NCBI RefSeq assembly: GCF_000143965.1 | Contig: NC_014365.1 | Span: 2,879,501 to 2,943,500, forward strand | Source of the DNA: Desulfarculus baarsii DSM 2075 | GTDB lineage: Bacteria; Desulfobacterota; Desulfarculia; Desulfarculales; Desulfarculaceae | Direction: 5' to 3' | DNA: 64,000 nucleotides | Shown here: positions 1 to 64,000 of the stretch, in pieces | Layout of the letters: every line of letters starts with the position of its first letter | Numbering within the stretch: the stretch's first letter is position 1 | The notes under the pieces: generated by a model | Told to the model about the DNA's origin: nothing | The model's database searches: none | The model's input: the letters and a program-made list of their open reading frames with translations, nothing else | Program-made: the position numbers and the translations under genes

Positions 1-137
1 TGGCCTCAGCCACCGGCCAGGGCTCCAAAGCCTTGGCTATTCCCTCCGCCTCCAGAAGGCGGGCCCGCTCATCGGAAACCGAGACGATGTCTCCCCGCAA
101 GCGGGAGCCCCAGCGGGTCAAAAGCCGCACGCGCATG
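1..137 (-). CDS. Small phage head-region protein, 3' end outside window
   Basis: An open frame starts with ATG at 137 and runs off the left edge, giving at least 45 residues beginning MRVRLLTRWGSRLRG. It follows the 156-aa gene by 10 bases in the same direction as the capsid operon. Short basic proteins of this kind are often found between capsid and head-tail connector genes in HK97-type phages, where they are usually annotated as hypothetical. I do not recognise a family. The start is supported by tight spacing to the upstream stop. Confidence 0.5.
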
Positions 138-147
138 AAAGCCTCCC

Positions 148-618
148 TCAGTCCACGATCAGAGACGCGCCGCCATAGCGCGAGCCGACGGCGATGTACT
201 GGGCGGCGACCAGATTGGCGGCATGGGAGGCCCCCACCTTGACCCGTAGACAGGTGAAGCCGTTTTCCAGGTCCAGATGCTGGGCGTCCACATCCAAGGC
301 CACCAGCTTATGCTTGAGGGCGGCGTCGGTGGTGAAACCCACCCCGTCAGCCTGCCTGATCCAGGTGTCGGAGGCGGCCGCGTCGGCCACCAGATAGATG
401 GGCGCGTCCTTGGCCATGGCCTTGGCTGCCGTGCCGGAGACGTCCTGGGCCTGCTCCAGGGTGATGGCCACGGTGGCGGCGTTGGCCTGGTTGACGTGGA
501 CCAGCACGGTCAGGCTCTGGCAGTGCTTGAGCGAGACCAGGTCGCCCACCAGTTCGACGTCCCCCGCGCTGGGCGGGATGGCCTCCACGATGCGGGTGTT
601 TTCGATGAGGCTGTGCAT
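148..618 (-). CDS. Hypothetical phage head protein downstream of capsid
   Basis: This 156-residue acidic protein is encoded 12 bases after the capsid gene in the same operon. It has no signal peptide, cysteine cluster or recognisable enzymatic motif. The composition is rich in Ala, Val and Asp with alternating hydrophobic residues, consistent with a beta-rich virion protein. Its position directly after the major capsid protein is where head-decoration or capsid-associated proteins are often encoded in HK97-like siphophages. A role in the virion is inferred from position only. Confidence 0.6.
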   Translation of the reverse strand: MHSLIENTRIVEAIPPSAGDVELVGDLVSLKHCQSLTVLVHVNQANAATVAITLEQAQDVSGTAAKAMAKDAPIYLVADAAASDTWIRQADGVGFTTDAALKHKLVALDVDAQHLDLENGFTCLRVKVGASHAANLVAAQYIAVGSRYGGASLIVD

Positions 619-630
619 GGTCTTTACTCC

Positions 631-1923
631 CTAGGAACGGGTTTCCAGCATGACAAAGGGGCTCAGGGTGTTGGTTCCCTTGAGCGGGGTGATGGGGGTG
701 TCGTGCAGGGGCTGGCCGTTGTTGCGTACGATGAAGCGGAAGGCGGTTTCATCGGTCAGAAACTTCACGTGGATGGACTCGGCCTCCTCCACCCCGCCCT
801 TTTCGATGAGCAGATACTCGGACCAGTCGGCCAGGATGAAGTCGCCCTTGGTCCCCAGGGTTTCGCAAAACTCGATGGGCACGATGGGTCGGCCGAAAAG
901 CGTCCCAAAGGGGGCGTTGGCGAAGCTGCCGCCGGGGACGAACACCGGCTGGTTGCCCACGGTCAGCAGAGGCAGTTGCGGCAGGCAGTCCTGGTTGACG
1001 AACCAAGCCGCGCTCATGATGTTGCCGGTGAAACGAGCCAGCATCTTGACCACGTTGGTGGCCACGATGGTCTTGGCGGCCTGACCGGACTCCTTGGCCA
1101 CCGTGACCGGCAGATCGGAGTTCATGACGCCCAGGCATTGGCCCACGCCCGAGCCCTGGAAAATCTCGTAGTCCAGCTTCCAGGCCAGTTGCTGGCGCAA
1201 AAGCCGCTGGGTATAGGCGGCCAGGGCCACGGCGTCGCGCAGCATGCGGTTGGTGACGTAGATTAGGCCATACATGTCCTCCACCCGCAGCTCGCGTTCC
1301 TTGAGGGCGGCCTTGCCCGAGGACTTCATGGCCCCGGCCTCGCCCTTGCGGTAGACCTGGATGCCGTTCATGGTTCCGCTGGAGCGGTCACGGTCGTCGG
1401 CGGCCAGGTAGCTGAAGCTGTCGGCATTGGCCCCGATGGGTTGCCGGCTGCAACGGCTGGAGAGCACCCCGGCCTGAATGGCGGTCTCGACAATGGACTG
1501 GGCCTTGTCGGTCTCCACCAGATAGCCGCCCTCGGAGTCAATGCCGGTGGACGCGCCGGCGGCGGCATTGACCACTTGCTGGAAGCGCTCGCGGGCCCGG
1601 GGCGATTCCGGCGTATCCAGGGTCATGGCCCGCACGTCTAGGAGTTGCTCGCCCAGGTTGCGGTAGATGGGCCGGGCCCCCACCTCCACGCGGGCCAAGG
1701 CTCCGTTGGCGGCGGCGGCCACGGCGTCAGTGTCGCTGGCGTCGGTGAGCCCTCCCACCCTGATCTCATTCTGGATGCGCCGCTCCAGGGATTCGGCCTC
1801 GCCCATGAGGGCGTCGAAGGCCTTCTGGTCCTGCTCGCCGAAATCCTCCCGGTCGTGGATGGCGCGGGCGGCCTTGACTTTTTCGGCCTTCAGCTCCCGC
1901 AAGGTTTGCAGTGAAATCGTCAT
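631..1923 (-). CDS. Major capsid protein, HK97 gp5 family
   Basis: A 430-residue protein matching the HK97 capsid layout. An N-terminal charged helical segment (about residues 1-55, rich in Lys, Glu and Ala) resembles the delta/scaffold domain that is removed during maturation. A capsid-fold body from about residue 120 follows, with Gly-Gly-Tyr and aromatic-rich segments. Length is typical for the family (about 380-430 aa including the delta domain). It lies 44 bases downstream of the ClpP-like protease that would cleave the delta domain, with AGGAG five bases before the ATG. Order protease-capsid after portal is the classical arrangement. Confidence 0.93.
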   Translation of the reverse strand: MTISLQTLRELKAEKVKAARAIHDREDFGEQDQKAFDALMGEAESLERRIQNEIRVGGLTDASDTDAVAAAANGALARVEVGARPIYRNLGEQLLDVRAMTLDTPESPRARERFQQVVNAAAGASTGIDSEGGYLVETDKAQSIVETAIQAGVLSSRCSRQPIGANADSFSYLAADDRDRSSGTMNGIQVYRKGEAGAMKSSGKAALKERELRVEDMYGLIYVTNRMLRDAVALAAYTQRLLRQQLAWKLDYEIFQGSGVGQCLGVMNSDLPVTVAKESGQAAKTIVATNVVKMLARFTGNIMSAAWFVNQDCLPQLPLLTVGNQPVFVPGGSFANAPFGTLFGRPIVPIEFCETLGTKGDFILADWSEYLLIEKGGVEEAESIHVKFLTDETAFRFIVRNNGQPLHDTPITPLKGTNTLSPFVMLETRS

Positions 1924-1967
1924 GGCTTTCTTCTCCTGACAGAAATGGGTTCACGCGGGAAAACCCG

Positions 1968-2705
1968 CTATATGCCAACCTCCATGAGTCGCAGAGCACG
2001 CGCCCGGGAGGCCGAACAGCCAATGTTTTGGTGTTGGTTAAAACTGGCGTTACTAACCCTGGCTGCGGGCTGGTCTTCGTCTTTCTTTTGGCTTTTTGGG
2101 GTGAAAACCCGGTCCACGAAACCCAGATCCAGGGCCTCGGCGGCGGAAAGCCAGGTTTCGGCCTGCATCCAAGTGGCGATGCGCTCGGCGCTGTGGCCGG
2201 TCTTGCGCCGGTAGTCCCGGACCAGGTTGGCGTCCATCTTTTCCAACATGGCCGCGTAGTCCAGCATCTCCGTCGCGTCACCCACGGCCACGCCCCAGGC
2301 GTTGTGGATCATGAAAAAGGCTCCGTCGGCCATCTCGATCTCATCGGCGGCCAGGGCCACGAAACCGGCCGCGCTGGCTGCCAGGCCGTCAATGTGGGCG
2401 ATGATCCTGGCCGGGTGCTGTTGCAGAGCGGTCTGCATGGCCTCGGCCTCGAAGACGCCACCGCCGGGAGAGTTGATGCGCAGATGGATGGTACTGGCCG
2501 TGATGCCTTGCAAGTCCCTCACGAAATCCGCTGCCGTAATCCCGAACCACCCGCCGATGGCGTCATATAGATAGATGGTGGCCTCGTCGCCCCCGGCCTC
2601 GGCCCAGGGGCTCAGGCGCAGGGGCCGACCCTGGACAAGCCGCTCCTGGGCGGCCCGCTCGGCCTCGGCGTAAAGCTGGCGGGCGCTTTTGCGCTCAGGC
2701 TGCAT
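1968..2705 (-). CDS. Head maturation protease, ClpP-like (S14/S49 type)
   Basis: A 245-residue ClpP-fold prohead protease that would process the capsid scaffold domain during head assembly. The Gly-rich segment INSPGGG (residues 78-83) precedes the nucleophile elbow IDGLAASAAG with Ser111, and the general base is in FFMIHNAWG with His134, matching the Ser-His order of ClpP. The ATG at 2705 is preferred over an upstream in-frame ATG at 2753 because AGGAGA sits nine bases before it and it overlaps the portal stop by only 11 bases. Neighbours portal and capsid support the call. Catalysis is inferred from the motifs. Confidence 0.93.
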   Translation of the reverse strand: MQPERKSARQLYAEAERAAQERLVQGRPLRLSPWAEAGGDEATIYLYDAIGGWFGITAADFVRDLQGITASTIHLRINSPGGGVFEAEAMQTALQQHPARIIAHIDGLAASAAGFVALAADEIEMADGAFFMIHNAWGVAVGDATEMLDYAAMLEKMDANLVRDYRRKTGHSAERIATWMQAETWLSAAEALDLGFVDRVFTPKSQKKDEDQPAARVSNASFNQHQNIGCSASRARALRLMEVGI

Positions 2706-3951
2706 GTTGACGGGTCTCCTCTCCCTCTTTCGTCTCGGCGGTAAGGGGAACATAGAGTTTCTCGCCGTCCATGATGGGCGGCAGGTTCTCCAATGCCCGC
2801 ACTTCGTTCACGGTCATGAAGCCGGGGATCTGATTGCCCCCCAAGGCGGCCCGATAGTATTCGGCCCTGCCTTTGGAGTCGGCCCGCAAGAGTGCGTTCA
2901 GGTTGAATTCGCAAAAGTGACCGGGGGTACGGAGCACCTTGCGGTTGATCTCCTGCTCCACGCCCTTGATGATGTCGCGCAGAGTGAACTTGACGAATCC
3001 CAGGGTCTGCTCCTCGATTCCCGCACCCCAGGACGTGGTCTTCGTGGTGTGACCCACCAGGTGCGGCGGCACGCCGAAGAAGCGGCAGACGTCCTCCACC
3101 TGAAAGAGGCGCGACTCCATGAGCTGGGAGTCATCGGCCGAGAAGTCCAGGCGATGGACCTTGCCGCCGCCTTCGGCGATGAGCGGCAGGCGCATCTTGC
3201 CCAGGCCGGTGCGGTTGTTCTCCCAAATCTCCAAAATGCGCTTGGCCTGCTCCTGGGAAAGGGACTGGGGGTATTCCAGGGCTATGTCGGCGGCGCTGCC
3301 CTGGGCGAAGAAGCGTTCGTTGAACTCCTGACCGGCGAAGGAGAGCCCGATGGCCTCCCGGGCGCACTCCAGGGGCGAACGACCCTGCCTGCCGTCCCAA
3401 CCGATGAAGGGGTAATGGATCACGTCGTCTTGGTCGAATAACCGCGTTTGGCCGTTCTCCAACCGAATGAGGTATTGCAGCCGGGTCTTGTCCGGGCTAA
3501 GCCGAGGGCTCACCCCGTCGGGCGACACCCACCAGATGGCCGCCGGCGCGCCCAGGCGGGTGCGGCCGATGAGGCCATAGCCGTTGCCCCCCATGAGGGA
3601 GGCCCAGAGAAAGTTCTTCCAGAAGGCGTTGGCGGTCATGAGGGGGTTAGGCTCGTCGTGCAGGAGAGCGAAGGCCGGGTGCCCCAGGGCCAGACTGGCG
3701 CGACCATCGGCCTCGCGCCGAAACACCTCGCAGGGCAGAGAGGCGATGGTGCCGGCGATGAGTGACACGCAGCGGTAGACCGCGCTCACCCGCATGGCGG
3801 TCCGTTGGTTGACCACCACGCCGGACAGGGTGGGCAGCCCCAGCCCTCCGGCGATGAGCTCGATGGCCCGCTCCTCGGAGATTGGGTCGCCAGCGTACGA
3901 AGCCTGGGGAGATTTGCGCCCGGCCCAGTTCAGGGGGTTCCACCATCTCAT
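2695..3951 (-). CDS. Phage portal protein, HK97 family
   Basis: A 418-residue portal protein, which would form the dodecameric ring at the head vertex through which DNA is packaged. The N-terminal wing residues include ISEERAIELIAGGLG, and a central region with VYRCVSLIAGTIASLPCEV is typical of the family. A C-terminal clip-like region ends in a charged tail. The gene overlaps the large terminase by four bases (ATGA) and the protease by 11. Its length is close to that of HK97 gp3 and related portals. The packaging-head gene order leaves little doubt. Confidence 0.93.
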   Translation of the reverse strand: MRWWNPLNWAGRKSPQASYAGDPISEERAIELIAGGLGLPTLSGVVVNQRTAMRVSAVYRCVSLIAGTIASLPCEVFRREADGRASLALGHPAFALLHDEPNPLMTANAFWKNFLWASLMGGNGYGLIGRTRLGAPAAIWWVSPDGVSPRLSPDKTRLQYLIRLENGQTRLFDQDDVIHYPFIGWDGRQGRSPLECAREAIGLSFAGQEFNERFFAQGSAADIALEYPQSLSQEQAKRILEIWENNRTGLGKMRLPLIAEGGGKVHRLDFSADDSQLMESRLFQVEDVCRFFGVPPHLVGHTTKTTSWGAGIEEQTLGFVKFTLRDIIKGVEQEINRKVLRTPGHFCEFNLNALLRADSKGRAEYYRAALGGNQIPGFMTVNEVRALENLPPIMDGEKLYVPLTAETKEGEETRQHAA

Positions 3952-5648
3952 GCGCCGGCCTCCGCTTGGATCGAGGACCAGTCGAAGATGCCTGGCACGG
4001 GAGAGGCCTGGCCAGCGTGGAGCATGGCCCGGGAGAGGGCCATGATGGCGGCCACGATGCCGTCGATCTTGTTTTCGGCGCGCTCCTTGCCGGGGTAGTA
4101 GGCCTTGGTCCTGGTGGAGCGCAGCACCACGTTGGACGCCTGCCAGGTAAGCAGCGGGTCGCCGTCATGGTGCAGCTTGCCCGAGAGATAGAGGGCCTCG
4201 AATTCCTTCATGGGCTCGGAGATGAACGCCGGAGACTGGTTGATCTCGATGCAGGAAAAGGACACCCGCTCGCGGATTTCCTGCATGAGCATCTCGGCCT
4301 CGCGCGGGTCGTAGGCCAGCTCTCGGATGGAGAATCGATCGGCGTAGGCCAGCAGGTCGTCCATGAGGTAGCGGTAATCGGTGCGTGCGCCGGGCGTGGC
4401 CACCAGATGCCCCTCGGCCGTCCAGCGCTGGTAGTGGGCGTTTTCGGGAAGGGTGACCGTCTCCTCCGGCAGGTAGTGTCTGCCGAAGAGATAGAACTCG
4501 TCGCCACGTTTGAAGATCAGCACCATGGCCGTGAGGTCCACCTTGGAGGCCAGGTCCACGCCGACCCAGCAGGGCTCGCCCGCGAAGTCGTCCAGGGAGA
4601 CGTCCGCCCGGCAAGCGTTCCATTTGACCATGTTGATCCAGGCGGATCCGGCGTTGGACCAGACGTTGAGGTGCTTGCACTTGAGGATGTTCTGGCGGGA
4701 GGCGATCTGAATGGCCTCCTTGCGCCGCGCCCGCAGAAAATCGGGATAGATGGACACGCCCAGGTTGGGGTTCGCCTTTTCCCAGGAGACCCAGTCGGTC
4801 CAGTCGTCGCCATCGTCGATGGTATAGATGACGGTGAAGAGCTGGTCGTTTTCCAGGGTGCCTTCGAGGACTTTCACCGCCTCGTCGCGCTTGGCGTAGC
4901 AAGGCCCGGAGGTATCCACCCCGGCGGTGGTGATAACCGCCAGCATGGGCTGGGAGCGCGCGCCCATGCCGGTGAGCATGGTGTCGTAGAGGTCGGGCGT
5001 CTGGTGTTCGTGGTATTCGTCCACGATGGCGCAGTGGGGCGAGGCCCCGTCGCCGGGCTTGCCGATGACCGGCTCGAACTTACTGGCATTGTCCAGGATA
5101 TGCAGGTTCTTGGCCCCCACATGGATGCCGAAATGGCTGATGAAAGAGGGATTCTTGAGGCACATCTGCCGGGCCGGACCGAAGACCTCCCAGGCCTGCT
5201 TCTCGCTGGTGGCCCCGGAATAGACCTCGGCCCCGGGTTCGCCGTCGGCCGCGAACATGTACAGGCCCAGGCAAGCCCCCAGCACGGACTTGCCCGCCTT
5301 GCGGGGAATCTCGGCGTATATCTCGCGGAAGCGGCGCAGGCCGTCCGACTTGCGCAGCCAGCCGAAGGTGACGCCCAGGAGGAAGCACTGCCAGTTCTCC
5401 AGCACCAGCTTCTTGCCCGCCCATTCCCGGCCTTTGACGTGGACCATGTTGGAAGCGAAGCGACAGACCCTGTCAGCCGCCGCCTTGTCCCAGCGGTAGG
5501 GGTAGCCCTTGGACTTGGACCGCTCGAACTCGTCCATATGCCTCTGGCAGGCCAGACGCACATACCGGCAGGCCACGACCTTCCCGCTGACGACATCCCG
5601 GGCGTATCGGTTGGCCATCGAGGCGAATGGGTAAGCGGACCGTGCCAT
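3948..5648 (-). CDS. terL: Large terminase subunit (packaging ATPase-nuclease)
   Basis: This 566-residue motor would translocate DNA into proheads and cut the concatemer. The ATPase Walker A region is IPRKAGKS (residues 114-121) and Walker B is CAIVDEYH (206-213) with the catalytic Glu. The nuclease domain begins at GVDLASKVD (363-371), whose Asp365 is a likely metal ligand. I chose the ATG at 5648, two bases after the small-terminase stop; an in-frame ATG at 5672 would add eight residues and overlap that gene. The sequence fits the HK97/phiC31-like terminase group (Terminase_1). The gene is intact. Confidence 0.93.
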   Translation of the reverse strand: MARSAYPFASMANRYARDVVSGKVVACRYVRLACQRHMDEFERSKSKGYPYRWDKAAADRVCRFASNMVHVKGREWAGKKLVLENWQCFLLGVTFGWLRKSDGLRRFREIYAEIPRKAGKSVLGACLGLYMFAADGEPGAEVYSGATSEKQAWEVFGPARQMCLKNPSFISHFGIHVGAKNLHILDNASKFEPVIGKPGDGASPHCAIVDEYHEHQTPDLYDTMLTGMGARSQPMLAVITTAGVDTSGPCYAKRDEAVKVLEGTLENDQLFTVIYTIDDGDDWTDWVSWEKANPNLGVSIYPDFLRARRKEAIQIASRQNILKCKHLNVWSNAGSAWINMVKWNACRADVSLDDFAGEPCWVGVDLASKVDLTAMVLIFKRGDEFYLFGRHYLPEETVTLPENAHYQRWTAEGHLVATPGARTDYRYLMDDLLAYADRFSIRELAYDPREAEMLMQEIRERVSFSCIEINQSPAFISEPMKEFEALYLSGKLHHDGDPLLTWQASNVVLRSTRTKAYYPGKERAENKIDGIVAAIMALSRAMLHAGQASPVPGIFDWSSIQAEAGA

Positions 5649-5650
5649 GC

Positions 5651-6106
5651 TCAATCCCTGAACCCCGTCCATTCGTCATCCCTGTCCTTGGCTGGAACAG
5701 CCACGATGCGCGAGCGGCTCGATGGCGTGAGCCCAAACTCGGTCAGGAACTTGTGCATGATCTCCATGGCCCGGTTGGCCACGCCGATAAGCGGATTCTG
5801 AATCACGTTGCCGCCCGTGGTCTTGATCAGAAGCCCCGACTGGCGGATTTTCGTCTCAGCCTCGACAAAGCGTTCGAAGGCTTGGCAGTAGGCGGCGAGC
5901 GCCGCGTCGTCGCCTTCGCTGAGCACGCCCATGCGCATGAGCACCGGCGCCTTGCGATCCCATTCCTGGCGGGCAACCTCGCCCAGAAACTCTGGCGGCT
6001 CCGGGGCGGCCACGGGCGGCCTGGGCTCGCTGGGGTTCAGGCGGCAATTCTGGGCCGTGCCTTTCAAGAGCTTCAGGCCGGTGGGCAGAGGTTTACGGCC
6101 GGCCAT
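5651..6106 (-). CDS. terS: Small terminase subunit, P27 family
   Basis: A 151-residue protein opening with AGRKPLPTGLKLLKGT, the recognisable start of P27-type small terminases, which bind the packaging site and recruit TerL. A Pro-rich linker (about residues 28-40) and a helical body follow, ending in an acidic tail. The ATG at 6106 has AGGGAA seven bases upstream; an in-frame ATG at 6133 is less likely. TerL follows two bases after the stop. Upstream lies a divergent RelE/XRE module, so transcription must start in the 6107-6161 gap or read through from the methylase genes. Confidence 0.88.
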   Translation of the reverse strand: MAGRKPLPTGLKLLKGTAQNCRLNPSEPRPPVAAPEPPEFLGEVARQEWDRKAPVLMRMGVLSEGDDAALAAYCQAFERFVEAETKIRQSGLLIKTTGGNVIQNPLIGVANRAMEIMHKFLTEFGLTPSSRSRIVAVPAKDRDDEWTGFRD

Positions 6107-6126
6107 GAGGTTTCCCTGAAAGCTTG

Positions 6127-6155
6127 TTGACATATATCAAACTTAGAGTTAGAAA
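6127..6155 (+). promoter_or_regulatory. Promoter with near-palindromic operator for the RelE/XRE pair
   Basis: TTGACA (6127-6132) and TAGAAA (6150-6155) are separated by 17 bases, and the toxin ATG follows at 6162. The -35 lies within TTGACATATATCAA (6127-6140), a near-perfect inverted repeat suited to binding by the XRE antitoxin dimer. The site is AT-rich compared with its surroundings. Confidence 0.55.
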
Positions 6156-6161
6156 ATAGGT

Positions 6162-6416
6162 ATGTATGCGCTGCGCTTTTCCACAACCGCGTTGAAGGCC
6201 CTCAGGAAAGCGCCCGCTGATGTGGTCGGGCGCATCCGGGCGAAGCTGGATGAACTGACGCGAGATCCCTTCACGGCCGCCAACGTCAAAAAGCTCACCA
6301 GCCATCCGGGATATCGGTTGCGCGTCGGCGACTGGCGGGTGATCTACCTGGTCCAAAAGGAAGAGGTCGTCATCCAGATAGTGGACATCGGACAGCGCAA
6401 AGAGGTGTATCGATGA
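6162..6416 (+). CDS. RelE/ParE-family toxin
   Basis: An 84-residue basic protein with the RelE fold pattern. An N-terminal strand is followed by a Lys/Arg-rich two-helix hairpin (AlaLeuLysAlaLeuArgLysAla). C-terminal strands then contain GYRLRVGDWRVIYLV (residues 50-64), the usual RelE core. Such toxins cleave mRNA in the ribosomal A site. The gene overlaps the next one by four bases (ATGA), giving toxin-first order like HigBA and unlike classical RelBE. It sits on the plus strand between the small terminase and a methyltransferase, so it is cargo within the phage packaging region. Confidence 0.88.
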   Translation: MYALRFSTTALKALRKAPADVVGRIRAKLDELTRDPFTAANVKKLTSHPGYRLRVGDWRVIYLVQKEEVVIQIVDIGQRKEVYR

Positions 6417-6784
6417 GCGTCCAGATTCTCGAGCACGAAGGACGGCCGGCGTTCGCGTTGATGCCGATCGAAGAATACGAACGTCTTGTGGCAGCCCTCG
6501 AGGATGCGCACGACGCCGCGACCATCGAGGAGTTCTATCGTCGGCTTGTCTCCGGCGAAGAGGAAACCTTTCCGGCGGAAGTCGTCGACCGGCTGCTGGC
6601 TGGAGAGCATCCTGTCCGGGTGCTGCGCTCCCATCGGGGCATGACCCTGCAGCAGGTCGCGGATGCCTGCGGAGTGACCAACTCCCACATCTCCCAGATC
6701 GAAAAGGGCAAGCGCTCCATGTCCACGGAGTTGCTGAAGAAGATGGCCGAGGCGCTCCGCGTGGACGCGGAGATGTTGTTGTAA
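6413..6784 (+). CDS. XRE-family antitoxin paired with RelE
   Basis: A 123-residue protein with two parts. The N-terminal half (about 1-60) is acidic and Phd/type-II antitoxin-like, with MPIEEYERLVAALED, and probably wraps the toxin. The C-terminal half (about 65-123) is a helix-turn-helix of the Cro/C1 type, with MTLQQVADACGVTNSHISQIEKGKR. It overlaps the toxin by four bases. It is expected to bind the palindrome at 6127-6140 and repress the pair. The DNA-binding domain is at the C-terminus rather than the N-terminus, a known alternative arrangement. Confidence 0.87.
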   Translation: MSVQILEHEGRPAFALMPIEEYERLVAALEDAHDAATIEEFYRRLVSGEEETFPAEVVDRLLAGEHPVRVLRSHRGMTLQQVADACGVTNSHISQIEKGKRSMSTELLKKMAEALRVDAEMLL

Positions 6785-6792
6785 AACCAAGG

Positions 6793-8211
6793 CTAGGCAT
6801 TATTCTGGCTTCCGCTGTCGCTCGCATCGCCCGCCCGCTCTGCAGAGACCTCATCAAAGGTTCGTCCGTCCTCCAGGGTGATGCTCTCCTGCGGGAAGAG
6901 CCCCGCGAACCGTCTGATGGCGATGTCGCAGTATTCCGGGGCCAACTCGATGGCCTGGCAGATGCGACCGGTCTTCTGAGCAGCCACAAGGCTGGTGCCG
7001 GAGCCGCTGAAGGGCTCGAAGCAGACGTCCTCGGGGTCGGTGAAGGCCAGCATGAAGTGCTCGGGCAGGGCCACCGGGAAGACGGCCGGATGACCGGTTT
7101 CAATGCCACGGGCCTGGTGGCGGAAGATGCGCGCCACCGAGTCGGGGATTTTGGATTCTTGGGTCTGGAAGGTCTTGCCGTTCCATTTCTGGACCACGCC
7201 GTCCTTGCCGCGCAGGCCGGACTTGAAATCACGGTCCTCCCCGGCATGAATGCAGGGCATGATCTTGTGCGGCCGGCGACTCTGGCGGTTGAAGTGGAAG
7301 ACAAACTCATGGCTGGGACCAAAGCGTCCGTTCCAGTCCCCCGGCAGGCCGAAGCCCTGGTCCCAGACGTACCAAGCGAAACGCCGCCAGCCTTGGCCGC
7401 GCATCCAATCCAACCAGCCTTCCCAATACGGATGCCACTCGTTCTTCTCGTGGATCAGGCCGAGATTGACCAAAACTTGGCCGCCCTGCCCCATTGGGGC
7501 ATTGGCGAAGACCCCGCGCATGAGGCCATCCCAATCGGCGATGCCGCCGGTGGTGTAGTCGCGCTTATTGCCGTAAGGCGGACTGGTGAAAAGCAGGGCG
7601 GCCCGCTGGCCTGACATCACCTTGGTCACGGCCTCGGCCAAGGTGGAGTCTCCGCAGAGCAAACGATGTTGGCCCAACAGCCAAAGATCACCGGACCTGC
7701 TCACCGTCGCGGGAGAGGGATCGGGGAGTTCGTCCTCGTGATCCAAAACCTCCACCCGCTCCGGACTTGACTCGCTCTGGCATAGGTCTTTCAACTCTTT
7801 TTCGGCGAAGCCGGCCAGGGTCACATCGAAACCCATCTCGGCCAAGTCGGCGACTTCCAAGGCCAGAACCTCCCGATCCCAGCCGGCCTCCAGGGCCAGC
7901 CGGTTATCGGCCAGGACAAAGGCCTTTTTCTGGACCGGGCTCAGGTGGGTCAGCTCTATGACCGGCACGCTGGTCATCCCCAGCCTGCGGGCGGCCAGCA
8001 CCCGGCCATGGCCGGCGATGATGCCTCGCTCACCGTCCACCAGCACCGGATTGTTGAAGCCAAATTCGCGAATGCTGCCGGCGATCTGGGCTATCTGGGC
8101 CTCGCCGTGGGTGCGGGCGTTGCGAGCGTATGGGATCAGCTCCTCCACCAGGCGGTATTCCACCCGCAGGTCAGGGGCGACCAAGTCAGATAGGTAGGCG
8201 CTAGCTGTCAT
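6793..8211 (-). CDS. ParB-domain DNA methyltransferase, TSPPY type
   Basis: A 472-residue fusion. An N-terminal ParB/Srx-like nuclease domain contains GIIAGHGRVLAARRLG (residues 63-78). It is followed by an adenine- or N4-cytosine-specific methylase with catalytic TSPPYG (209-214) and C-terminal SAM-binding FEPFSGSGTS (about 398-407). Catalytic motif before FxGxG places it in the beta class. The ATG at 8211 has GGAGG six bases upstream and overlaps the upstream methylase by 11 bases. Phage methylases of this type may protect DNA from host restriction or mark genes; the target sequence cannot be read from the protein. Confidence 0.9.
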   Translation of the reverse strand: MTASAYLSDLVAPDLRVEYRLVEELIPYARNARTHGEAQIAQIAGSIREFGFNNPVLVDGERGIIAGHGRVLAARRLGMTSVPVIELTHLSPVQKKAFVLADNRLALEAGWDREVLALEVADLAEMGFDVTLAGFAEKELKDLCQSESSPERVEVLDHEDELPDPSPATVSRSGDLWLLGQHRLLCGDSTLAEAVTKVMSGQRAALLFTSPPYGNKRDYTTGGIADWDGLMRGVFANAPMGQGGQVLVNLGLIHEKNEWHPYWEGWLDWMRGQGWRRFAWYVWDQGFGLPGDWNGRFGPSHEFVFHFNRQSRRPHKIMPCIHAGEDRDFKSGLRGKDGVVQKWNGKTFQTQESKIPDSVARIFRHQARGIETGHPAVFPVALPEHFMLAFTDPEDVCFEPFSGSGTSLVAAQKTGRICQAIELAPEYCDIAIRRFAGLFPQESITLEDGRTFDEVSAERAGDASDSGSQNNA

Positions 8212-9400
8212 CGCGCGCCTCCAGCACGGCTTTTTTCCCGGTGAAGTCCTCCCAGCGCTTGACACCCACGTCTACGTAGGCGGGGTTCAGTTCCATGGCC
8301 AGACAGGCGCGGCCGGTGATTTCGGCGGCGATAATGCTGGTGCCGGAGCCTGAGAACGGTTCGTACACGGCCTGGCCCGGGCTGGAGTTGTTCTCCATGG
8401 GCCGCTTCATGCACTCGACGGGCTTCTGGGTACTATGGATGGTGTCGGCGTCCTGGCCCTTGGACGGGATGTTCCAGATCGTGACCTGTTTGCGGTCGCC
8501 GTTCCAGTGGGCCTTGCCCTTGACCGCATACCAGCATGGTTCGTGCATCCAGTGGTAATGCCCCCGGGAGAGGACCAGACGCTCCTTGGCCCAGATGATC
8601 TGGGAGCGGATGTCGAAGCCGCAGGCGACAAGGCTTTCCGCGACCGTGGCCGCGTGCAGCGCCCCGTGCCAGACGTAGGCCACGTCGCCGGGGAAGAGCG
8701 CCCAGGCCTCGCGCCAGTCGGCGCGGTCGTCGTTTAAAACCACGCCGGTGCGCTTGGTCTTTTGCCCGGAAAGCGCTTCGTTGCGCCAGGCGGGATCATA
8801 TTCGACGCCGTAAGGCGGGTCGGTGACCATGAGGTGCGGCCGAACGCCGGCCAAAAGCTTTTTTACGTTGTCCGCGCTGGTGCTGTCACCGCACATGAGC
8901 CGGTGGCGACCCAGAATCCAGACATCACCCGGTTTGCTTACGGGTTCTGCCGGAGGCTCTGGGGCCTCGTCAGGGTCGGTCAGCCCCTCACTGGTCGGCT
9001 TGGCCAGCAGGGAGTCGAGCTCGGCAACATCGAAACCCGTCAGGCTCAGGTCGAAGGCCATCTCCTGAAGCTCTTCCAACTCCAGGGCCAGAAGCTCGTT
9101 GTCCCAGGTGGCCCAGTTGGCCGAGCGGTTGGCCAGCAGCCTGAACCCCTTCACCTGGGCGTCGGTCAGTTCGTCGGCCAGGGCCACCGGGACCTCGGCC
9201 AGGCCCAGCTTGTAGGCGGCCTTGAGGCGCAGATGGCCGTCCACCACGGTGCCGTCGGACTTGGCCACGACCGGAATGCGGAAGCCGAACTCCCGGATGG
9301 CCGCGACCATGCGCTCCACCTGCTCGTCGTTGCGCCTGGGGTTCCTGGCATAGGGGATCAACCGCGTCAGGGGCCAGTTTTCAATCACCAACCCGCTCAA
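8201..9400 (-). CDS. ParB-domain DNA methyltransferase, TDPPY type
   Basis: A 399-residue paralogue of its neighbour. A ParB-like domain carries GTVVDGHLRLKAAYKLG (residues 50-66). The methylase domain has TDPPYG (193-198) and a C-terminal FSGSGTS SAM motif, again in beta-class order. The start is assigned to TTG at 9400: it overlaps the HNH stop as TTGA, has GGAGG five bases upstream, and begins at the start of the conserved domain. An upstream ATG at 9568 would add 56 residues lying wholly over the HNH gene. Two adjacent methylases with different catalytic tetrads suggest two different target sites. Confidence 0.9.
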   Translation of the reverse strand: MSGLVIENWPLTRLIPYARNPRRNDEQVERMVAAIREFGFRIPVVAKSDGTVVDGHLRLKAAYKLGLAEVPVALADELTDAQVKGFRLLANRSANWATWDNELLALELEELQEMAFDLSLTGFDVAELDSLLAKPTSEGLTDPDEAPEPPAEPVSKPGDVWILGRHRLMCGDSTSADNVKKLLAGVRPHLMVTDPPYGVEYDPAWRNEALSGQKTKRTGVVLNDDRADWREAWALFPGDVAYVWHGALHAATVAESLVACGFDIRSQIIWAKERLVLSRGHYHWMHEPCWYAVKGKAHWNGDRKQVTIWNIPSKGQDADTIHSTQKPVECMKRPMENNSSPGQAVYEPFSGSGTSIIAAEITGRACLAMELNPAYVDVGVKRWEDFTGKKAVLEARDDS

Positions 9401-9741
9401 CGCAGCCTCCCATGCAGGCGCTCGTGGCAATCGCGGCAAAGGCTCGCCAGATTTTCGAGGGAGTTGTTGCGTGGGTTCTCGTCCCGGTGGTGGACCATTT
9501 GGGCGGCCCGGCCGCAGCGGGCACAGAGGGGGTCTTGCCGAAGCTTCTGCTCCCGGAGCTCCCGCCACCGCTGGCCGTAGCCACGGCTGGCCGCGCCCGT
9601 CCGCCTCTGGTCAAAGGCCCGGCGACGCTGGATTTGGGCCTGCTCGACCAGGGCCAGGTGCTCGGCGCAAAAGCCGCCGGGCTCGCTGGTGAGCTTCCGG
9701 CAGCCTGGTTTGCGGCAAGGTTTCGGCGGTCTTGGCGGCAC
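9397..9741 (-). CDS. HNH endonuclease of the packaging module
   Basis: A 114-residue HNH protein. An N-terminal Cys-rich segment (CRKPGCRK then CAEHL) resembles a small zinc site. The HNH core follows: CARCGRAAQMVHHRDENPRN, then SLCRDCHERLH, with paired CxxC zinc ligands and the His-His-Arg-Asp active-site strand. In HK97-like phages an HNH protein encoded beside the terminase assists in genome end cleavage, and its position at the head of this packaging operon fits. The methylase start overlaps its stop, so they are translationally coupled. Confidence 0.9.
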   Translation of the reverse strand: MPPRPPKPCRKPGCRKLTSEPGGFCAEHLALVEQAQIQRRRAFDQRRTGAASRGYGQRWRELREQKLRQDPLCARCGRAAQMVHHRDENPRNNSLENLASLCRDCHERLHGRLR

Positions 9742-9763
9742 GCACTCTCTCGCTTTCAGAACT

Positions 9764-9837
9764 AGGCTCCACCGGGAGCCACCAAGGTTCTTTGCGGCAA
9801 TCCCCTTCTCGATCCGCTATGCCTGGCGAGGCTCTCG
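9764..9837. repeat. 74-bp direct repeat, copy 1
   Basis: First copy of a 74-bp element whose second copy starts 96 bases later (9860). It opens with GGCTCC-ACC-GGGAGCC, a stem-loop, and ends in TATGCCTGGCGAGGC. It lies in the gene-free stretch 9742-10176 between the HNH start and the DUF1778 antitoxin. That stretch should also hold the promoter of the leftward packaging operon, although I cannot assign one. Confidence 0.8.
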
Positions 9838-9859
9838 GCCGGGATTTCGTCTGGCCACC

Positions 9860-9933
9860 AGGCTCCTTCGGGAGCCATCGAGGCCTGTTGCGGCAATCCC
9901 TTTCTCGACCCGCTATGCCTGGCGAGGCACTCG
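9860..9933. repeat. 74-bp direct repeat, copy 2
   Basis: Second copy of the element at 9764. Its hairpin is GGCTCC-TTCG-GGAGCC, a perfect six-base stem closed by a TTCG loop, so the loop differs between copies while the stem is kept. The 22 bases between the copies are not repeated. Confidence 0.8.
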
Positions 9934-10050
9934 CCCCCCACCCGGCATTTTGCACGCGAAGGAATTTTGCTGCCCACGCCGGTCCCTGGCCCCAAAGGCC
10001 AAAGTTCTGACCGGCCCGGCCTCGCTAGCCCCAGCGCTCCCTTCTGATGG

Positions 10051-10088
10051 ATACATACCGACGCCAAACCAAAAACGTCGGAGGATGG
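10051..10088. repeat. Shared intergenic motif, copy A
   Basis: ATACATACCG (10051-10060), ten unrelated bases, then AAAAACGTCGG (10071-10081) and AGGATGG. The same two blocks at the same ten-base spacing recur at 23323-23353. The right part (10071-10088) recurs with one mismatch at 41201. CCGACG (10059-10064) and CGTCGG (10076-10081) can pair as a six-base stem. No function is known to me. Confidence 0.6.
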
Positions 10089-10176
10089 GTGAAAATTGTT
10101 CGCTTGATACGATTTTGGGTGGTCAGGACATCTTCCGTACATTATCTTCAGTGAGGAGAAGCAAGGAGGATTGCGA

Positions 10177-10455
10177 ATGTCGCCCACCACTCAGACGAAG
10201 ACGGAACGAATCGACGTCCGGCTCAGTCCCTCATCGAAGGCGCTGCTGCAGGAAGCGGCCAAGGCGACGCATAAAAACGTCAGCGAGTTCATTTTGGAGG
10301 CGGGGATTGTCGCCGCCAATCAGGCCTTGGCTGAACGACGGATATTCCTGCTGGACGAAGCTCGGTGGAAAGAGTTTCAGGAGGTACTGGATCGTCCTGT
10401 CCAGAAGAAGCCTCGCCTGGGCAAACTGCTGAACGATCCTGGCGTTCTTGACTGA
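10177..10455 (+). CDS. DUF1778 antitoxin (TacA-like), copy 1
   Basis: A 92-residue ribbon-helix-helix protein. The DNA-binding strand and helices span about residues 8-50 (ERIDVRLSPSSKALLQEAA, then NVSEFILEAG). An acidic C-terminal tail should bind the acetyltransferase toxin. Start at ATG 10177 is set by AAGGAGG seven bases upstream; an in-frame TTG at 10171 is less likely. The next gene's ATG overlaps its stop as TGATG. TacA-like antitoxins neutralise the GNAT toxin and autorepress the operon. Confidence 0.92.
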   Translation: MSPTTQTKTERIDVRLSPSSKALLQEAAKATHKNVSEFILEAGIVAANQALAERRIFLLDEARWKEFQEVLDRPVQKKPRLGKLLNDPGVLD

Positions 10456-10958
10456 TGGGCGGTCGGTTTGGTCCGGTCCACAAGCTAACGGCAGCGGACG
10501 AGGCAGGGGATTTCGATTGCGGTCGGCAGGAACTGAATCTGTTTTTGCAACGCTATGCCCTTGTCAACCAGAGAGCCAACAGCGCCCAGACCTATGTGTC
10601 CTGCGTGGACGATGCTGTCGTCGGCTACTACAGCCTCTGTGTGGGTAGCGTCGGCTTTGATGAAGCGCCCCATCGGGTGCAAAAAGGGCTTGCCAGACAC
10701 CGCGTACCTGTCATGCTGCTGGCTCGCCTTGGCGTGGATCAGCGGTTTCAGCGCCTTGGGTTGGGCCGGGCCCTGCTCAAAGACGCCATCCTGCGCACCT
10801 TGCAGGCGGCGGATATCGCCGGCATCCGCGCCTTACTGGCCCACGCCAAGGACGAACACGCCAGGCAGTGGTATTTATCCTGGGATTTCGAGCCCAGCCC
10901 AACGGACCCTTTTCACCTGTTTTTGCTCATCAAGGACATGCGTGCGGCTGGAAGGTAG
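10455..10958 (+). CDS. GNAT-family acetyltransferase toxin (TacT-like), copy 1
   Basis: A 167-residue GNAT protein of the type that acetylates the amino group of charged tRNA and blocks translation. The CoA pyrophosphate loop is QRLGLGRALL (Q-x-x-G-x-G) after the strand VPVMLLARLGVDQRF. A C-terminal Tyr in RQWYLSWDF is in the position of the catalytic Tyr of TacT/AtaT toxins. It is coupled to the DUF1778 antitoxin by TGATG. The sequence DAILRTLQAADIAGIRALL is nearly identical to the second copy at 12713, so the two modules are related by duplication or repeated capture. Confidence 0.92.
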   Translation: MGGRFGPVHKLTAADEAGDFDCGRQELNLFLQRYALVNQRANSAQTYVSCVDDAVVGYYSLCVGSVGFDEAPHRVQKGLARHRVPVMLLARLGVDQRFQRLGLGRALLKDAILRTLQAADIAGIRALLAHAKDEHARQWYLSWDFEPSPTDPFHLFLLIKDMRAAGR

Positions 10959-11048
10959 CAGACTGCGCTTTCATACGGCATCAGAGATCAAAGCCATAGC
11001 GCGCTTGGAATGGAACCATTTTCGGACTATATACGAAGCGCTTGCTGG

Positions 11049-12176
11049 TCACTCCGGCCAGACCAGGTCATAGGCCGCGCCGCGTCCCTTGCCCTCCCGT
11101 GGCCGCAGAATGCCCTTGGCCACCAGGTCGGCCAGCTCACGATAGGCCGTGGCCCGCGAGGCCTTGGTCATGCCCAGGTATTTGCGGTTGGTGAGCCCGC
11201 CCTCGAATCCGCCGCCCAAATCCTCCGGACCGGCATCCAGTAGGCGATTGACCACCTTGCGTTGACGCTCGCTGAGCGTGGTTGCCGTGTGCCGCCGCCA
11301 GAACTCGGCCTTGAGCAGCACCTTGGCGATGGTCCGCTCGGCGACCGCCATTGCCCGGTCCACGCGCTCCAGGAACCACAGGAGCCATTCGGTTGCATCG
11401 CCATCGCCTTTCTGGGTGCGCTCCAGCACATCGTAGTAGCTGTTGCGCTGGTGCATGATCTGGGCGGAAAGGCTGTAGTAACGCGCGGGAAGGTTCTCGT
11501 CCTGGGCTAGGGCCATATCGGTCAGGGTGCGGGCCAGGCGGCCGTTGCCATCATCGAAGGGGTGGATGGTGACAAAGCGCAGATGCGCCAGCCCGGCGCG
11601 CACGATGCCGTCCAGGGTGGCTTGGCTCTCCTCCCACCAGGATAGGAATGACTCCATCTCCGCGTCGAGCCTCCCGGGCGGCGGAGCTTCGAAATGCACC
11701 TGATGACGCTCCAATGGGCCGGAGACCACCTGCATGGGCTTTTCACGCCAGGCCCCGGTGACGATGCGGCTGAGGCCGGAATAGCCCGAGGGGAACAGCG
11801 CCGCCTGCCAGCCACACAGGCGCTCCGCCGTCAGGGGTTGCGCATGGTTTTGGGTGGCGTCCAGCAACACCATGACCAGGCCGTCGGTGGCCCGATCCGC
11901 CGGGCGCAGGCCGCCTTGGTTCAGGCCAAGATGCACGGCCACCGATGAGCGCACCTGCTCGCGGTCCAGGCGCTCCCCTTCGATGGCCGCTGTTTGGACC
12001 ACGTCTTCCTCCAGGGATTGCGCCTGGGCCCTGAGGCTGTCTTCCAGGCCAATGCCTGCCAGCTTGGCCAGCAGGGCTCCCTGACGCCGGCGGCAGTCGG
12101 CCAAGGGCCGCAGGAGTTGCCGAGCATCCCATTCGGGGTTGGGCCATTGGGGTAGCTGCCAGATGTATCGAGGCAT
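11049..12176 (-). CDS. Fic-domain protein (class II, winged-helix C-terminus)
   Basis: A 375-residue protein of the DUF4172-Fic type. The Fic core is HPFDDGNGR (residues 205-213), with the catalytic His and the phosphate-binding Asp/Gly/Asn/Gly/Arg all present, so AMP transfer to a target protein is likely. An inhibitory helix motif TAAIEG (62-67) fits (S/T)xxxE(G/N), placed N-terminal to the core as in class II self-inhibited Fic proteins. A C-terminal winged helix (about 300-375, with SRATAYRELADLVAKG) suggests DNA binding. The promoter carries a palindrome, consistent with autoregulation. It is a single gene, without a separate antitoxin. Confidence 0.92.
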   Translation of the reverse strand: MPRYIWQLPQWPNPEWDARQLLRPLADCRRRQGALLAKLAGIGLEDSLRAQAQSLEEDVVQTAAIEGERLDREQVRSSVAVHLGLNQGGLRPADRATDGLVMVLLDATQNHAQPLTAERLCGWQAALFPSGYSGLSRIVTGAWREKPMQVVSGPLERHQVHFEAPPPGRLDAEMESFLSWWEESQATLDGIVRAGLAHLRFVTIHPFDDGNGRLARTLTDMALAQDENLPARYYSLSAQIMHQRNSYYDVLERTQKGDGDATEWLLWFLERVDRAMAVAERTIAKVLLKAEFWRRHTATTLSERQRKVVNRLLDAGPEDLGGGFEGGLTNRKYLGMTKASRATAYRELADLVAKGILRPREGKGRGAAYDLVWPE

Positions 12177-12187
12177 TTGACCTTCCT

Positions 12188-12238
12188 AATCGCTTCGCAA
12201 CATGAAGCGATTATGCCAAACAATCGCTTCACAAGCAA
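12188..12238 (-). promoter_or_regulatory. fic promoter with triple AATCGCTTC operator
   Basis: AATCGCTTC (12188-12196) and GAAGCGATT (12204-12212) form a perfect 9-7-9 palindrome, and a third AATCGCTTC is at 12222-12230. On the minus strand TTGCTT (12238-12233) and CATAAT (12215-12210) are 17 bases apart, so the operator half-sites overlap the promoter. The Fic ATG is at 12176 with AGGAAGG just before it. The Fic winged helix is the obvious candidate ligand. Confidence 0.75.
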
Positions 12239-12382
12239 GGGGGATGTCATGGCGGGGCATCCGTCACTGGTCATCTAGAAGCTGGAACGACGTGTTTTGA
12301 TAAAAACACCTACACTTTTTCATAAGTGTCGATAACCCTATCAGCGCGATGCTCATTTCAGCATATGCGTGCGCACAATGTG

Positions 12383-12411
12383 TTGACAGTGTTGCCCGGA
12401 AGCCTTATGGT
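12383..12411 (+). promoter_or_regulatory. Sigma-70 promoter of the second DUF1778/GNAT module
   Basis: TTGACA (12383-12388) and TATGGT (12406-12411) are 17 bases apart, 21 bases before the antitoxin ATG. Upstream, ACACTT and AAGTGT (near 12310-12330) form a small inverted repeat. Confidence 0.7.
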
Positions 12412-12431
12412 TTGGACATGGAGATTTGACC

Positions 12432-12716
12432 ATGCCACAGACCACTTCCCCGAGTCGCAGCACGAATATCAATATTCGTGTGGCTCCCGAGCAGCGCAAC
12501 CTGATCGACCAAGCCGCCTCGCTTAGCAGCAAGACCAGGACGGACTTCATCCTGGAAGCGGCGACCAAGGCCGCGCAGGACGCCATCCTCGATCAGGTGT
12601 TGTTTCCCGCCTCAGCCGAACAGTTCGAGGCGTTCCAAAAGCTTCTGGACAGCCCGCCCGAAGAGAATGAACGCTTGGGAGCCCTCATGGCCCGTAAGCC
12701 AGGGTGGGATAAGTGA
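12432..12716 (+). CDS. DUF1778 antitoxin (TacA-like), copy 2
   Basis: A 94-residue ribbon-helix-helix antitoxin. The RHH strand is TNINIRVAPEQRNLIDQAA and the following helix is KTRTDFILEAATKAAQD. The acidic C-terminal segment ends RLGALMARKPGWDK. The ATG at 12432 has GGAG eight bases upstream. The stop is overlapped by the toxin GTG as GTGA. It resembles copy 1 at 10177 in domain layout, but the N-terminus and tail differ clearly, so it is a diverged paralogue and not a recent duplicate. Confidence 0.92.
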   Translation: MPQTTSPSRSTNINIRVAPEQRNLIDQAASLSSKTRTDFILEAATKAAQDAILDQVLFPASAEQFEAFQKLLDSPPEENERLGALMARKPGWDK

Positions 12717-13213
12717 TCTGTGCGCCGTCCCTTTTGGCAGTGGAGCACGATGTCGCTCTGTTCCTGTCCGGCGAGCCGGTCCTGGATGACTGGCTCAAGC
12801 GCAGAGCGCTGACCAACCAGGCCAGTGGTGCATCGCGGACCTACGTCATCACCGACGAAAGCAGGGTGATCGGCTATTACGCCTTGGCCGCCGGGGCGGT
12901 GACCGCAACCGAGGCCCCGGGCAAGGTGCGTCGCAACATGCCAGACCCCATCCCTGTAATGGTGCTGGGGAGATTGGCAGTGGATCAGGGGTGGCAAGGT
13001 CAGGGGCTTGGCCTCGATCTCTTGCGGGATGCCATACTTCGAACGCTTCAGGCGGCGGAGATTGCCGGTATCCGAGCCCTGCTCGTCCACGCGCTGCATG
13101 AACAAGCCGCAAGATTCTACGAACATGCAGGGTTCCGTCCCTCTCCTCTCCGGCCTCTTGCGTACTTCCTGACACTTGCCGACGCGCAAAAAGCCTTGGC
13201 TTTCAGAGAGTAA
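12713..13213 (+). CDS. GNAT-family acetyltransferase toxin (TacT-like), copy 2
   Basis: A 166-residue GNAT toxin starting at GTG 12713, overlapping its antitoxin stop. The acetyl-CoA loop is QGQGLGLDLL, and the catalytic Tyr position is conserved in RFYEHAGF (compare YLSWDF in copy 1). The block DAILRTLQAAEIAGIRALL is shared almost exactly with copy 1, while the N-terminal halves differ. The substrate is expected to be an aminoacyl-tRNA, as for TacT, AtaT and ItaT; which one cannot be told from sequence. Confidence 0.92.
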   Translation: MICAPSLLAVEHDVALFLSGEPVLDDWLKRRALTNQASGASRTYVITDESRVIGYYALAAGAVTATEAPGKVRRNMPDPIPVMVLGRLAVDQGWQGQGLGLDLLRDAILRTLQAAEIAGIRALLVHALHEQAARFYEHAGFRPSPLRPLAYFLTLADAQKALAFRE

Positions 13214-13247
13214 CGAGCGGTTTTCGCCATTTGTCCCCGTAGATGCC

Positions 13248-13362
13248 TGGACGCATTGGACAGATTGGACGCATCTTCCGGTTGAAGCCCTACGCGCATG
13301 CGCGCGCACGCGCGCGCACGCGCGCGTGGCCGATTAACGGTTTCATCTGTCCAATCCGTCCA
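13248..13362. repeat. Inverted TGGAC repeat clusters flanking an alternating purine-pyrimidine tract
   Basis: Plus-strand TGGAC units start at 13248, 13257 and 13266 (nine-base period). Three minus-strand units lie at 13345-13362 with 8-9 base period. The 17-base arms 13249-13265 and 13345-13361 match in inverted orientation at 16 of 17 positions. Between them, 13292-13328 is 37 bases of strict purine-pyrimidine alternation, mostly CG and CA. The right arm is part of the last codons of the primase-helicase gene. This resembles an iteron-type replication origin or a structured terminator; no direct evidence decides. Confidence 0.6.
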
Positions 13363-15592
13363 ACCGTCCATCGTGTTCGACCTTGACGGCGATGCCCCGG
13401 AATATCCGCTGGGTCGAGCCGAACACCGTCCTCCTGTCGGCGATGAACTCACGCTTGGCCAGATTCGCACTGAATGCCTTGGTACTGCCGGCGTGCTCTC
13501 CGTTGCGATCCGCGTAGTTCTTCCACGACTCGAACAGGCGGGCCGTGGTCTCCCATGATGCCTTTCCGACCTCGCAGCATTCCTCGATCCACTGCCCGAA
13601 GAGGTCCTGCTCGTCGAAGTAGGCGGCCGTGGCCTCCTTCACGCTTTCCGGCCGCAGGAGCCCGTTTTCCCGCCAGTCCAGGCAGCCTTCGATCATCCAG
13701 CGCAGGATGGCCGGGTACTCGGCCCGCAGTTTGTCTTCCAGGCGCTTGTCCGGGCTCGCGGGCTTGTGGACAAAGGGGATGATGTTGAAGCGTCTGCGGG
13801 CGGCCTCGTCCACGTTGCGCAGCACGGGCTTGTGGTTGCCGACGATCAGGAGCTTGAACTGGGGCGTGTAGGTGAAGAAGTCCTGGCGCATGAAACGGGC
13901 GCTGATCTTATCGCCGCCGGTGAGCTGCTTGATGCGGCTCTCGGCCCAGGGGCGGCCTTCTTCGGTCTCGGAGACGCTGACCAGCCTGGCTCCGCGCAGC
14001 ATGGCCAGGTCGGTGGGGTGGCGGTCGCCCTGGCTGGCCGTGAAGGTGTCCATGGCCGCCGTGGCGGCGTAGTCGCCCAGGATGTTGGTCAGGGTGTTGA
14101 GGAACACGGATTTGCCGTTGCCGCCGGGACCGTAGATGAAGAACAGAGCGTGTTCGGAGATGTCGCCGGTCAGGGCGTAGCCGGCCACCTGCTGCATGAA
14201 ACGCTGCAACATGGCGTCGCCCTGGGTCGCCTCGTCCAGAAACCGCCGCCAGAGCGGGGCGTCGGAAGAACGCGCCGGAGCCACGGCGGCAAGCTTGGTG
14301 AGGTAGTCTTCGCGGCGAGCCGGGCGCAAGGTCCCTGTGCGCAGGTCCACAACGCCGTCCGGAGTGCCTAGTAGATGGAGATCGGCGTCCCATATCTCGC
14401 TGGTCACGGCGAAGGCTCGGTCGGTCTGGGCGAACCGCTCCACCGCACCGGCCGTGGCGGCCTTGGACAGCGTGGCCGCGACCTTCTTGCTGTCCATGCC
14501 GGCGGCGGCCTTCCGGCAGAGCTTTCTCGCCCAGGCAAAGGCCAGTCTGGTCTTTTCCACCCGCCAGTGGCTGCCGGTCCAGACGAACCACGCTCCGGTC
14601 TCGTGGCAGTAGCGCAGATCGTCCTTGTGCTCCCTGGCGAAGAGGAGCGCGATGGCGTCTTCGGTGGCAGGATAGGGGGTGGCGGGGCAGGCGTCGTTCG
14701 AGTCATCCGGATGTGCCGGATCGAGCGCCTCTACTGCTTCGACCAGACCGAGCAATTCATCACGGCCGTGGCCTGCCTTTTTCCAGTCCACGATGTCGCC
14801 CTTGGGCGGCAGGCCGGGCAGTTCCACGATCTTGACCGAGGTGGCCACAAACAACAGTGCCTTGGCCACACTGCGGGCGTGATTGCGCCCTGGCGTGTCG
14901 TTGTCCGGCAGGATGACCACCTGCTTGCCCTGGAAGTACGGATTGTACTCCTCGCGCCACTTGCCCGCGCCCATGGGGTTGCAGGCGGCGGCCAGCCCCC
15001 AGCCGGCGAGCTCCAGGACCTTCTGCTCGCCCTCGACGATGAAGACGGTCTCGGCCCGCAGCATTTCAGGAAGGCGAAACGGCGCCAACCGCACGCCCTT
15101 GACGGAGTTGATGCGTTTACCGGTCGCGTCCAGATGCCACTGGCGGATGGCCTTGCGGCAGCCTGGTGTCTCGTAGCGGTCCACGGCGAAAAGGAGCCGG
15201 CCTGCCTCATCCTCGTAGCGAAAGGTGGCGACGAGGTTTTCTGGCCGGACAGGCGTCTCCCGCAGATCCGTGCGTTTGGGCTTTGGCGTGACAGGTGCAA
15301 GCCCGAGTTCTTCGGCGATCATCCTGGCTGCTTTGGCTTGGCCCAGTTCTTCCTGGGCCGCGACCAAGGAGATAACATCACCTCCGCTCTCGCCTGTTGC
15401 AAAGTCCGACCAGACGCCGGTCTCGGTGTTGCAGCTGAACGACTTCCCTGGGTTGCCGTGGATGTCGCCGGCTACCAGTTCCCTGCCTTGGCGTTTGGCC
15501 TGCGGCAACCGGCCTTGCAGAAAGCCCGGGTTGGCCAGGGCCACCTCGTTGATGCGCTTGAAGTCAAGGTCGGTTCCATGTCCGCCGCTCAT
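13343..15592 (-). CDS. Phage primase-helicase (Toprim plus D5/SF3 helicase)
   Basis: A 749-residue replication protein. N-terminal residues 1-100 resemble a bacteriophage primase zinc/DNA-recognition region (GVWSDFATGESGGDVISLVA). The Toprim domain follows, with VFIVEGEQ (183-190) and the acidic LPDNDTPG (228-235). The D5/P4-type SF3 helicase has Walker A GPGGNGKS (488-495), and the C-terminal region is winged-helix-like. Its ATG overlaps the upstream 92-aa stop as TGATG. Length and order match integrated-element primase-helicases of the P4/D5 class. The last codons carry the repeats of the putative origin. Confidence 0.9.
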   Translation of the reverse strand: MSGGHGTDLDFKRINEVALANPGFLQGRLPQAKRQGRELVAGDIHGNPGKSFSCNTETGVWSDFATGESGGDVISLVAAQEELGQAKAARMIAEELGLAPVTPKPKRTDLRETPVRPENLVATFRYEDEAGRLLFAVDRYETPGCRKAIRQWHLDATGKRINSVKGVRLAPFRLPEMLRAETVFIVEGEQKVLELAGWGLAAACNPMGAGKWREEYNPYFQGKQVVILPDNDTPGRNHARSVAKALLFVATSVKIVELPGLPPKGDIVDWKKAGHGRDELLGLVEAVEALDPAHPDDSNDACPATPYPATEDAIALLFAREHKDDLRYCHETGAWFVWTGSHWRVEKTRLAFAWARKLCRKAAAGMDSKKVAATLSKAATAGAVERFAQTDRAFAVTSEIWDADLHLLGTPDGVVDLRTGTLRPARREDYLTKLAAVAPARSSDAPLWRRFLDEATQGDAMLQRFMQQVAGYALTGDISEHALFFIYGPGGNGKSVFLNTLTNILGDYAATAAMDTFTASQGDRHPTDLAMLRGARLVSVSETEEGRPWAESRIKQLTGGDKISARFMRQDFFTYTPQFKLLIVGNHKPVLRNVDEAARRRFNIIPFVHKPASPDKRLEDKLRAEYPAILRWMIEGCLDWRENGLLRPESVKEATAAYFDEQDLFGQWIEECCEVGKASWETTARLFESWKNYADRNGEHAGSTKAFSANLAKREFIADRRTVFGSTQRIFRGIAVKVEHDGRLDGLDR

Positions 15593-15870
15593 CAGGCCGC
15601 CTCGGAGATTCTATTCCCGGCTGCGAGGCGAACGACGCTGAACGCATCTTCACCAAATTCCCTGGCCAGGAATCCGGTGAAGACCTGGGCGATGGTCCGC
15701 CCCACAGCCTTGTCGTCCTCGATGGCGCAGACCCGTCCCTTTAGCTGGAAGCAGGCATCGAGACAAATCCCCGCCCTGCCATGGATGCTTTCCGCGGCAA
15801 GCACGGCCAGAAGCAATGTGTCTTCGGTGCCGGCCATGTCCACGTGCTCGAAGAAACGGAATTTGAGCAT
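15592..15870 (-). CDS. Small unknown protein coupled to primase-helicase
   Basis: A 92-residue protein beginning MLKFRFFEHVDMAG, with AAGGGA six bases before the ATG. Its stop overlaps the primase start (TGATG), so the two are probably translated together. It has three dispersed Cys residues, none in a CxxC pair. I do not recognise a family. The position suggests a replication accessory factor, but that is only context. Confidence 0.7.
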   Translation of the reverse strand: MLKFRFFEHVDMAGTEDTLLLAVLAAESIHGRAGICLDACFQLKGRVCAIEDDKAVGRTIAQVFTGFLAREFGEDAFSVVRLAAGNRISEAA

Positions 15871-15901
15871 GACATTCCCTTGGGCTGGAGTTCATAAGGT
15901 G

Positions 15902-15959
15902 AGGGCCGGACACCGGAGTGGCATCCGGCCCTGTGGGATACCTACCGGCATGACGCCGG
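15902..15959 (-). terminator. Tandem hairpins between sigma-like gene and 92-aa gene
   Basis: AGGGCCGGA (15902-15910) pairs perfectly with TCCGGCCCT (15924-15932), with CAC/GTG pairing inside the loop. A second hairpin CCGGC-atgac-GCCGG follows at 15945-15959. They fill most of the 100-base gap downstream of the sigma-like gene. There is no T-run, so attenuation or mRNA protection is as likely as termination. Confidence 0.4.
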
Positions 15960-15970
15960 AAACGTCGGCG

Positions 15971-16555
15971 CTAGAGGTAGTCTTCCAGCCCCGCGTCAAT
16001 GAATGCGACGCGGATCTTGCCGATGACGCCGTACAGGGTCGAACGCGGGATGCCGGTCTCGCACGAGACGTCGGTGATGGAGTCGCGCATCAGCCTTTTG
16101 CACAGGTCACGCAGCTTGGGAGACAACTGGTCCACGACCGAACGCACGTCGATGCCCAGGTCCCGGAGTTCATCGGATGAACGGCTTTGTCGTCCCGTGC
16201 GCACCAGGTAGTCGTCTTGGTCGAAGGTTTCCGCCCGTTCGCGTCGTACGCCGTCTTCATCCTCAAAGGATTCATCCAGGGAGAACGCTTGGAGCCGGTA
16301 ATCGCGCAGGCCCGCTTTGCGCTCTTCGATGAGGGTGGCCGCGCGGTGCTCCACGACCCTTGCGACGAAGGTGTTGTTTTGAGCCCGGGCGGGATCGTAT
16401 TTGGGCTGACGGCGCAGCAGGTCGAGGAGCAGTTCCTGCTCGAGGTCCTCGCGGTCCGCATCGGAGAAGCCGGGGTGGGCGGTCAATTGCTTGGCCTTGA
16501 AGGTGATCAAACGGACGGTGTATTCGTCTATGCCGTGGTAACGGTTCTGGGACAT
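15971..16555 (-). CDS. Phage RNA polymerase sigma-70-like regulator
   Basis: A 194-residue protein. The N-terminal helical region is sigma-region-2-like (DREDLEQELLLDLLRRQPKYDPARA), with the usual acidic-hydrophobic pattern. A C-terminal region-4-like HTH contains DSITDVSCETGIPRSTLYGVIGKIR (about 160-185). This resembles small sigma factors on phages and integrative elements that switch on late genes. The ATG at 16555 has GAGGAG seven bases upstream, and that site can be masked by a hairpin (16562-16579). An in-frame ATG at 16660 would add 35 residues without homology-like features. Confidence 0.75.
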   Translation of the reverse strand: MSQNRYHGIDEYTVRLITFKAKQLTAHPGFSDADREDLEQELLLDLLRRQPKYDPARAQNNTFVARVVEHRAATLIEERKAGLRDYRLQAFSLDESFEDEDGVRRERAETFDQDDYLVRTGRQSRSSDELRDLGIDVRSVVDQLSPKLRDLCKRLMRDSITDVSCETGIPRSTLYGVIGKIRVAFIDAGLEDYL

Positions 16556-16561
16556 TGTGCT

Positions 16562-16579
16562 CTCCTCGTGGCCGAGGAG
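16562..16579 (-). promoter_or_regulatory. Hairpin sequestering the sigma-like gene's ribosome binding site
   Basis: On the minus strand CTCCTCG-GCCA-CGAGGAG is a perfect seven-base stem with a four-base loop. Its 3' arm is the GAGGAG Shine-Dalgarno of the gene starting at 16555. The stem can extend by three pairs past one bulged base. Such a structure would hold translation low unless opened. Confidence 0.5.
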
Positions 16580-16714
16580 GAGCGCTGTGGATGTCGGCCG
16601 GACCGGTCCGCATGAAATAGCGGAGGTGTTGCGAGATCGCCGGATCGGCGACACCCACAACGACCTCCGCTTCGCGGCCAGTCGATTGTCTGGTGTGTTG
16701 TTGGACCGCCTCAG

Positions 16715-17026
16715 CTAGGCGGCGTCTTCCACATTCATTTTGAAGGGCAGGCCGTGCTTGACCTCGAGCAGACGCACCACACCGTCGCGGATGCGGTCAA
16801 AATGGGAAAAAAGCTCGATGATCTGGGCCTTGAGCTGGAAGTCCGTGAGATCGGCTTCGGAGCGCGGAGCATTGTCCCCGCCGAACTTGATCTCGCGGAC
16901 GGTGGTGGCCGTTTCGAGCACCGGCTCGCCGTCCTGGAGCCGGAGATTCTCGATACGACCGAAATTGATGGCCTGGAGGCGAAGTAGAAGCTGTCGCCGG
17001 GCCGGGGAGAGGGAGGATGCGTTCAT
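16715..17026 (-). CDS. Hypothetical phage protein, 103 aa
   Basis: A 103-residue protein with AAGGAGA eight bases before its ATG. It begins SSLSPARRQLLLRLQAINFGRIENLRLQDGEP and ends with a helical charged region (IIELFSHFDRIRDGVVRLLEVKHGLPF). No catalytic or metal motif is visible. It is the first gene of the leftward early region, followed by the sigma-like gene after a 159-base gap that contains the RBS-masking hairpin. Function unknown; a DNA-binding or regulatory role would fit its place but is unproven. Confidence 0.7.
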   Translation of the reverse strand: MNASSLSPARRQLLLRLQAINFGRIENLRLQDGEPVLETATTVREIKFGGDNAPRSEADLTDFQLKAQIIELFSHFDRIRDGVVRLLEVKHGLPFKMNVEDAA

Positions 17027-17121
17027 GTCGCGTCTCCTTTCGGAGTTGCGCCTGAAGACGGGGCCCGGCGATGCCTTCAGGCGTTCAGGGGATCAATGGC
17101 CGAGCCTTATCCCCTTCCCGC

Positions 17122-17277
17122 GACATGTCACGAAAGTCGGACAAAAATTTGTGCGTGCAGACAAATAGTATTTAATTACACCATGTTATACTAAAATATA
17201 TTTTCATCTGGCTCTATCCATGCCAGTGACATGTCACAGTGAACAGCCTTGACACTCTGTGATTTAAAAGTTACAGT
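17122..17277 (+). promoter_or_regulatory. HigBA promoter and GACATGTC operators
   Basis: GTGACATGTCAC (17226-17237) is a perfect 12-base palindrome, and its core GACATGTC recurs at 17122-17129. TTGACA (17249-17254) and TACAGT (17272-17277) are 17 bases apart. The toxin ATG at 17283 is only five bases past the -10, so the message may be leaderless. The far operator is close to the divergent 103-aa gene start, so one repressor could control both directions. Confidence 0.6.
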
Positions 17278-17282
17278 TACTC

Positions 17283-17621
17283 ATGAACACAGTCCGCCGC
17301 TACCGCACCGAGGACGGCCACGAAGTCATAACGGAATGGCTGACCGGACTTAGGGACATCAGAGCGAAGGCGCGAATAGCCGCCAGGATAGATCGCCTAG
17401 CCATAGGTAACGTTGGGGACTGCAAGGCTATTCGGGACGGGGTGTCGGAACTGCGCGTGGATTATGGCCCTGGTTACCGGGTGTATTTTGGAAGGGTGGG
17501 CAAGACGATAGTACTGCTTCTCTGCGGAGGCGATAAGCGGACCCAGGACAACGACATAGAAAGGGCGGTGGCTTATTTGCAGGACTTCAAAAGGAGGACG
17601 CGACATGAAGAGCAACATTGA
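17283..17621 (+). CDS. higB: HigB/RelE-family toxin (phage Gp49-like)
   Basis: A 112-residue basic toxin of the PF05973 type. GYRVYFGRVGKTIVLLLCGGDKRTQDNDIERAV carries the family's core strands and the CGGDK-x-x-Q signature followed by a helix. These toxins are ribosome-dependent mRNases. The gene is toxin-first and overlaps its antitoxin by 17 bases. No Shine-Dalgarno is seen before the ATG and the promoter -10 ends five bases away, suggesting leaderless translation. Confidence 0.9.
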   Translation: MNTVRRYRTEDGHEVITEWLTGLRDIRAKARIAARIDRLAIGNVGDCKAIRDGVSELRVDYGPGYRVYFGRVGKTIVLLLCGGDKRTQDNDIERAVAYLQDFKRRTRHEEQH

Positions 17622-17940
17622 CCGCGCAAGCGTCAGCCATGACGAGGCGCTGGTGCGCGAACTCCGCGCCGACCCCGCCTTTGCTGCGGAATATCTCCAG
17701 GCCGCCATGGAAGACACCGGCGAACCGGCGGTGCTTCTCATCGCCCTCAGACATGTCTCCGAGGCCTTCGGCATGGCCGAGGTGGCCCGCGAAGCCGGAA
17801 TCAAGAGAGAGAGTCTGTACCGGGCCTTGTCTCCGAAGGGTAACCCGACGCTGAAGACTTTGACGGCCGTGTTGAAGGCTGTTGGTCTGCGGCTCGCCGT
17901 GGCTCCGGATGCATCAGAACATCGCGCCGCGTGCGCGTGA
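17605..17940 (+). CDS. higA: HigA-type antitoxin
   Basis: A 111-residue HTH protein of the HigA/addiction-antidote group. FLIALRHVSEAFGMAEVAREAG-like helices lead into IKRESLYRALSPKGNPTLKTLTAVLKAVGLRL (about 66-98), the characteristic recognition helix and C-terminal segment of this family. The first ~40 residues should contact the toxin. It has a Shine-Dalgarno (AGGAGG) inside the end of higB. It should bind the GACATGTC palindromes upstream of higB. Confidence 0.9.
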   Translation: MKSNIDRASVSHDEALVRELRADPAFAAEYLQAAMEDTGEPAVLLIALRHVSEAFGMAEVAREAGIKRESLYRALSPKGNPTLKTLTAVLKAVGLRLAVAPDASEHRAACA

Positions 17941-18016
17941 TTAATATCCTTCCAGAAAGTGCTTGATCAGTTATCGCAGTGGTTTTCCAGGAGGACACTA
18001 CCGCCAACTGTTGCTG

Positions 18017-19048
18017 TTACCAGCGTTCCTTGCTAGATTCCGTCCAATCTTCGGGCCTAATGACAAAGACTGTCCTCCAGCCCCGGCCGTCCCGGACAAT
18101 GGGCTCACCGTCGATTTTGAAATAGGCTTTCAGAGCCCGCCCAAGCCGTGAAACCTGCTGCTTTTCCCGTTCTTTGTAAGCTTGGTATTGCGGCTCATAG
18201 TATCCGTTGCCCTTTGCGAACTTCTCCAGCATCTCCCACTGGACACTGCGGTTGGCGTTGTCGCTCCTGGCCATGCCCATGTCCGTATAACTCACCCGGA
18301 GTCTGGCATCTCTGATGGTGACAGATGCCGTGTCACCGGTGAGGAACCGAATGGTCAACTCGTTCCACCTGGCCCCATGCGGCGTAGGGAATGTCGTGGG
18401 AGGCGCTTTGGTGGTGGTCCTGGGAACACGGATGTCGAGGAAGGAGCGCCAGCCTGCTGATGCCGAGAATCCTTTGTCTGCAAGGTCGACCACCTCTTCA
18501 AGGGACATGAGGTACGATGTGGCCGTCTCGATGGAGCTCCGTAGCCTCGCTGTCCAATAACGACCGGTCGGGGTTAAGAGAATGAAACCACGCTTGCCGG
18601 TGCTTGTCAGATGGAGTGCGGCGCTTTCGAGTTGCTCCGGATCGCCCCGGCAGCAGAGGTAAACACCATGCCGTGTACCAGGATTAGGGACGAGTTCGCC
18701 GATGAAGTAGTGGCCGAGAGCCTGGGATTCAAAGCCGGGCGAAAGACCTAGCGTCGTCGCGATGTCTTTGCACAGAGATTGTACATCGAGGCGTTGGATA
18801 ACGATGTCGGCTTCGGAAAGCTTTTCTGTGGGGCAATGATCGCAAACCCCGACGATGTCCCCAGGCCAGTGGTGCACGACCGTGTGCAGACCGCCGGTTG
18901 TGGCGGGGCAGTCAAGGGACTTGGCTAAATCGTTGGTGGGGCGGAGGTAGCGGCCGAGAGCGGCCAGATTCAGGCCGTAACTTCGTCGCCAGTCCATCGC
19001 GGCCAAGGCGAGGCCGGAAATATCCTCAAGAACCCGCCATGCTGACAT
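18017..19048 (-). CDS. Unrecognised protein B of two-gene cassette
   Basis: A 343-residue protein I cannot place in a family. A Cys-x2-Cys (CDHCPTEK, about residues 69-76) and a nearby Cys47 could bind metal. The centre (about 110-215) alternates strands and helices, with GFILLTPTGRYWTARLRSS. The last ~75 residues (KEREKQQVSRLGRALKAYF, then GWRTVFVIRP) look like a winged-helix module. It overlaps the partner gene by 23 bases, so the pair is co-expressed. Base composition looks less GC-rich than the phage structural genes. No membrane segment or signal peptide is seen. Confidence 0.75.
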   Translation of the reverse strand: MSAWRVLEDISGLALAAMDWRRSYGLNLAALGRYLRPTNDLAKSLDCPATTGGLHTVVHHWPGDIVGVCDHCPTEKLSEADIVIQRLDVQSLCKDIATTLGLSPGFESQALGHYFIGELVPNPGTRHGVYLCCRGDPEQLESAALHLTSTGKRGFILLTPTGRYWTARLRSSIETATSYLMSLEEVVDLADKGFSASAGWRSFLDIRVPRTTTKAPPTTFPTPHGARWNELTIRFLTGDTASVTIRDARLRVSYTDMGMARSDNANRSVQWEMLEKFAKGNGYYEPQYQAYKEREKQQVSRLGRALKAYFKIDGEPIVRDGRGWRTVFVIRPEDWTESSKERW

Positions 19049-20219
19049 CGTCTTCGATTTCCTCCTCAGATGCCTGGTTCAGGATGAAGCCACGCTTGGC
19101 CATCCAGGCGTCGAGCACGGCGCTGTCGTCATGGCGTTTGATGTTGATCTTGTTGGGAGGATAGATGACCAATGCCCGAGTCTTTTTTGTGTCGGGGAAG
19201 TTGACTTTGAACTTGGCCAGGACAAGCGGAGCATGCCTTGGCAATTCTCTGCCTTTTTCTTCATAAGCGGCAAAAATGTCGTCAGCGCGCCTGGTCTCGA
19301 ACTCCTTATGCCTCCCGCCCCAAGCTATGCGTATTTCCCGTAAAACTATTTCGTCGAGACCTGTTATATCGGAACAAACAAGAGATTCCTTACCGTCCCG
19401 GCGAAGCGGCTCCAGGGTGTACTTGCCGCGCTCGGAAAAGAAATCGTCGCCCTCGAACAGATGTTTGCCGAATACCCGCAGATAGAGTTCGCGCTCCTTT
19501 TTAGTCACGGGGCTGATGCGCAATTCAGCCAATGCCGGTGTATAGACCAGAACATCATGTTTTTCTGGGCGGTAGACAACGCTGCCGGATTTGCCGTCGA
19601 GCACGGCCCCTTGGCGTTTGATGGGCTCGCCACGCCGAACGAGAAACCAGAGGCCGTCATCACGTTCGAATGGCATCACCTTAACGGTTTTGCCGCACTT
19701 CTTCCTGTCGAACCACTCGGTGAGATCGGCCTCCATGGCCCGCAATATGGCAAGGGTCGGCATCTTGAGAGGGGAGACATGTTTCCCAGCAGGATTGAAG
19801 AAACTCTCGAAACTGCGGGGCCTATCCAGCTGATACTCGTTGTGAGCTCTTTCGAATATCTCCGGGGCCTGAAGCCAGGTCTGCACGGCAACATCCGTGG
19901 GAGCGGGCTCTTCGCCAAGAGCAAGCTCTACGCCTGCCTCTTCGCAACGTTCCAGAATATCCTGCATCCCCTCGGGTGTCGCCATCTCATTGACTTGATA
20001 CAGCGCTTCGACGAGGTCCTGGGGCATGTCATCCGTGGAAATGAACAGGCTCGTCAACGCCTCGTAATCGAAGTCGTCCGGTGAGCCTTCCGAGGGCAGG
20101 ATAAATCCTTTTGCAGCAAAATATGCCGCATGTGGCTCCAGGAATCTGATAAGGGAGTGGAGGTGAACAACTTTCAGATCATCAACATGCGAAAACCGCT
20201 TGAAGTTGAGCGTCGCCAT
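19026..20219 (-). CDS. Unrecognised protein A of two-gene cassette
   Basis: A 397-residue acidic protein with no motif I recognise. Residues 1-150 are helical and acidic (HLHSLIRFLEPHAAYFAAKGF; LVEALYQVNEMATPEGMQDILERCEEAG). The middle (about 155-300) is strand-rich with paired Arg/Lys (FLVRRGEPIKRQGAVLDGKSGSVV), suggesting a beta-domain. The C-terminus holds APLVLAKFKVNFPDTKKTRALVIYPPNKI, followed by an acidic tail. It is the first gene of the pair, starting after a 166-base gap that presumably carries its promoter. The codons are visibly less GC-biased than neighbours. Cargo gene of unknown role. Confidence 0.75.
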   Translation of the reverse strand: MATLNFKRFSHVDDLKVVHLHSLIRFLEPHAAYFAAKGFILPSEGSPDDFDYEALTSLFISTDDMPQDLVEALYQVNEMATPEGMQDILERCEEAGVELALGEEPAPTDVAVQTWLQAPEIFERAHNEYQLDRPRSFESFFNPAGKHVSPLKMPTLAILRAMEADLTEWFDRKKCGKTVKVMPFERDDGLWFLVRRGEPIKRQGAVLDGKSGSVVYRPEKHDVLVYTPALAELRISPVTKKERELYLRVFGKHLFEGDDFFSERGKYTLEPLRRDGKESLVCSDITGLDEIVLREIRIAWGGRHKEFETRRADDIFAAYEEKGRELPRHAPLVLAKFKVNFPDTKKTRALVIYPPNKINIKRHDDSAVLDAWMAKRGFILNQASEEEIEDDVSMAGS

Positions 20220-20385
20220 CGATCTTCCCCCCAGGTCTGATCTCGATGTGGCCGAGCGATATTACTGATGATTAACGACTGGTTTTGCCTCGAGAACATA
20301 AATATACCACTCATCAGTTTTTCAATACACCCAAACAGACCATGAATACAAGGCTATTTGGATTGTATTCTGGTTTTGGGTTGTT

Positions 20386-20796
20386 TCAACGCGCCACGTC
20401 ACTGATCGTCGCCCACATCTTCCTCTGCCGGGGCCACAGAGCCACCGCCGCGATGGGCCGCAAGTCTCTCTCCTTGACCCTATCAGCGCCAGCAACCGTG
20501 GGCGGCAAAAAGAGTATCTCCTCCTGAATATCGGGAGCCAGAAGGGTGAGGTCCATGATCTGGGTGATCCGGGCGCGGGTCACGTACCCGAGTCGGGCCA
20601 GGTCGGCGAAATCGCGCACCTCGCCCCGGTCGACCATGTCCTGGAAGCGCATGGCTAGGGCCAGCAGTCGAGAGACCCGTGGAACCCGCCCCGGTGAGGT
20701 TTGTTGATCCTGCTGTTGGCCCGCTCCCTGGCGCGAGCCGTGCGTAGCCCGCCTGGGGGCCAGTGTGAAGCGCACCTCAAGTTTCGATTCATCCAT
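20386..20796 (-). CDS. HTH protein downstream of serine recombinase
   Basis: A 136-residue protein 22 bases after the recombinase, with GAGGAGG ten bases before the ATG. Residues 1-40 are basic and Gln/Arg-rich. About 60-95 contain FADLARLGYVTRARITQIMDLTLLAPDIQEEIL, a ParB-like helix-turn-helix pattern. It closes the integration operon and may act as a recombination directionality factor or operon regulator. That role is inferred from position only. Confidence 0.75.
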   Translation of the reverse strand: MDESKLEVRFTLAPRRATHGSRQGAGQQQDQQTSPGRVPRVSRLLALAMRFQDMVDRGEVRDFADLARLGYVTRARITQIMDLTLLAPDIQEEILFLPPTVAGADRVKERDLRPIAAVALWPRQRKMWATISDVAR

Positions 20797-20818
20797 TCGA
20801 GATAATCCTCCTCTTCGT

Positions 20819-22378
20819 TCAAGCGGCCGTTCTCTGGCACAGTTGCTTGAGCCCCTCGCTCCTGAAGGTCACCGTCACCGACTGGTCCCGGCCGTCGAAC
20901 CCCACTCGTTCGACGAGAAGATGGATGATCTTCGCCTGCTCCTTGGAGGACAGCGAGTTCCACACCTCGTCAAAGTCCGCCAATGCCTGCGTCAGGTCTT
21001 TCTCTTTGACGGTCGTCTTGCCCAGCACGATGATCTCTTCCTGGATGGCCGTCATGCGCTGCTCGGTGGTGCGAATCCGCTCCTGCAAATCCGCCAGGCG
21101 GTCGGTCGCTATTTCCGAGGCCCCGGCCGGCAACGTACCGCCCAGGAGTTTTCGGACCTGGGCATGGAGCCGCCTAAGTTCCCGCTCCGCTGCTTTCCGT
21201 TCCATCTCCAGCTCATGCAGGCGGGCTTCGGCTTGCTCCGTGGCCCTGGTGAGTGTGGTCGACAGGACCGCCGGGTTGGTGCCCAACCCCTTGATGTGCT
21301 GCACCACCGCGCTTTCAATGTCGTAGGCGTTGACGGATTTCGTGGGGCATTTCGCCCACCCTCTCTGTTGGGCAGTCTGGCAAACGTAATATCGGTAACT
21401 CTTGCCATTTTTTCTCTTGGCGCAGGAGTGCGTCATCCCTGTGCCGCAGGGTGTGCAGAAGATCAGCCCCTTGAGCAGCGCGCCGTACTTGTTGCGGACG
21501 AGGGTGCCGCCGTTGAGGCGATTGCGCCGCAGAATTGCCTGGACCCTCTTCCAAGTCTCCATGTCCACGATGGCTTCGTGCTCGCCTTCGTAGGTGGTCC
21601 CCTGGAACACCACCTTGCCCGTGTAGATGGGATTGGTTAGCAGTCGGAAGAGCGTGCTCTTGTTGAACGGCTTCCCGCCACGCTCCTTGCCCTTGCGGGT
21701 CACCCAACGTTTGTTGTTCCAGCCTCGGCGCTCAAGCTCCTGTGCCGAGGGGAGTAGCGACTCCAGTTCCAGGTAGAGCTGGAAGATCGCCCTGACTCGT
21801 GCGGCTTCGTCCTCGTTGACCTCCAGCCGGCCGCCGCCCTCGGCCACGTCGTAACCCAGGACAGGCATGCCGCCGACCCATTTGCCTTTTCTGCGCGCGG
21901 CCCACATCTTGTCTTTGGTCCGCTCGGCGATGATCTCGCGTTCGAACTGGGCGAAGGAGAGCAGGATGTTCAGGGTCAGCCGGCCCATGGAATGAGTGGT
22001 GTTGAACTGCTGGGTGACCGAGACGAAGCTCACGCCGTGACGATCGAAGATTTCCATGAGGCGCGAGAAGTCGAGCAGGGAGCGGCTGAGGCGGTCCACC
22101 TTGTAGACCACGACGCAATCAATGCCGCCGGCCTCGATATCCGCCATGAGTCGCTTGAGTGCGGGGCGCTCCAGGTTGCCGCCGGAGAAGCCGCCGTCGT
22201 CATATCGATCCGGCAGGCATGTCCAGCCCTCGTGGCGCTGACTGGCGATATAGGCCTCGGCCGACTCCCGCTGGGCGTCCAGGGTGTTGAACTCCTGCTC
22301 CAGCCCCTCGTCGGTGGACTTGCGGGTATAAATGGCGCAGCGGATTGCACCTGAATCTGTTTTGGCGGAAGTGGTCAT
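20819..22378 (-). CDS. Large serine recombinase (integrase)
   Basis: A 519-residue site-specific recombinase. The N-terminal resolvase domain starts IRCAIYTRKST with nucleophile Ser21. The conserved VDRLSRS (95-101) and later Arg residues complete the active site. A Recombinase domain (about 165-285) follows. A zinc ribbon has Cys308, Cys311, Cys333 and Cys344, and a coiled-coil lies at about 375-450, as in phiC31-type integrases. The ATG at 22378 overlaps the DUF2924 stop (ATGA), so the ATG at 22441 is rejected. It is the likely enzyme for element integration next to tRNA-Asn. Confidence 0.93.
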   Translation of the reverse strand: MTTSAKTDSGAIRCAIYTRKSTDEGLEQEFNTLDAQRESAEAYIASQRHEGWTCLPDRYDDGGFSGGNLERPALKRLMADIEAGGIDCVVVYKVDRLSRSLLDFSRLMEIFDRHGVSFVSVTQQFNTTHSMGRLTLNILLSFAQFEREIIAERTKDKMWAARRKGKWVGGMPVLGYDVAEGGGRLEVNEDEAARVRAIFQLYLELESLLPSAQELERRGWNNKRWVTRKGKERGGKPFNKSTLFRLLTNPIYTGKVVFQGTTYEGEHEAIVDMETWKRVQAILRRNRLNGGTLVRNKYGALLKGLIFCTPCGTGMTHSCAKRKNGKSYRYYVCQTAQQRGWAKCPTKSVNAYDIESAVVQHIKGLGTNPAVLSTTLTRATEQAEARLHELEMERKAAERELRRLHAQVRKLLGGTLPAGASEIATDRLADLQERIRTTEQRMTAIQEEIIVLGKTTVKEKDLTQALADFDEVWNSLSSKEQAKIIHLLVERVGFDGRDQSVTVTFRSEGLKQLCQRTAA

Positions 22379-22896
22379 TTGCGCCCCTTGTTTTTCTGCG
22401 TGGAGGCCTTGTTCAGACCGAAAAAGACGAAGCCGTTCCATTTGCCGCCGGTCACCTCGCAGGCGATGGCTGTGAGGGACGTGTACCGCCGGTCCTCGAA
22501 CTCGAAGCCCTCGTCCAGCACCCGGACCACGATGTCCCGCCCTTTGTATTCCCGGTGAAGCAGCACGCCGGGCAGGGGCACTCTGGGATCATGGGCTGAA
22601 GACAAGCGGCTTTTGACCGATCGCGCTCGGGCCTCGGCCGAGCCGGGCTTCACCGGATCGCGCGGGGCGCGCATTCTGAGGTCGGCGTCCCGGGCCAGCT
22701 CCTTGGCCCGCTTGCGAGCCCGCTCTGAAAGGTCACCCTCGGCCAGAGCCTGAATGCGCCAGGCAATGCGCTTTTTCAGGAAGGGCTTGTTATTGGAGCG
22801 GGTCTCCTCGCCGAAGACATCGAGGTACTTCTCCTTCAGCTCGCCCACGGTCATTCGCTCGAGGCTTTGGACCTCCTTGTACGTCTCAGGGTTCAT
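22375..22896 (-). CDS. DUF2924 protein of the recombinase operon
   Basis: A 173-residue basic protein of the DUF2924 family. Its N-terminal helices include VGELKEKYLDVFGEETRSNNKPFLKKRIAWRIQALAEG. The C-terminal GVLLHREYKGRDIVVRVLDEGFEFEDRRYTSLTAIACEVTGGKWNGFVFFGL is the family's characteristic strand-rich end. DUF2924 proteins commonly accompany serine recombinases on integrative elements; their function is unknown to me. The ATG at 22896 has AAGGAGAGG upstream and overlaps the 82-aa gene by 11 bases. Confidence 0.88.
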   Translation of the reverse strand: MNPETYKEVQSLERMTVGELKEKYLDVFGEETRSNNKPFLKKRIAWRIQALAEGDLSERARKRAKELARDADLRMRAPRDPVKPGSAEARARSVKSRLSSAHDPRVPLPGVLLHREYKGRDIVVRVLDEGFEFEDRRYTSLTAIACEVTGGKWNGFVFFGLNKASTQKNKGRK

Positions 22897-23134
22897 GCGT
22901 CCTCTCCTTGCCTGGATTCTCCTGCGGGGAAGGCGGGGCGTGCCTCTGTCCGCCAGGAGCATGAACGCTCTGTTCCGGCTGAATAGCAAGTCCATCTGCG
23001 GAAGATTCGTTATTTGTTTTAATGAGTTGAGAAGCTTCTTCACGCAGAAGTCGTTGATAGCCTCTGGCAAGCAACGTCGCGATCTCTGAAACGGCGTCCT
23101 CGGCGGGAAGGGTACGGGAGGTTGTGTCCGGCAT
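22886..23134 (-). CDS. Small protein heading the integration operon
   Basis: An 82-residue protein starting at ATG 23134 with GGAG six bases upstream. The N-terminal half is a likely amphipathic helix (AVSEIATLLARGYQRLLREEA), and the C-terminal half is polar and Pro/Gln-rich. It overlaps DUF2924 by 11 bases. Small proteins with this ATLLARGYxRLL helix often precede DUF2924 and recombinase genes. Longer readings of this frame (to 23365) lack a ribosome binding site. Confidence 0.7.
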   Translation of the reverse strand: MPDTTSRTLPAEDAVSEIATLLARGYQRLLREEASQLIKTNNESSADGLAIQPEQSVHAPGGQRHAPPSPQENPGKERTHEP

Positions 23135-23216
23135 CCAATTCTCCGTGGCCTGCGGCGGGGGGATAGTGGATGCCGACCGAGTGCGCGAACGGCCCTGGGG
23201 CGCGTCGGGATCGCTG

Positions 23217-23237
23217 ATCACCCTGGAGCAGGGTGAT
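23217..23237. promoter_or_regulatory. Perfect 9-bp inverted repeat upstream of the integration operon
   Basis: ATCACCCTG-GAG-CAGGGTGAT is a perfect nine-base palindrome with a three-base centre, 83 bases upstream of the first start of the integration operon. It could be an operator or a recombinase half-site pair. Confidence 0.5.
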
Positions 23238-23322
23238 ATGGACGACATCCACAACGTGCTCCGGCTTCCGGCCGCTGGCGCTGTCTGATGGTTCCGACCG
23301 GAGTGTTTCCGGCCTTCACCCC

Positions 23323-23353
23323 ATACATACCGGCTGGGCGTGAAAAACGTCGG
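23323..23353. repeat. Shared intergenic motif, copy B
   Basis: ATACATACCG (23323-23332), ten bases, then AAAAACGTCGG (23343-23353). It is identical in both blocks and in spacing to copy A at 10051-10081. It lies upstream of the integration operon. Confidence 0.6.
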
Positions 23354-23555
23354 CCTGGGTGCCAATGGTGGATAAGTTGTTAAACAACTCGCTGGGCTAA
23401 ACGGAGAATTGGAGAATCAGGGGGGAGAAAGCGGGGATTTCGGAATCGATCATCGAAGGTTGCGATTGCATCTCGGACGCATCGGCCTTGGATGGAGAAT
23501 CCTGTTGAAGAAGAGGCTTCTGACGCAACATGTCGGAGATGCTTGCAGAAAAGAC

Positions 23556-23589
23556 GAAAGCCCCGGGCAGTGCATGCCCAGGGCTTTCC
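23556..23589 (-). terminator. Strong hairpin between prophage and tRNA-Asn
   Basis: GAAAGCCC and GGGCTTTC flank GGGCA-gtgca-TGCCC, giving a long stem with one C-A mismatch. On the minus strand it is followed by GTCTTTTC. It may be a second terminator for the tRNA transcript or a bidirectional stop insulating the element. Confidence 0.6.
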
Positions 23590-23597
23590 CTTAAATA

Positions 23598-23623
23598 AAA
23601 ACCGTCTCGAAGTACGGTTTTGA
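23598..23623 (-). terminator. Rho-independent terminator of tRNA-Asn
   Basis: On the minus strand AAACCGT-acttcgag-ACGGTTT is followed by a T-rich stretch (TTATTT). It starts six bases after the tRNA CCA end. Confidence 0.8.
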
Positions 23624-23628
23624 TATCT

Positions 23629-23704
23629 GGCTCCCCGGGACGGATTCGAACCATCGACAGGGTGGTTAACAGCCACCTGCTCTGCCAGCTGAGCTACCGG
23701 GGAA
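23629..23704 (-). tRNA. tRNA-Asn (anticodon GTT)
   Basis: A complete 76-base cloverleaf on the minus strand. The acceptor stem TCCCCGG pairs with CCGGGGA. The D-arm has GCTC/GAGC around AGCTGGCA, and the anticodon loop CTGTTAA has anticodon GTT. The T-arm loop is TTCGAAT and CCA is encoded. Its 3' end faces the prophage, the usual orientation for a tRNA used as an integration landmark, although serine recombinases need not use tRNA genes. Confidence 0.97.
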
Positions 23705-23717
23705 TTTGGTGGCCAGT

Positions 23718-23746
23718 TTGTACCACAGCCGCCACGGGCCGTCAAT
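23718..23746 (-). promoter_or_regulatory. Promoter of tRNA-Asn
   Basis: On the minus strand TTGACG (23746-23741) and TACAAA (23723-23718) are 17 bases apart, and the tRNA starts 14 bases after the -10. Confidence 0.75.
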
Positions 23747-23890
23747 ACGCTTGCGCGCGGTTTGTGCCGACATTTTTGACGGCGGCGGGACCATATTTGG
23801 TCAAGGGCGTTGGCTGGTTGGCCTTGGGCGTGGTATTGATTTGGCCAAGGCGCGCGCATGCCGCGCGGGCCATCGCGGCGGAGGCTGGCC

Positions 23891-24532
23891 ATGGACGACA
23901 ATATCAAGTGGTTTTATCAGACCAAGGCCAAGATGGTCATGGAGGCCCTTAAGGCCAACCGCATCAATTCCAGCTACTTGGCCGACGCCTCGCAGGTGGC
24001 CGGGCATGTGTTGGGCCTGATCGCGGGTCAAGCCAGCGTGGCCGTGGGCGGCTCGATGACCTTGACGGAGACCGGTCTTTTGGAGGCCATCCGGCAAGCC
24101 GACGTACGCTTCATCGACCGTTACGAGCCAGGCCTTGGCTCGGATGAGACCATGGCCCGGCTGCGGGCCGGGCTCGACGCCGACGTGTTCGTCTCCGGGG
24201 TCAACGCCATCACCGAAGACGGTCAGTTGGTCTTTGTCGACGGCAATTGCAACCGTGTGGCCGGGATTTTATTTGGGCCGCGCAAGGTGATATTGGTGGC
24301 CGGCTGCAATAAGATCTGCGCCGACGTCACCAGCGCCATCGAGCGGGTCAACAACTACGCCGCGCCGATCAACGCCAAGCGCCTGGGGCGCAAGACGCCC
24401 TGCGTCAAGACGGGCGTTTGCGAGGACTGTCGCAGCCCCGAGCGCATCTGCAACGCCACGGTGATCATCCACAAGCAGGCCGATCCCCAGCGCATGCACG
24501 TGGTGCTGGTGGGCGCCGATCTGGGTTATTGA
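23891..24532 (+). CDS. LUD-domain protein (DUF162, lactate-utilisation type)
   Basis: A 213-residue LUD-domain protein. AVGGSMTLTETGLLEAI and the region through VFVSGVNAITEDGQLVFVDGNCNRVAG are typical of the LutC/DUF162 fold. The C-terminal part has several Cys (CVKTGVCEDCRSPERICN) that might bind metal. Single-domain members are common in anaerobes, and their exact substrate is unknown. The ATG at 23891 has GGAGG six bases upstream; an upstream in-frame ATG at 23858 is less likely. It overlaps the acyltransferase by one base (TGATG). Confidence 0.9.
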   Translation: MDDNIKWFYQTKAKMVMEALKANRINSSYLADASQVAGHVLGLIAGQASVAVGGSMTLTETGLLEAIRQADVRFIDRYEPGLGSDETMARLRAGLDADVFVSGVNAITEDGQLVFVDGNCNRVAGILFGPRKVILVAGCNKICADVTSAIERVNNYAAPINAKRLGRKTPCVKTGVCEDCRSPERICNATVIIHKQADPQRMHVVLVGADLGY

Positions 24533-25227
24533 TGGCCCTGGATTACAAAAACAGCCGTCTTGGCCGGATGTTGGCCTGGCTAGTGGCGGTGGTGGTTGGT
24601 CGAGGCCTGGCGCTGATGTTCCGCACCTGCCGGGTGCGCCAATTGCACCAGGAATATTGGGACACCTATTACACACCGGGCCAGAGCGGCATATTGCTGA
24701 CCTGGCACCGAGCGGCCATCTTTTTCCTGGCGCATTTCGGCGGCTATCATCCGGCGGTGATGATCAGCCGCAGCAACGATGGCGAGCTGTTGGCGCGGTT
24801 TCTGCGGGTGATGGGCGGCGTGCCGGTGCGGGGCAGCTCCAGCGGCGGCGGCATGGCCGGCCTGCGCGCGATGGCCCGTTTTTTGGAGGGCGGCCCCCGG
24901 CGTTACGCCGCCACCGTGGCCGACGGGCCGCGCGGCCCGCGTTACGTGGCCAAGGACGGCCTGATCCGTCTGTCCAGCCACACCGGCCTGCCCCTGGCCC
25001 CGTTGATGTGGTCGGCCGACCGCGCCTGGCGTTTGAACAACACTTGGGACAAAACCATGATCCCCAAGCCCTTCGCCAAGGTGATCATCGACTTTGGCCC
25101 GCCGCGCAGCTATCTGCCCAATCTTTCCAAGGACGACCTGGAAGCGGCTCGGCTGGATTTGCAGGCCGAGATGATAGAATTGAAGGACCGCCTGGACGCC
25201 ATGACCGGCTATCAAGACCCGGCCTGA
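24532..25227 (+). CDS. DUF374 lysophospholipid acyltransferase-like protein
   Basis: A 231-residue protein of the DUF374 group in the LPLAT superfamily. LLTWHRAAIFF (about 56-66) holds the active-site His of the acyltransferase. RSNDGELLARFLRVMGGVPVRGSS and VADGPRGPRYVAKDGLIRLSSHTGLPL are the hallmark DUF374 blocks. An N-terminal hydrophobic segment (about 11-31) would place it at the inner membrane, where it could acylate a lipid A or phospholipid precursor. It starts at ATG 24532, overlapping the LUD stop. Confidence 0.88.
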   Translation: MALDYKNSRLGRMLAWLVAVVVGRGLALMFRTCRVRQLHQEYWDTYYTPGQSGILLTWHRAAIFFLAHFGGYHPAVMISRSNDGELLARFLRVMGGVPVRGSSSGGGMAGLRAMARFLEGGPRRYAATVADGPRGPRYVAKDGLIRLSSHTGLPLAPLMWSADRAWRLNNTWDKTMIPKPFAKVIIDFGPPRSYLPNLSKDDLEAARLDLQAEMIELKDRLDAMTGYQDPA

Positions 25228-25244
25228 TGGGCAGAACCTGCCCA
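25228..25244 (+). terminator. Hairpin directly after the DUF374 stop
   Basis: TGGGCAG-AAC-CTGCCCA is a perfect seven-base stem starting at the base after the stop. There is no T-run, so termination is uncertain. Confidence 0.45.
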
Positions 25245-25400
25245 GGGCGCGGCCGTGCCGGGCGGATAAAATTGCCGCCGCCATTGGCGTGACGTCGGGT
25301 GGCTGGCGATCGTCCGGCCCAATATCTTATATTTACTATATATTATTCTTACCGTGGGCCGCCAGCAAATCATGGCACGCCACTTGCATCATTTATGGGC

Positions 25401-25524
25401 GAGCCGCTATCCAGGTGTGAGCGCGGCTCAAAGGGGACGCAGGGAGGCGTCCCTCCCCTTGCATAGTCGCCAAGGAAGGTGACGCCCGGTGTCCCCCCGC
25501 TTCCATGCCGCGGAGGCGGGGGGA
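25401..25524 (+). ncRNA. Cluster of three hairpins in the helicase leader (function unknown)
   Basis: Within the 389-base gene-free stretch 25228-25616, three strong stems follow one another: GAGCCGC/GCGGCTC (25401-25429), GGGACGC-agggag-GCGTCCC (25434-25453) and CCCCCCGC/GCGGGGGG extended by TTCC/GGAG (25493-25523). An AT-rich tract at about 25325-25350 lies upstream and could hold a promoter. The layout suggests a structured 5' leader of the helicase gene or a small RNA. I cannot match it to a known riboswitch. Confidence 0.35.
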
Positions 25525-25616
25525 AACCACCCTGCCTTTTATCCTTTCGGAATTTCATGTCCTTGTCGGTTGCCCCGTCCCTGACGCTAGTGTAGCATCT
25601 GCGGCGGAGGATTATA

Positions 25617-28352
25617 TTGACCGCCCATAGAACAAAAACCACCGGCCGACGGCCGACCGCCAAGGGCCCGCCCCGTCGCCGGCCCGAAAAGCCCGTGCGC
25701 GACCAGGAGCCTTCGATCCACCCCAAGCTTCTGCCTGTTCTGGAGCACATCGGCGTGCCCCAGGCCACGGCCTTCGCGGCCGACCCTTTCCAGGCCGAGG
25801 CCGTGGAAAAGCTGGCCGAAGGCGACGTGGTGGTCAGCGCGCCCACGGGCAGCGGCAAGACCTGGATCGCCGAGCAGGCCATCGCCCAAGCCCTGGCCCA
25901 GGGCCAGCGGGCCTGGTACGCCAGCCCGCTCAAGGCGCTTTCCAACGCCAAGTATCACGAATTCGGCGCGATTTTCGGGCCCGAGCGCGTGGGCATTCTC
26001 ACCGGCGACCGCAAGGAAAACTCCCAGGCCCCGCTGATCGTCGGCACCACCGAGATCTTGCGCAACCAGCTCTACGACGCCATGCACCGGGGAGAAAACA
26101 TCGACTCCAGTCTGGTTGTGCTGGATGAGGCCCACTATCTGGGCGACCCGGACCGTGGCGTGGTCTGGGAGGAAGTCATAATCTATCTGCCGCCCAGGGT
26201 GCGCCTGCTGCTACTTTCGGCCACGGTGGAAAACGCCGAACAACTGGCCCGCTGGCTGATGTTCGTGCGCGGCAACCAGTGCCGCACCGTGCGTAGCGAC
26301 CAGCGTCCGGTGCCGCTGTTTCCGGTGTTCATGTTCCCCGATGGCGAACTGGCCCCGCTCAAGACCAGGCGCGGCCTGTTGGGCAAGATCAGCCATTTTC
26401 TGGAACAGGAGGCGCGCCAGCCCAAGGGTGGCCGTCAGATCAACTCCACGCCCCAGTTTGCCAATATTTTGTCGGCGCTGGACCACGCCGCCATGTTGCC
26501 GGCCATATTTTTCCTGAAATCACGGGCCGATTGCGACAACGCCCTGGCCCACGCCGCCGGCGCGCGTCTGGCCGTGGATCAGGCCCAAGGCCAGCGCCTG
26601 AATCGTTTTGTCGACGATTTTTTGGCCGAGTATCCGTTTTTGGCCGATCACCCCCAGTTGGAGCCCCTGCGCCGCCTGCGGGTGGCCGCCCACCACGCCG
26701 GGCACCTGCCCCATTGGAAGCTTTTGGTCGAGCGTCTGATGCAGACGGGCCTGCTGCGGGCCATTTTCAGCACCTCCACCGTGGCCGCTGGCGTCAATTT
26801 TCCGGCGCGGACGGTGGTGGTCACCCAGTCGGACCGCTTCAACGGCCGCGAGTTCGTCGATCTGCGGGCCACCGATCTGTTGCAAATGACCGGCCGGGCC
26901 GGCCGACGGGGCATGGACAACATCGGCTTCGCGCTGATCGTGCCGGGGCCATATCAAAATGTTCCCCTGCTGGCCGGCCTGCTCAACGCCAACCCCGAGC
27001 CCATCGAGAGCCAACTGCACATCAATTTTTCCATGGCCCTCAACCTGCTGCTTTCGCAGCGGCCGGCCGAGATCAAGCAGCTCCTGGGTTGCAGCCTGGC
27101 CACCTTCCAGCGCCTGGAGCGGCGCGGGGCCAAAGCCGCCGGCGAAGGCGGCATGGCCGAACTGATGCGCCAACTCGCGCCGCTGTTGGCCGGCTCCAAC
27201 TGCCATGGCCCCGAAGAGGCCGTGGTGCGGCGCAAGCGGCGGCGTCAGTTGGACGGCCTGCGCCGTCGTCTGGCCCACGAACTGGAGTCGATGGAACAAG
27301 AGCAGGGCCTGTGGGCCGCCCTGACCAGGGGTCGGGTGTTCATCGACATGTTCGGCGCGATGGCCGCGGTGCTGCGCCGCGAAGGCCGTGGCGAGGACGC
27401 CGGCGTGCTGGCCGTCAGCCTGATCCCCGATCGCCGCTTGCAACGGGGCCGGCCCCGGCTGGACTTCGTGCCCATCGACGAGATCGCCGGCGTTTTCCAC
27501 GAAGTGATCGACCTGCCCGTGGCCGGCGGCGGCCGGGTCTTGGCCCAGGCCGTGCTGGAGCAGATCCCCGACGCCCCCCGGGCGCTAAGCGGGCCCGAGT
27601 TGGAAAACCTGGGCCTGCGCGAGCGCGACGAAACCAAGCTCCGCCTGCAGGAGGTAGAAAGCCAGATCGACAGCCTGGCCTGCGTGGGCTGCGCCATCGA
27701 GGGCAAATGCCTGCACGGCGGCCCGGAGATCGAGCCCCTGCTGCAACGGGCCGAGCAGATGCTCTCTCAGGTGCGCGAGGAGAGCCACGCCTTTTGGTAT
27801 GATTTCGTACGGCATCTGGAATTTTTGCGCAGCGAGGGCTTTGTCGACAGCCAGGGCGGCCTGACCCAGGACGGCCTGTGGGCCAGCAAGCTGCGCCTGG
27901 ATCAGCCGGTGCTCATCGCCCAGGCCATCCGCTCGGGGGCCCTGCCGCAGAACGACCCCGTGCTGCTGGCGGCGCTTCTGGCCCTTTTTGTCGACGACCG
28001 CGAGCGCGAAAGCGACAGTCCCTACCTCAGCCAGCGCCTGCGCGAGGGCCTGGCCACCTTGCTGGCCGACATCGAGCCCCTGCTGGAGCGCCTGCGCCAA
28101 TGGGGCTTCCACACGCCGGCCCTGCCCATGCCGGCGGCCTCGGCCATGTTCGCCTGGGCCCTGGGCCAGGAGTTCGCCGACGTGGTGGCCCTGTACGGCG
28201 GGGCCGAGGGCGACCTGGCCGCGCTGATCTACCGCACGGCCGACAACCTGCGCCAGATCGCCTCGCTGCACGACACCCACCCGGCCCTTAGCGCCAGCGC
28301 CCGCGAGGCGGTGGAGCTCCTGCTGCGGCCGCCGGTGGTGCTGCCCACCTGA
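25617..28352 (+). CDS. Ski2/Mtr4-like DEAD/DEAH-box helicase
   Basis: A 911-residue SF2 helicase. Walker A is APTGSGKT (75-82), motif II is DEAH (170-173) and motif VI is MTGRAGRRGMD. The C-terminal third contains a Cys cluster (CVGCAIEGKC). The architecture resembles bacterial Ski2-like RNA helicases more than DNA repair helicases. The start is TTG at 25617 with GGAGG six bases upstream, reached after the hairpin cluster in the leader. It appears monocistronic. A role in RNA remodelling is inferred from family resemblance. Confidence 0.9.
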   Translation: MTAHRTKTTGRRPTAKGPPRRRPEKPVRDQEPSIHPKLLPVLEHIGVPQATAFAADPFQAEAVEKLAEGDVVVSAPTGSGKTWIAEQAIAQALAQGQRAWYASPLKALSNAKYHEFGAIFGPERVGILTGDRKENSQAPLIVGTTEILRNQLYDAMHRGENIDSSLVVLDEAHYLGDPDRGVVWEEVIIYLPPRVRLLLLSATVENAEQLARWLMFVRGNQCRTVRSDQRPVPLFPVFMFPDGELAPLKTRRGLLGKISHFLEQEARQPKGGRQINSTPQFANILSALDHAAMLPAIFFLKSRADCDNALAHAAGARLAVDQAQGQRLNRFVDDFLAEYPFLADHPQLEPLRRLRVAAHHAGHLPHWKLLVERLMQTGLLRAIFSTSTVAAGVNFPARTVVVTQSDRFNGREFVDLRATDLLQMTGRAGRRGMDNIGFALIVPGPYQNVPLLAGLLNANPEPIESQLHINFSMALNLLLSQRPAEIKQLLGCSLATFQRLERRGAKAAGEGGMAELMRQLAPLLAGSNCHGPEEAVVRRKRRRQLDGLRRRLAHELESMEQEQGLWAALTRGRVFIDMFGAMAAVLRREGRGEDAGVLAVSLIPDRRLQRGRPRLDFVPIDEIAGVFHEVIDLPVAGGGRVLAQAVLEQIPDAPRALSGPELENLGLRERDETKLRLQEVESQIDSLACVGCAIEGKCLHGGPEIEPLLQRAEQMLSQVREESHAFWYDFVRHLEFLRSEGFVDSQGGLTQDGLWASKLRLDQPVLIAQAIRSGALPQNDPVLLAALLALFVDDRERESDSPYLSQRLREGLATLLADIEPLLERLRQWGFHTPALPMPAASAMFAWALGQEFADVVALYGGAEGDLAALIYRTADNLRQIASLHDTHPALSASAREAVELLLRPPVVLPT

Positions 28353-28359
28353 GGCCCGG

Positions 28360-28388
28360 TTGACCAGCGGCGCGGGCCGTGCTAATTT
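28360..28388 (+). promoter_or_regulatory. Promoter of the DUF134-FmdB pair
   Basis: TTGACC (28360-28365) and TAATTT (28383-28388) are 17 bases apart, 30 bases before the DUF134 ATG and just after the helicase stop. Confidence 0.6.
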
Positions 28389-28417
28389 TGAGCATAGACA
28401 CAAAAACGGAAGCGCCC

Positions 28418-28705
28418 ATGCCCCGCCCCCGTAAACCACGCCTCTGCGGCTGCGCCAGCGACTGCCGCGGTTTTCGCCCCACGGGCGTGCCGATGCTCAT
28501 GGTCGAAAGGATCATGCTCGACCACGCCGAACTGGAGGCCCTGCGCCTGTGCGACTTGGAAGGCCTGACCCAGGAGCAGGCCGGCGAGCGCATGGGCGTC
28601 AGCCGGGGCACGGTGCAGCGGACGGTCAAGGCGGCCCGGGCCAAGGTGGCCGAGGCCTTGGTGCTGGGCAAGGCGCTTTTGCTCGAACAACCGCCCGAGG
28701 ATTGA
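28418..28705 (+). CDS. DUF134 family HTH protein
   Basis: A 95-residue member of DUF134. It opens MPRPRKPRLCGC, the family's usual start, then has an HTH resembling sigma region 4: LTQEQAGERMGVSRGTVQRTVKAARAKVAEAL (about 50-81). Two Cys near the start and one at about residue 15 may bind metal. These proteins are common in anaerobes next to iron-sulfur or nucleotide-binding genes and are probably transcription regulators. The ATG at 28418 is chosen because the conserved family start lies there. Confidence 0.9.
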   Translation: MPRPRKPRLCGCASDCRGFRPTGVPMLMVERIMLDHAELEALRLCDLEGLTQEQAGERMGVSRGTVQRTVKAARAKVAEALVLGKALLLEQPPED

Positions 28706-28708
28706 ACC

Positions 28709-28954
28709 ATGCCTCTTTACGATTACCTGTGCCAAGATTGCGGCCAGGCCAGCGAGATGCTGGTTTTTGGCGATGAAAAGGTGGTTTGCCCGGCCTGCGG
28801 CGGCGCGAGGATGCAGCGGCGGCTTTCGCCGACCAGCTCGCTGACCGGCAAAACCGCTCAGTTCATGCCCAGGCCAGGCGATACGACCTGTTGCGGTTCG
28901 GCCCCCGGCGCCGGCGGCTGCGCCGGCCCCGGCTCTTGCTGCGGCAAGGCCTAG
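28709..28954 (+). CDS. FmdB-family zinc ribbon protein
   Basis: An 81-residue small zinc-ribbon protein. MPLYDYLCQDCG and CPACGG give the two CxxC pairs typical of the FmdB/regulatory zinc-ribbon family. The C-terminal tail is Gly/Cys-rich (CCGSAPGAGGCAGPGSCCG) and may bind additional metal. The gene starts three bases after DUF134, so they are one operon. FmdB was first described beside formamidase/formylmethanofuran dehydrogenase genes, but no such gene is present here. Confidence 0.9.
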   Translation: MPLYDYLCQDCGQASEMLVFGDEKVVCPACGGARMQRRLSPTSSLTGKTAQFMPRPGDTTCCGSAPGAGGCAGPGSCCGKA

Positions 28955-28963
28955 CTGGCCGCC

Positions 28964-28981
28964 GCGGGGCCATGGCCCCGC
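28964..28981. terminator. Palindrome between convergent genes
   Basis: GCGGGGCCATGGCCCCGC is a perfect 18-base palindrome between fmdB and the convergent kinase gene. It probably ends transcription from both sides, although no T-run follows. Confidence 0.4.
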
Positions 28982-28994
28982 CTTGGCGCTGGCT

Positions 28995-31511
28995 CTAGAG
29001 ATTGGGCCGTTTGGCGGCCAAGGCGGCGCGGATGGCTCGGCCCAGTTGGTTGCCCAGGACGGGCTTCATCACGAACTGATCCACGCCCAGGTCGCTGAAG
29101 TCGGCGTTGGTCAAGGCCTCGCTGAAGCCGGTGCACAGGACCACGGCCACCATGGGCCGGATGGCCGTGGCCTGTTTGGCCAGGCTCAGGCCCGAAAGGT
29201 GCGGCATGTTCTGGTCGGTGACGATCACGTCGAAGGAATCTGGATCTTGGGCGAAGGCGGCCAGGGCCTCGGTGGCCGAGGTGAAGGCCGTGACCCGATA
29301 GCCCATGCGCTCCAACAGGCCCCGGCCGGTCTCGACCAGGGTCTGTTCGTCATCGACCAACAGCACGCTCTCCGTGCCGGCGTAGAGGCCCGGCTCCATG
29401 ACGCCCGCGCCGCGCTCGGCCTCGTCGGCCAGGGGCAGCCAGATGCTGAAGGTCGCGCCCTGGCCGGGCTCGCTGTAGACGTTGATCACCCCGCCGTGGG
29501 TCTTGACGATGCCGTGGACGGTCGACAAGCCTAGGCCGGTGCCCTGGCCGGGCTTTTTGGTGGTGAAGTAGGGGTCGAAGATCTTTTCGATGTGCTCGGG
29601 GGCGATGCCTCGGCCGTTGTCGCCGACGCTCAGGCGTAGATAGCGGCCGGCGGCCAGGTCGGGGTGGCTGGCGGCGCGGTCCCGATCCACGTCCAACTGC
29701 TTGAGGGTCACCTGAATCATGCCCGGCCGGTCGCCGATGGCGTGGGCCGCGTTGGTGCACAGGTTCATCACCACCTGCTGCATCTGCACGGGATCGGCCA
29801 TGACCAGGCACGGTTCGGCGCTGATGTCCTGACGCAGCTCCACCGTGGTCGGCAGGGTCGCCCGCATGAGTTTGAGCGATTCTTTGATCACCGGACCCAG
29901 GTTGAGGGCCTTTTTCTCCTGCTCGGCCTGGCGGCTGAAGGTGAGGATCTGCTGGACCAGATCCTTGGCCCGGTCGCCGGCCACCAGCACCTGCTCCAGA
30001 TTTTGCCGCAGGGGCGAATCATCGGACAGATCCCACAGGCAGAGCTCGGCGTAACCGATGATCGCCCCGAGGATGTTGTTGAAGTCGTGGGTGATGCCGC
30101 TGGCCAGGGTGCCGATGGCCTCCATCTTTTGGGCCTGGCGCAGCTTGCGCTCCAGCAGGCGCTCGTGGGTGACGTCGCGGATGAGCACCACGTAGTTGGC
30201 CACCAGGCCCGGCCCGGACAATACCGGCGAGGCGGTCAGCTCCATCTCGGCGCCGGGCCCGTCCGGCCGGCGCAGGTCAAAGACCCCGCGCCAGACCTCG
30301 CCATCGCGCATGGCCTGGGCCATGGCCACCGGGGCCTGACCGCCAGCGGCCAGTTCGAACCAATTCTGGCCGACCAGACCGCCCTGGGCCAAGCCGGCGA
30401 TGGCCGCGGCGGCGGAGTTGGCGTATTCGATCAGGCCCTTGGTGTCGGTGATCAGCACGCCCTCGGCCACGTGCTCGACGGCCAGGGTCAGCCGCCGCCG
30501 CGACTCCATGTTGCGGCGCTGCTCGGTGACGTCCTCGCCGGAGCTGATGCAGCCGTCAAAGCGACCCTGCTCGTCGCGCAGGGCCACGTTGCGCCACTTG
30601 ACCAGCCTGAGGCCGCCGCCCTTGGTCAGCACCAGGTTTTCATGCTCTCGGGCCTGGGGGTACGAGGCGTCCATGGCGTGGAAAAGGTTTCTGGTCTGTT
30701 CGCGGGCGTCGGCGGGCAAGAAGTTGTCGAACCAGTTGACGCCCAGCGCCTCGGCTTCGGCCCAGCCCAGCGCCTCGCAGCCCTTGCGGTTGATCATGCG
30801 CACCGTTTCATCGGGGCCGATGGCCACCATGATCACCCCGGCCACGTCCAGGTAGCGCCAGGTCAGGTCGCGCTGGCGGCGCATCTGGCCCAGGCGGTCG
30901 CGGTCGTCGGTGATGTCCTGGGCCAGCCGGGCCAACAGCGGGCCATCGGTGGATTCGAGATCGATCTCGCGCCAGTCCACCCAACGCGTCGAACCGTCTG
31001 GCCACAGCAGCCTGAATTGCCGCTGGCCGGCCCGGCCCCGGCCCAGGGCGTCGCGCAGATCCGGGGCGTCGTCGGGGTGGACGCCACGCAAAAAATCCAG
31101 CGGATCGGCCATCAGGCCCTGGCGCGGCAACCCGAAAACATCCTCGTAGCGCGGGTTGGCGTAGACCACGCGGCCGGAGGAAACGTTCTGCACCCACAAG
31201 GCCTCGCTGATGTTATCGGCCAGCTGCCTGAACAAGCGCTCTTTTTGTTCAACGGCCCGCTCCTTGGCCTCCACGTCGGCCACGTGGCGGCCGAGGGCTT
31301 TCTCGCGCCGCGACAAAACGACGTAGAGCAATAGCGCGGTGACGGCGATGAAAAACCAGCCCTTCCACGTCTGGGCCTGGGCGATCAATTGAGGTGTTTG
31401 AAACAGATGATCGACGAGGAAGTCGGAGCACAAAATCCACAGGCTGCCCACCAGGGCGTAGGAAAGGCTCACGCCCACGGGCGATAAATGCGGCGTCCGA
31501 CGGAAAGGCAT
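28995..31511 (-). CDS. Membrane PAS hybrid histidine kinase with receiver domain
   Basis: An 838-residue sensor. Two membrane helices lie near the start ([19 protein letters not shown] and [16 protein letters not shown]). Three PAS domains span about residues 85-465. The HisKA H-box is [13 protein letters not shown], and HATPase motifs [15 protein letters not shown] and [13 protein letters not shown] follow. A C-terminal receiver has phosphoacceptor Asp in VIVTDQNMP. Hybrid kinases of this plan usually relay to a separate output protein, and none is adjacent. The ATG at 31511 is chosen over 31703 because it precedes the first membrane segment and has an upstream AGGGTGG. Confidence 0.92.
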
Positions 31512-31682
31512 GCTTACGCCACCCTGTGGAGATGCTAGAATGTCAACGATCAAGCATGGCATTTTCAGTGTAGCACATGCGGGGTCGAATGAAACCAAAC
31601 TTGCCCGGGCCAGCGACGCGCCTGGCCGCGCGGCCGGGGTCGATCTGGCCGTTTTTCGGGCCTTATTTTTTGGAGCGCCAAG

Positions 31683-32969
31683 ATGACCGACATCAAAAAA
31701 CAATACCGCACGGTCATGGACGACCGTTTTCCGCCCGAGGTCAGCCTGACCGTGGGCGATGTCGTGCTGAAATACAAAAAACGCGTCTGGCGACTGGACG
31801 ATGACGGCGTTTTAGTCGAAAAGGGCCTGCGCTACGGCGAAAACCCCGGCCAGGAGGCCGCCCTTTACGAGTTGGTCGACGGTGCCCTGGCCCTGGGTGA
31901 GATCGAATTGATCGGCCCCGGCCGCGGCCTGGTCAGCGCCCTGGACGAAGGCCAGATGGTCCAGGCCGGCAAGCACCCCGGCAAGACCAACCTCACCGAC
32001 GTCGATGGCGCGCTGCACATCCTGCGCTACCTGACCGAGCGCCCGGCCGTGGCCATCATGAAGCACAACAACCCCTCGGGCGTGGCCCTGGCCGACGATA
32101 TCGCCACGGCCTATCACCGGGCCTTCATGGCCGACCTCATCGCCGCCTTCGGCGGGGCGGCGGTGCTCAACCGGCCGGTGGACAAGACCGCCGCCGAGAT
32201 GATGGCCGAGCTATACCTGGAAGTGGTGGCCGCCCCCGACTACGAGGAAGGGGCGTTGGACATTCTGGCCCGGCGCAAGAATCTGCGCATCCTGCGCATG
32301 CCGGGCATCGCCAGGCTGGATCAGTGGCGCGACAGCCGTTTTCTGGACATCAAATGCCTGATCGACGGCGGCATGATCCTGCAAACATCGAGCTTCAACC
32401 CCATCATATCGGCCGCCGACCTGCTGCCGGCCCAGTGCCTCCACGACGGCAAGCTCCATGAGCCCAAGCGCCAGCCCAGCGCCGCCGAACTGGCCGACGT
32501 GGTCTTTGGTTGGGCCGTGGAACAAGGCGTCAGCAGCAACAGCGTCATCTACGTCAAGGACGGCTGCACGGTGGGCATTGGGGCCGGCCAACAGGACCGC
32601 GTGGGCGTGGCCCGCATCGCCGTGGACAAGGCCTACGCCAAATACGCCAACCGCCTGTGCTGGCAAAGCCATGGCCTCAAGCTCGACGAACTGGCCCTGC
32701 TGGTGGCCAGGGGCGAAAAACCGGCCGAGTTGCTGGCGGAAATAGAGGCGCGCACCAAGGCCGACCGCGCCGGCCTGCCCGGTTCGGCGATGATCTCCGA
32801 CGCCTTTTTCCCCTTCCGCGACGGCGTGGACGTGGGCCTGGCCCAGGGCGTGAGCTGCGTGGCCCATCCCGGCGGGGCCATGCGCGACTGGGAGTCCATC
32901 GAGGCCTGCAACCAGGCCGACCCGCCGGCAGCCATGGTCTTCACCGGCCAGCGGGCCTTCAAGCACTGA
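31683..32969 (+). CDS. purH: Stand-alone AICAR transformylase (PurH C-terminal domain type)
   Basis: A 428-residue enzyme for the formyl transfer to AICAR in purine synthesis. LRYGENPGQ (49-57) and KHNNPSG (127-133) are the signature blocks of the AICARFT domain, with catalytic Lys127 and His128. RDGVDVGLAQG near the end is also typical. The IMP cyclohydrolase half of canonical PurH is absent, so cyclisation must be supplied elsewhere. The gene is divergent from the kinase. Confidence 0.9.
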   Translation: MTDIKKQYRTVMDDRFPPEVSLTVGDVVLKYKKRVWRLDDDGVLVEKGLRYGENPGQEAALYELVDGALALGEIELIGPGRGLVSALDEGQMVQAGKHPGKTNLTDVDGALHILRYLTERPAVAIMKHNNPSGVALADDIATAYHRAFMADLIAAFGGAAVLNRPVDKTAAEMMAELYLEVVAAPDYEEGALDILARRKNLRILRMPGIARLDQWRDSRFLDIKCLIDGGMILQTSSFNPIISAADLLPAQCLHDGKLHEPKRQPSAAELADVVFGWAVEQGVSSNSVIYVKDGCTVGIGAGQQDRVGVARIAVDKAYAKYANRLCWQSHGLKLDELALLVARGEKPAELLAEIEARTKADRAGLPGSAMISDAFFPFRDGVDVGLAQGVSCVAHPGGAMRDWESIEACNQADPPAAMVFTGQRAFKH

Positions 32970-32971
32970 AG

Positions 32972-33016
32972 CGCCGCCCTTGACGCCCCGCGCCGACCGG
33001 GGCGTCAAGGCGGCGG
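32972..33016. terminator. Long hairpin between convergent purH and binding-protein genes
   Basis: CGCCGCC-CTTGACGCCCC pairs with GGGGCGTCAAG-GCGGCG, a very stable stem of about 17 pairs centred at 32994. It lies between two convergent stops and should end both transcripts, although no T-run is present. Confidence 0.6.
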
Positions 33017-33022
33017 TCAAGC

Positions 33023-33832
33023 CTATTCGGCCAATTCCTTGATCCAAGAGGCGTCCTGGAACCAACGGCGCTGGAGCAACTCGCTCTGGCCGCTGCCCTG
33101 GAAGGTCACCAGGAAGTTGGCCAAGAGGTTCTGGAATTGGGGATCGCCGTCCTTGATGGCCATGCCCAGGGGCTCGAAGGTGAAGGGCTTGCCGATCACG
33201 GCCAGGTTTTGCGCCTTGTGTTTGAAGGCGGCCATGGCGCAGAAGGTGTAATCGGCCATGACCATGTTCACCTCCTTGGCCAACAGCAGCTTGAGGCACT
33301 CCCCCTCGTTTTCGGCGATCACCAACTGGGCCTTGGGCAACATCTGCCGCGCCGCCTCCTGGGAAGTGGTGCCCTTGGCCGCGGCCACTTTGTATTTGGC
33401 GTCGTTCAAATCCTGGCGGCCGTTGATGGCGGCCATCAAGGCGTTGTCGCCCAGAACGGTCTGGCCGCCCACCAGGTAGGGCCCCACGAAGACGGCCCGC
33501 AGGTTGCGCTTGGGCAGGACGGTCATGCCGCTGATGACCACGTCCACCTTGTCTTGGTTGAGGGCCTCCAACAGTTCGGGAAAGGGCAGCGTCACGAAAC
33601 GCAGCTTGACGCCCATGGCCCCGGCCAGAATGTTGGCCATGTCGATGTCGAAGCCCATGAGCATGCCGTTTTTGGCCTTGGCCGTCAACGGCGGAAAACT
33701 GGGACTGGTGCCCACGGTCAGGGTTCCGTTGGCCACGATGCGCTCGATGACCGGGCCGGCCTGGGCCGCCGGGCAGGCCGTCAAGGTCAACAACGCCAGG
33801 GCCGTCGCCAGCACCGCGATTTTTCGATTCAT
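33023..33832 (-). CDS. Periplasmic solute-binding protein (amino-acid ABC type)
   Basis: A 269-residue family-3 solute-binding protein. A signal sequence with lipobox-like LTAC (about 17-20) leads to IVANGTLTVGTSPSFPPLTAK, the usual N-terminal strand of these proteins. GFDIDMANILAGAMGVKLRFV and the DVVISGMTVLPKRNLRAVFVGPYL block fit the family. No permease or ATPase gene is adjacent, so it is an orphan. The start is ATG 33832 with GAGG five bases upstream. Confidence 0.9.
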   Translation of the reverse strand: MNRKIAVLATALALLTLTACPAAQAGPVIERIVANGTLTVGTSPSFPPLTAKAKNGMLMGFDIDMANILAGAMGVKLRFVTLPFPELLEALNQDKVDVVISGMTVLPKRNLRAVFVGPYLVGGQTVLGDNALMAAINGRQDLNDAKYKVAAAKGTTSQEAARQMLPKAQLVIAENEGECLKLLLAKEVNMVMADYTFCAMAAFKHKAQNLAVIGKPFTFEPLGMAIKDGDPQFQNLLANFLVTFQGSGQSELLQRRWFQDASWIKELAE

Positions 33833-34012
33833 TTTCGCCTCGCTTCGGTTTGATGTTTGCCGATGGGGCAGATTATGCGGCATGGCCGCGCCGGGCCACA
33901 AGCCCTTTCGGCGGTCACGGCGACCGCTTCGATCGCGCCGGCCATGGTTGACGAAACGGCCCCTGGCCGCTATGCTGCCCATGCATTCTATATTTAGTGG
34001 AGGGCCCCGGCC

Positions 34013-35821
34013 TTGGCAGACCGCGAGCACACCAGAAACTTCAGCATCATCGCTCATATCGATCACGGCAAGTCGACCTTGGCCGACAGGTTGATTCAGG
34101 CCTGCGGCGCGGTGACCGATCGCGAGTTCCAAAACCAGCTCCTGGATAATCTTTATCTGGAGCGCGAGCGCGGCATCACCATCAAAAGCCAGGCCATCAC
34201 CCTGCCCTATCTGGCCAAAAACGGCCAGGAATACGAACTAAACCTCATCGACACCCCCGGCCACGTGGACTTCACCTACGAGGTCTCGCGGGCCCTGGCC
34301 TCGTGCGAAGGCGTGCTCTTGATCGTCGACGCCTCCCAGGGCGTGGAGGCCCAGACCCTGGCCAACATGTACCTGGCCATGGAGCACGACCTGACCATCG
34401 TGCCAGTGATCAACAAAATCGACCTGATCAGCGCCGATGTGGACGCCACGCGCCTGCAGATCACCGAGGACTTGGGGCTCGACGGCGACGAGGCCCTGGC
34501 CGTTTCGGCCAAGGAAGGCACCAACATCGACCAGGTGCTGGAGGCCATCGTCAACAAGCTGCCGCCGCCCAAGGGCCAGGCCGAAGCGCCCTTGCAGGCG
34601 CTGATCTTCGACGCCCAGTACGATCCCTACCGTGGCACGGTGATCTTTGTCCGGGTGATGGAAGGCCAGCTCAAGCAAGGCGACTTCATCCGCTTCATGC
34701 ACAACGGCTCCAGCTACCGCGTCGAGGAGGTGGGCCTGTTCAAGCTGCGCCGCGAGCCGGCCAAGGCCCTGCGCGCCGGCCAGGTGGGCTATGTCATCGC
34801 CGGGGTCAAGACCGTCTCCGACGTCGACGTGGGCGACACCATCACCAACAACGACCATCCAGCCCCGGCGCCCCTGCCCGGCTTCCGCGAGGCCAAGCCG
34901 GTGGTGTTTTCCTCGATCTACCCCGTGGCCACCGACGACTACCCCGAGCTGGCCGAGGCCATCGAAAAGCTCAAGCTCAACGACGCCAGCCTGACCTATC
35001 AGAAAGACTACAGCCAGGCCCTGGGCACGGGCTTTCGCTGCGGCTTTTTGGGGCTTTTGCACCTGGAGGTGGTGCAGGAACGCCTGGAGCGCGAGTTCGG
35101 CCTGAGCCTGATCCTCACCGCGCCCAGCGTGCGCTATCAGGTCTACCTCAACGACGGCCAGCACCTGGAGATCGAAAATCCGGCCCTCTTTCCCGACCCC
35201 TCGACCATCGATTATTGCGAGGAGCCCTACGTCAAGGCCTCCATCCTCATGCCCGACCGCTACATCGGCACGGTCATGCAGCTATGCCTGGACCGCCGAG
35301 GCGAGGGCAACGTCATGCACTATCCCTCGCCGGGGCGCGTGGAGCTGATCAGCGAGCTGCCCCTGGCCGAAGTGATCTACGATTTTTACGACAAGCTCAA
35401 AACCGTGACCCAAGGCTACGGCTCGTTCGACTACGAGTTCATCGGCGATCGGCGCACCGAGTTGGCCAAGCTCGACATCCTGGTCAACGGCGAGCGGGTC
35501 GACGCTCTGTCCATGCTGGTCTTTCGCGGCGGCGCCCGGCCGCGGGCCCTGCACGCGGTCAACAAGCTGGCCGAGACCATCCCGCGCCAGCAGTTCAAAA
35601 TCGCCATCCAGGGGGCCATCGGCGGCACGATCATCGCGCGCAGCACCATCAACGCCTTCCGCAAGGACGTCACGGCCAAATGCTATGGTGGCGACGTCAG
35701 CCGCAAACGCAAGCTGCTGGAGAAACAAAAGGCCGGCAAAAAACGCATGAAGTTGGTGGGCAACGTGCCCATTCCGCAAAAGGCGTTTTTGGCCGTGCTC
35801 CAGAGCGACACCGACAAATAA
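34013..35821 (+). CDS. lepA: Elongation factor 4 (LepA)
   Basis: A 602-residue translation GTPase. G1 is AHIDHGKST, G3 is DTPGHVDF and G4 is NKID. The LepA-specific C-terminal domain contains YGSFDYEFIGDR and IAIQGAIGGTIIARSTINAFRKDVTAKCYGGD-type blocks. Length is typical (about 600 aa). It back-translocates ribosomes or aids initiation under stress. The start is TTG at 34013 with GGAGG nine bases upstream. The gene is monocistronic. Confidence 0.97.
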   Translation: MADREHTRNFSIIAHIDHGKSTLADRLIQACGAVTDREFQNQLLDNLYLERERGITIKSQAITLPYLAKNGQEYELNLIDTPGHVDFTYEVSRALASCEGVLLIVDASQGVEAQTLANMYLAMEHDLTIVPVINKIDLISADVDATRLQITEDLGLDGDEALAVSAKEGTNIDQVLEAIVNKLPPPKGQAEAPLQALIFDAQYDPYRGTVIFVRVMEGQLKQGDFIRFMHNGSSYRVEEVGLFKLRREPAKALRAGQVGYVIAGVKTVSDVDVGDTITNNDHPAPAPLPGFREAKPVVFSSIYPVATDDYPELAEAIEKLKLNDASLTYQKDYSQALGTGFRCGFLGLLHLEVVQERLEREFGLSLILTAPSVRYQVYLNDGQHLEIENPALFPDPSTIDYCEEPYVKASILMPDRYIGTVMQLCLDRRGEGNVMHYPSPGRVELISELPLAEVIYDFYDKLKTVTQGYGSFDYEFIGDRRTELAKLDILVNGERVDALSMLVFRGGARPRALHAVNKLAETIPRQQFKIAIQGAIGGTIIARSTINAFRKDVTAKCYGGDVSRKRKLLEKQKAGKKRMKLVGNVPIPQKAFLAVLQSDTDK

Positions 35822-35860
35822 GCAATCTTCACGCGCCAAAAGAGTCCCATGGGCCGCCGC

Positions 35861-35889
35861 TTGACAGCCGGCGGCCCCGCCAATAAAAT
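35861..35889 (+). promoter_or_regulatory. Sigma-70 promoter of oadGB
   Basis: TTGACA (35861-35866) and TAAAAT (35884-35889) are exactly 17 bases apart. A 105-base leader follows before the OadG ATG. Confidence 0.8.
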
Positions 35890-35994
35890 TGCTGCCTTAA
35901 AAGGCTGGGCAAATTCCAGCCAGAGGCAAAAAAGTCCCGCACTGGCAGAGTAAAGCTAGAACGCTCGCTGGATCCGTGGCAAACAGGAGGTAAA

Positions 35995-36174
35995 ATGGAA
36001 CCGGTCAACTGGGGAGAGGCCTTCCGCATCGTCGGAGGCGGTCTGGTGGTGGTGTTTTTCATCATGTCGCTTCTGGCGATCGTGACCCATTACATGGGCA
36101 AGATCTTCCAAAGCGTCGAGGCCAAGAAGAAAGCCCTGGCCAAGGCGGCCCAGGCCACCAAGGAGGCCAAGTGA
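35995..36174 (+). CDS. oadG: OadG-type gamma subunit of Na+-pumping decarboxylase
   Basis: A 59-residue membrane protein. GGGLVVVFFIMSLLAIVTHYMGKIF (residues 14-38) is a single transmembrane helix followed by a Lys/Ala-rich cytoplasmic tail, the plan of OadG, which anchors the complex. GGAGG lies six bases before the ATG. Its stop overlaps the oadB ATG (TGATG). It is shorter than the usual 80-90-residue OadG, lacking the extended Pro-rich/His tail. Confidence 0.85.
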   Translation: MEPVNWGEAFRIVGGGLVVVFFIMSLLAIVTHYMGKIFQSVEAKKKALAKAAQATKEAK

Positions 36175-37379
36175 TGGGCGGCTTTGAAAGCATCATCTCC
36201 TATCACGACGGGGTGCTCAAGATTCTCAACGTCCAGATGGGCTTCGTGAATCTGGACCTGCCCCACACCATCATGATCGTCGTCGGCCTGGCCTTCATCT
36301 TCATGGCCATCAAAAAAGAGTGGGAGCCCTACGAGCTGCTGCCCATCGGCGCGGGCATGATCCTGGCCAACCTGCCCCTGACCGGCTTGGCCACCCTGCC
36401 GGCCCCGGGCCAAGCCGACGGCACCGCCGGCGTGCTGGGCATTATCCTCAAATACGGCCTTTACACCTGGACGATCCTGCCCCAGTTCATCTTTTTCGGC
36501 ATCGGCGCGCTGACCGACTTCAGCCCGCTGATCGCCAACCCCCGGGCCTTTTTGCTGGGCGCGGCGGCCCAAATCGGCATCTACTGCGCCTTCCTGGGCG
36601 CGCTGGCCGTGGGAATTTTCGTGCCGGAGTGGGGCTTCAACCTCAAGGAGGCCTGCTCCATCGGCATCATCGGCGGCGCCGACGGCCCCACGACCATCTA
36701 CACCACCGGCCTGTTGGCCCCCGACATCATGGGCATCACCGCCACGGCGGCCTATTCCTACATGGCCATGGTCGCCTTCATCCAGCCGCCGATCATCAAG
36801 CTGCTCACCTCCAAGGCCGAGCGAGCCACCTACATGAAGCCGACCCTGCGGCCGGTCAGCCGGGCCGAACGGGTGATGTTCCCGGTCATGGCCATGTTGG
36901 TGATCATCCTGCTCATCCCCAAGAGCGCGCCGCTGGTGGGCTTTTTGCTGCTGGGCAACCTCTTCCGTGAATCCGGCGTGGTCGAGCGTCTGAGCCACAC
37001 GGCCCAGAACGAACTGATCAACATCATCACCATCCTGCTGATGCTGGGCATCGGCGCGTCCATGCCCGCCGAGCGGGTGATGGAGCCGCGCACGCTGCTG
37101 GTGCTGTTCCTGGGCCTGGCCGCCTTCAGCTTCGGCACGGCCGGCGGCGTGCTTTTCGGCAAGATCATGGCCAAGTTCAGCAAGGATCCGTTCAACCCCA
37201 TGCTGGGCGCGGCCGGCGTTTCGGCGGTGCCCATGAGCGCGCGCATCGTGCATAACATGGGCCAGGAGGCCAACAAGCGCAACTTCCTGCTCATGCACGC
37301 CATGGGCCCCAACGTGGCCGGCGTCATCGGCTCGGCCGTGGCCGGCGGTTATTTCCTGGGCCTGTTCATCGATTTCTGA
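36174..37379 (+). CDS. oadB: Na+-translocating decarboxylase beta subunit
   Basis: A 401-residue integral membrane protein of the OadB/GcdB/MmdB family, which couples carboxyl-biotin decarboxylation to Na+ export. The conserved IGIIGGADGPT segment and the NPMLGAAGVSAVPMSARIVHNMG block hold the family's Na+-site residues. About ten hydrophobic segments are seen. The alpha carboxyltransferase and biotin carrier genes are not in the window, so the substrate (oxaloacetate, methylmalonyl-CoA or glutaconyl-CoA) cannot be read here. Confidence 0.93.
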   Translation: MGGFESIISYHDGVLKILNVQMGFVNLDLPHTIMIVVGLAFIFMAIKKEWEPYELLPIGAGMILANLPLTGLATLPAPGQADGTAGVLGIILKYGLYTWTILPQFIFFGIGALTDFSPLIANPRAFLLGAAAQIGIYCAFLGALAVGIFVPEWGFNLKEACSIGIIGGADGPTTIYTTGLLAPDIMGITATAAYSYMAMVAFIQPPIIKLLTSKAERATYMKPTLRPVSRAERVMFPVMAMLVIILLIPKSAPLVGFLLLGNLFRESGVVERLSHTAQNELINIITILLMLGIGASMPAERVMEPRTLLVLFLGLAAFSFGTAGGVLFGKIMAKFSKDPFNPMLGAAGVSAVPMSARIVHNMGQEANKRNFLLMHAMGPNVAGVIGSAVAGGYFLGLFIDF

Positions 37380-37405
37380 TCGACCCGGCCTCGGGCAAAA
37401 AAGAT

Positions 37406-37441
37406 CGGGGGCTCGCCAGACCGGCGGGCCCCCGCTTTTTT
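37406..37441. terminator. Bidirectional terminator between oadB and the 75-aa gene
   Basis: GGGGGCTCGCC and GGCGGGCCCCC pair around AGACC. The hairpin is followed by a run of six T on the plus strand and preceded by six A (T on the minus strand), so it can stop both convergent transcripts. Confidence 0.85.
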
Positions 37442-37459
37442 GACGCCACCGATTCTTGA

Positions 37460-37687
37460 CTAGTCGTCCAGCCAGCGCTTGGTCTCCGCGGCCAGGGCGG
37501 CGATGAGCCCGGCCAAGCGGCGGCGGGCCATTTTGCCCACGGCGGCCATGTCGGCCCCGGCCGCGCCCTCGACGGTCACCGGCGTGTTGAGCACATAGTC
37601 GCCCAGGCGCACCTGGAACCAAACATTGGCCCCGCCATCGGAGCGCGCGTCGATCTTGGTCAGTTTGGCCGAAACGCGGTCGTCCAT
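37460..37687 (-). CDS. Small protein closing the hydroxylase-like operon
   Basis: A 75-residue protein starting at ATG 37687, 11 bases after the molybdopterin-subunit stop. It begins MDDRVSAKLTKIDARSDGGANVWFQVRLGDYVL and ends in a charged helix. A longer in-frame reading to 39028 lies wholly over the upstream gene on the same strand and is rejected. No family is recognised. Being last in the operon, it may be an accessory or maturation factor. Confidence 0.65.
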   Translation of the reverse strand: MDDRVSAKLTKIDARSDGGANVWFQVRLGDYVLNTPVTVEGAAGADMAAVGKMARRRLAGLIAALAAETKRWLDD

Positions 37688-37698
37688 GGCCACCCCCC

Positions 37699-39570
37699 TC
37701 AGCGAATGCGGCCCAGGGCGCGCAGGACGCCCTCGGGCGTGATGGGCAAGCTCCCGCAGACCGCGCCGCAGGCCTGGGCCACCGCCGCGGCCAAGGCCGG
37801 GGCCACGGCCAAGGCCGGGCCGCGTCCCAACTCGCCGGACGGGTCGGTCTCGGCCAGCCACTCCACGCTCTGGCGCGGGCAATCGATGGACGACGGCAGG
37901 CGATAGGCGTGGGCGTCGACGGGCCGGCCCGCGCGCCAGACCAATCCGGCCAAAAGCGCCCGGCCCACGCCGGCCTGGTTCATGGCCATCACCGATGGCG
38001 CGTCTGGCCGGCCCGCCCCGACCACGGCGCGCAGTTCGACCGCGCGAACCTGGCCCGTCTCGGCGTCGACTTCCGCCGCCGCCGCCAACGCGCCCACGCA
38101 GGGGGCTGGCGTCGGGCCCACGCCGCGTTGATCGCCCGCCGCGCAGGCCTGGGCCACGGCCTGGGCCATGACCGCCTCGCCAAGCATCAACCCGGCCGGC
38201 GGCTGGGGGCACAGGGCCGTATCGCCCACCACCACGCGCACCTCCGCCGGGGCCACGTTCAGGGCGCGGGCGGCCTCCTGGGCCAGCATGGTCGGCCGGC
38301 CGGCGGCGGCGAACAGGTTCACCGAGCCATCGGCCAAGCGCTCGACGCGGCACAGTTGGGCCGTTGGCGCGGCCGGCTGGGCCGGCCAGGCAAAGCAGGC
38401 CAAACCCACGCCGCGCCCAGGGCCGCCGTCCGCCGCCAGGTCCTTCAGGGCCTGGCCGGCCTTGGTCAGGCATTTTCGCAACGCCCCGTCGGCCGGGGCG
38501 CTCTGCATGCGCGCCTCCAGCGGGTCCAGGCCCAGTTGGCGGGCGGCCTCGCCCAGCAGGCCTTCCACGGCCATGGTCATGGCCCCGGCGCAGGCGGCCG
38601 GAGCCAGCAGGGCCGGCGGCGTGTTGGTGAAGACCTGGCGGACACGAAAGCGCCAGTCGGCCAAGTCGTAGGGGTGCGCGCCCAGCAGGGAAATCAGGTC
38701 GGCCGGGGCGCTCTGGGTCGCGCCGCCGTCGATGATCACGTCCAGGTCCAGGGCCAGCAGGCGGCCCTTGGCGTCGACGCCGGCCCGGCCCAGGGCCACG
38801 CAAGCGGGCAGCCGGCAGCCGGCGGCCACGTCGTCGGCCAGGGGCAAGACCAGCTTGACCGGCCGGCCGCATTCCAGGGCCAGTTGGCAGACCAGGCGCG
38901 CCGCCTCCAGTTCCACGGCTCCGGCCGGAACCTGGCCCATGGCCAGCACGCGCAGCCGGGCCGGGGTCAGGCCCAGGGCCGACGTCAGGGCCTCGCGCAC
39001 GGCAAAGGCCTGGCCGCGGTTGGCCCACAGGCGAACCCCGCCGCCCTCGGGCGCGGCCACGAAAGCCGCCGGCTCCAAACCGGCCAGACTCCAGGCCGGC
39101 AGATCGAAGCGGGCCATGACCACCTGATGAGCCCTGGACAGGGCCCCCTCCACGTCGCCGTGCTCACTGACGCCCCTACCCGCCACATTGCCGCCGGCCC
39201 GGGCCATGGGCGCGGATTCGTCAAAGGCGGCCTCGGCCTGCAAAAGCGGCGTTTGGGGCTCCATGGTCGCCTTGACGCGCTCGGCGGCCCGCTGGGCGGC
39301 CGCGGGGGTCTGGGCGCAGACGGCGGCCACGATCTGGCCGGCGTATTCCACCGCCGTCGGCAGGCTTGGCGCGGCGGCGACGGCCGCCAGCACGCCGGGC
39401 AGCTTTTTGATTTCATCCAGGTTCAAGGCGCCGAGGACGGCCCTGGGCTCGGTGGCCCGGGCCAGGGCGCAGTGCAGCATGCCCGGCAAGGTCAAATCGG
39501 CGGTCAGGGCCGCGCCGCCGGTCAGGGCCTGCCGGCTCGCCGCGCCGCCGTCATTGGCGAAAACGATCAT
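37699..39570 (-). CDS. Degenerate molybdopterin-binding subunit (xanthine dehydrogenase family)
   Basis: A 623-residue relative of XdhA/CoxL, shorter than the usual 750-800. The fold is recognisable: the hammerhead start (TLPGMLHCALARATEPRAVLGALNLDE) and the C-terminal SLPITPEGVLRAL. The canonical GGGFGGK loop is replaced by MGQVPAG (211-217). The catalytic Glu of GVGEGP is Arg583 in ELGRGP. It is coupled to the FAD subunit by four overlapping bases. Hydroxylase activity is therefore doubtful. Confidence 0.85.
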   Translation of the reverse strand: MIVFANDGGAASRQALTGGAALTADLTLPGMLHCALARATEPRAVLGALNLDEIKKLPGVLAAVAAAPSLPTAVEYAGQIVAAVCAQTPAAAQRAAERVKATMEPQTPLLQAEAAFDESAPMARAGGNVAGRGVSEHGDVEGALSRAHQVVMARFDLPAWSLAGLEPAAFVAAPEGGGVRLWANRGQAFAVREALTSALGLTPARLRVLAMGQVPAGAVELEAARLVCQLALECGRPVKLVLPLADDVAAGCRLPACVALGRAGVDAKGRLLALDLDVIIDGGATQSAPADLISLLGAHPYDLADWRFRVRQVFTNTPPALLAPAACAGAMTMAVEGLLGEAARQLGLDPLEARMQSAPADGALRKCLTKAGQALKDLAADGGPGRGVGLACFAWPAQPAAPTAQLCRVERLADGSVNLFAAAGRPTMLAQEAARALNVAPAEVRVVVGDTALCPQPPAGLMLGEAVMAQAVAQACAAGDQRGVGPTPAPCVGALAAAAEVDAETGQVRAVELRAVVGAGRPDAPSVMAMNQAGVGRALLAGLVWRAGRPVDAHAYRLPSSIDCPRQSVEWLAETDPSGELGRGPALAVAPALAAAVAQACGAVCGSLPITPEGVLRALGRIR

Positions 39571-40451
39571 CGGTCATCCCTCCGGGCCAATTCCAGGCAG
39601 GCCGCCAGCACGCGCCGGGCCAGAACCTGGGTCATCATTCTGCGATAAAAGGCCGAGGCCAGGTGGTCGTCGACCGGGCTGACGGCCCGCACGCAGGCCG
39701 CGGCCGCCCTGGCCAGCAGACTCTGCTCGGGGGGCATGCCCTCCAGCATGTTTTCAGCCTCGATGGCGCGCAGGGGCGTGGGGCCGGCCGCCGAGATGGC
39801 CAGACGCGCGCGGATGATGTTGCCGGCCGCGTCCAGGCTGACCAGTCCGGCCAGGCCCAGGGCCAGGCGGTCGGCGCGGCCGGTGGGGGTCAGGCGCAGG
39901 TAGCACGAACCGCAGCGCTTGGGCGGCGCGGGCACGCGGATGGCCTCGATGACCTCCATGGGCTCGCGCACGGTCTGGCCGGGGCCGGTGAAGAACTTGG
40001 CCAGCGGCACCTGCCGCCTGCCGCCGCGCTCGACCAAAACCAGGCTGGCCCCGTGGACCAAAAGCGGGGCGGCGCAGTCGGCCGCCGGCGAGGCCCCGGC
40101 CAAGTTTCCGGCCACGGTGGCCATGTTGCGCACCTGGGGCGTGGCCATCTGGTCGCAGGCCTGGGCCAGGGCCGGATAATGCCGCCGCACGTCGGGGTGG
40201 GCCGCCACCTCGGCGACCTTGGAGGTCGCGCCGACGACCAAACCGTCGGAGTCATAATAAGAAATGTGGTTCAGCCCGCCCACACGACTGACGCTGACCA
40301 CGTTGGCCGCCGTCAGGCGTCCCTCGCGCATGGCCGGAACGAGGTCCGTCCCGCCGGCCATGACCAGCACGTCGGTGCGAAAACGGGCCATCAGATCCAG
40401 CAGGGCCTCCAGGTTGGCTGGCTGGTGGTGGCTGAAACGTTGCTCGGCCAT
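39567..40451 (-). CDS. FAD-binding subunit (XdhB/CoxM family)
   Basis: A 294-residue flavoprotein subunit. The FAD pyrophosphate loops VMAGGTDLVPAM (about 30-41) and ATVAGNLAGASPAADCAAPLL are retained, so flavin binding is likely. The C-terminal CO-dehydrogenase flavoprotein domain is present (about 190-290). Overlaps on both sides are four bases or less, so all three subunits are coexpressed. It is the best-preserved part of the complex. Confidence 0.9.
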   Translation of the reverse strand: MAEQRFSHHQPANLEALLDLMARFRTDVLVMAGGTDLVPAMREGRLTAANVVSVSRVGGLNHISYYDSDGLVVGATSKVAEVAAHPDVRRHYPALAQACDQMATPQVRNMATVAGNLAGASPAADCAAPLLVHGASLVLVERGGRRQVPLAKFFTGPGQTVREPMEVIEAIRVPAPPKRCGSCYLRLTPTGRADRLALGLAGLVSLDAAGNIIRARLAISAAGPTPLRAIEAENMLEGMPPEQSLLARAAAACVRAVSPVDDHLASAFYRRMMTQVLARRVLAACLELARRDDR

Positions 40452-40924
40452 CAGCGGCCCTCCTTTTCGCCGTCGCCCAGGGCCTGGGCGATCTGGTCGT
40501 AGCCCAGCCCGGCCACGATGTTGCCGGCGATGTCGGCGCGGGCGCGGCCGATCGCCCCGCCCTTGCGCTCCTTGAGGGCGGCGTGGGCGGCCAGCGTCAG
40601 GCCGGGGGCGGCGAAGGGGTCGGCGGCCAGGCCCGCTCCGGCCAGGGCCTCCAGAAGCGGCGCGGCCTTGGCCTCGTCGGCCAGCAGGCCCTCGGCGGTG
40701 AGCACCTCACGCTTGTCGGCCTCCACGGCCAGCACCAGGCACGAACTGACCGGCTTGCCGTCCAACAGCACCGTGCAGCCGCCGCAGTGGCCACGGTTGC
40801 AGCCGATCTTGACGCCGGTCAGGCCAAGTTGGTCGCGCAGCAGCTCGGCCAGGCTGGCCCACGGCTCCACGGCCAGTTCGCGCACCAAGCCGTTAATGTT
40901 TATTTCCACGAGTTTTTTTGCCAA
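40451..40924 (-). CDS. [2Fe-2S] subunit lacking the second cluster
   Basis: A 157-residue iron-sulfur subunit of the CoxS/XdhC type. The plant-ferredoxin cluster is intact: GCNRGHCGGC then VSSCLVLA, with Cys42, Cys47, Cys50 and Cys62. The second, helical cluster should have CGFC and GNLCRCTGY. Here the latter reads GNIVAGLGY, so Val137 and Gly139 replace Cys, and the CGFC motif is absent. It begins the operon. Confidence 0.88.
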   Translation of the reverse strand: MAKKLVEININGLVRELAVEPWASLAELLRDQLGLTGVKIGCNRGHCGGCTVLLDGKPVSSCLVLAVEADKREVLTAEGLLADEAKAAPLLEALAGAGLAADPFAAPGLTLAAHAALKERKGGAIGRARADIAGNIVAGLGYDQIAQALGDGEKEGR

Positions 40925-40987
40925 GGCGAACCTCGCTACGGTCGGGTGAACCTTTGGAGATTATACAAATAGTACAATGGGTTAGAT

Positions 40988-41016
40988 AGCTTATCAGCCA
41001 AAGGCCGGCAGGTCAA
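40988..41016 (-). promoter_or_regulatory. Promoter of the hydroxylase-like operon
   Basis: On the minus strand TTGACC (41016-41011) and TAAGCT (40993-40988) are 17 bases apart. A TATAAT at 40965-40960 could serve a second start site closer to the gene. The gene-free stretch 40925-41499 also holds the promoter of the exported 142-aa gene; I see no gene in it. Confidence 0.5.
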
Positions 41017-41200
41017 GGGCCGAAGGCCCGCCCGCGCCGCCCACGGGCCGTCAAGGCGATAATTGCTGGAAAGAAAATGCAAAAAAGCCACACCAGCCCA
41101 GCCTAAGCAGTAGCTTTTTAGATTTTAGCTATAGTAACATCCTAACGTGGATGGGCCGCTCCGGTCCACGGGCCGAAGGAACAAGCGGCCCGCGCCAGGA

Positions 41201-41218
41201 AAAAACGTCCGAGGATGG
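41201..41218. repeat. Shared intergenic motif, partial copy C
   Basis: AAAAACGTCCGAGGATGG matches 10071-10088 at 17 of 18 positions. The ATACATACCG block is absent here. It lies outside the prophage, in a gene-free region. Confidence 0.45.
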
Positions 41219-41499
41219 TAAAACATCAGTGATTTTTTCAACTCCAGGATTGACCTTCCGAGTTTGTTTCTGGTTATATGATCAAGTGTTGAAAGCGATT
41301 TTCGCGGCGATAGCATCGTGGTCCGCGGGCTTGAGTTGGTCAAGTAATCACTTGAGTCCCCGCGCGATGGTGAGTTACACTGACTGAAGGTTGTAACACG
41401 CGTAAAGCTGCGCCTTCACCATGCTTGTCGGGGTGGTGTCGCTGGTCAGCGTGGCGGCGTGTTCAATGCTTAAGACACATGTAGAAGGGAGAGAAGGAG

Positions 41500-41928
41500 A
41501 TGAAGAGAAGTTGGATCGGTCTTGCGGTCATCTTTGCCCTGCTGATGGTTCCCAGCTTGGCGGCCGCCGAAGAGGTCACCGTAGAAGGTAGCATTCAGGG
41601 CCTGCTGTGCGCCCTGAACAAAAAAGCCTGCCCGGTCGGCGCCGAAGACGTCGTGGCCGCCATCGAGCAGAACTTCGTGCTGGTCGACGCCGAGGGCAAC
41701 TGGTACGCCATCAGCAACATCGGCCAGCAGTGGCTGAGCCGCCTGCTTGGCAAGAAGGTCAAGGTCCAGGGCACTCTGTCCCAGGCCAACCGCTCCATCA
41801 AGGTCAACCAGGCCTGGCAGGACGACAACGGCTCGTGGAAGCTGATCTACAGCCCCGAGATCGTGCGCAAGGTCATGGAGCAGATGGAATGGAACTACCC
41901 CGTGCCGCTGGTGGACGTGGGCAAGTAG
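41500..41928 (+). CDS. Exported protein of unknown function, 142 aa
   Basis: A protein with a clear signal peptide (KRSWIGLAVIFALLMVPSLAAA, cleavage near residue 23). The mature part has CALNKKACPVG, two Cys that could form a disulfide, and a strand-rich fold (NFVLVDAEGNWYAISNIGQQWLSRLLGKKVKVQGTL). It resembles small OB-like periplasmic proteins. GAAGGAG lies before the ATG. It follows a leader of more than 500 gene-free bases and has its own terminator at 41982. Confidence 0.8.
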   Translation: MKRSWIGLAVIFALLMVPSLAAAEEVTVEGSIQGLLCALNKKACPVGAEDVVAAIEQNFVLVDAEGNWYAISNIGQQWLSRLLGKKVKVQGTLSQANRSIKVNQAWQDDNGSWKLIYSPEIVRKVMEQMEWNYPVPLVDVGK

Positions 41929-41981
41929 TTCTGGCCATGGGCAAAACGGCTGTCTGAACCATATAGCCGTCTATTTGGCCA

Positions 41982-42019
41982 AAAGCTGGCCCCGCTTGTC
42001 GGGGCCAGCTTTATTGTTT
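41982..42019 (+). terminator. Rho-independent terminator of the exported 142-aa gene
   Basis: AAAGCTGGCCCC-gcttgtc-GGGGCCAGCTTT is a perfect 12-base stem followed by ATTGTTTG. Confidence 0.9.
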
Positions 42020-42109
42020 GGCCATATTAACGATTTGCCTCTGGTGCGGCGGGGGCAAAAATTGTATTCTGAGTCTCATCGCGCCACTTAGCCGTGCGGG
42101 AGGAGACCC

Positions 42110-42472
42110 ATGTTGGAGATAATGCCGCAGAGTTCGGGCAACATCGTGGCCGTGCACGTCACGGGCGCATTGAATCTGGAACAGGACAAATACAAGATCT
42201 TCGAGGGCGTGGCCCAAGCCTCCCATCAGACCGGCAAATTCCGCATCTTGCTGGACTTCGACGAAGACATCAAGGGCATGACCATGACCGAGGCCATCGA
42301 GATGGCCAGTTTCGTCATCGAACAGCAAGGCCAGCTCGAAAAGGTCGCCCTGGTCGGCCGGCCGGAGTGGGCCTCGTCCTTCGCCGACTACCTTGGCCTG
42401 GCCACCAACGTTAAATTCAAGTATTTTCAACACGGCCTGCTGCCTCAGGCCCTGGAGTGGCTACGCGCCTGA
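42110..42472 (+). CDS. SpoIIAA/STAS-like protein
   Basis: A 120-residue protein of the SpoIIAA-like (STAS-fold) group. NIVAVHVTGALNLEQDKYKIFEG and FRILLDFDEDIKGMTMTEAIEMASFVIEQQ fit the strand-helix order, ending LLPQALEWLRA. These soluble proteins are often found in deltaproteobacteria and have been linked to lipid or nucleotide binding; no anti-sigma partner is nearby. GGAGGAG lies six bases before the ATG. Confidence 0.8.
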   Translation: MLEIMPQSSGNIVAVHVTGALNLEQDKYKIFEGVAQASHQTGKFRILLDFDEDIKGMTMTEAIEMASFVIEQQGQLEKVALVGRPEWASSFADYLGLATNVKFKYFQHGLLPQALEWLRA

Positions 42473-42525
42473 GCCAGCGGCGCCCCACGCCCACTTGACG
42501 AAAATCAGCCAATGATTTCAGGAAT

Positions 42526-43617
42526 ATGACACTTATGCCTCGTCAAACAGCCCTTAAAGCATGCCTGTCGCTGATGGCCGTGGCCCTGCTCTGCCTGGCC
42601 GGCGCGGCTCGGGCCCAGGACGACCCCAGGGTGCTCATCTTCGCCACCGGGCCCACCGTGACCAAGGACTTCGCCATCGGCCGCAACATGGCTACGCTCT
42701 GGTCACTGAACATGGCCCAGGAAAACAACCTGCAATGCAAGGCCGTCACCACCATGGGCAGCGAGGACAACCTGAGCATGCTCAAGCTGCGCAAGGCCGA
42801 CCTGGCCGTGCTCGAGCGGCTGGTGGCCACCACGGCCCGCGACGGCGTGGCGCTCTACGCCGGCGCGCCCTTTGGCCAGTTGCGCGCCATCTGCAAGCTG
42901 TGGCCCAACGTGGAAAACTTCGTCGGCCTGCGTGGCGCGGCGACCGGCGGCAACATCCTCGACATCAAGGGCCGGATCGTCTCGGCCGGCTCGCCCGGCA
43001 ATGGCGAATACTCCACCATGGCCATCCTGGGGGCGCTGGGCGTCCACCGCGATGACCTGCAACTGCGTTTCCTGGACCCCTTCGAATCATACAAAGCCCT
43101 GGTCGCCGGGCAGATCGAGGCCGCCAGCATCGCCGACGGCCCGGCCTCGTATTGCGTCCAGCAGGTGCTGGCCAACAAAGACCTCAACCCGGTCTACCTG
43201 CAGTTTTCGGCCGAACAGGTCGCGGCGGTCAACGCCAACTCGCCCTACAAAGGCTGGCGCATGGAGATAGCGCCCAACACCTATCCAGGGCAAACCGAGG
43301 CGCTGTTCACCCTGGCCCAGGACAACTACCTGGTCTGCCGGGCTGATTTGGACGCGGAAGTCGTATACCTGCTGGCCAAGGTATTTTTTGAAAAATACAG
43401 CCAGTGGGGCAGCGGCTTGGGTGTCCCGCCCGAGGTGCTCACCGACGCCAAGTTGGCCGTGGCCGACCTGGCCCTGCCCTTGCACGAAGGGGCCTACAAG
43501 TTTTTCAAGGAGCAGGGCGTGAGCGTGCCGGCCCAGGCCATGCCGCCCGAGTTGGCCCCGGATCAACCAGCCGCCGCGCCCCAGGCCAAGGCCCAGGACG
43601 ACCCGTCAGGAGAATGA
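42526..43617 (+). CDS. TAXI-family TRAP solute-binding protein (orphan)
   Basis: A 363-residue periplasmic binding protein. The signal peptide ends near ALCLAGAARA. The mature protein opens DDPRVLIFATGPTVTKDFAIGRNMATLWSL, and KGRIVSAGSPGNGEYSTMAILGALGV plus the SYKALVAGQIEAASI segment fit the TAXI group. No TRAP membrane subunits are near. A second in-frame ATG at 42535 is an alternative start. It is followed, after four bases, by the rhodanese-like gene. Confidence 0.88.
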   Translation: MTLMPRQTALKACLSLMAVALLCLAGAARAQDDPRVLIFATGPTVTKDFAIGRNMATLWSLNMAQENNLQCKAVTTMGSEDNLSMLKLRKADLAVLERLVATTARDGVALYAGAPFGQLRAICKLWPNVENFVGLRGAATGGNILDIKGRIVSAGSPGNGEYSTMAILGALGVHRDDLQLRFLDPFESYKALVAGQIEAASIADGPASYCVQQVLANKDLNPVYLQFSAEQVAAVNANSPYKGWRMEIAPNTYPGQTEALFTLAQDNYLVCRADLDAEVVYLLAKVFFEKYSQWGSGLGVPPEVLTDAKLAVADLALPLHEGAYKFFKEQGVSVPAQAMPPELAPDQPAAAPQAKAQDDPSGE

Positions 43618-43621
43618 GGCA

Positions 43622-44092
43622 GTGGTCAAGCTTATAGCGCTTTTGAAAAAATGCGGCGTCATCCTCATGCTGTCCTGGCTGTGCGCGGTGATCTTCAACG
43701 CGGTCATGCCCCAGGGCGTCGGCTTCATGCCCGATGAGTTGCTCAAGCCCCTGTGGCGGCCAGCCACCATGCTAGACACCTGGGAGCTGTTCAAAAACGG
43801 CGCCATGTTCATCGATTCGCGGTCTTCGCAGGAATACGAGCAAGGCCATATCCCGTGGGCCTTCAACTTCTCGCCCATGCAGGCCGAGATGATGGGCGAC
43901 ATGCTGGCCCCGGCCATGGTCAAGGACCAGGAGATCGTCGTTTACGGCCGCACGGCCAGCCGTTGGCCGGCCGCCGTGGTGGCCCAGATGATGCGCAAGA
44001 AGGGCTTTCACAAGATCTATGTCATGGACGCCTCGTTCGAGCAATGGGCGCAGGCAGGCTATCCCCACAACGCAGAGGCGTATACGCCATGA
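43622..44092 (+). CDS. Membrane-anchored rhodanese-like protein without catalytic Cys
   Basis: A 156-residue protein with an N-terminal membrane helix (GVILMLSWLCAVIFNAVM) and a rhodanese domain. The domain's substrate-entry block AMFIDSRSSQEYEQGHIPWAFNFS (61-84) is intact, but the active-site loop reads VVYGRTASRW with Gly109 where Cys is expected. It starts with GTG 43622 and overlaps the MauE-like gene by four bases. Sulfurtransfer is therefore unlikely and a binding role is possible. Confidence 0.85.
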   Translation: MVKLIALLKKCGVILMLSWLCAVIFNAVMPQGVGFMPDELLKPLWRPATMLDTWELFKNGAMFIDSRSSQEYEQGHIPWAFNFSPMQAEMMGDMLAPAMVKDQEIVVYGRTASRWPAAVVAQMMRKKGFHKIYVMDASFEQWAQAGYPHNAEAYTP

Positions 44093-44535
44093 ATATAATG
44101 ATCAACTCCATCTCGCTGTTAAGCAGGCTGGCTCTGGCGGCGGTCTTTTTCATGGCCAGCCTGGATAAAGTCTGGAACCCGGCGGCCTTTGCCCAGGCCA
44201 CGGCCACCTACGACCTTTTGCCCATCTGGGCGGTCAACACCTTCAGCGCCGTGCTGGCCTGGCTGGAGCTTTTTCTGGCCGTGATGCTCACGGTGGGCTT
44301 TTGGATCAGGCCGGCGGCGCTGTGGTCGGCCTACCTGATGGCCGTGTTCACCGGCCTGATGATCTGGTCGGGCATGGTCGGCGCGGTGCACGACTGCGGC
44401 TGCTTCCCCGGCATGGACAGCCAGGTCGGCTACAAGGACGCCGTGCGCGACCTGCTCATCATGCTGCCGGCCCTGTGGTTGCTCTGGAAGCCCGGCCAGT
44501 GGCTGGCCGTCGACGATTACCTGGCCCGCCGCTGA
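44089..44535 (+). CDS. MauE/DoxX-like membrane protein
   Basis: A 148-residue protein with about four membrane helices (LALAAVFFMASLDKVW; FSAVLAWLELFLAVMLTVGFW; ALWSAYLMAVFTGLMIWSGM; a C-terminal one). The conserved DCGCFPG (about 102-108) is the Cys motif of MauE-type proteins, which help disulfide formation in methylamine dehydrogenase maturation. It is coupled to the rhodanese by ATGA. No mau gene is present, so it is probably a general thiol-redox partner. Confidence 0.82.
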   Translation: MNIMINSISLLSRLALAAVFFMASLDKVWNPAAFAQATATYDLLPIWAVNTFSAVLAWLELFLAVMLTVGFWIRPAALWSAYLMAVFTGLMIWSGMVGAVHDCGCFPGMDSQVGYKDAVRDLLIMLPALWLLWKPGQWLAVDDYLARR

Positions 44536-44553
44536 GGCTTTTCCCGCCCAAAG

Positions 44554-44588
44554 CAAACCCCCGCCCCTTTTCCGGGGACGGGGGTTTC
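44554..44588. terminator. Bidirectional hairpin between convergent redox genes
   Basis: AAACCCCCG-CCCC and GGGG-A-CGGGGGTTT pair around TTTTCC. It lies between the MauE-like stop and the convergent TlpA-like stop. Confidence 0.75.
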
Positions 44589-44608
44589 GCCTTGGGCGTG
44601 GCGGAAAA

Positions 44609-45187
44609 TCAAAGGGCCGCGGCGGCCTTGATCTTCTGCACGAAGGCCGCGGGGTCGCCGATGTCGCCGACCTGGGTGAAGAGCACCTTGCCGCCGCCGT
44701 TTTCCAGTTTCAACACGACAAAGGTTGGCGTGGCCATGACGCCCAGGTTCTTGGTCACGGCCATATCCGGGTCGGGCGCGCCGGGGAAGGGCACCTTGAG
44801 TTGGGTGCGGAAGGCCTGCACCTCAAAAGCGCTGTTTTTGACGCCCACGCCCAGGAACTTGACCTTGTCGGCCAGGCCGTCCTTGGTCAGCAGATCGAAG
44901 GCCGTCTTGACCTTGGGGGCCTCGGCCCGGCAATGCAGGCAGTAGAGCCCGAACATCTCCAGCACCAGCACGTCGGCCTTGACGTCGGCCAGGCCGAAGG
45001 TGGCGGCGTCGCCGCCTAGGCCCAGGTATTTCTTGCCTTGGGCGTCCAGGGCCGCCTGGAACTTCAGCTCGGGCGCCTGCTCGCCGGCGGTGATCAACCC
45101 GTCACGCTCGGCGGCGAAACCGGCCGCGGCCAACAGGGCCGTCAAGACAAACGCCGCGGCCAATGCGATGAGATTTTTGCGCTTCAT
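44609..45187 (-). CDS. TlpA/ResA-like periplasmic thioredoxin
   Basis: A 192-residue exported thioredoxin-fold protein. The signal peptide ends near AAAGFAA. The redox motif is MFGLYCLHCRAEAP, a CxxC with Leu-His between, and the cis-Pro loop is GVMATPTFVVL. It is convergent with the MauE-like gene and may supply or drain electrons for it. Such proteins reduce disulfides during cytochrome c or metal-centre maturation. The start is ATG 45187; the Shine-Dalgarno is weak. Confidence 0.85.
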   Translation of the reverse strand: MKRKNLIALAAAFVLTALLAAAGFAAERDGLITAGEQAPELKFQAALDAQGKKYLGLGGDAATFGLADVKADVLVLEMFGLYCLHCRAEAPKVKTAFDLLTKDGLADKVKFLGVGVKNSAFEVQAFRTQLKVPFPGAPDPDMAVTKNLGVMATPTFVVLKLENGGGKVLFTQVGDIGDPAAFVQKIKAAAAL

Positions 45188-45336
45188 CAATATACTCTCG
45201 CTTTGAAGTGTTGAAGATTATTCTTCCGAAACCGCCACCGGTTCAAATCGCCATATCTTAGCCGACAAATCACCGGCATCCAACCACAAATTAATTGTCC
45301 GTCCGACCAAAAGACCGCCCGAAGACTGGCAAAACA

Positions 45337-46110
45337 TCAGATCAACTGATCGGCGGCGTTGAACAGCCGCCGCCGGGCCAGGTAAACCCCCAGCACGCTG
45401 CTGATGGTCGTCGAACCCACCAGCATCAGCATGACCACGATCTGATACTTGATGCTGACCAGCGGATCGGCCCCGGCCAGGATCTGGCCGGTCATCATGC
45501 CCGGCAGAAAGACCACGCCCACGCCCATCATCGAATTGATGCTGGGGATCATGCCGGCGCGCACGCTGGCGGCGAAGATTTCGGCCGTGGCCTCGGCCGG
45601 GGTCGCGCCCAGGCCGAGCCATGCCTCGATCTCGTTGCGGCGGCGGGCGACCTCGCCGAAGAGCCGCTCCAGGGCCAGGGCCGTGGCGTTCATCGAGTTG
45701 CCCACCACCATGCCGCCCAACGGGATGAAGTAGCGCGGCTGCCACCAGGGTTCGGCCTCCACCACCACGGCCGTGACCAGGTAGGTCACCACCATGTAGC
45801 TCAGCAGCATCGAGCCCAGCACCGGCCCGAAGACCTTGGGGCCCTTGCCTTTCACCCGGCCCACCACGATGCGCGCGGCGAAAAAGATCATCGCGCCAAA
45901 CACCGCCAGCACCAACAGCGGCGCGTCCAGCCGGAAGATGTAAACCAGCAGATAGCCCATCAAAAAAAGCTGGGCGAACGTGCGCGCCGTGCCCCAAAAC
46001 ACATCGCGCGCCAGGCCCAGCCCCAGGGCCAGGCTCACGCCGCCGGCCAACAACACGAAGCCCACGGCCAAGGCCAGTTGCACCGGGCCGATGTCGGCTA
46101 CTCCGACCAT
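45337..46110 (-). CDS. fetB: ABC exporter permease, UPF0014/FetB family
   Basis: A 257-residue membrane protein with about seven helices. MVVGNSMNATALALERL and AATPAEATAEIFAASVRAGMIPSINSMMGVGVVFLPGMMTGQILAG fit the UPF0014 (FetB/YbbM) signature. The ATG at 46110 has GGAGG seven bases upstream and overlaps the ATPase gene by 13 bases. In E. coli FetAB exports iron and protects from oxidative stress; metal export here is inferred. Confidence 0.88.
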   Translation of the reverse strand: MVGVADIGPVQLALAVGFVLLAGGVSLALGLGLARDVFWGTARTFAQLFLMGYLLVYIFRLDAPLLVLAVFGAMIFFAARIVVGRVKGKGPKVFGPVLGSMLLSYMVVTYLVTAVVVEAEPWWQPRYFIPLGGMVVGNSMNATALALERLFGEVARRRNEIEAWLGLGATPAEATAEIFAASVRAGMIPSINSMMGVGVVFLPGMMTGQILAGADPLVSIKYQIVVMLMLVGSTTISSVLGVYLARRRLFNAADQLI

Positions 46111-46772
46111 GGCGTCGCCTCCAGTGCGCCGTCGACCAGGCGCAGACGGCGGTTGGCCTTTTCCGGGCGCTGATGGCTGACCATCAACGCCGCGCCGCCT
46201 TGGGCCGCGAACTCGGCCACGAGCCCATCGACCAGGGCCTGGCTGTCCGGGTCCAGGGGGGCCAGGGGTTCGTCGAGCAGCAGCACATTGGGGCGCAAAA
46301 GCAGCGCTCGCGCCAGGCACAGCCGCTGGGCCTGGCCCACCGAAAGGCCATCGACCGCTTGATCCAGGGCCAGTTCGTTCAGGCCGACCCGGCCCAGGGC
46401 CCGGCGCAAAAGTTCGTCCGTGGGGCGCTCCAACTCGTGGGCGGCGCGAAAACCAAAAGGCAGCAGGAGGTTGTCGGCCACCGAACCCTTGGTCAGCGCC
46501 GCGGCCTGGCCCACCAACAACAAGCGGCGGCGCAGATGGGGCGCGGGCCAATCCCCCAGCGGCCGGCCCAAAAAAATGATCTGGCCGGCGGCGGGCGAGA
46601 TCAGGCGGTTGAGCAGACGCAGCAGGCTGGACTTGCCCACGCCCGATGGCCCGCTCAGCCAGACATAGTCGCCCGGCGACAGCAGCAACGACAGCCCGTC
46701 GAAGAGCCGCTTGCCGCCGGGCGTCTGCCAGCGCAGGCCCTCGGCCACCAGCAACGGGGCTGGCAACACCAC
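46098..46772 (-). CDS. fetA: ABC exporter ATPase, FetA-like
   Basis: A 224-residue ATP-binding subunit. Walker A is GPSGVGKSS, the signature is LSVGQAQRL, Walker B is NVLLLDEPLAP, and the switch His is in MVSHQRPE. It is short, as expected for FetA/YbbL. It lies seven bases after the DUF362 gene and overlaps fetB, so all three may be transcribed together. Confidence 0.9.
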   Translation of the reverse strand: MVLPAPLLVAEGLRWQTPGGKRLFDGLSLLLSPGDYVWLSGPSGVGKSSLLRLLNRLISPAAGQIIFLGRPLGDWPAPHLRRRLLLVGQAAALTKGSVADNLLLPFGFRAAHELERPTDELLRRALGRVGLNELALDQAVDGLSVGQAQRLCLARALLLRPNVLLLDEPLAPLDPDSQALVDGLVAEFAAQGGAALMVSHQRPEKANRRLRLVDGALEATPWSE

Positions 46773-46779
46773 GGCGCTC

Positions 46780-47934
46780 CTAGATCGTCACCAGTTCGTA
46801 TTCGCGCAGGCCCAGGCCGATCTCCTCGCACGACTCCAGTTGCAGCTCCCAGTCGATCTTGGGATGGATGTCGCGGAACTTGTCGCCACCGGAGTGGTGG
46901 GAGTTTTTCAGGCAACTGTGGCTCAGGCCCAGGGCCCGGTTGACCAGATCCACGCTGGCCTGGTCGATGGCCACCGGGTCGTCGGAGGCGACCACGCCGA
47001 TATCCTGGACAATGGGCGCGTCCTGGAAAGGATAACAGTCGCAGGTGGGGCTGACGTTGGTGATGAAGTTGAAAAACACGCTCGTTCTTTCCTTGCCGGC
47101 CAGCACGCCCTTGGTGTAGGCGGCCATGCGCCGCATGAACTGAGGTATCTGGGCGTCCCAGGCGATCTCGATGGCCGACTGGGGACAGGTCAGGATGCAG
47201 TCGCCGCAGCCGATGCACTTCTCGGCGTCCTTGACCGCGCAGAGCTCGGGCTTTTCCGAGCCGGCCGGCGCGGGGGGCATGTCTGGCCCGCGTTTGACCA
47301 GCCTGATGGCCAGGCCCGGACAGCGCCGCACGCACTGGCCACAGGCGATGCAGCGTTCGGCGCGGATGGTCGGCGAGATGTTGCTGTGCTGGAAAAGCTT
47401 GCCCCGGCGACTGGCGCAGCCCATGCCCAGATTTTTGATCGTGCCGCCAAAGCCGGCCACCTCGTGGCCCTTGAAGTGGGCCAGGCTGATCAGGGCCTCG
47501 GCCGAGGCGATCTCGGCGCCGATGTAGGCCAGCTCGCACTGGGGCAGATCGACGCGCACGGCGGCCTCGGAGGCGCCGCGCAGGCCGTCGGCGATGATCA
47601 GCGGCGCGCCGATCACGCTGTAGGCGAAGCCGTTTTCCACGGCCGTGTGCAGGTGCCCCACGGCCTCGGCCCGCGAGCCCACGTAGAGGGTGTTGCAGTC
47701 GGTGAAAAAGGGCTTGCCGCCGGCCCGTTTGACGGCCTCGGCAAAGCGGCGGGCCAGCACGGGCCGAATAAAGGCGGTGTTGCCGCGCTCGCCGAAGTGG
47801 ATCTTGATGGCCGTCTGGGCCCCGGGGCGGATGCGCGACTCCAGGCCGACACGCTCCATGAGTTCGTCGAGTTTCTGGTTGAAGGGCCGCTTCAGCGAGG
47901 CCCGCAGATCGGCGAAATAAACGGTGCTGGGCAT
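46780..47934 (-). CDS. DUF362 ferredoxin-type protein
   Basis: A 384-residue protein with an N-terminal DUF362 domain (about 1-190, with AIKIHFGERGNTAFIRPVLARRFAEAVKRAGGKPFFTDCNTLY). It is followed by two [4Fe-4S] motifs: CIACGQCVRRCP (about 195-206) and CIGCGDCILTCP (about 239-250). The C-terminus holds DPVAIDQASVDLVN. The family is widespread in anaerobes and its substrate is unknown. Confidence 0.92.
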   Translation of the reverse strand: MPSTVYFADLRASLKRPFNQKLDELMERVGLESRIRPGAQTAIKIHFGERGNTAFIRPVLARRFAEAVKRAGGKPFFTDCNTLYVGSRAEAVGHLHTAVENGFAYSVIGAPLIIADGLRGASEAAVRVDLPQCELAYIGAEIASAEALISLAHFKGHEVAGFGGTIKNLGMGCASRRGKLFQHSNISPTIRAERCIACGQCVRRCPGLAIRLVKRGPDMPPAPAGSEKPELCAVKDAEKCIGCGDCILTCPQSAIEIAWDAQIPQFMRRMAAYTKGVLAGKERTSVFFNFITNVSPTCDCYPFQDAPIVQDIGVVASDDPVAIDQASVDLVNRALGLSHSCLKNSHHSGGDKFRDIHPKIDWELQLESCEEIGLGLREYELVTI

Positions 47935-47962
47935 GGATGGACTCCCTCCTTGAGAGCGTTGG

Positions 47963-48499
47963 TCATCGGCCGGCCCGACGCCTGAAGATGGCCAGGGCCT
48001 CCGGGATCAGCGAACGAATGGCCGCCTCCGGCTCCAACCGGAGTCTTTTTTGCATTTCCTCGAAACGGGGGTAGGCGCTGGTCAGCTCGGGCAGGGCCGG
48101 GCTGTGCTGGGCCTGGATGCGCCGGCTGTGCAAGGCCAGATCGCAGATGCCGTGGCGCTCGGCGGCGATGCCCCGCAACCAGCCCAGGCGGCGCATGACT
48201 TCGAAACGCACCTGATCGGCCAGAAACAAAAAAGCATCCAGGGCCTCCATCTTTTTGGCCGGCTCCAGATACGAAAAGGCCTCGCCGGCCCCCCAGCCGC
48301 GCACGCCCAGAACCACGTCGTAGAGGGCCAGGGTGGCCGTCTGGTCCAACTCGGCCAACTGCGAAAGCACGCCGTCGGGCAGTTGACCCAGCCGTTCATC
48401 GGCCACGGGCGCGTGGCCCAGGCGTTTTTCCCAACGGGCAAAGGCGCTGGCGGCGGCTTTTTCGCGCCGCGCGCCACCCAGGTCGACCACTTCTCCCAA
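47963..48499 (-). CDS. Unknown protein, 178 aa
   Basis: A helical protein. MGEVVDLGGARREKAAASAFARWEKRLGHAPVADERLGQLPDGVLSQLAELDQ leads to a central block with VLGVRGWGAGEAFSYLEPAKKMEALDAFLFLADQVRFEVMRRLGWL. No motif is visible. It precedes DUF362 by 28 bases, probably in one operon. It looks like a conserved deltaproteobacterial protein of unknown function. Confidence 0.75.
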   Translation of the reverse strand: MGEVVDLGGARREKAAASAFARWEKRLGHAPVADERLGQLPDGVLSQLAELDQTATLALYDVVLGVRGWGAGEAFSYLEPAKKMEALDAFLFLADQVRFEVMRRLGWLRGIAAERHGICDLALHSRRIQAQHSPALPELTSAYPRFEEMQKRLRLEPEAAIRSLIPEALAIFRRRAGR

Positions 48500-48521
48500 T
48501 GACTGCTCTCCTGGCGGCCCG

Positions 48522-50858
48522 TTATTTCAGATAGGCCCGTCCTTCTTCGGCCGCCGGCAGGGTCACCAGGAACGAGGCTCCCTCGCCTTCGCGGTTGTGC
48601 ACCTCCACGCCGCCCAGGTGACGGGTGACGATCTTGTGGACGATGGACAGGCCCATGCCCGAGCCGTTGTCTTTGGTGGTGAAAAAGGGGTTGAAGATGT
48701 TGTGGATCACGTCCATGGGGATGCCGCCGCCGGTGTCGCTGACCTCGCCGGCCACGAACTTCTTGGCCTCGCGGATGACGGTGAAGGTGCGCAGGGTGAT
48801 CGTGCCGCCGCGATCCATGGCCTGGACGGCGTTGAGGTAAAGGTTCAAGAAGACGTGCTTGATCTGCCGTTCGTCGCAGTAGACCCGGGGCAGGTCGGCG
48901 GCGTAGTCGCGCACGACCTTGATCCGCTTTTCGTCCAGGTCGCGTTGCAAAAGCTCCACCGAGCGGTCCATGATCTCGCCCAGATCGTACTCGTCGTGGT
49001 GATCGCGCGAGTCGGTGGAAAAATCGAGCATTTCGTTGAGCGTGCGCTCCAGGCGCGTGGCCTCCTCGATGACCACGTCCAGGTAGCGCGACAGAGGCGA
49101 CTCGTCGCCGAGCTTGTTGCGCACGCGCCGAGCAAAGCCGCCGATGCTGACCAGGGGATTGCGGATTTCGTGGGCCACGCCGGCGGCGATCTCGCCCAGG
49201 GCGGCCAGACGGTCGGCCTCCAGCAGGCGACCGCGCATGTGGGCCAGCTCGCGGTTGGCGTTTTCCAGGTTTTGGTAAAGCCGGCTGGTCTCCAGGGCCT
49301 GGGCGGCCTGGTTGGCCAGCATGTTGATGGCCCCCTCCTCCCGCTCGCCGATCTGCTTGTCGGCCCCATCGTTGGCGGCCACCAGCACGCCCACGGGCTT
49401 GTCCTTGGCGATCATGGGCACGGCCAGGGCGCTATAAGGCAGGCTGGCCCAGGGCAGGGCGTTGTTGGCGTTGGGGTTGCCGTCGGGGCGGACCAGGCGC
49501 AGCACCTTGCGCTGGGCCAGGCAACGAGCCAGGGGATTATCCGCCGGCGCCAGCGGGGCGCTCAGGCCGCTGAAACGCGGGTCGCTGACCACCGGCGGCA
49601 GCGGCAGGGCCTCCTTGAGGGCCAGAAGCGTCTGGCGCAGTTCGCCCTGGACGCGCAGTGACGCCTGATCCAGGTCGGCCACGGCCCGCACGACATTGCT
49701 GGGTTCATCGGCCAGAAACAGCACGGCGTGGTCGTAGTTCAGCCCGGCCGGGTGGACCACCGCGTGCAGGATGATCATCACCGTCTCGTCGAAATCGACG
49801 GTGGTCAGAAAGCTGGTGCTGATTTCGTGCAGGGTGCCCAGGGAACTGACCATCTCTTCGTTGCGCTGGACCATGTCTTCCAGGCGATGGAAGGTCATGG
49901 CGTTTTCCAGGGCCGGGGCGGCCATGGAGGCCAGGGTGCCCAGGAGGTTCTGGTCCTCGAAATTGAAGCCGGGCGCCGCGCCCTTGGCCAGGGCGACTTT
50001 TTCGAACACGCAAAGGTTGCCGCTGAAAGCGCCCTTGAAGCCCAGGGGCATGCACAATCGTTCGCGGCCGGTGGTCTGGGAGCCCTTGCCGTTGCAGGCC
50101 GGGAAAAACGGCCGCAGTTGGCTGGGCGGGGCGTTGCAATCGATCATGCTGCAAAGGTCTTCGCCACGGCATTCGGGCGGCACCGGGCCATAGCTGGCCG
50201 AAAAGACGTGGCCGGCCCCCTTGACCACGATCAAACCGGCCTTGGCCCCCAACAGCTTGGCGCAGGTGCCGGCCACGGTGTCCAGAAGTTCGTCGACCTC
50301 CATGGTCGAGATGGCGGCCAGGCCCAAGTCCTTGATGGCGTTGAGTTCGGCGATGCGTTTTTTGGCGTCCATGTAGAGGTGGTCGTTGCGCATGGCCCCG
50401 GCCATCTCGCGGGTGGCCGCCTGCAGCAGGCGCAGGCGTTCGTCGGTGGCTAGCGAACCCTCGGGCAGGATCAAGGCCAGCACGCCGAAAACGTAGCTGT
50501 CGCCGCAGACCGGCAGAAGCAGCGCCGTCTCGTCGGGGCGGCGCAGGCTGTCGATGATGGCGTCACCGGTGGGGTCGCCGCCGCTCAGGGCCATGGGCTT
50601 GCGGCGGATGGTCACCTCGCCCAGGAGGCTCTCGCCCATGGCCGTCGCCATGCCGCAGCTCTGACCGGCCCTGGGCCAGGCGTGGGCCTCGACAAGGTTC
50701 TGTTTGGCTTTGTCCTGCAAAAACAAAACCGACTGCCTGGCCTCCATGTAGCCGTGGATCACGCCCATGACGCCTTGCAGGCGTTCGTCGACGTCCACCG
50801 AGGTGTTGGCGATCTCGACGATGCGGGCCAGGATGTCGAACCGGCGGTCGGCGGTCAT
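48522..50858 (-). CDS. GAF-domain histidine kinase
   Basis: A 778-residue soluble sensor kinase. Three GAF-like regions span about residues 15-165, 185-325 and 345-525. The H-box is AAGVAHEIRNPLVSIGGFARRV (about 545-566), and the ATPase motifs DTGGGIPMDVIHNIFNPFFTTKDNGSGMGLSIV are present. No receiver is attached. A Cys-rich stretch in GAF2 (CRGEDLCSMIDCNAPP) might bind metal or a gas. It starts at ATG 50858, two bases after the glgA stop, so they share an operon. Confidence 0.9.
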   Translation of the reverse strand: MTADRRFDILARIVEIANTSVDVDERLQGVMGVIHGYMEARQSVLFLQDKAKQNLVEAHAWPRAGQSCGMATAMGESLLGEVTIRRKPMALSGGDPTGDAIIDSLRRPDETALLLPVCGDSYVFGVLALILPEGSLATDERLRLLQAATREMAGAMRNDHLYMDAKKRIAELNAIKDLGLAAISTMEVDELLDTVAGTCAKLLGAKAGLIVVKGAGHVFSASYGPVPPECRGEDLCSMIDCNAPPSQLRPFFPACNGKGSQTTGRERLCMPLGFKGAFSGNLCVFEKVALAKGAAPGFNFEDQNLLGTLASMAAPALENAMTFHRLEDMVQRNEEMVSSLGTLHEISTSFLTTVDFDETVMIILHAVVHPAGLNYDHAVLFLADEPSNVVRAVADLDQASLRVQGELRQTLLALKEALPLPPVVSDPRFSGLSAPLAPADNPLARCLAQRKVLRLVRPDGNPNANNALPWASLPYSALAVPMIAKDKPVGVLVAANDGADKQIGEREEGAINMLANQAAQALETSRLYQNLENANRELAHMRGRLLEADRLAALGEIAAGVAHEIRNPLVSIGGFARRVRNKLGDESPLSRYLDVVIEEATRLERTLNEMLDFSTDSRDHHDEYDLGEIMDRSVELLQRDLDEKRIKVVRDYAADLPRVYCDERQIKHVFLNLYLNAVQAMDRGGTITLRTFTVIREAKKFVAGEVSDTGGGIPMDVIHNIFNPFFTTKDNGSGMGLSIVHKIVTRHLGGVEVHNREGEGASFLVTLPAAEEGRAYLK

Positions 50859-50860
50859 GT

Positions 50861-52327
50861 TCAGGCCCCCCGCGCGCCGCGGCGCTTGGCGATGGCCTGT
50901 CGATAAAGATCGTCGTAGCGGGCCACCGCCGAACGCCACGAAAAGTCTCGGCCCATGCCGTTTTGCATGATTGGCCGCCAGACGTCGGGGTCGCCGTGGG
51001 CGGCCAAGGCCCGGCCCAGGGCCTCGAGCATGGCTTCGGTGGAGTAGGGCTCGAACTTGAAGCCCGTGCCCTCGCCCGGCGGCTGGCCCTCGTCGACGGT
51101 GTCGTCCAGGCCGCCGGTGGCCCGGGCCACCGGCACGGCGCCGTAACGCATGGCGTGCATCTGGTGCAGGCCGCAGGGCTCGTAGCGGCTGGGCAAGAGC
51201 ACCATGTCGGCCCCGGCCATGACTTTGTGGGCCAAGGCCAGTTCGTAGCCCAGCTTGAGGCCCAGGCGGCCGGGCAGGCGCTGGCTGGCGGCGTCGAGGA
51301 TCTCGTGGTATTGGTCGCTGCCCGAGCCGCTGACGACCAGATCCAGGCCCAGGCCGATGATGGCGTCGATGCTTTCGCAGATCAGGTCCAGGCCCTTGCG
51401 CTCGACCAGGGCCCCGACCACGGCCACGATGGGCCGCCGGGCCAGTCGATCCAGGCCAAAGGCGGCCCGCAGGTCGTCCTGGCAGGCCTGACGGCCCTCC
51501 AGGTCGTGGTGATCGTAGTTGCGCGCCAGATGCCGATCGCTGGCCGGATCCCAGGTGGCGTAGTCGATGCCGCTCAGAATGGCCGTCAGGTCATCCTGGC
51601 GGAAGTTGAGCACGCCCTCCAGGCCCAAGCCCAGGTCCGCGCCCAGGATCTCGCGGGCGTAGCGCGGCGAGACGGTGGAGAGCTTGTCGGCCGAGACCAG
51701 GCCGGCCTTTAGGAAGTTGATCTTGCCGTAAAACTCGACCATCTCGGGCACGAAGCATTCCCAGCCCAGGCCGGTCAGCGGCATGTCATAATGCCAGAAT
51801 ACGCCCTGCTTGCCCAGGTTGTGCACGGTCATCAGGCTGGCGGCGGCCTTGAAATGCGGGCGGTCGGCGTAGAGCGTCTTGAGGTAGAGCGGCGTCAGGC
51901 CGGTGGTCCAGTCGTTGGCGTGGAGCACATCGGGCCGCCAGTCCATGGCCAAGGCCAGCTCCAGGCAGGCGCGGCTGAAGAAAATAAAGCGCTCGGCGTT
52001 GTCTTGATAGTCGCCGAACTCGTTGCCATAGAGGCCGTCGCGGTCAAACAGGCTTTCGTGCTCGATGAGGTAGACGTCCACGCCCGGGCCCATGTGGCGG
52101 CGATAAACCTCTGCCGCGTGCATGGTGTATGATATGGGCACTTGGATGAGCAGGTCGAGCTTTTCCAGGCCGGCCTCGACCTCGGGCGTCAGGCGGCCCT
52201 TGGGCGTGATCACCGAGACCTGGTGTCCCAGCGCGCCCAGGGCCAGCGGCAGGTCGTGGGAGACCTCGGACAAGCCGCTGACGTGGATGAACGGCCAGAC
52301 TTCGGGCGACAAGAATAGAATATGCAT
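50861..52327 (-). CDS. glgA: Glycogen/starch synthase, GT5 family
   Basis: A 488-residue glucosyltransferase that would extend alpha-1,4-glucan from ADP-glucose. The family's N-terminal KTGGL motif reads HVSGL (15-19). HANDWTTGLTPLYLK and the C-terminal PSRYEPCGLHQMHAMRYGAVPVARATGGLDDTV are well conserved. ATG 52327 has GGAAG upstream. It is followed by a sensor kinase gene. Confidence 0.92.
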   Translation of the reverse strand: MHILFLSPEVWPFIHVSGLSEVSHDLPLALGALGHQVSVITPKGRLTPEVEAGLEKLDLLIQVPISYTMHAAEVYRRHMGPGVDVYLIEHESLFDRDGLYGNEFGDYQDNAERFIFFSRACLELALAMDWRPDVLHANDWTTGLTPLYLKTLYADRPHFKAAASLMTVHNLGKQGVFWHYDMPLTGLGWECFVPEMVEFYGKINFLKAGLVSADKLSTVSPRYAREILGADLGLGLEGVLNFRQDDLTAILSGIDYATWDPASDRHLARNYDHHDLEGRQACQDDLRAAFGLDRLARRPIVAVVGALVERKGLDLICESIDAIIGLGLDLVVSGSGSDQYHEILDAASQRLPGRLGLKLGYELALAHKVMAGADMVLLPSRYEPCGLHQMHAMRYGAVPVARATGGLDDTVDEGQPPGEGTGFKFEPYSTEAMLEALGRALAAHGDPDVWRPIMQNGMGRDFSWRSAVARYDDLYRQAIAKRRGARGA

Positions 52328-52475
52328 GATCAACTTCCAGTTGGGGGCATTATTTGATCATAGCACGCACGCGGCGTCTTGCACAAAGCATCCGACGTCC
52401 GGTTGACAATGCCCATGCTGGGGGCTACGCTCGAAAAGCTCAACCGAAATTTTAACCCACAAGCCGTAAGCCGTC

Positions 52476-53942
52476 ATGCCCCTGCCGACCAACGCAAAGC
52501 GCGCGCTGCTACTCGTGGCCTGGACGCTGGCCCTGCCGGCCCTGGCGGTGGCCGTGCTGGCCCTGGGTGGCGAGGAACGGCTCGGCCAGGCCGTGGAGCC
52601 GTTTTTGGCTCGACTGGGGCTTGCGCGGGGGGTGTTTTGGCTCGGGCTGGCCGGGGTGTTGGCCGCCCTCGGCGCGGCCCTGGGCGGGGCCGCCTGGCTG
52701 AAGCGGCTGGCCCGCCAGGAAGACCAGATCCTCGACTCGTGCCGGCGCATGGCCCTGGGCGAACCAGGGCCGCCCGAGGTGGACCTGGCCGCCGGCGGCG
52801 AGTTGGCGCGCATCGGCCTGGCCATCCAGATCATGCGTGAGGCCCTGTTGGAACAGCAGAGCCACTACCAGCGTTTTTTCGACGCGGCCCACGACATGTT
52901 CATCTCCATCTCTCCGGCCGGCGGCCGCGTCCTCGACGCCAACCCGGCCTTTCTGGCCCGCCTGGGCCTGGGGCGCGAGCAGGTTCTGGGCCGCAAGGTC
53001 GGTGATTTCGTGCGCCTGGACACCGATTGGGCCCAGGCCATGGCCAAACCGGGCCAACTGATCAGCGGCCATCTGCACACGCCCAAGGGCGTGCTGTTGA
53101 CCGAAATCAGCCTTTCGCTGGAGACCGGCCCCGGCGGCCAGCCGTGGTTTTTGGGGGCCATCGTCCGCGACGTCACCGAGCGCGAACGCCTGGCCGGCGA
53201 GTTGCTGCGCAAGACCAGGGCCCTGGAAATGGCCTTGGAGGAGATTCGTAGCGTGGAAAAATTGAAAGACGAATTCCTGACCACCCTCAGCCACGAGTTG
53301 AAGACGCCCCTGGTCTCGCTGAAGGGCTTTTTGCAGTTGCTGTTGCGCGGGGCGGCCTCGCCCGAGGAAAGCCAGGCCCATCTGGAGGTCTGCTGGCGCA
53401 ACCTGCTCAAACTGGAGCAGCAAATCAACAACCTGCTGGATTTGGCCCGCCTCAGCCAGTCAAAGGAGCATTTCAGACTGGCGCCGGTGGACTTGGTCAA
53501 GCTGCTGGGCACCGAATGCGAAAATCTGCGCCCCACGGCCGAGGAAAGCAACGTCAGCTTGAGCGTGGACGAAACGCCCCTCGAAGGGGCCGTGGTCCTG
53601 GGCAACGCCGAAAAACTGATTCAACTGCTTGACAACCTGATCGTCAACGCCATCAAATATAACAAGAAGGGCGGCCAAGTCCACTTGAGCGTCGAACGGG
53701 GGGATGGGCGAGTGACGCTTGCGGTGCGAGACTCCGGCGTGGGCATAGCCCGCGAACACATGGCCAGCATTTTCAACAAGTTTTACCGCGCCGACATCAC
53801 CGGTACAGGCCGCTTGGAGGGCCTGGGGATCGGCTTGGCCCTTGTGCAGGAGATCGTCAAACTGCACGGCGGCGACATCGCCGTGCAGAGCGAACTGGGC
53901 AAGGGCACGACTTTCACCGTGACTTTGGAGACGATCAGTTGA
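52476..53942 (+). CDS. Membrane PAS histidine kinase
   Basis: A 488-residue sensor. Two N-terminal hydrophobic helices (LLLVAWTLALPALAVAVLAL; VFWLGLAGVLAALGAALGGAAWL) and a HAMP-like segment precede a PAS domain (about 130-245). HisKA has LSHELKTPLVSLKGF, and the ATPase has NLIVNAIKYN, DSGVGIAREHMASIF and LGIGLALVQEIV. It overlaps the response regulator by four bases and is a likely cognate pair. Confidence 0.92.
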   Translation: MPLPTNAKRALLLVAWTLALPALAVAVLALGGEERLGQAVEPFLARLGLARGVFWLGLAGVLAALGAALGGAAWLKRLARQEDQILDSCRRMALGEPGPPEVDLAAGGELARIGLAIQIMREALLEQQSHYQRFFDAAHDMFISISPAGGRVLDANPAFLARLGLGREQVLGRKVGDFVRLDTDWAQAMAKPGQLISGHLHTPKGVLLTEISLSLETGPGGQPWFLGAIVRDVTERERLAGELLRKTRALEMALEEIRSVEKLKDEFLTTLSHELKTPLVSLKGFLQLLLRGAASPEESQAHLEVCWRNLLKLEQQINNLLDLARLSQSKEHFRLAPVDLVKLLGTECENLRPTAEESNVSLSVDETPLEGAVVLGNAEKLIQLLDNLIVNAIKYNKKGGQVHLSVERGDGRVTLAVRDSGVGIAREHMASIFNKFYRADITGTGRLEGLGIGLALVQEIVKLHGGDIAVQSELGKGTTFTVTLETIS

Positions 53943-54349
53943 CCCCTGCCCCACCGTTGGTCATGCTCCTCGAGGACGACCCCGACACTTCCAGTCTTTA
54001 TCAAAACGTGCTGCGCCGCGAGGGCTTGCGGGTGGTGCGCTTCGACACCGGCCACAAGGCCAGCAACTGGCTGGCCGAACCGGAAAACCGGCCCGACCTG
54101 ATGATCATCGACGTGCGCCTGCCCGACGGCAGCGGCGTGGAGATCTGTCGGCGCATCTGCCAGGCCGCCGATCGCGCCCCCGGCGCGCCGGTGCTGATGC
54201 TCAGCGCCCATACCGACCCGCGCCTGCCCGAACTGTGCAAGCAGGCCGGCGCGCGGGAGTTCCTGGACAAGCTGGTCGACCTGGACCAATTCCGGCGGAC
54301 GGTCCACCAACTGCTGAGCGCCGGCGAGCGGGCCGAATTTCTGGCATAA
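53939..54349 (+). CDS. Single-domain response regulator
   Basis: A 136-residue receiver. Asp pair EDDPD near the start, phosphoacceptor Asp in LMIIDVRLPDGSG, Ser/Thr in MLSAHTD and Lys in FLDKLVD are all present. It begins with TTG at 53939, overlapping the kinase stop (TTGA), with GGAG eight bases upstream. No output domain, so it probably relays or binds another protein. Confidence 0.88.
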   Translation: MTPAPPLVMLLEDDPDTSSLYQNVLRREGLRVVRFDTGHKASNWLAEPENRPDLMIIDVRLPDGSGVEICRRICQAADRAPGAPVLMLSAHTDPRLPELCKQAGAREFLDKLVDLDQFRRTVHQLLSAGERAEFLA

Positions 54350-54373
54350 ATTACCGATTTTGAGCAGTCGTCG

Positions 54374-54403
54374 TTTTTCGGGTAGAATTGCCCGAAATTT
54401 TTC
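54374..54403 (+). terminator. Rho-independent terminator of the kinase-regulator pair
   Basis: TTTCGGG (54376-54382) and CCCGAAA (54391-54397) pair around TAGAATTG, followed by TTTTTC. A second copy of ATTGCCCGAAA is at 54411-54421. The remainder to 54711 holds no gene that I can support. Confidence 0.75.
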
Positions 54404-54711
54404 AGGTGCGATTGCCCGAAAATCTGACCAATTTTCAGACAGCAAGGCCGGCCTTCTTGCCCGCCGCTCCGCGCGACAACAAAAATCAGCCGCCCAAACG
54501 GACCATCCTCGCCGCTGGCAAACTTAAATTCGATTTTATTTCAAATAGTTATCTGGAGACCACGCCGAAACCGCCGGGACACAAAAGACCGGTTGCGCCT
54601 CGAAACCCTTCCCCTCCCTGCCTGCCCCTGTTGGGAGAGAATGTGGCTCCAAAACGCAACCTGACAGACACTATTGCAAAGCGCGGGCCAAAAGTCACAG
54701 CCGCGGCTAAA

Positions 54712-55242
54712 TTATCCCGCCAGCGCCGCCGCGAAGGCCGCCAGCACCCGCTCATTGAAGAGCACGAAGCGCACTTCGTCAAAGGCCGCTGGATTGGCCC
54801 GCACACTCTGCCGCACGGTGGCGATGGCTATTTTCGCCGCATCATCAACAGGATAGCCATACACGCCCGTCGAAATGCTGGCAAAGGCCACCGTGCGCAG
54901 GCTCAAGCGCGCCGCCAGCGCCAGCGAGTTGCGATAGCAGTCGGCCAAAAGCGCGGCGTCGGCCGGCGCGCCGCTATAAATTGGCCCCACGGTGTGAATG
55001 ACTTTTTTCACCGCCAGCAAGCCGCCGGTGGTGGCCACGGCCTGGCCGGTGGGGCAGTGGCCGATGCGGCGGCATTCTTCCATGATCGCCGGTCCGCCGG
55101 CGCGGTGGATGGCCCCGTCGACCCCGCCGCCGCCGGCCAGGCGGCTGTTGGCGGCGTTGACGATGGCGTCGACGACCTGGGTGGTGATGTCGCCAAGCAG
55201 CAGGTCCAGCCGCGTCGGGCCGATTTGCTGGCTGGTGGTCAT
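54712..55242 (-). CDS. Macrodomain protein (O-acetyl-ADP-ribose deacetylase type)
   Basis: A 176-residue macrodomain of the MacroD/YmdB type. NAANSRLAGGGGVDGAIHRAGG (29-50) is the ADP-ribose-binding signature, and VIHTVGPIY and ISTGVYGYP complete the pocket. The start overlaps the MltA stop by four bases. It removes ADP-ribose from proteins or deacetylates O-acetyl-ADP-ribose. Confidence 0.95.
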   Translation of the reverse strand: MTTSQQIGPTRLDLLLGDITTQVVDAIVNAANSRLAGGGGVDGAIHRAGGPAIMEECRRIGHCPTGQAVATTGGLLAVKKVIHTVGPIYSGAPADAALLADCYRNSLALAARLSLRTVAFASISTGVYGYPVDDAAKIAIATVRQSVRANPAAFDEVRFVLFNERVLAAFAAALAG

Positions 55243-56483
55243 GGCCGCGCTCCCGTCTGTTTGGGCAGCAGAAAATATAGCCGGCCGGGATTTTTCATGC
55301 GGCCGGCCACCCGGCCGGGCATATCGCCGGTGCCGAAAAAGACGTCCACCCGGCCCGGTCCGCGGATGGCCCCGCCGGTGTCCTGGTTCATCATGAAACG
55401 GCGCATGATGCTCTGGCCGCCATCGGCCCTGGTGACGGTGGTCTCGACGTAGGCCATGGCCGGCGCGCCAAAGATGCGCCGGTCGGTGGCGATGCTGCGG
55501 CCGCCGGTCAGGCCGATGCCGTAGCAGCCCAGCGGCCCGCCCGTGGTCTCCAGCGGCCGGAAAAACACATACGAGGGGTTGTAGCTGAGCACGCGGCGCA
55601 GCTTCTCGGGGTGCGCGGCCAGATAGCGCTGGATGCCCTGCTTGGACATGCGGTGGGGCTCCATGGCCCCTTCGTCCAGCAACAGCCGGCCGATGGCCCG
55701 GTAAGGATGGCCGTTGACCGCCGCGTAGCCCACGCGCAGGCGCTGGCCGTCCTCGAAGACAAGCTGCCCCGAGCCCTGAATGTGCAGAAAGAACACCTCC
55801 ACCGGCTCGGCGGCGTAGCCCAGGATCGGGGCCTTGCCGACCAGCGCGCCATCGAAGTCGATGGCTTCACGGTCGTGGAAAGGCACCACGCGGTTGCCGT
55901 CGACCATGCCCACCAGCTTGCGATCGGGCAGATCGGCGCGAAAATCCTGCAAGTTGATGGTCAGCAGCCCCGGCGGCACGCCGTAGATGGGCTGATCGTA
56001 GGTGGCGTCGGGTCGATGACGGGCGGCCATGATCGGCTCGTAATAGCCGGTGAAGAGCACGCCGCCCTGGCCGTCGGAGCCGATGGAGCGCCACAGGTCG
56101 AAGCGCTCTTGGATCAAGGCCGTGCGCCGGGCCGGGTCGTAGGCCCGGGTGACGATGTCTTGCAGCTCCCGCAGGGCCTGGGCCAGTTCCTCCGCCGTCA
56201 GTTGCAGACCGCCCAGGTTCAAGGGGCGCTCGGGCGGCAAAGCCGCCAGATAGCGCAACGAGCCCTGGCAGGCCTCACGCAGGCTGGCCGCGTCCGTGTC
56301 ATCGATCAACAGCGGCCACTGGCCCGGCGGCACGCGCTCCAGGGACATGGCCGGCGGCTGGGCCGGCTTGGGGGCCGGCGGCGGCGCGGGCGGCTCGGGT
56401 TTGGCGCAGCCGATCATGGTCAACGCCAACAAAAACAACGCACCCGCCAAAAACGGCGCAAAAGATCGCCTCAGACACTTCAT
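55239..56483 (-). CDS. mltA: Membrane-bound lytic transglycosylase A
   Basis: A 414-residue lipoprotein with lipobox LTMIGC (Cys26) and a Pro-rich linker. The MltA domain has FTGYYEPIMAA and the 3D-domain catalytic segment MNQDTGGAIRGPGRVDVFFGTG near the C-terminus. It cleaves peptidoglycan between MurNAc and GlcNAc. It precedes the macrodomain gene in the same operon. Confidence 0.93.
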   Translation of the reverse strand: MKCLRRSFAPFLAGALFLLALTMIGCAKPEPPAPPPAPKPAQPPAMSLERVPPGQWPLLIDDTDAASLREACQGSLRYLAALPPERPLNLGGLQLTAEELAQALRELQDIVTRAYDPARRTALIQERFDLWRSIGSDGQGGVLFTGYYEPIMAARHRPDATYDQPIYGVPPGLLTINLQDFRADLPDRKLVGMVDGNRVVPFHDREAIDFDGALVGKAPILGYAAEPVEVFFLHIQGSGQLVFEDGQRLRVGYAAVNGHPYRAIGRLLLDEGAMEPHRMSKQGIQRYLAAHPEKLRRVLSYNPSYVFFRPLETTGGPLGCYGIGLTGGRSIATDRRIFGAPAMAYVETTVTRADGGQSIMRRFMMNQDTGGAIRGPGRVDVFFGTGDMPGRVAGRMKNPGRLYFLLPKQTGARP

Positions 56484-56518
56484 GCAATCAATCCATGTGA
56501 TTCAAGTTGGCCAAATCT

Positions 56519-57412
56519 TCAAACCTCGGCCGGCGGGATCAGCAGGGCCACGCCCTGGCCAGGCGCCAGGTCCAGGCTGCGGGCCACCGGCGCGCACTTG
56601 GCCAGAAACAAAAGCAACAGCGGCCGCGGCGGCCCGCCGTGGGGCCACAACCCCGCCGCCGGCCTCAAGGTTTCATAATGCCCCATGCCCTTGGCGATGA
56701 CAAGGTCGGCCCGCGCCAAAAGCGCGCCGATCTCGGCCGAAACCTCTCGCGGGTCCAGGCCGACCTGGGCCGAGCCCGTGCCCACGATCCGTCCCAGGCC
56801 GTAATCTTCGCCCGCGTGGCGCAGGTCGTCCAGTGTCAAATCATTTTGCGCCGGGGCCGATTTGACCACGTAGGCCACCTGGCAGCCCCGGCCCAGCAGA
56901 TGCCCGACCAGCGGCCGGTCAAAGGCCTGCTCACCGCAGTTGTCGGCCAAGATCGCCACCAGCGCACCCGGCCGTAACAGGGCCTCGGCTTGGGCCAGAT
57001 CATCGACGCCCAGGCGCAGCTCGCCCAGGCCGCCGCGCCACGGGCCATCCTGGCCCGGCCCGGTGAAGTGATCCAGGGCGTTGCCCAGAATCGCCGCCCG
57101 GGCCACGGCCGCCAAGGTGGCGGGCAAGGGCCCCAAGCCGGCGGCGGCCCGACGAGCGGCGGCCATGTCTTGGCGTTTTTTTGCGGCAAAGGGGTCGTCC
57201 ACGCCGCTCTCGCGCCGGGCCAGGGCCAAAAAGCGGCTGGCGATCAGCGCCGGCGAATGGCCCCGCGCCAGGCCGTCGGCGATCACCTCATCCAGGCGCG
57301 CCGCCAATGGTCCGGTCTTGGCCGCGCCGGGCAAAAGGCCGCAGCCGGCCAAGACGGCCCGCGCCAGGCCGTCCAGGCAGGGGACGCACTCCGGGCCGGG
57401 GATAAAGCTCAC
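56519..57412 (-). CDS. DUF89 metal-dependent phosphatase-like protein
   Basis: A 297-residue protein of DUF89/ARMT1 type. CVPCLDGLAR near the start, GNALDHF, ILADNCGEQAFDRPL and VIAKGMGHYE match the family's metal and substrate motifs. The start is GTG 57412, which overlaps the helicase stop (GTGA) and begins at the family's conserved N-terminus; a longer reading to 57592 overlaps the helicase. It is probably a Co/Ni/Mg-dependent phosphatase for damaged metabolites. Confidence 0.88.
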   Translation of the reverse strand: MSFIPGPECVPCLDGLARAVLAGCGLLPGAAKTGPLAARLDEVIADGLARGHSPALIASRFLALARRESGVDDPFAAKKRQDMAAARRAAAGLGPLPATLAAVARAAILGNALDHFTGPGQDGPWRGGLGELRLGVDDLAQAEALLRPGALVAILADNCGEQAFDRPLVGHLLGRGCQVAYVVKSAPAQNDLTLDDLRHAGEDYGLGRIVGTGSAQVGLDPREVSAEIGALLARADLVIAKGMGHYETLRPAAGLWPHGGPPRPLLLLFLAKCAPVARSLDLAPGQGVALLIPPAEV

Positions 57413-60300
57413 GGGAAACGCCGCCGCAGGCTGGGCCACGACCAATCCACCGGCGCGCGCAACAGGCCCTGGCCCTTGCGCTCGAAGAGCAGATGCCCCC
57501 GCTCCTGGCCAAACAAAAACAGATCGCGCGTCAGCGCCACGTCCTGGCGGCAATAGTCGGTCAGCTCCGTCAACTGGCCCTGCCGCCACCACTGCACGGC
57601 CTGGAGGCCATCGGCGCCCTTGCCCGCGCCCAGCGTGGCCTCGCCCAGGGCTTGCAGGCTGAGGCGATGGCCCAAGGCCTGATGCAGATCGGCCAGCAGG
57701 TCCAAGGTGGGCAGCCGGGCCAGGTCCATGGCGCTGTAGGCCCCCAGCACGCCGTAGTCAAAGCGCAGGATGTTGAAGCCGACGATCAGCTCCAGCTCGG
57801 TCAAGCGCCGCAGCAGGCGGGCGATGTCCTTTTCGCCAAAGGCCTCGAAGGAATCAGCCTGGCTGTCGTAGAGCACGGCCACGCTCACGCGCATCAGATG
57901 GGTGTTGGCCCAGCCGCCCACTTCCTCGGCCAGGCGCTGGGTCTCCAGGTCCAGCACGCCATAGCGCATGGCCCCGTCGGGCGCGGCGGGCCTGGCCACG
58001 ATGGCCGGCGGCGCGGGATGGGGCGCGGGCAAGGCGGCGATGTCCTCCTGACCCAGCAGGGCCCGGCACAGCAGCAGGGCCCCGGCCTTGTCCAGGGGCT
58101 TGTTGCCCGAGCCGCATTTTGGCGAATAAACGCAGGCCGGGCAGCCATCCTGGCAGGGGCAGTCGGTCAACAACTCCACCACCCGTTGCAACAGTTCCTC
58201 GATCACCTCGAAGCAGCGCCGAGCCAGGCCCACCCCGCCGGCCACGCCGTCGTAGATGAACACCGCCGCCTTGCCCGTCTGGGGGTGCAGGGGGATCGAT
58301 ATGCCGCCCACGTCGCCCCGGTCGCACAGGGCAAACAGCGGAAACATGGCGATGGCCGCGTGTTCCAGGGCGTGGATGGCCCCCATGAAGTGCAGGCCCC
58401 TGGTCTCGATCAGGCGGCGCAGGGAGTCTTCGATGTCGATCCACAGGCCGTGGGTCTCGAAGACCAGCGGCGGCAGATCCAGGGGATAGACGCCCAGCAG
58501 ATCCTGGCCCGAGATGCGCCGGCGTTCATAGCCGACGATGGTCTCGCTCACGCGCAGGCGGCCCTGGCGCAGCAAAAAGTTGGCCACGGGCCGGCGGCCG
58601 GTCTCCTCCAGGATCTCGGTCTCTTTTTCCGAACGGGCGCGGGTGTAATAATCTACCTGACGCGGCCGGGCGATGATCTTGTGATCGACCAACTCCAGGT
58701 CGGTCACCTCGTAGGAGCGGGTCTGGTGCAGGTAGACCGCCCCGGGATGCCCTTCCTTGAAGGCCCGCGCGCCATCGATGGAGCCGATGACCTTGCCGGC
58801 CTGGTCGACGATGGCGAAGCTCTGGCCGGCCCCGCGCAGATCGACCTGGCGCTGGGGCCGCTGGCGGGCGGGAAAATAGCGCCGGCCCTGGGCGTCGAGC
58901 AGCAGTTCGCCGGCGGCGCTCAGTTTGGCCACGGCCTCGGCGTGGCGCTCCAGCCGAAAAAAGCGGTCGTCCAGGTCCAGGGGCTCCTCGGCGGCGGCGC
59001 ACAGCAGGTGTTGGGCCACGATGTCTTGGTTGTCGGGGTCGAGGGTGGCCGCCTCGACCGGTCGGCCCAGCAGCTCCGTGGGGTGTTTGACGAAGTATTG
59101 ATCCAGGGCGTCGGGCCCGGCCACCACGATCACCGCGCTCTCGCGTCCGGCCCGGCCCACCCGGCCGCCGCGCTGCCAGGTGTTCATCTGGCTGCCGGGG
59201 TAGCCCACCAAAATGCACAGATCCAGCCCGCCGATGTCGATGCCCATCTCCAGGGCGCTGGTGCTGACCACGCCGGCCAGACGACCGCTGGCCAGGTCGC
59301 GCTCGATGCGCCGGCGCTCCTCGGGCAAAAAGCCGGCGCGATAGCCGGCCACCGAGGCGCGCAGATCGGCCCGGCCGCGGGTGACCCACGAATGAATCAG
59401 CTCGGTGTGGATGCGGCTTTTGGTGAAGCAGATCGTGGACAAACCCTGGCGCACGGCCGTCGACAGCAGATGGCTGGCCGTGGTGCTGGCCGCGCCCACG
59501 GGGTTGACCAGGGCGAACCAGCGGCCGGCGGCCGGCGCGCCGCAGAAATCCAGCACCTGATCATCGGCGAAAGGCCGGCTGGTCAGGGCCTGGGCGTGTT
59601 GGCCGGGGTTGGCGATGGTGGCCGAACACAGCACGAACGAGGGCCGGGCCCCGCGCAGGGCGGCCAGGCGCGTCAGCCGTCGCAGCACCTGGGCCACGTG
59701 GCAGCCGAACACGCCGCGATAGGCGTGCACCTCGTCGATGACGATCAGGCGCAGATCCCCCAGAAAGGCGCTCCAGGCCTGGGGATAGGCGCAGATGCCG
59801 GCGTGGACCATGTCGGGGTTGGAGATGATGATCGCCGGCGGATTTTCGCGCATCTTGCGGCGCTGGCCCTGGGGGGTGTCGCCGTCGTAGACCGCCGCCG
59901 GCGCGCCCAGCCCGGCGCGAAAAGCCAGCTCGTTCATGGCCGCGAGCTGGTCTTGCTCCAGGGCCTTCAGCGGAAACAAAAACAAGGCCTTGGCCCGTGG
60001 CTCGGCCAAGAGCCGCTCCAGGGCCGGCAAGGCGTAGACCAGGCTCTTGCCCGAGGCCGTGGGCGTGGCCACCACCACGTCGCGGCCCTGGCGGGCCAGG
60101 GCGATGGCCCGGGCCTGGTGGTCGTAGAGCCGCTCGACGCCAAGGCTGGCCACGGCCCTGGCCAGCGGCGCGGCCAGGGGCGGATCGAGTTCGGCAAAGG
60201 CCGCCGCTCGCGGCGGGACCAACTGGACGTGGGACACCTGGGCCGCGCCCTTCAAAAGCCCCGGCAAGGCGTCCACGAAACTGTGAATCTTTGACTTCAT
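57409..60300 (-). CDS. MrfA-like SF2 helicase fused to MrfB-like 3'-5' exonuclease
   Basis: A 963-residue protein. The helicase part has TPTASGKS (79-86), IDEVHAYRG and the C-terminal DUF1998-type zinc site DCPCQDGCPACVYSPKCG. A DnaQ/RNase H-fold exonuclease domain starts near 780, with acidic residues in LDLETQ (Asp784, Glu786), NILRFD (Asp848) and YCRQD (Asp920), a DEDDy set. In Bacillus subtilis the corresponding MrfA and MrfB are separate proteins that repair mitomycin damage. ATG 60300 is preferred over 60357. Confidence 0.88.
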   Translation of the reverse strand: MKSKIHSFVDALPGLLKGAAQVSHVQLVPPRAAAFAELDPPLAAPLARAVASLGVERLYDHQARAIALARQGRDVVVATPTASGKSLVYALPALERLLAEPRAKALFLFPLKALEQDQLAAMNELAFRAGLGAPAAVYDGDTPQGQRRKMRENPPAIIISNPDMVHAGICAYPQAWSAFLGDLRLIVIDEVHAYRGVFGCHVAQVLRRLTRLAALRGARPSFVLCSATIANPGQHAQALTSRPFADDQVLDFCGAPAAGRWFALVNPVGAASTTASHLLSTAVRQGLSTICFTKSRIHTELIHSWVTRGRADLRASVAGYRAGFLPEERRRIERDLASGRLAGVVSTSALEMGIDIGGLDLCILVGYPGSQMNTWQRGGRVGRAGRESAVIVVAGPDALDQYFVKHPTELLGRPVEAATLDPDNQDIVAQHLLCAAAEEPLDLDDRFFRLERHAEAVAKLSAAGELLLDAQGRRYFPARQRPQRQVDLRGAGQSFAIVDQAGKVIGSIDGARAFKEGHPGAVYLHQTRSYEVTDLELVDHKIIARPRQVDYYTRARSEKETEILEETGRRPVANFLLRQGRLRVSETIVGYERRRISGQDLLGVYPLDLPPLVFETHGLWIDIEDSLRRLIETRGLHFMGAIHALEHAAIAMFPLFALCDRGDVGGISIPLHPQTGKAAVFIYDGVAGGVGLARRCFEVIEELLQRVVELLTDCPCQDGCPACVYSPKCGSGNKPLDKAGALLLCRALLGQEDIAALPAPHPAPPAIVARPAAPDGAMRYGVLDLETQRLAEEVGGWANTHLMRVSVAVLYDSQADSFEAFGEKDIARLLRRLTELELIVGFNILRFDYGVLGAYSAMDLARLPTLDLLADLHQALGHRLSLQALGEATLGAGKGADGLQAVQWWRQGQLTELTDYCRQDVALTRDLFLFGQERGHLLFERKGQGLLRAPVDWSWPSLRRRFP

Positions 60301-60368
60301 GCCAAGGCTTGTACCACGGCCGGCCATGGGCGACAATAGCCCCAAGAGGCAACTCACGGAGCAAGGCC

Positions 60369-60890
60369 ATGTTGCTGGAAGGCTATCGCAAGGAAATCTT
60401 TCGGCCCATGTGCAACAACAGCTTTGAGTCGTTGCACTGTCACGCCCACCTGGATCAAGACATCGCCGAGGCGCTGCCCTACCTGAACGCCCAACTGGGC
60501 GCCTTCGAGTACTCCACCGACCCGCCCAGCCTGACCCTGCGCACCCAGGGCAAGATCATCGCCGTGCATCCGCGCTTGATCGCCGTCAACGCCCTCAAGG
60601 ACGAAGACGAAGCCGACAAGATTTTGCGCTGGCTGCAAAACGAGATCAACGACGCCTGGGAAAACCGCCACGGCATCCAGCCCAGCACCGAGAGCGCGCC
60701 TCGGCCCAAACTCCTGGAGATACTAAAGCTTTTGCCCAAGACCAACTGCCGCCAATGCGGCCAGCCCACCTGCATGGTTTTCGCGGCCCAGGCCATGGAG
60801 GGCGGCAAGTGGGCGGCCAACTGCCCGGCCATCGACCCGGCAAAGGGGCGTTTGCTCGATCAATACCTGGCCGGCTTTTTTGGCGAGTGA
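60369..60890 (+). CDS. [4Fe-4S] protein with a CODH/ACS-type Fe-S domain
   Basis: A 173-residue protein. The C-terminal TNCRQCGQPTCMVFAAQAMEGGKWAANCP is the PF04060-type Fe-S motif (Cys spacing 2, 4 and about 16), found in corrinoid/CODH-ACS proteins and other anaerobic redox enzymes. The N-terminal half (about 1-110) is a separate domain with DLDQ-rich helices. GGAG lies seven bases before the ATG. It is divergent from the helicase. Confidence 0.88.
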   Translation: MLLEGYRKEIFRPMCNNSFESLHCHAHLDQDIAEALPYLNAQLGAFEYSTDPPSLTLRTQGKIIAVHPRLIAVNALKDEDEADKILRWLQNEINDAWENRHGIQPSTESAPRPKLLEILKLLPKTNCRQCGQPTCMVFAAQAMEGGKWAANCPAIDPAKGRLLDQYLAGFFGE

Positions 60891-61011
60891 ACAAACGTCG
60901 CCAAACCGTCACGCCGCCGACGCGAAAGCCAATCGCCCCACGGGCGAAAATCCGGGGAGCGGCGCCATCGCCGCGCCCGCCATCACCCCAAGCCGAGGAG
61001 GCCCGCCGCCC

Positions 61012-61434
61012 GTGCCCAGAGTATTGTTCGTCTGCACCCACAACAGCGCCCGCAGCCAGATGGCCCAAGCCTACCTGCGCCAGATGGCCGGCCAGCGCTT
61101 CCAGGTCGACAGCGCCGGCCTGGAGCCCACCCAGCTAAACCCCCTGGCCGTGGAGGTCATGGCCGAGGAAGGCCTCGACATCAGCGAGCAGAGGCCCCAA
61201 AGCGTCTTCGAGCTCTATCGCCAGGGCAATCTTTACGATTACGTCATCACCGTCTGCGAAAGCGAGCGCGAAAGCCTCTGCCCGGTCTTTCCCGGCATCA
61301 CCAAGCGCCTGCACCTGCCCTTTGACGACCCGGCCCAACTGACCGGCGGCCACGATGAGCGCCTGGCCGGGGCCCGCCGCATCCGCGACCAGATCAAACA
61401 GGCCGTCGGCCGCCTGGCCGAGGAGCTGGCCTGA
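61012..61434 (+). CDS. arsC: Arsenate reductase, thioredoxin-linked LMW-PTPase type (copy 1)
   Basis: A 140-residue enzyme with FVCTHNSARSQMA (P-loop CX5R) and a second Cys pair in VITVCESERESLCPVFPG, as in thioredoxin-dependent ArsC. It starts at GTG 61012 with AGGAGG ten bases upstream. It reduces arsenate to arsenite. It lies just before the arsR promoter and so is upstream of, not within, the regulated unit. Confidence 0.9.
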   Translation: MPRVLFVCTHNSARSQMAQAYLRQMAGQRFQVDSAGLEPTQLNPLAVEVMAEEGLDISEQRPQSVFELYRQGNLYDYVITVCESERESLCPVFPGITKRLHLPFDDPAQLTGGHDERLAGARRIRDQIKQAVGRLAEELA

Positions 61435-61464
61435 GGGCCAAAGGCCCTAGTTGACCCATGGGCG

Positions 61465-61510
61465 TTGACGAGGGGGGTTGCTTGGTGCTATATTTCGTCA
61501 GTTGGCGAAA
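61465..61510 (+). promoter_or_regulatory. ars promoter and ArsR operator
   Basis: TTGACG (61465-61470) and TATATT (61489-61494) are 18 bases apart. An imperfect palindrome TTTCGTCAGTTGGCGAAA (61493-61510) overlaps the start site and should be the ArsR operator. Confidence 0.7.
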
Positions 61511-61525
61511 CATAGGAACGAATCC

Positions 61526-61891
61526 ATGCGCGAAACAGTCACCATCGCCAAGGCCATGGCCGAGGAAAACCGCCTGCGCGTCCTGCTGGCCCTGGACGCG
61601 GGCCAACTCTGCGCCTGCCAGATCACCGAGTTGCTGGGCCTGGCCCCCTCGACGGTCTCGCGGCACATGGCCATTTTGTGCCAGGCCGGCCTGGTCGAAA
61701 GCTGGAAGGACGGCCGCTGGGTCCATTTCCGCCTGGCCGAGGGCGCGGCCCAGGCCAGGGAGGCCATGGACTGGGCCCGCAAGTGGCTGGCCCCCAGCGC
61801 CCAGGCCCAGGCCGACGCCAAGCGTTTGGCCGAGGTGCTGAGCCAAGACAAGGAAGAACTCTGCGGGAGGCTGGGCAAGTGTCGAAAATAA
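61526..61891 (+). CDS. arsR: ArsR-family repressor
   Basis: A 121-residue winged-helix metalloid sensor. The sensing Cys pair is LCACQI (about 29-34), followed by the recognition helix APSTVSRHMAILCQAGLVES. ATG 61526 has AGGAA eight bases upstream. It overlaps the second arsC by 13 bases. It should release the operator when As(III) binds. Confidence 0.92.
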   Translation: MRETVTIAKAMAEENRLRVLLALDAGQLCACQITELLGLAPSTVSRHMAILCQAGLVESWKDGRWVHFRLAEGAAQAREAMDWARKWLAPSAQAQADAKRLAEVLSQDKEELCGRLGKCRK

Positions 61892-62310
61892 AAATACTTT
61901 ATCTGTGCACGGGCAATTCCTGCCGCAGCCAGATGGCCGAGGGCTTCACCAACGCCCTGCGCGGCGATCTGTTCGTGGCCCAAAGCGCCGGCGTCGCGCC
62001 CGGCCGCGTGGACCCGCTGGCCGTGGCGGTGATGGCCGAGTCCGGGGTGGACATCTCGGGCCAGCGCTCCAAGGACGTCGAGCAATTCATTGGCCAAAGC
62101 TGGGACTGGGTGGTGACTCTCTGCGACAACGCCCGCGAGTCGTGCCCGTTTTTCCCCGGCCCGGCGCGGCGCGTCCACCGCGGCTTTGACGATCCGCCGT
62201 TTTTGGCCCAAAGCGCCAAAAACGAGGACGAGGCCCTGGCCATCTACCGCCGCGTGCGCGACGAGATCAAGGCCATGGTCCTGGGCCTGCCCGGCTCCTT
62301 GCAAGACTGA
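61879..62310 (+). CDS. arsC: Arsenate reductase, thioredoxin-linked LMW-PTPase type (copy 2)
   Basis: A 143-residue Ars[16 protein letters not shown] (P-loop) and [17 protein letters not shown] (Cys pair) are intact. It starts at GTG 61879 with GGGAGG upstream and overlaps arsR. It differs clearly from copy 1 (TGNSC against THNSA in the P-loop), so the two are not a recent duplication. Confidence 0.92.
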
Positions 62311-62336
62311 AAACCGCAAAGCAACGGGAGGCGAAC

Positions 62337-63428
62337 ATGGCCGCCGGGGCCGGGGGCAAGCTGTCGTTTCTGGATCGCTATCTGACGCTGTGGATCTTCC
62401 TGGCCATGGCCGTGGGCGTGGGTCTTGGCTATTGGCTGCCGGGGATCAAGCGGGCGGTGGATTATTTCTCGGTGGGCACGACCAACATCCCCATCGCCAT
62501 CGGCTTGATTCTGATGATGTATCCGCCGCTGGCCAAGGTCCGCTACGAGCGCCTGGGCCAGGTCTTTAGCGACGGCAAGATTCTGGCCCTGTCGCTTGCG
62601 CAAAACTGGCTCATCGGCCCGGCGCTGATGTTTCTGCTGGCCATCGCCTTTCTTTCGGGCCACCACGACTACATGGTCGGGCTGATCCTCATCGGCCTGG
62701 CCCGCTGCATCGCCATGGTCATTGTCTGGAACGACCTGGCCGGAGGCGACCGCGAATACTGCGCGGGGCTGGTGGCCTTCAACAGCGTCTTTCAGGTGCT
62801 GTTCTTTTCGGTCTACGCCTGGTTTTTCATCACCTTGCTGCCAGGCTGGCTGGGCCTGGGCGGCGTGGCCGTGGATATCTCCATGGGCCAGATCGCCCAG
62901 AGCGTGTTCATTTATCTGGGCCTGCCCTTCATCGCCGGCCTGGCCAGCCGCCTCATCGGCCTGCGCCTGAAGGGCCACGATTGGTACGAGCGCGTCTTTA
63001 TCCCGCGCATCAGCCCCATCACCCTGACGGCGCTGCTTTTTACGATCGTGGTGATGTTTTCGCTCAAGGGCCAATACATCGTGCGGCTGCCCTTGGACGT
63101 GCTGCGGGTGGCCCTGCCGCTGTGCGTCTATTTTCTGGTGATGTTTCTGGTCAGTTTCTGGCTTGCGCTGAAGGCCAAGGCCACCTACGAGCAGGCGGCC
63201 ACCCTCTCCTTCACCGCCGCCAGCAACAACTTCGAGCTGGCCATCGCCGTGGCCGTGGCCGTGTTCGGTCTCGACAGCGGCCAGGCCTTCGCGGCGGTGA
63301 TCGGCCCTTTGGTGGAGGTGCCGGTGCTCATCGGCCTGGTGCGGGTGGCCTTGTGGCTGAGAGGGCGCTATTTCCCCCACGAAAAACTCTCGCCGACCGG
63401 GGTCTGCCATGTCTCGTGCAAGCCCTGA
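62337..63428 (+). CDS. acr3: Arsenite efflux permease, ACR3 family
   Basis: A 363-residue membrane protein with about ten helices. [38 protein letters not shown] and [41 protein letters not shown] hold the ACR3 signature, including the conserved Cys. Expels As(III). It is the last ars gene, 26 bases after arsC2. Confidence 0.94.
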
Positions 63429-63489
63429 GCGCCGGCGAATAACCCCTTGACATCCGCGGCAACTTGACGACTTTGCAAAAGGCGCACAA

Positions 63490-63873
63490 ATGAAACGCAT
63501 CTCTTTGGCCGGCCTGATCATCGCCGCCAGTTTCGTCCTGATCTCCTGCCAGGCGGGCAACGCCCAGGACACGAAAAAATATCTGAGCCCCGGCATGGTC
63601 ACCCTGGTCGACCTGGGGGCCGACAAGTGCATCCCCTGCAAGATGATGAAGCCCATCCTCGAGGCGCTGAAGGTCCAATACCAAGGCAAGGCGGCGGTGG
63701 TGTTCATCGACGTGTGGGAAAACCAGGCCGCGGCCAAGGATTTTGGCGTCAGGGTCATCCCCACCCAGATCTTTTTCGACGCCGCCGGCCAGGAAGTCCA
63801 TCGCCACGAGGGCTTTCTGGACAAAAAAAGCATCGAGGACCAGTTGGCCAAAATGGGCGTGAAGGCCCGCTAG
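63490..63873 (+). CDS. Lipoprotein thioredoxin
   Basis: A 127-residue thioredoxin-fold protein. The lipobox is VLISC (Cys20). The redox motif is LGADKCIPCKMMKPIL (CIPC), and cis-Pro is in RVIPTQIFF. It may reduce the ArsC enzymes' disulfide if retained in the cytoplasm, but the lipobox predicts a periplasmic location, so service to the adjoining CcdA-like protein is more likely. Confidence 0.88.
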   Translation: MKRISLAGLIIAASFVLISCQAGNAQDTKKYLSPGMVTLVDLGADKCIPCKMMKPILEALKVQYQGKAAVVFIDVWENQAAAKDFGVRVIPTQIFFDAAGQEVHRHEGFLDKKSIEDQLAKMGVKAR

Positions 63874-63898
63874 CGCCGGCCAAACCAGGAGCGAGGCG

Positions 63899-64000
63899 AT
63901 GGAAGAGCTTTTCCTTACCCTGCACGGCTGGCTGACCGCCGGCGGCGCGGCCGCCATGGTCGGGGCCTTTGTGTGGGGTGTGGTCAGCGTGGCGCTGAGC
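63899..64000 (+). CDS. Start of a probable CcdA/DsbD-type membrane protein, 3' end outside window
   Basis: 34 residues are visible: MEELFLTLHGWLTAGGAAAMVGAFVWGVVSVALS. ATG 63899 has AGGAG upstream. The first helix begins near residue 18. The neighbour is a periplasmic thioredoxin, and CcdA/DsbD proteins supply electrons to such proteins. Family assignment rests on this context and the short start. Confidence 0.6.
   Translation, partial: MEELFLTLHGWLTAGGAAAMVGAFVWGVVSVALS

Follow-up and report, generated by a model that had tools for sequence, protein, structure and literature searches.

A molybdenum-hydroxylase-like operon of Desulfarculus baarsii lacking the molybdenum-cofactor motifs and the ligands of one [2Fe-2S] cluster

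Results

Three coupled genes of the xanthine oxidase family

The window analysed here is a stretch of 64,000 nucleotides of Desulfarculus baarsii DSM 2075 (contig NC_014365.1, positions 2,879,501 to 2,943,500), and all coordinates count from its first letter. On its minus strand, from 40924 to 37702, lie three coupled genes that encode an Fe-S protein, an FAD protein and a shortened large subunit (Table 1). Their junctions overlap or abut, with TGATG and ATGA stop/start overlaps coupling the three open reading frames. Both Pfam and NCBIfam place all three proteins in the xanthine oxidase (molybdenum hydroxylase) family, with scores far under the equivalog cut-offs. The Fe-S protein matches Fer2 and, weakly and below the cut-off, Fer2_2; the FAD protein matches FAD_binding_5 (E 6e-46) and CO_deh_flav_C; and the large subunit matches Ald_Xan_dh_C, MoCoBD_1 (E 1.3e-32) and MoCoBD_2. 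The homologous three-subunit architecture of the family, consisting of a protein with two [2Fe-2S] clusters, an FAD protein and a MoCoBD large subunit, is therefore present, and an earlier note made from the sequence was right that all three subunits are there and tightly coupled.

A 75-aa ORF without a Pfam match is probably the last gene of the operon, and a terminator-like hairpin separates the operon from a convergent gene. Homologues of this ORF were found in two other genomes, at L106 (G304), where it follows a gene for a GGDEF-type protein, and at L107 (G297). Both are unlinked to molybdenum hydroxylase operons, and the ORF was therefore rejected as a candidate new subunit. No partner gene is evident near the operon in the window, and no publication on this D. 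baarsii locus turned up in literature searches.

Table 1 Features of the operon in window coordinates
Feature	Position	Strand	Remarks
Fe-S subunit	40454..40924 (ORF 40924-40451)	-	157 aa, TTG start
Plant-type [2Fe-2S] motif C42-x4-C47-x2-C50-x11-C62, retained	40739..40801	-	alignment
Lost CxxC site of the Mo-proximal cluster	40610..40621	-	alignment; CGFC in relatives, here DPFA
Lost CxC site of the Mo-proximal cluster	40508..40516	-	alignment; CRC in relatives, here VAG
FAD-binding subunit	39570..40451 (ORF 40451-39567)	-	294 aa
AGGTDL motif of the FAD subunit, retained	40341..40358	-	alignment
Second conserved FAD-subunit motif TVAGNLAGASPAAD, largely retained	40077..40118	-	alignment
Large subunit, predicted Mo-free	37702..39570 (ORF 39570-37699)	-	623 aa, about 757 in relatives
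Lost GGGFGGK site, here GQVPAGA	38917..38937	-	alignment
Lost RGFGAPQ site, here PAACAGA	38581..38601	-	alignment
Arg583 (CGC) replacing the conserved catalytic Glu of relatives	37822..37824	-	alignment, E583R
75-aa ORF	37463..37687	-	no Pfam match
GC-rich hairpin with T tracts, terminator-like	37406..37434	.	between operon and convergent gene

Which cofactor ligands are lost and which are kept

In the xanthine oxidase family electrons pass from molybdenum to Fe/S I, on to Fe/S II and finally to FAD. The ligands of each centre were compared with those in 13 intact operons that have this gene order and come from the same bacterial family. The Fe-S subunit is 41-48 % identical to the Fe-S subunits of these operons, and all four ligands of its Mo-proximal cluster (Cys102, Cys105, Cys137 and Cys139) are replaced, in agreement with the claim that the cysteines of CRC and CGFC had gone. 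That the protein lacks key residues holds for this cluster alone: the plant-type motif of Fe/S II, the flavin-side cluster, retains C42, C47, C50 and C62 and had been missed. These four are the only cysteines in the protein. Displacement of the lost ligands, the objection against which an alignment had been proposed, was rejected, as the Fe-S protein has no spare cysteine and the large subunit no substitute motifs. An AlphaFold model of the Fe-S subunit was of low confidence and too poor for use.

The FAD subunit is 54-63 % identical to its counterparts in relatives and keeps 87 of 105 invariant residues. Its FAD-binding motifs, AGGTDL and TVAGN...D, are kept. A patch of conserved residues at 188-200 is lost, and given this loss the flavin chemistry of the protein may be different.

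In the large subunit every molybdopterin motif that was checked (GGGFGGK, RGFG and GQG) has gone, and arginine stands at the position of the catalytic glutamate near the C-terminus. Comparison with the 13 intact operons thus confirms both losses that had been read from the sequence. The net loss relative to these proteins is about 134 residues. The large subunit is nonetheless predicted to take the family fold: its AlphaFold model, which leans on an alignment of intact relatives, has a pLDDT of 74 and best matches the large subunit of 4-hydroxybenzoyl-CoA reductase (1rm6) with a TM score of 0.84.

Constraint changes at the cofactor boundaries

In relatives, conservation is highest in the large subunit, with a mean identity of 80 % compared with 78 % for the Fe-S protein and 68 % for the FAD protein. 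Between the window and these relatives the order is reversed: 55 % (51-58 %) for the FAD protein, 43 % for the Fe-S protein and 33 % for the large subunit. The terminal branches leading to the window proteins tell the same story (0.54 for FAD, 1.69 for Fe-S and 3.40 for the large subunit, where relatives reach at most 0.38, 0.19 and 0.16). The break within the Fe-S protein comes at the domain boundary, residues 1-75 being 59.7 % identical to relatives and residues 76-157 only 28.2 %; among relatives the identities of these two domains and of the large subunit are 77-83 %.

Genome contigs were scanned for close relatives in two separate searches, one with the large subunit and one with the FAD protein, and neither found a close relative. 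As a consequence a within-genus dN/dS was not computable, and selection was judged from one long branch by a cruder ratio, the composition-corrected divergence at second codon positions over that at fourfold sites against family members, which serves as a proxy for dN/dS and is not a codon-model estimate. With silent sites near saturation and each comparison including the relative's own branch, this ratio was 0.27 [0.07-0.48] for the plant-type domain (Fer2) and 0.58 [0.37-0.76] for the FAD protein, compared with 0.22 and 0.63 among relatives. The proximal-cluster domain (Fer2_2) reached 2.14 [0.86-4.99] and the large subunit 1.00 [0.73-1.39], compared with 0.37 and 0.43. On this rough measure the FAD protein and the plant-type domain are as constrained as in relatives, and the proximal-cluster domain and the large subunit are relaxed. 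The comparison shows a split in selection that falls at the cofactor boundaries.

The earlier note had proposed selection in a new role, and had named a dN/dS near one as evidence against it. Its view that the Mo and proximal Fe-S ligands were lost without simple decay is supported. So is selection, in a role either retained or new, on the FAD protein and the plant-type domain, where constraint equals that of relatives. By the note's own criterion the proposal fails for the other two parts, the proximal-cluster domain and the large subunit: their ratio is about one or above, and continued translation is indicated only by the unbroken frames and by deletions that stay in frame.

The frame of the large subunit

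All frames are open, which had been taken as an argument against simple decay. Open frames alone make a weak argument, because the DNA is 75 % GC and long antisense frames also occur. The argument is strengthened by the pattern of deletions and by a neutral simulation. The large frame contains no stop and about 17 deletions (an alignment-inferred count that depends on the alignment), several of them large and all multiples of three; throughout the 1,074 codons of this highly diverged operon there is neither a stop nor a frameshift. In simulations that let an intact relative evolve to 33 % identity with no selection, at 60 runs per equilibrium GC, no stop-free frame survived at 0.66, 0.75 or 0.85 (0/60 each) and 5/60 did at 0.90. 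From the simulation and the in-frame deletions we infer that selection for translation has preserved the frame during at least some of its history, though few of its residues seem to matter.

The composition of the large subunit has shifted. Alanine makes up 22.6 % of its residues compared with 10.6 % in the intact operon L088, and GC at codon positions 1/2/3 is 79/57/91 compared with about 62/44/95. The doubling of alanine and the ratio of about one are as expected of drift. A pseudogene would be expected to carry stops, frameshifts or a loss of constraint throughout; here the frames are open, FAD and Fer2 are constrained, and the loss of constraint is confined to Fer2_2 and the large subunit. 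All frames being open and aligned throughout, an error of sequencing or of frame was rejected. Chance is excluded as well, since operons with this gene order are intact and conserved in relatives.

Origin and genome context

Intact operons of the same bacterial family (among them L088, L086 and L091) share the gene order Fe-S, FAD, large subunit. They keep both [2Fe-2S] ligand sets, all molybdenum-cofactor motifs and the catalytic glutamate, whereas the window operon does not. Their FAD proteins group with the window protein in a single clade, and two FAD-protein trees place the latter inside these operons, next to L088 (support 92 in one, 0.957 in the other). The window operon therefore descends from an ordinary molybdenum hydroxylase and not from a distant paralogue.

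The D. baarsii genome is a single contig of 3,655,731 bases in which no second large subunit of the xanthine oxidase family was found; most genomes of the same family have 4-20 matches. It also has no match to XdhC, the cofactor-insertion chaperone, which is present in every sampled same-family genome having such enzymes. The best MocA-like match is weak at 48 bits, compared with up to 153 in relatives, in a family search that is not specific. Cofactor synthesis in this genome therefore probably lacks its cytosine-dinucleotide branch. MoeA_N likewise has no match in this complete genome (G000), compared with one to three MoeA copies in most relatives. The genome does hold MoaC and seven Molybdopterin-family oxidoreductases of another family, two of which carry an in-frame TGA (likely selenocysteine). 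The MoeA_N result would reflect either an unusual route of metal insertion, a divergent MoeA or masked sequence. In relatives, the intact operons are neighboured by DUF6125, PilZ, Fic, Fer4, DUF362, histidine kinase and permease genes, which give no consistent clue to the substrate.

Discussion

We lean slightly to the reading that the operon encodes what was once a three-subunit molybdenum hydroxylase, which lost its molybdenum-cofactor site together with Fe/S I, keeps the motifs of Fe/S II and FAD, and now works as an electron-transfer module. The simplest function that suits this combination of losses and retentions is an exchange of electrons between the flavin and one [2Fe-2S] cluster, an external partner standing in for the molybdenum half. 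We hold more tentatively a fuller version, in which the loss of the XdhC machinery was followed by conversion to a stable Mo-free FAD/[2Fe-2S] electron-transfer complex whose large subunit is a pseudoenzyme serving as scaffold. In either version FAD and one [2Fe-2S] cluster would be bound and the three proteins would assemble. Electrons would be exchanged between the single cluster and FAD, which NAD(P)H or some other carrier would feed. They would then reach a soluble partner bound at the place where the cluster was once shielded by the now eroded domain. The large subunit would remain as a scaffold devoid of cofactor, its sequence only weakly constrained. The state is known from this genome only.

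A staged decay, in which the enzyme died once the insertion machinery was lost, the molybdenum half has drifted and the FAD/Fe-S half is to follow, leaving no function or a residual one, strikes us as unlikely but as the most serious rival. The ratios of about one or above in the large subunit and the proximal-cluster domain, the GC-driven drift in composition, the net loss of some 134 residues and a genome with neither a sister family member nor an XdhC match are all what it would predict. Against it, the FAD protein and plant-type domain are as constrained as in intact relatives, the whole operon is free of stops and frameshifts, and free drift of the large frame fits poorly with the simulation and with deletions that are all in frame.

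A further reading is a binding or sensory role, in which the FAD protein and its [2Fe-2S] partner act as a redox sensor or a structural protein rather than as an electron-transfer enzyme. In two relatives an Fe-S and FAD gene pair is followed by a histidine kinase gene, and milk xanthine oxidoreductase has been described as serving a structural function in addition to its catalytic one (PMC3909206). Next to the window operon, however, there is neither a kinase nor a regulator gene, and both redox-cofactor motifs are conserved, so that we regard this role as improbable. The chance that the product is still a molybdenum enzyme with divergent ligands is very small: the large subunit does still score to MoCoBD_1 and MoCoBD_2, but all motifs and the glutamate have gone together, no cysteine substitutes for the ligands of Fe/S I, and the genome has no match to XdhC or MoeA.

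The three-subunit architecture and the large-subunit fold are common to the window proteins, 4-hydroxybenzoyl-CoA reductase (1rm6) and the CO dehydrogenase CoxLMS/CutLMS (1ffu), the last being a solved family member without the Mo-pyranopterin part. Unlike the window proteins, which have lost the site itself, 1rm6 and 1ffu keep the cofactor-binding residues. Family proteins without molybdenum are otherwise represented by demolybdo milk xanthine oxidoreductase (PMC3909206) and by the xanthine dehydrogenase of an xdhC mutant, which has been reported to keep its flavin and Fe-S clusters without the molybdenum cofactor (PMC2997495), a result that speaks for the electron-transfer reading. In both of these an intact gene yields a protein whose cofactor is not loaded, whereas at the window locus the ligands and Fe/S I have been lost by evolution.

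If the electron-transfer reading is true, a modular redox enzyme has been taken apart, its substrate-oxidising half separated from its electron-delivering half by a loss that stopped at a domain boundary inside one polypeptide. Whether an enzyme of the xanthine dehydrogenase type can be useful through its flavin half alone becomes testable at this locus. Automatic annotation as a xanthine or CO dehydrogenase would be mistaken here.

One genome of the same family (G118, 2.4 Mb) has no match to a molybdenum hydroxylase large subunit, XdhC, MoaC or MoeA and, from these searches, seems to have lost the use of the molybdenum cofactor altogether. The Fe-S and FAD gene pairs of the two relatives mentioned above, at L101 (G302, 4657-6059) and L102 (G305, 599-2076), are intact and stand with no adjacent large subunit.
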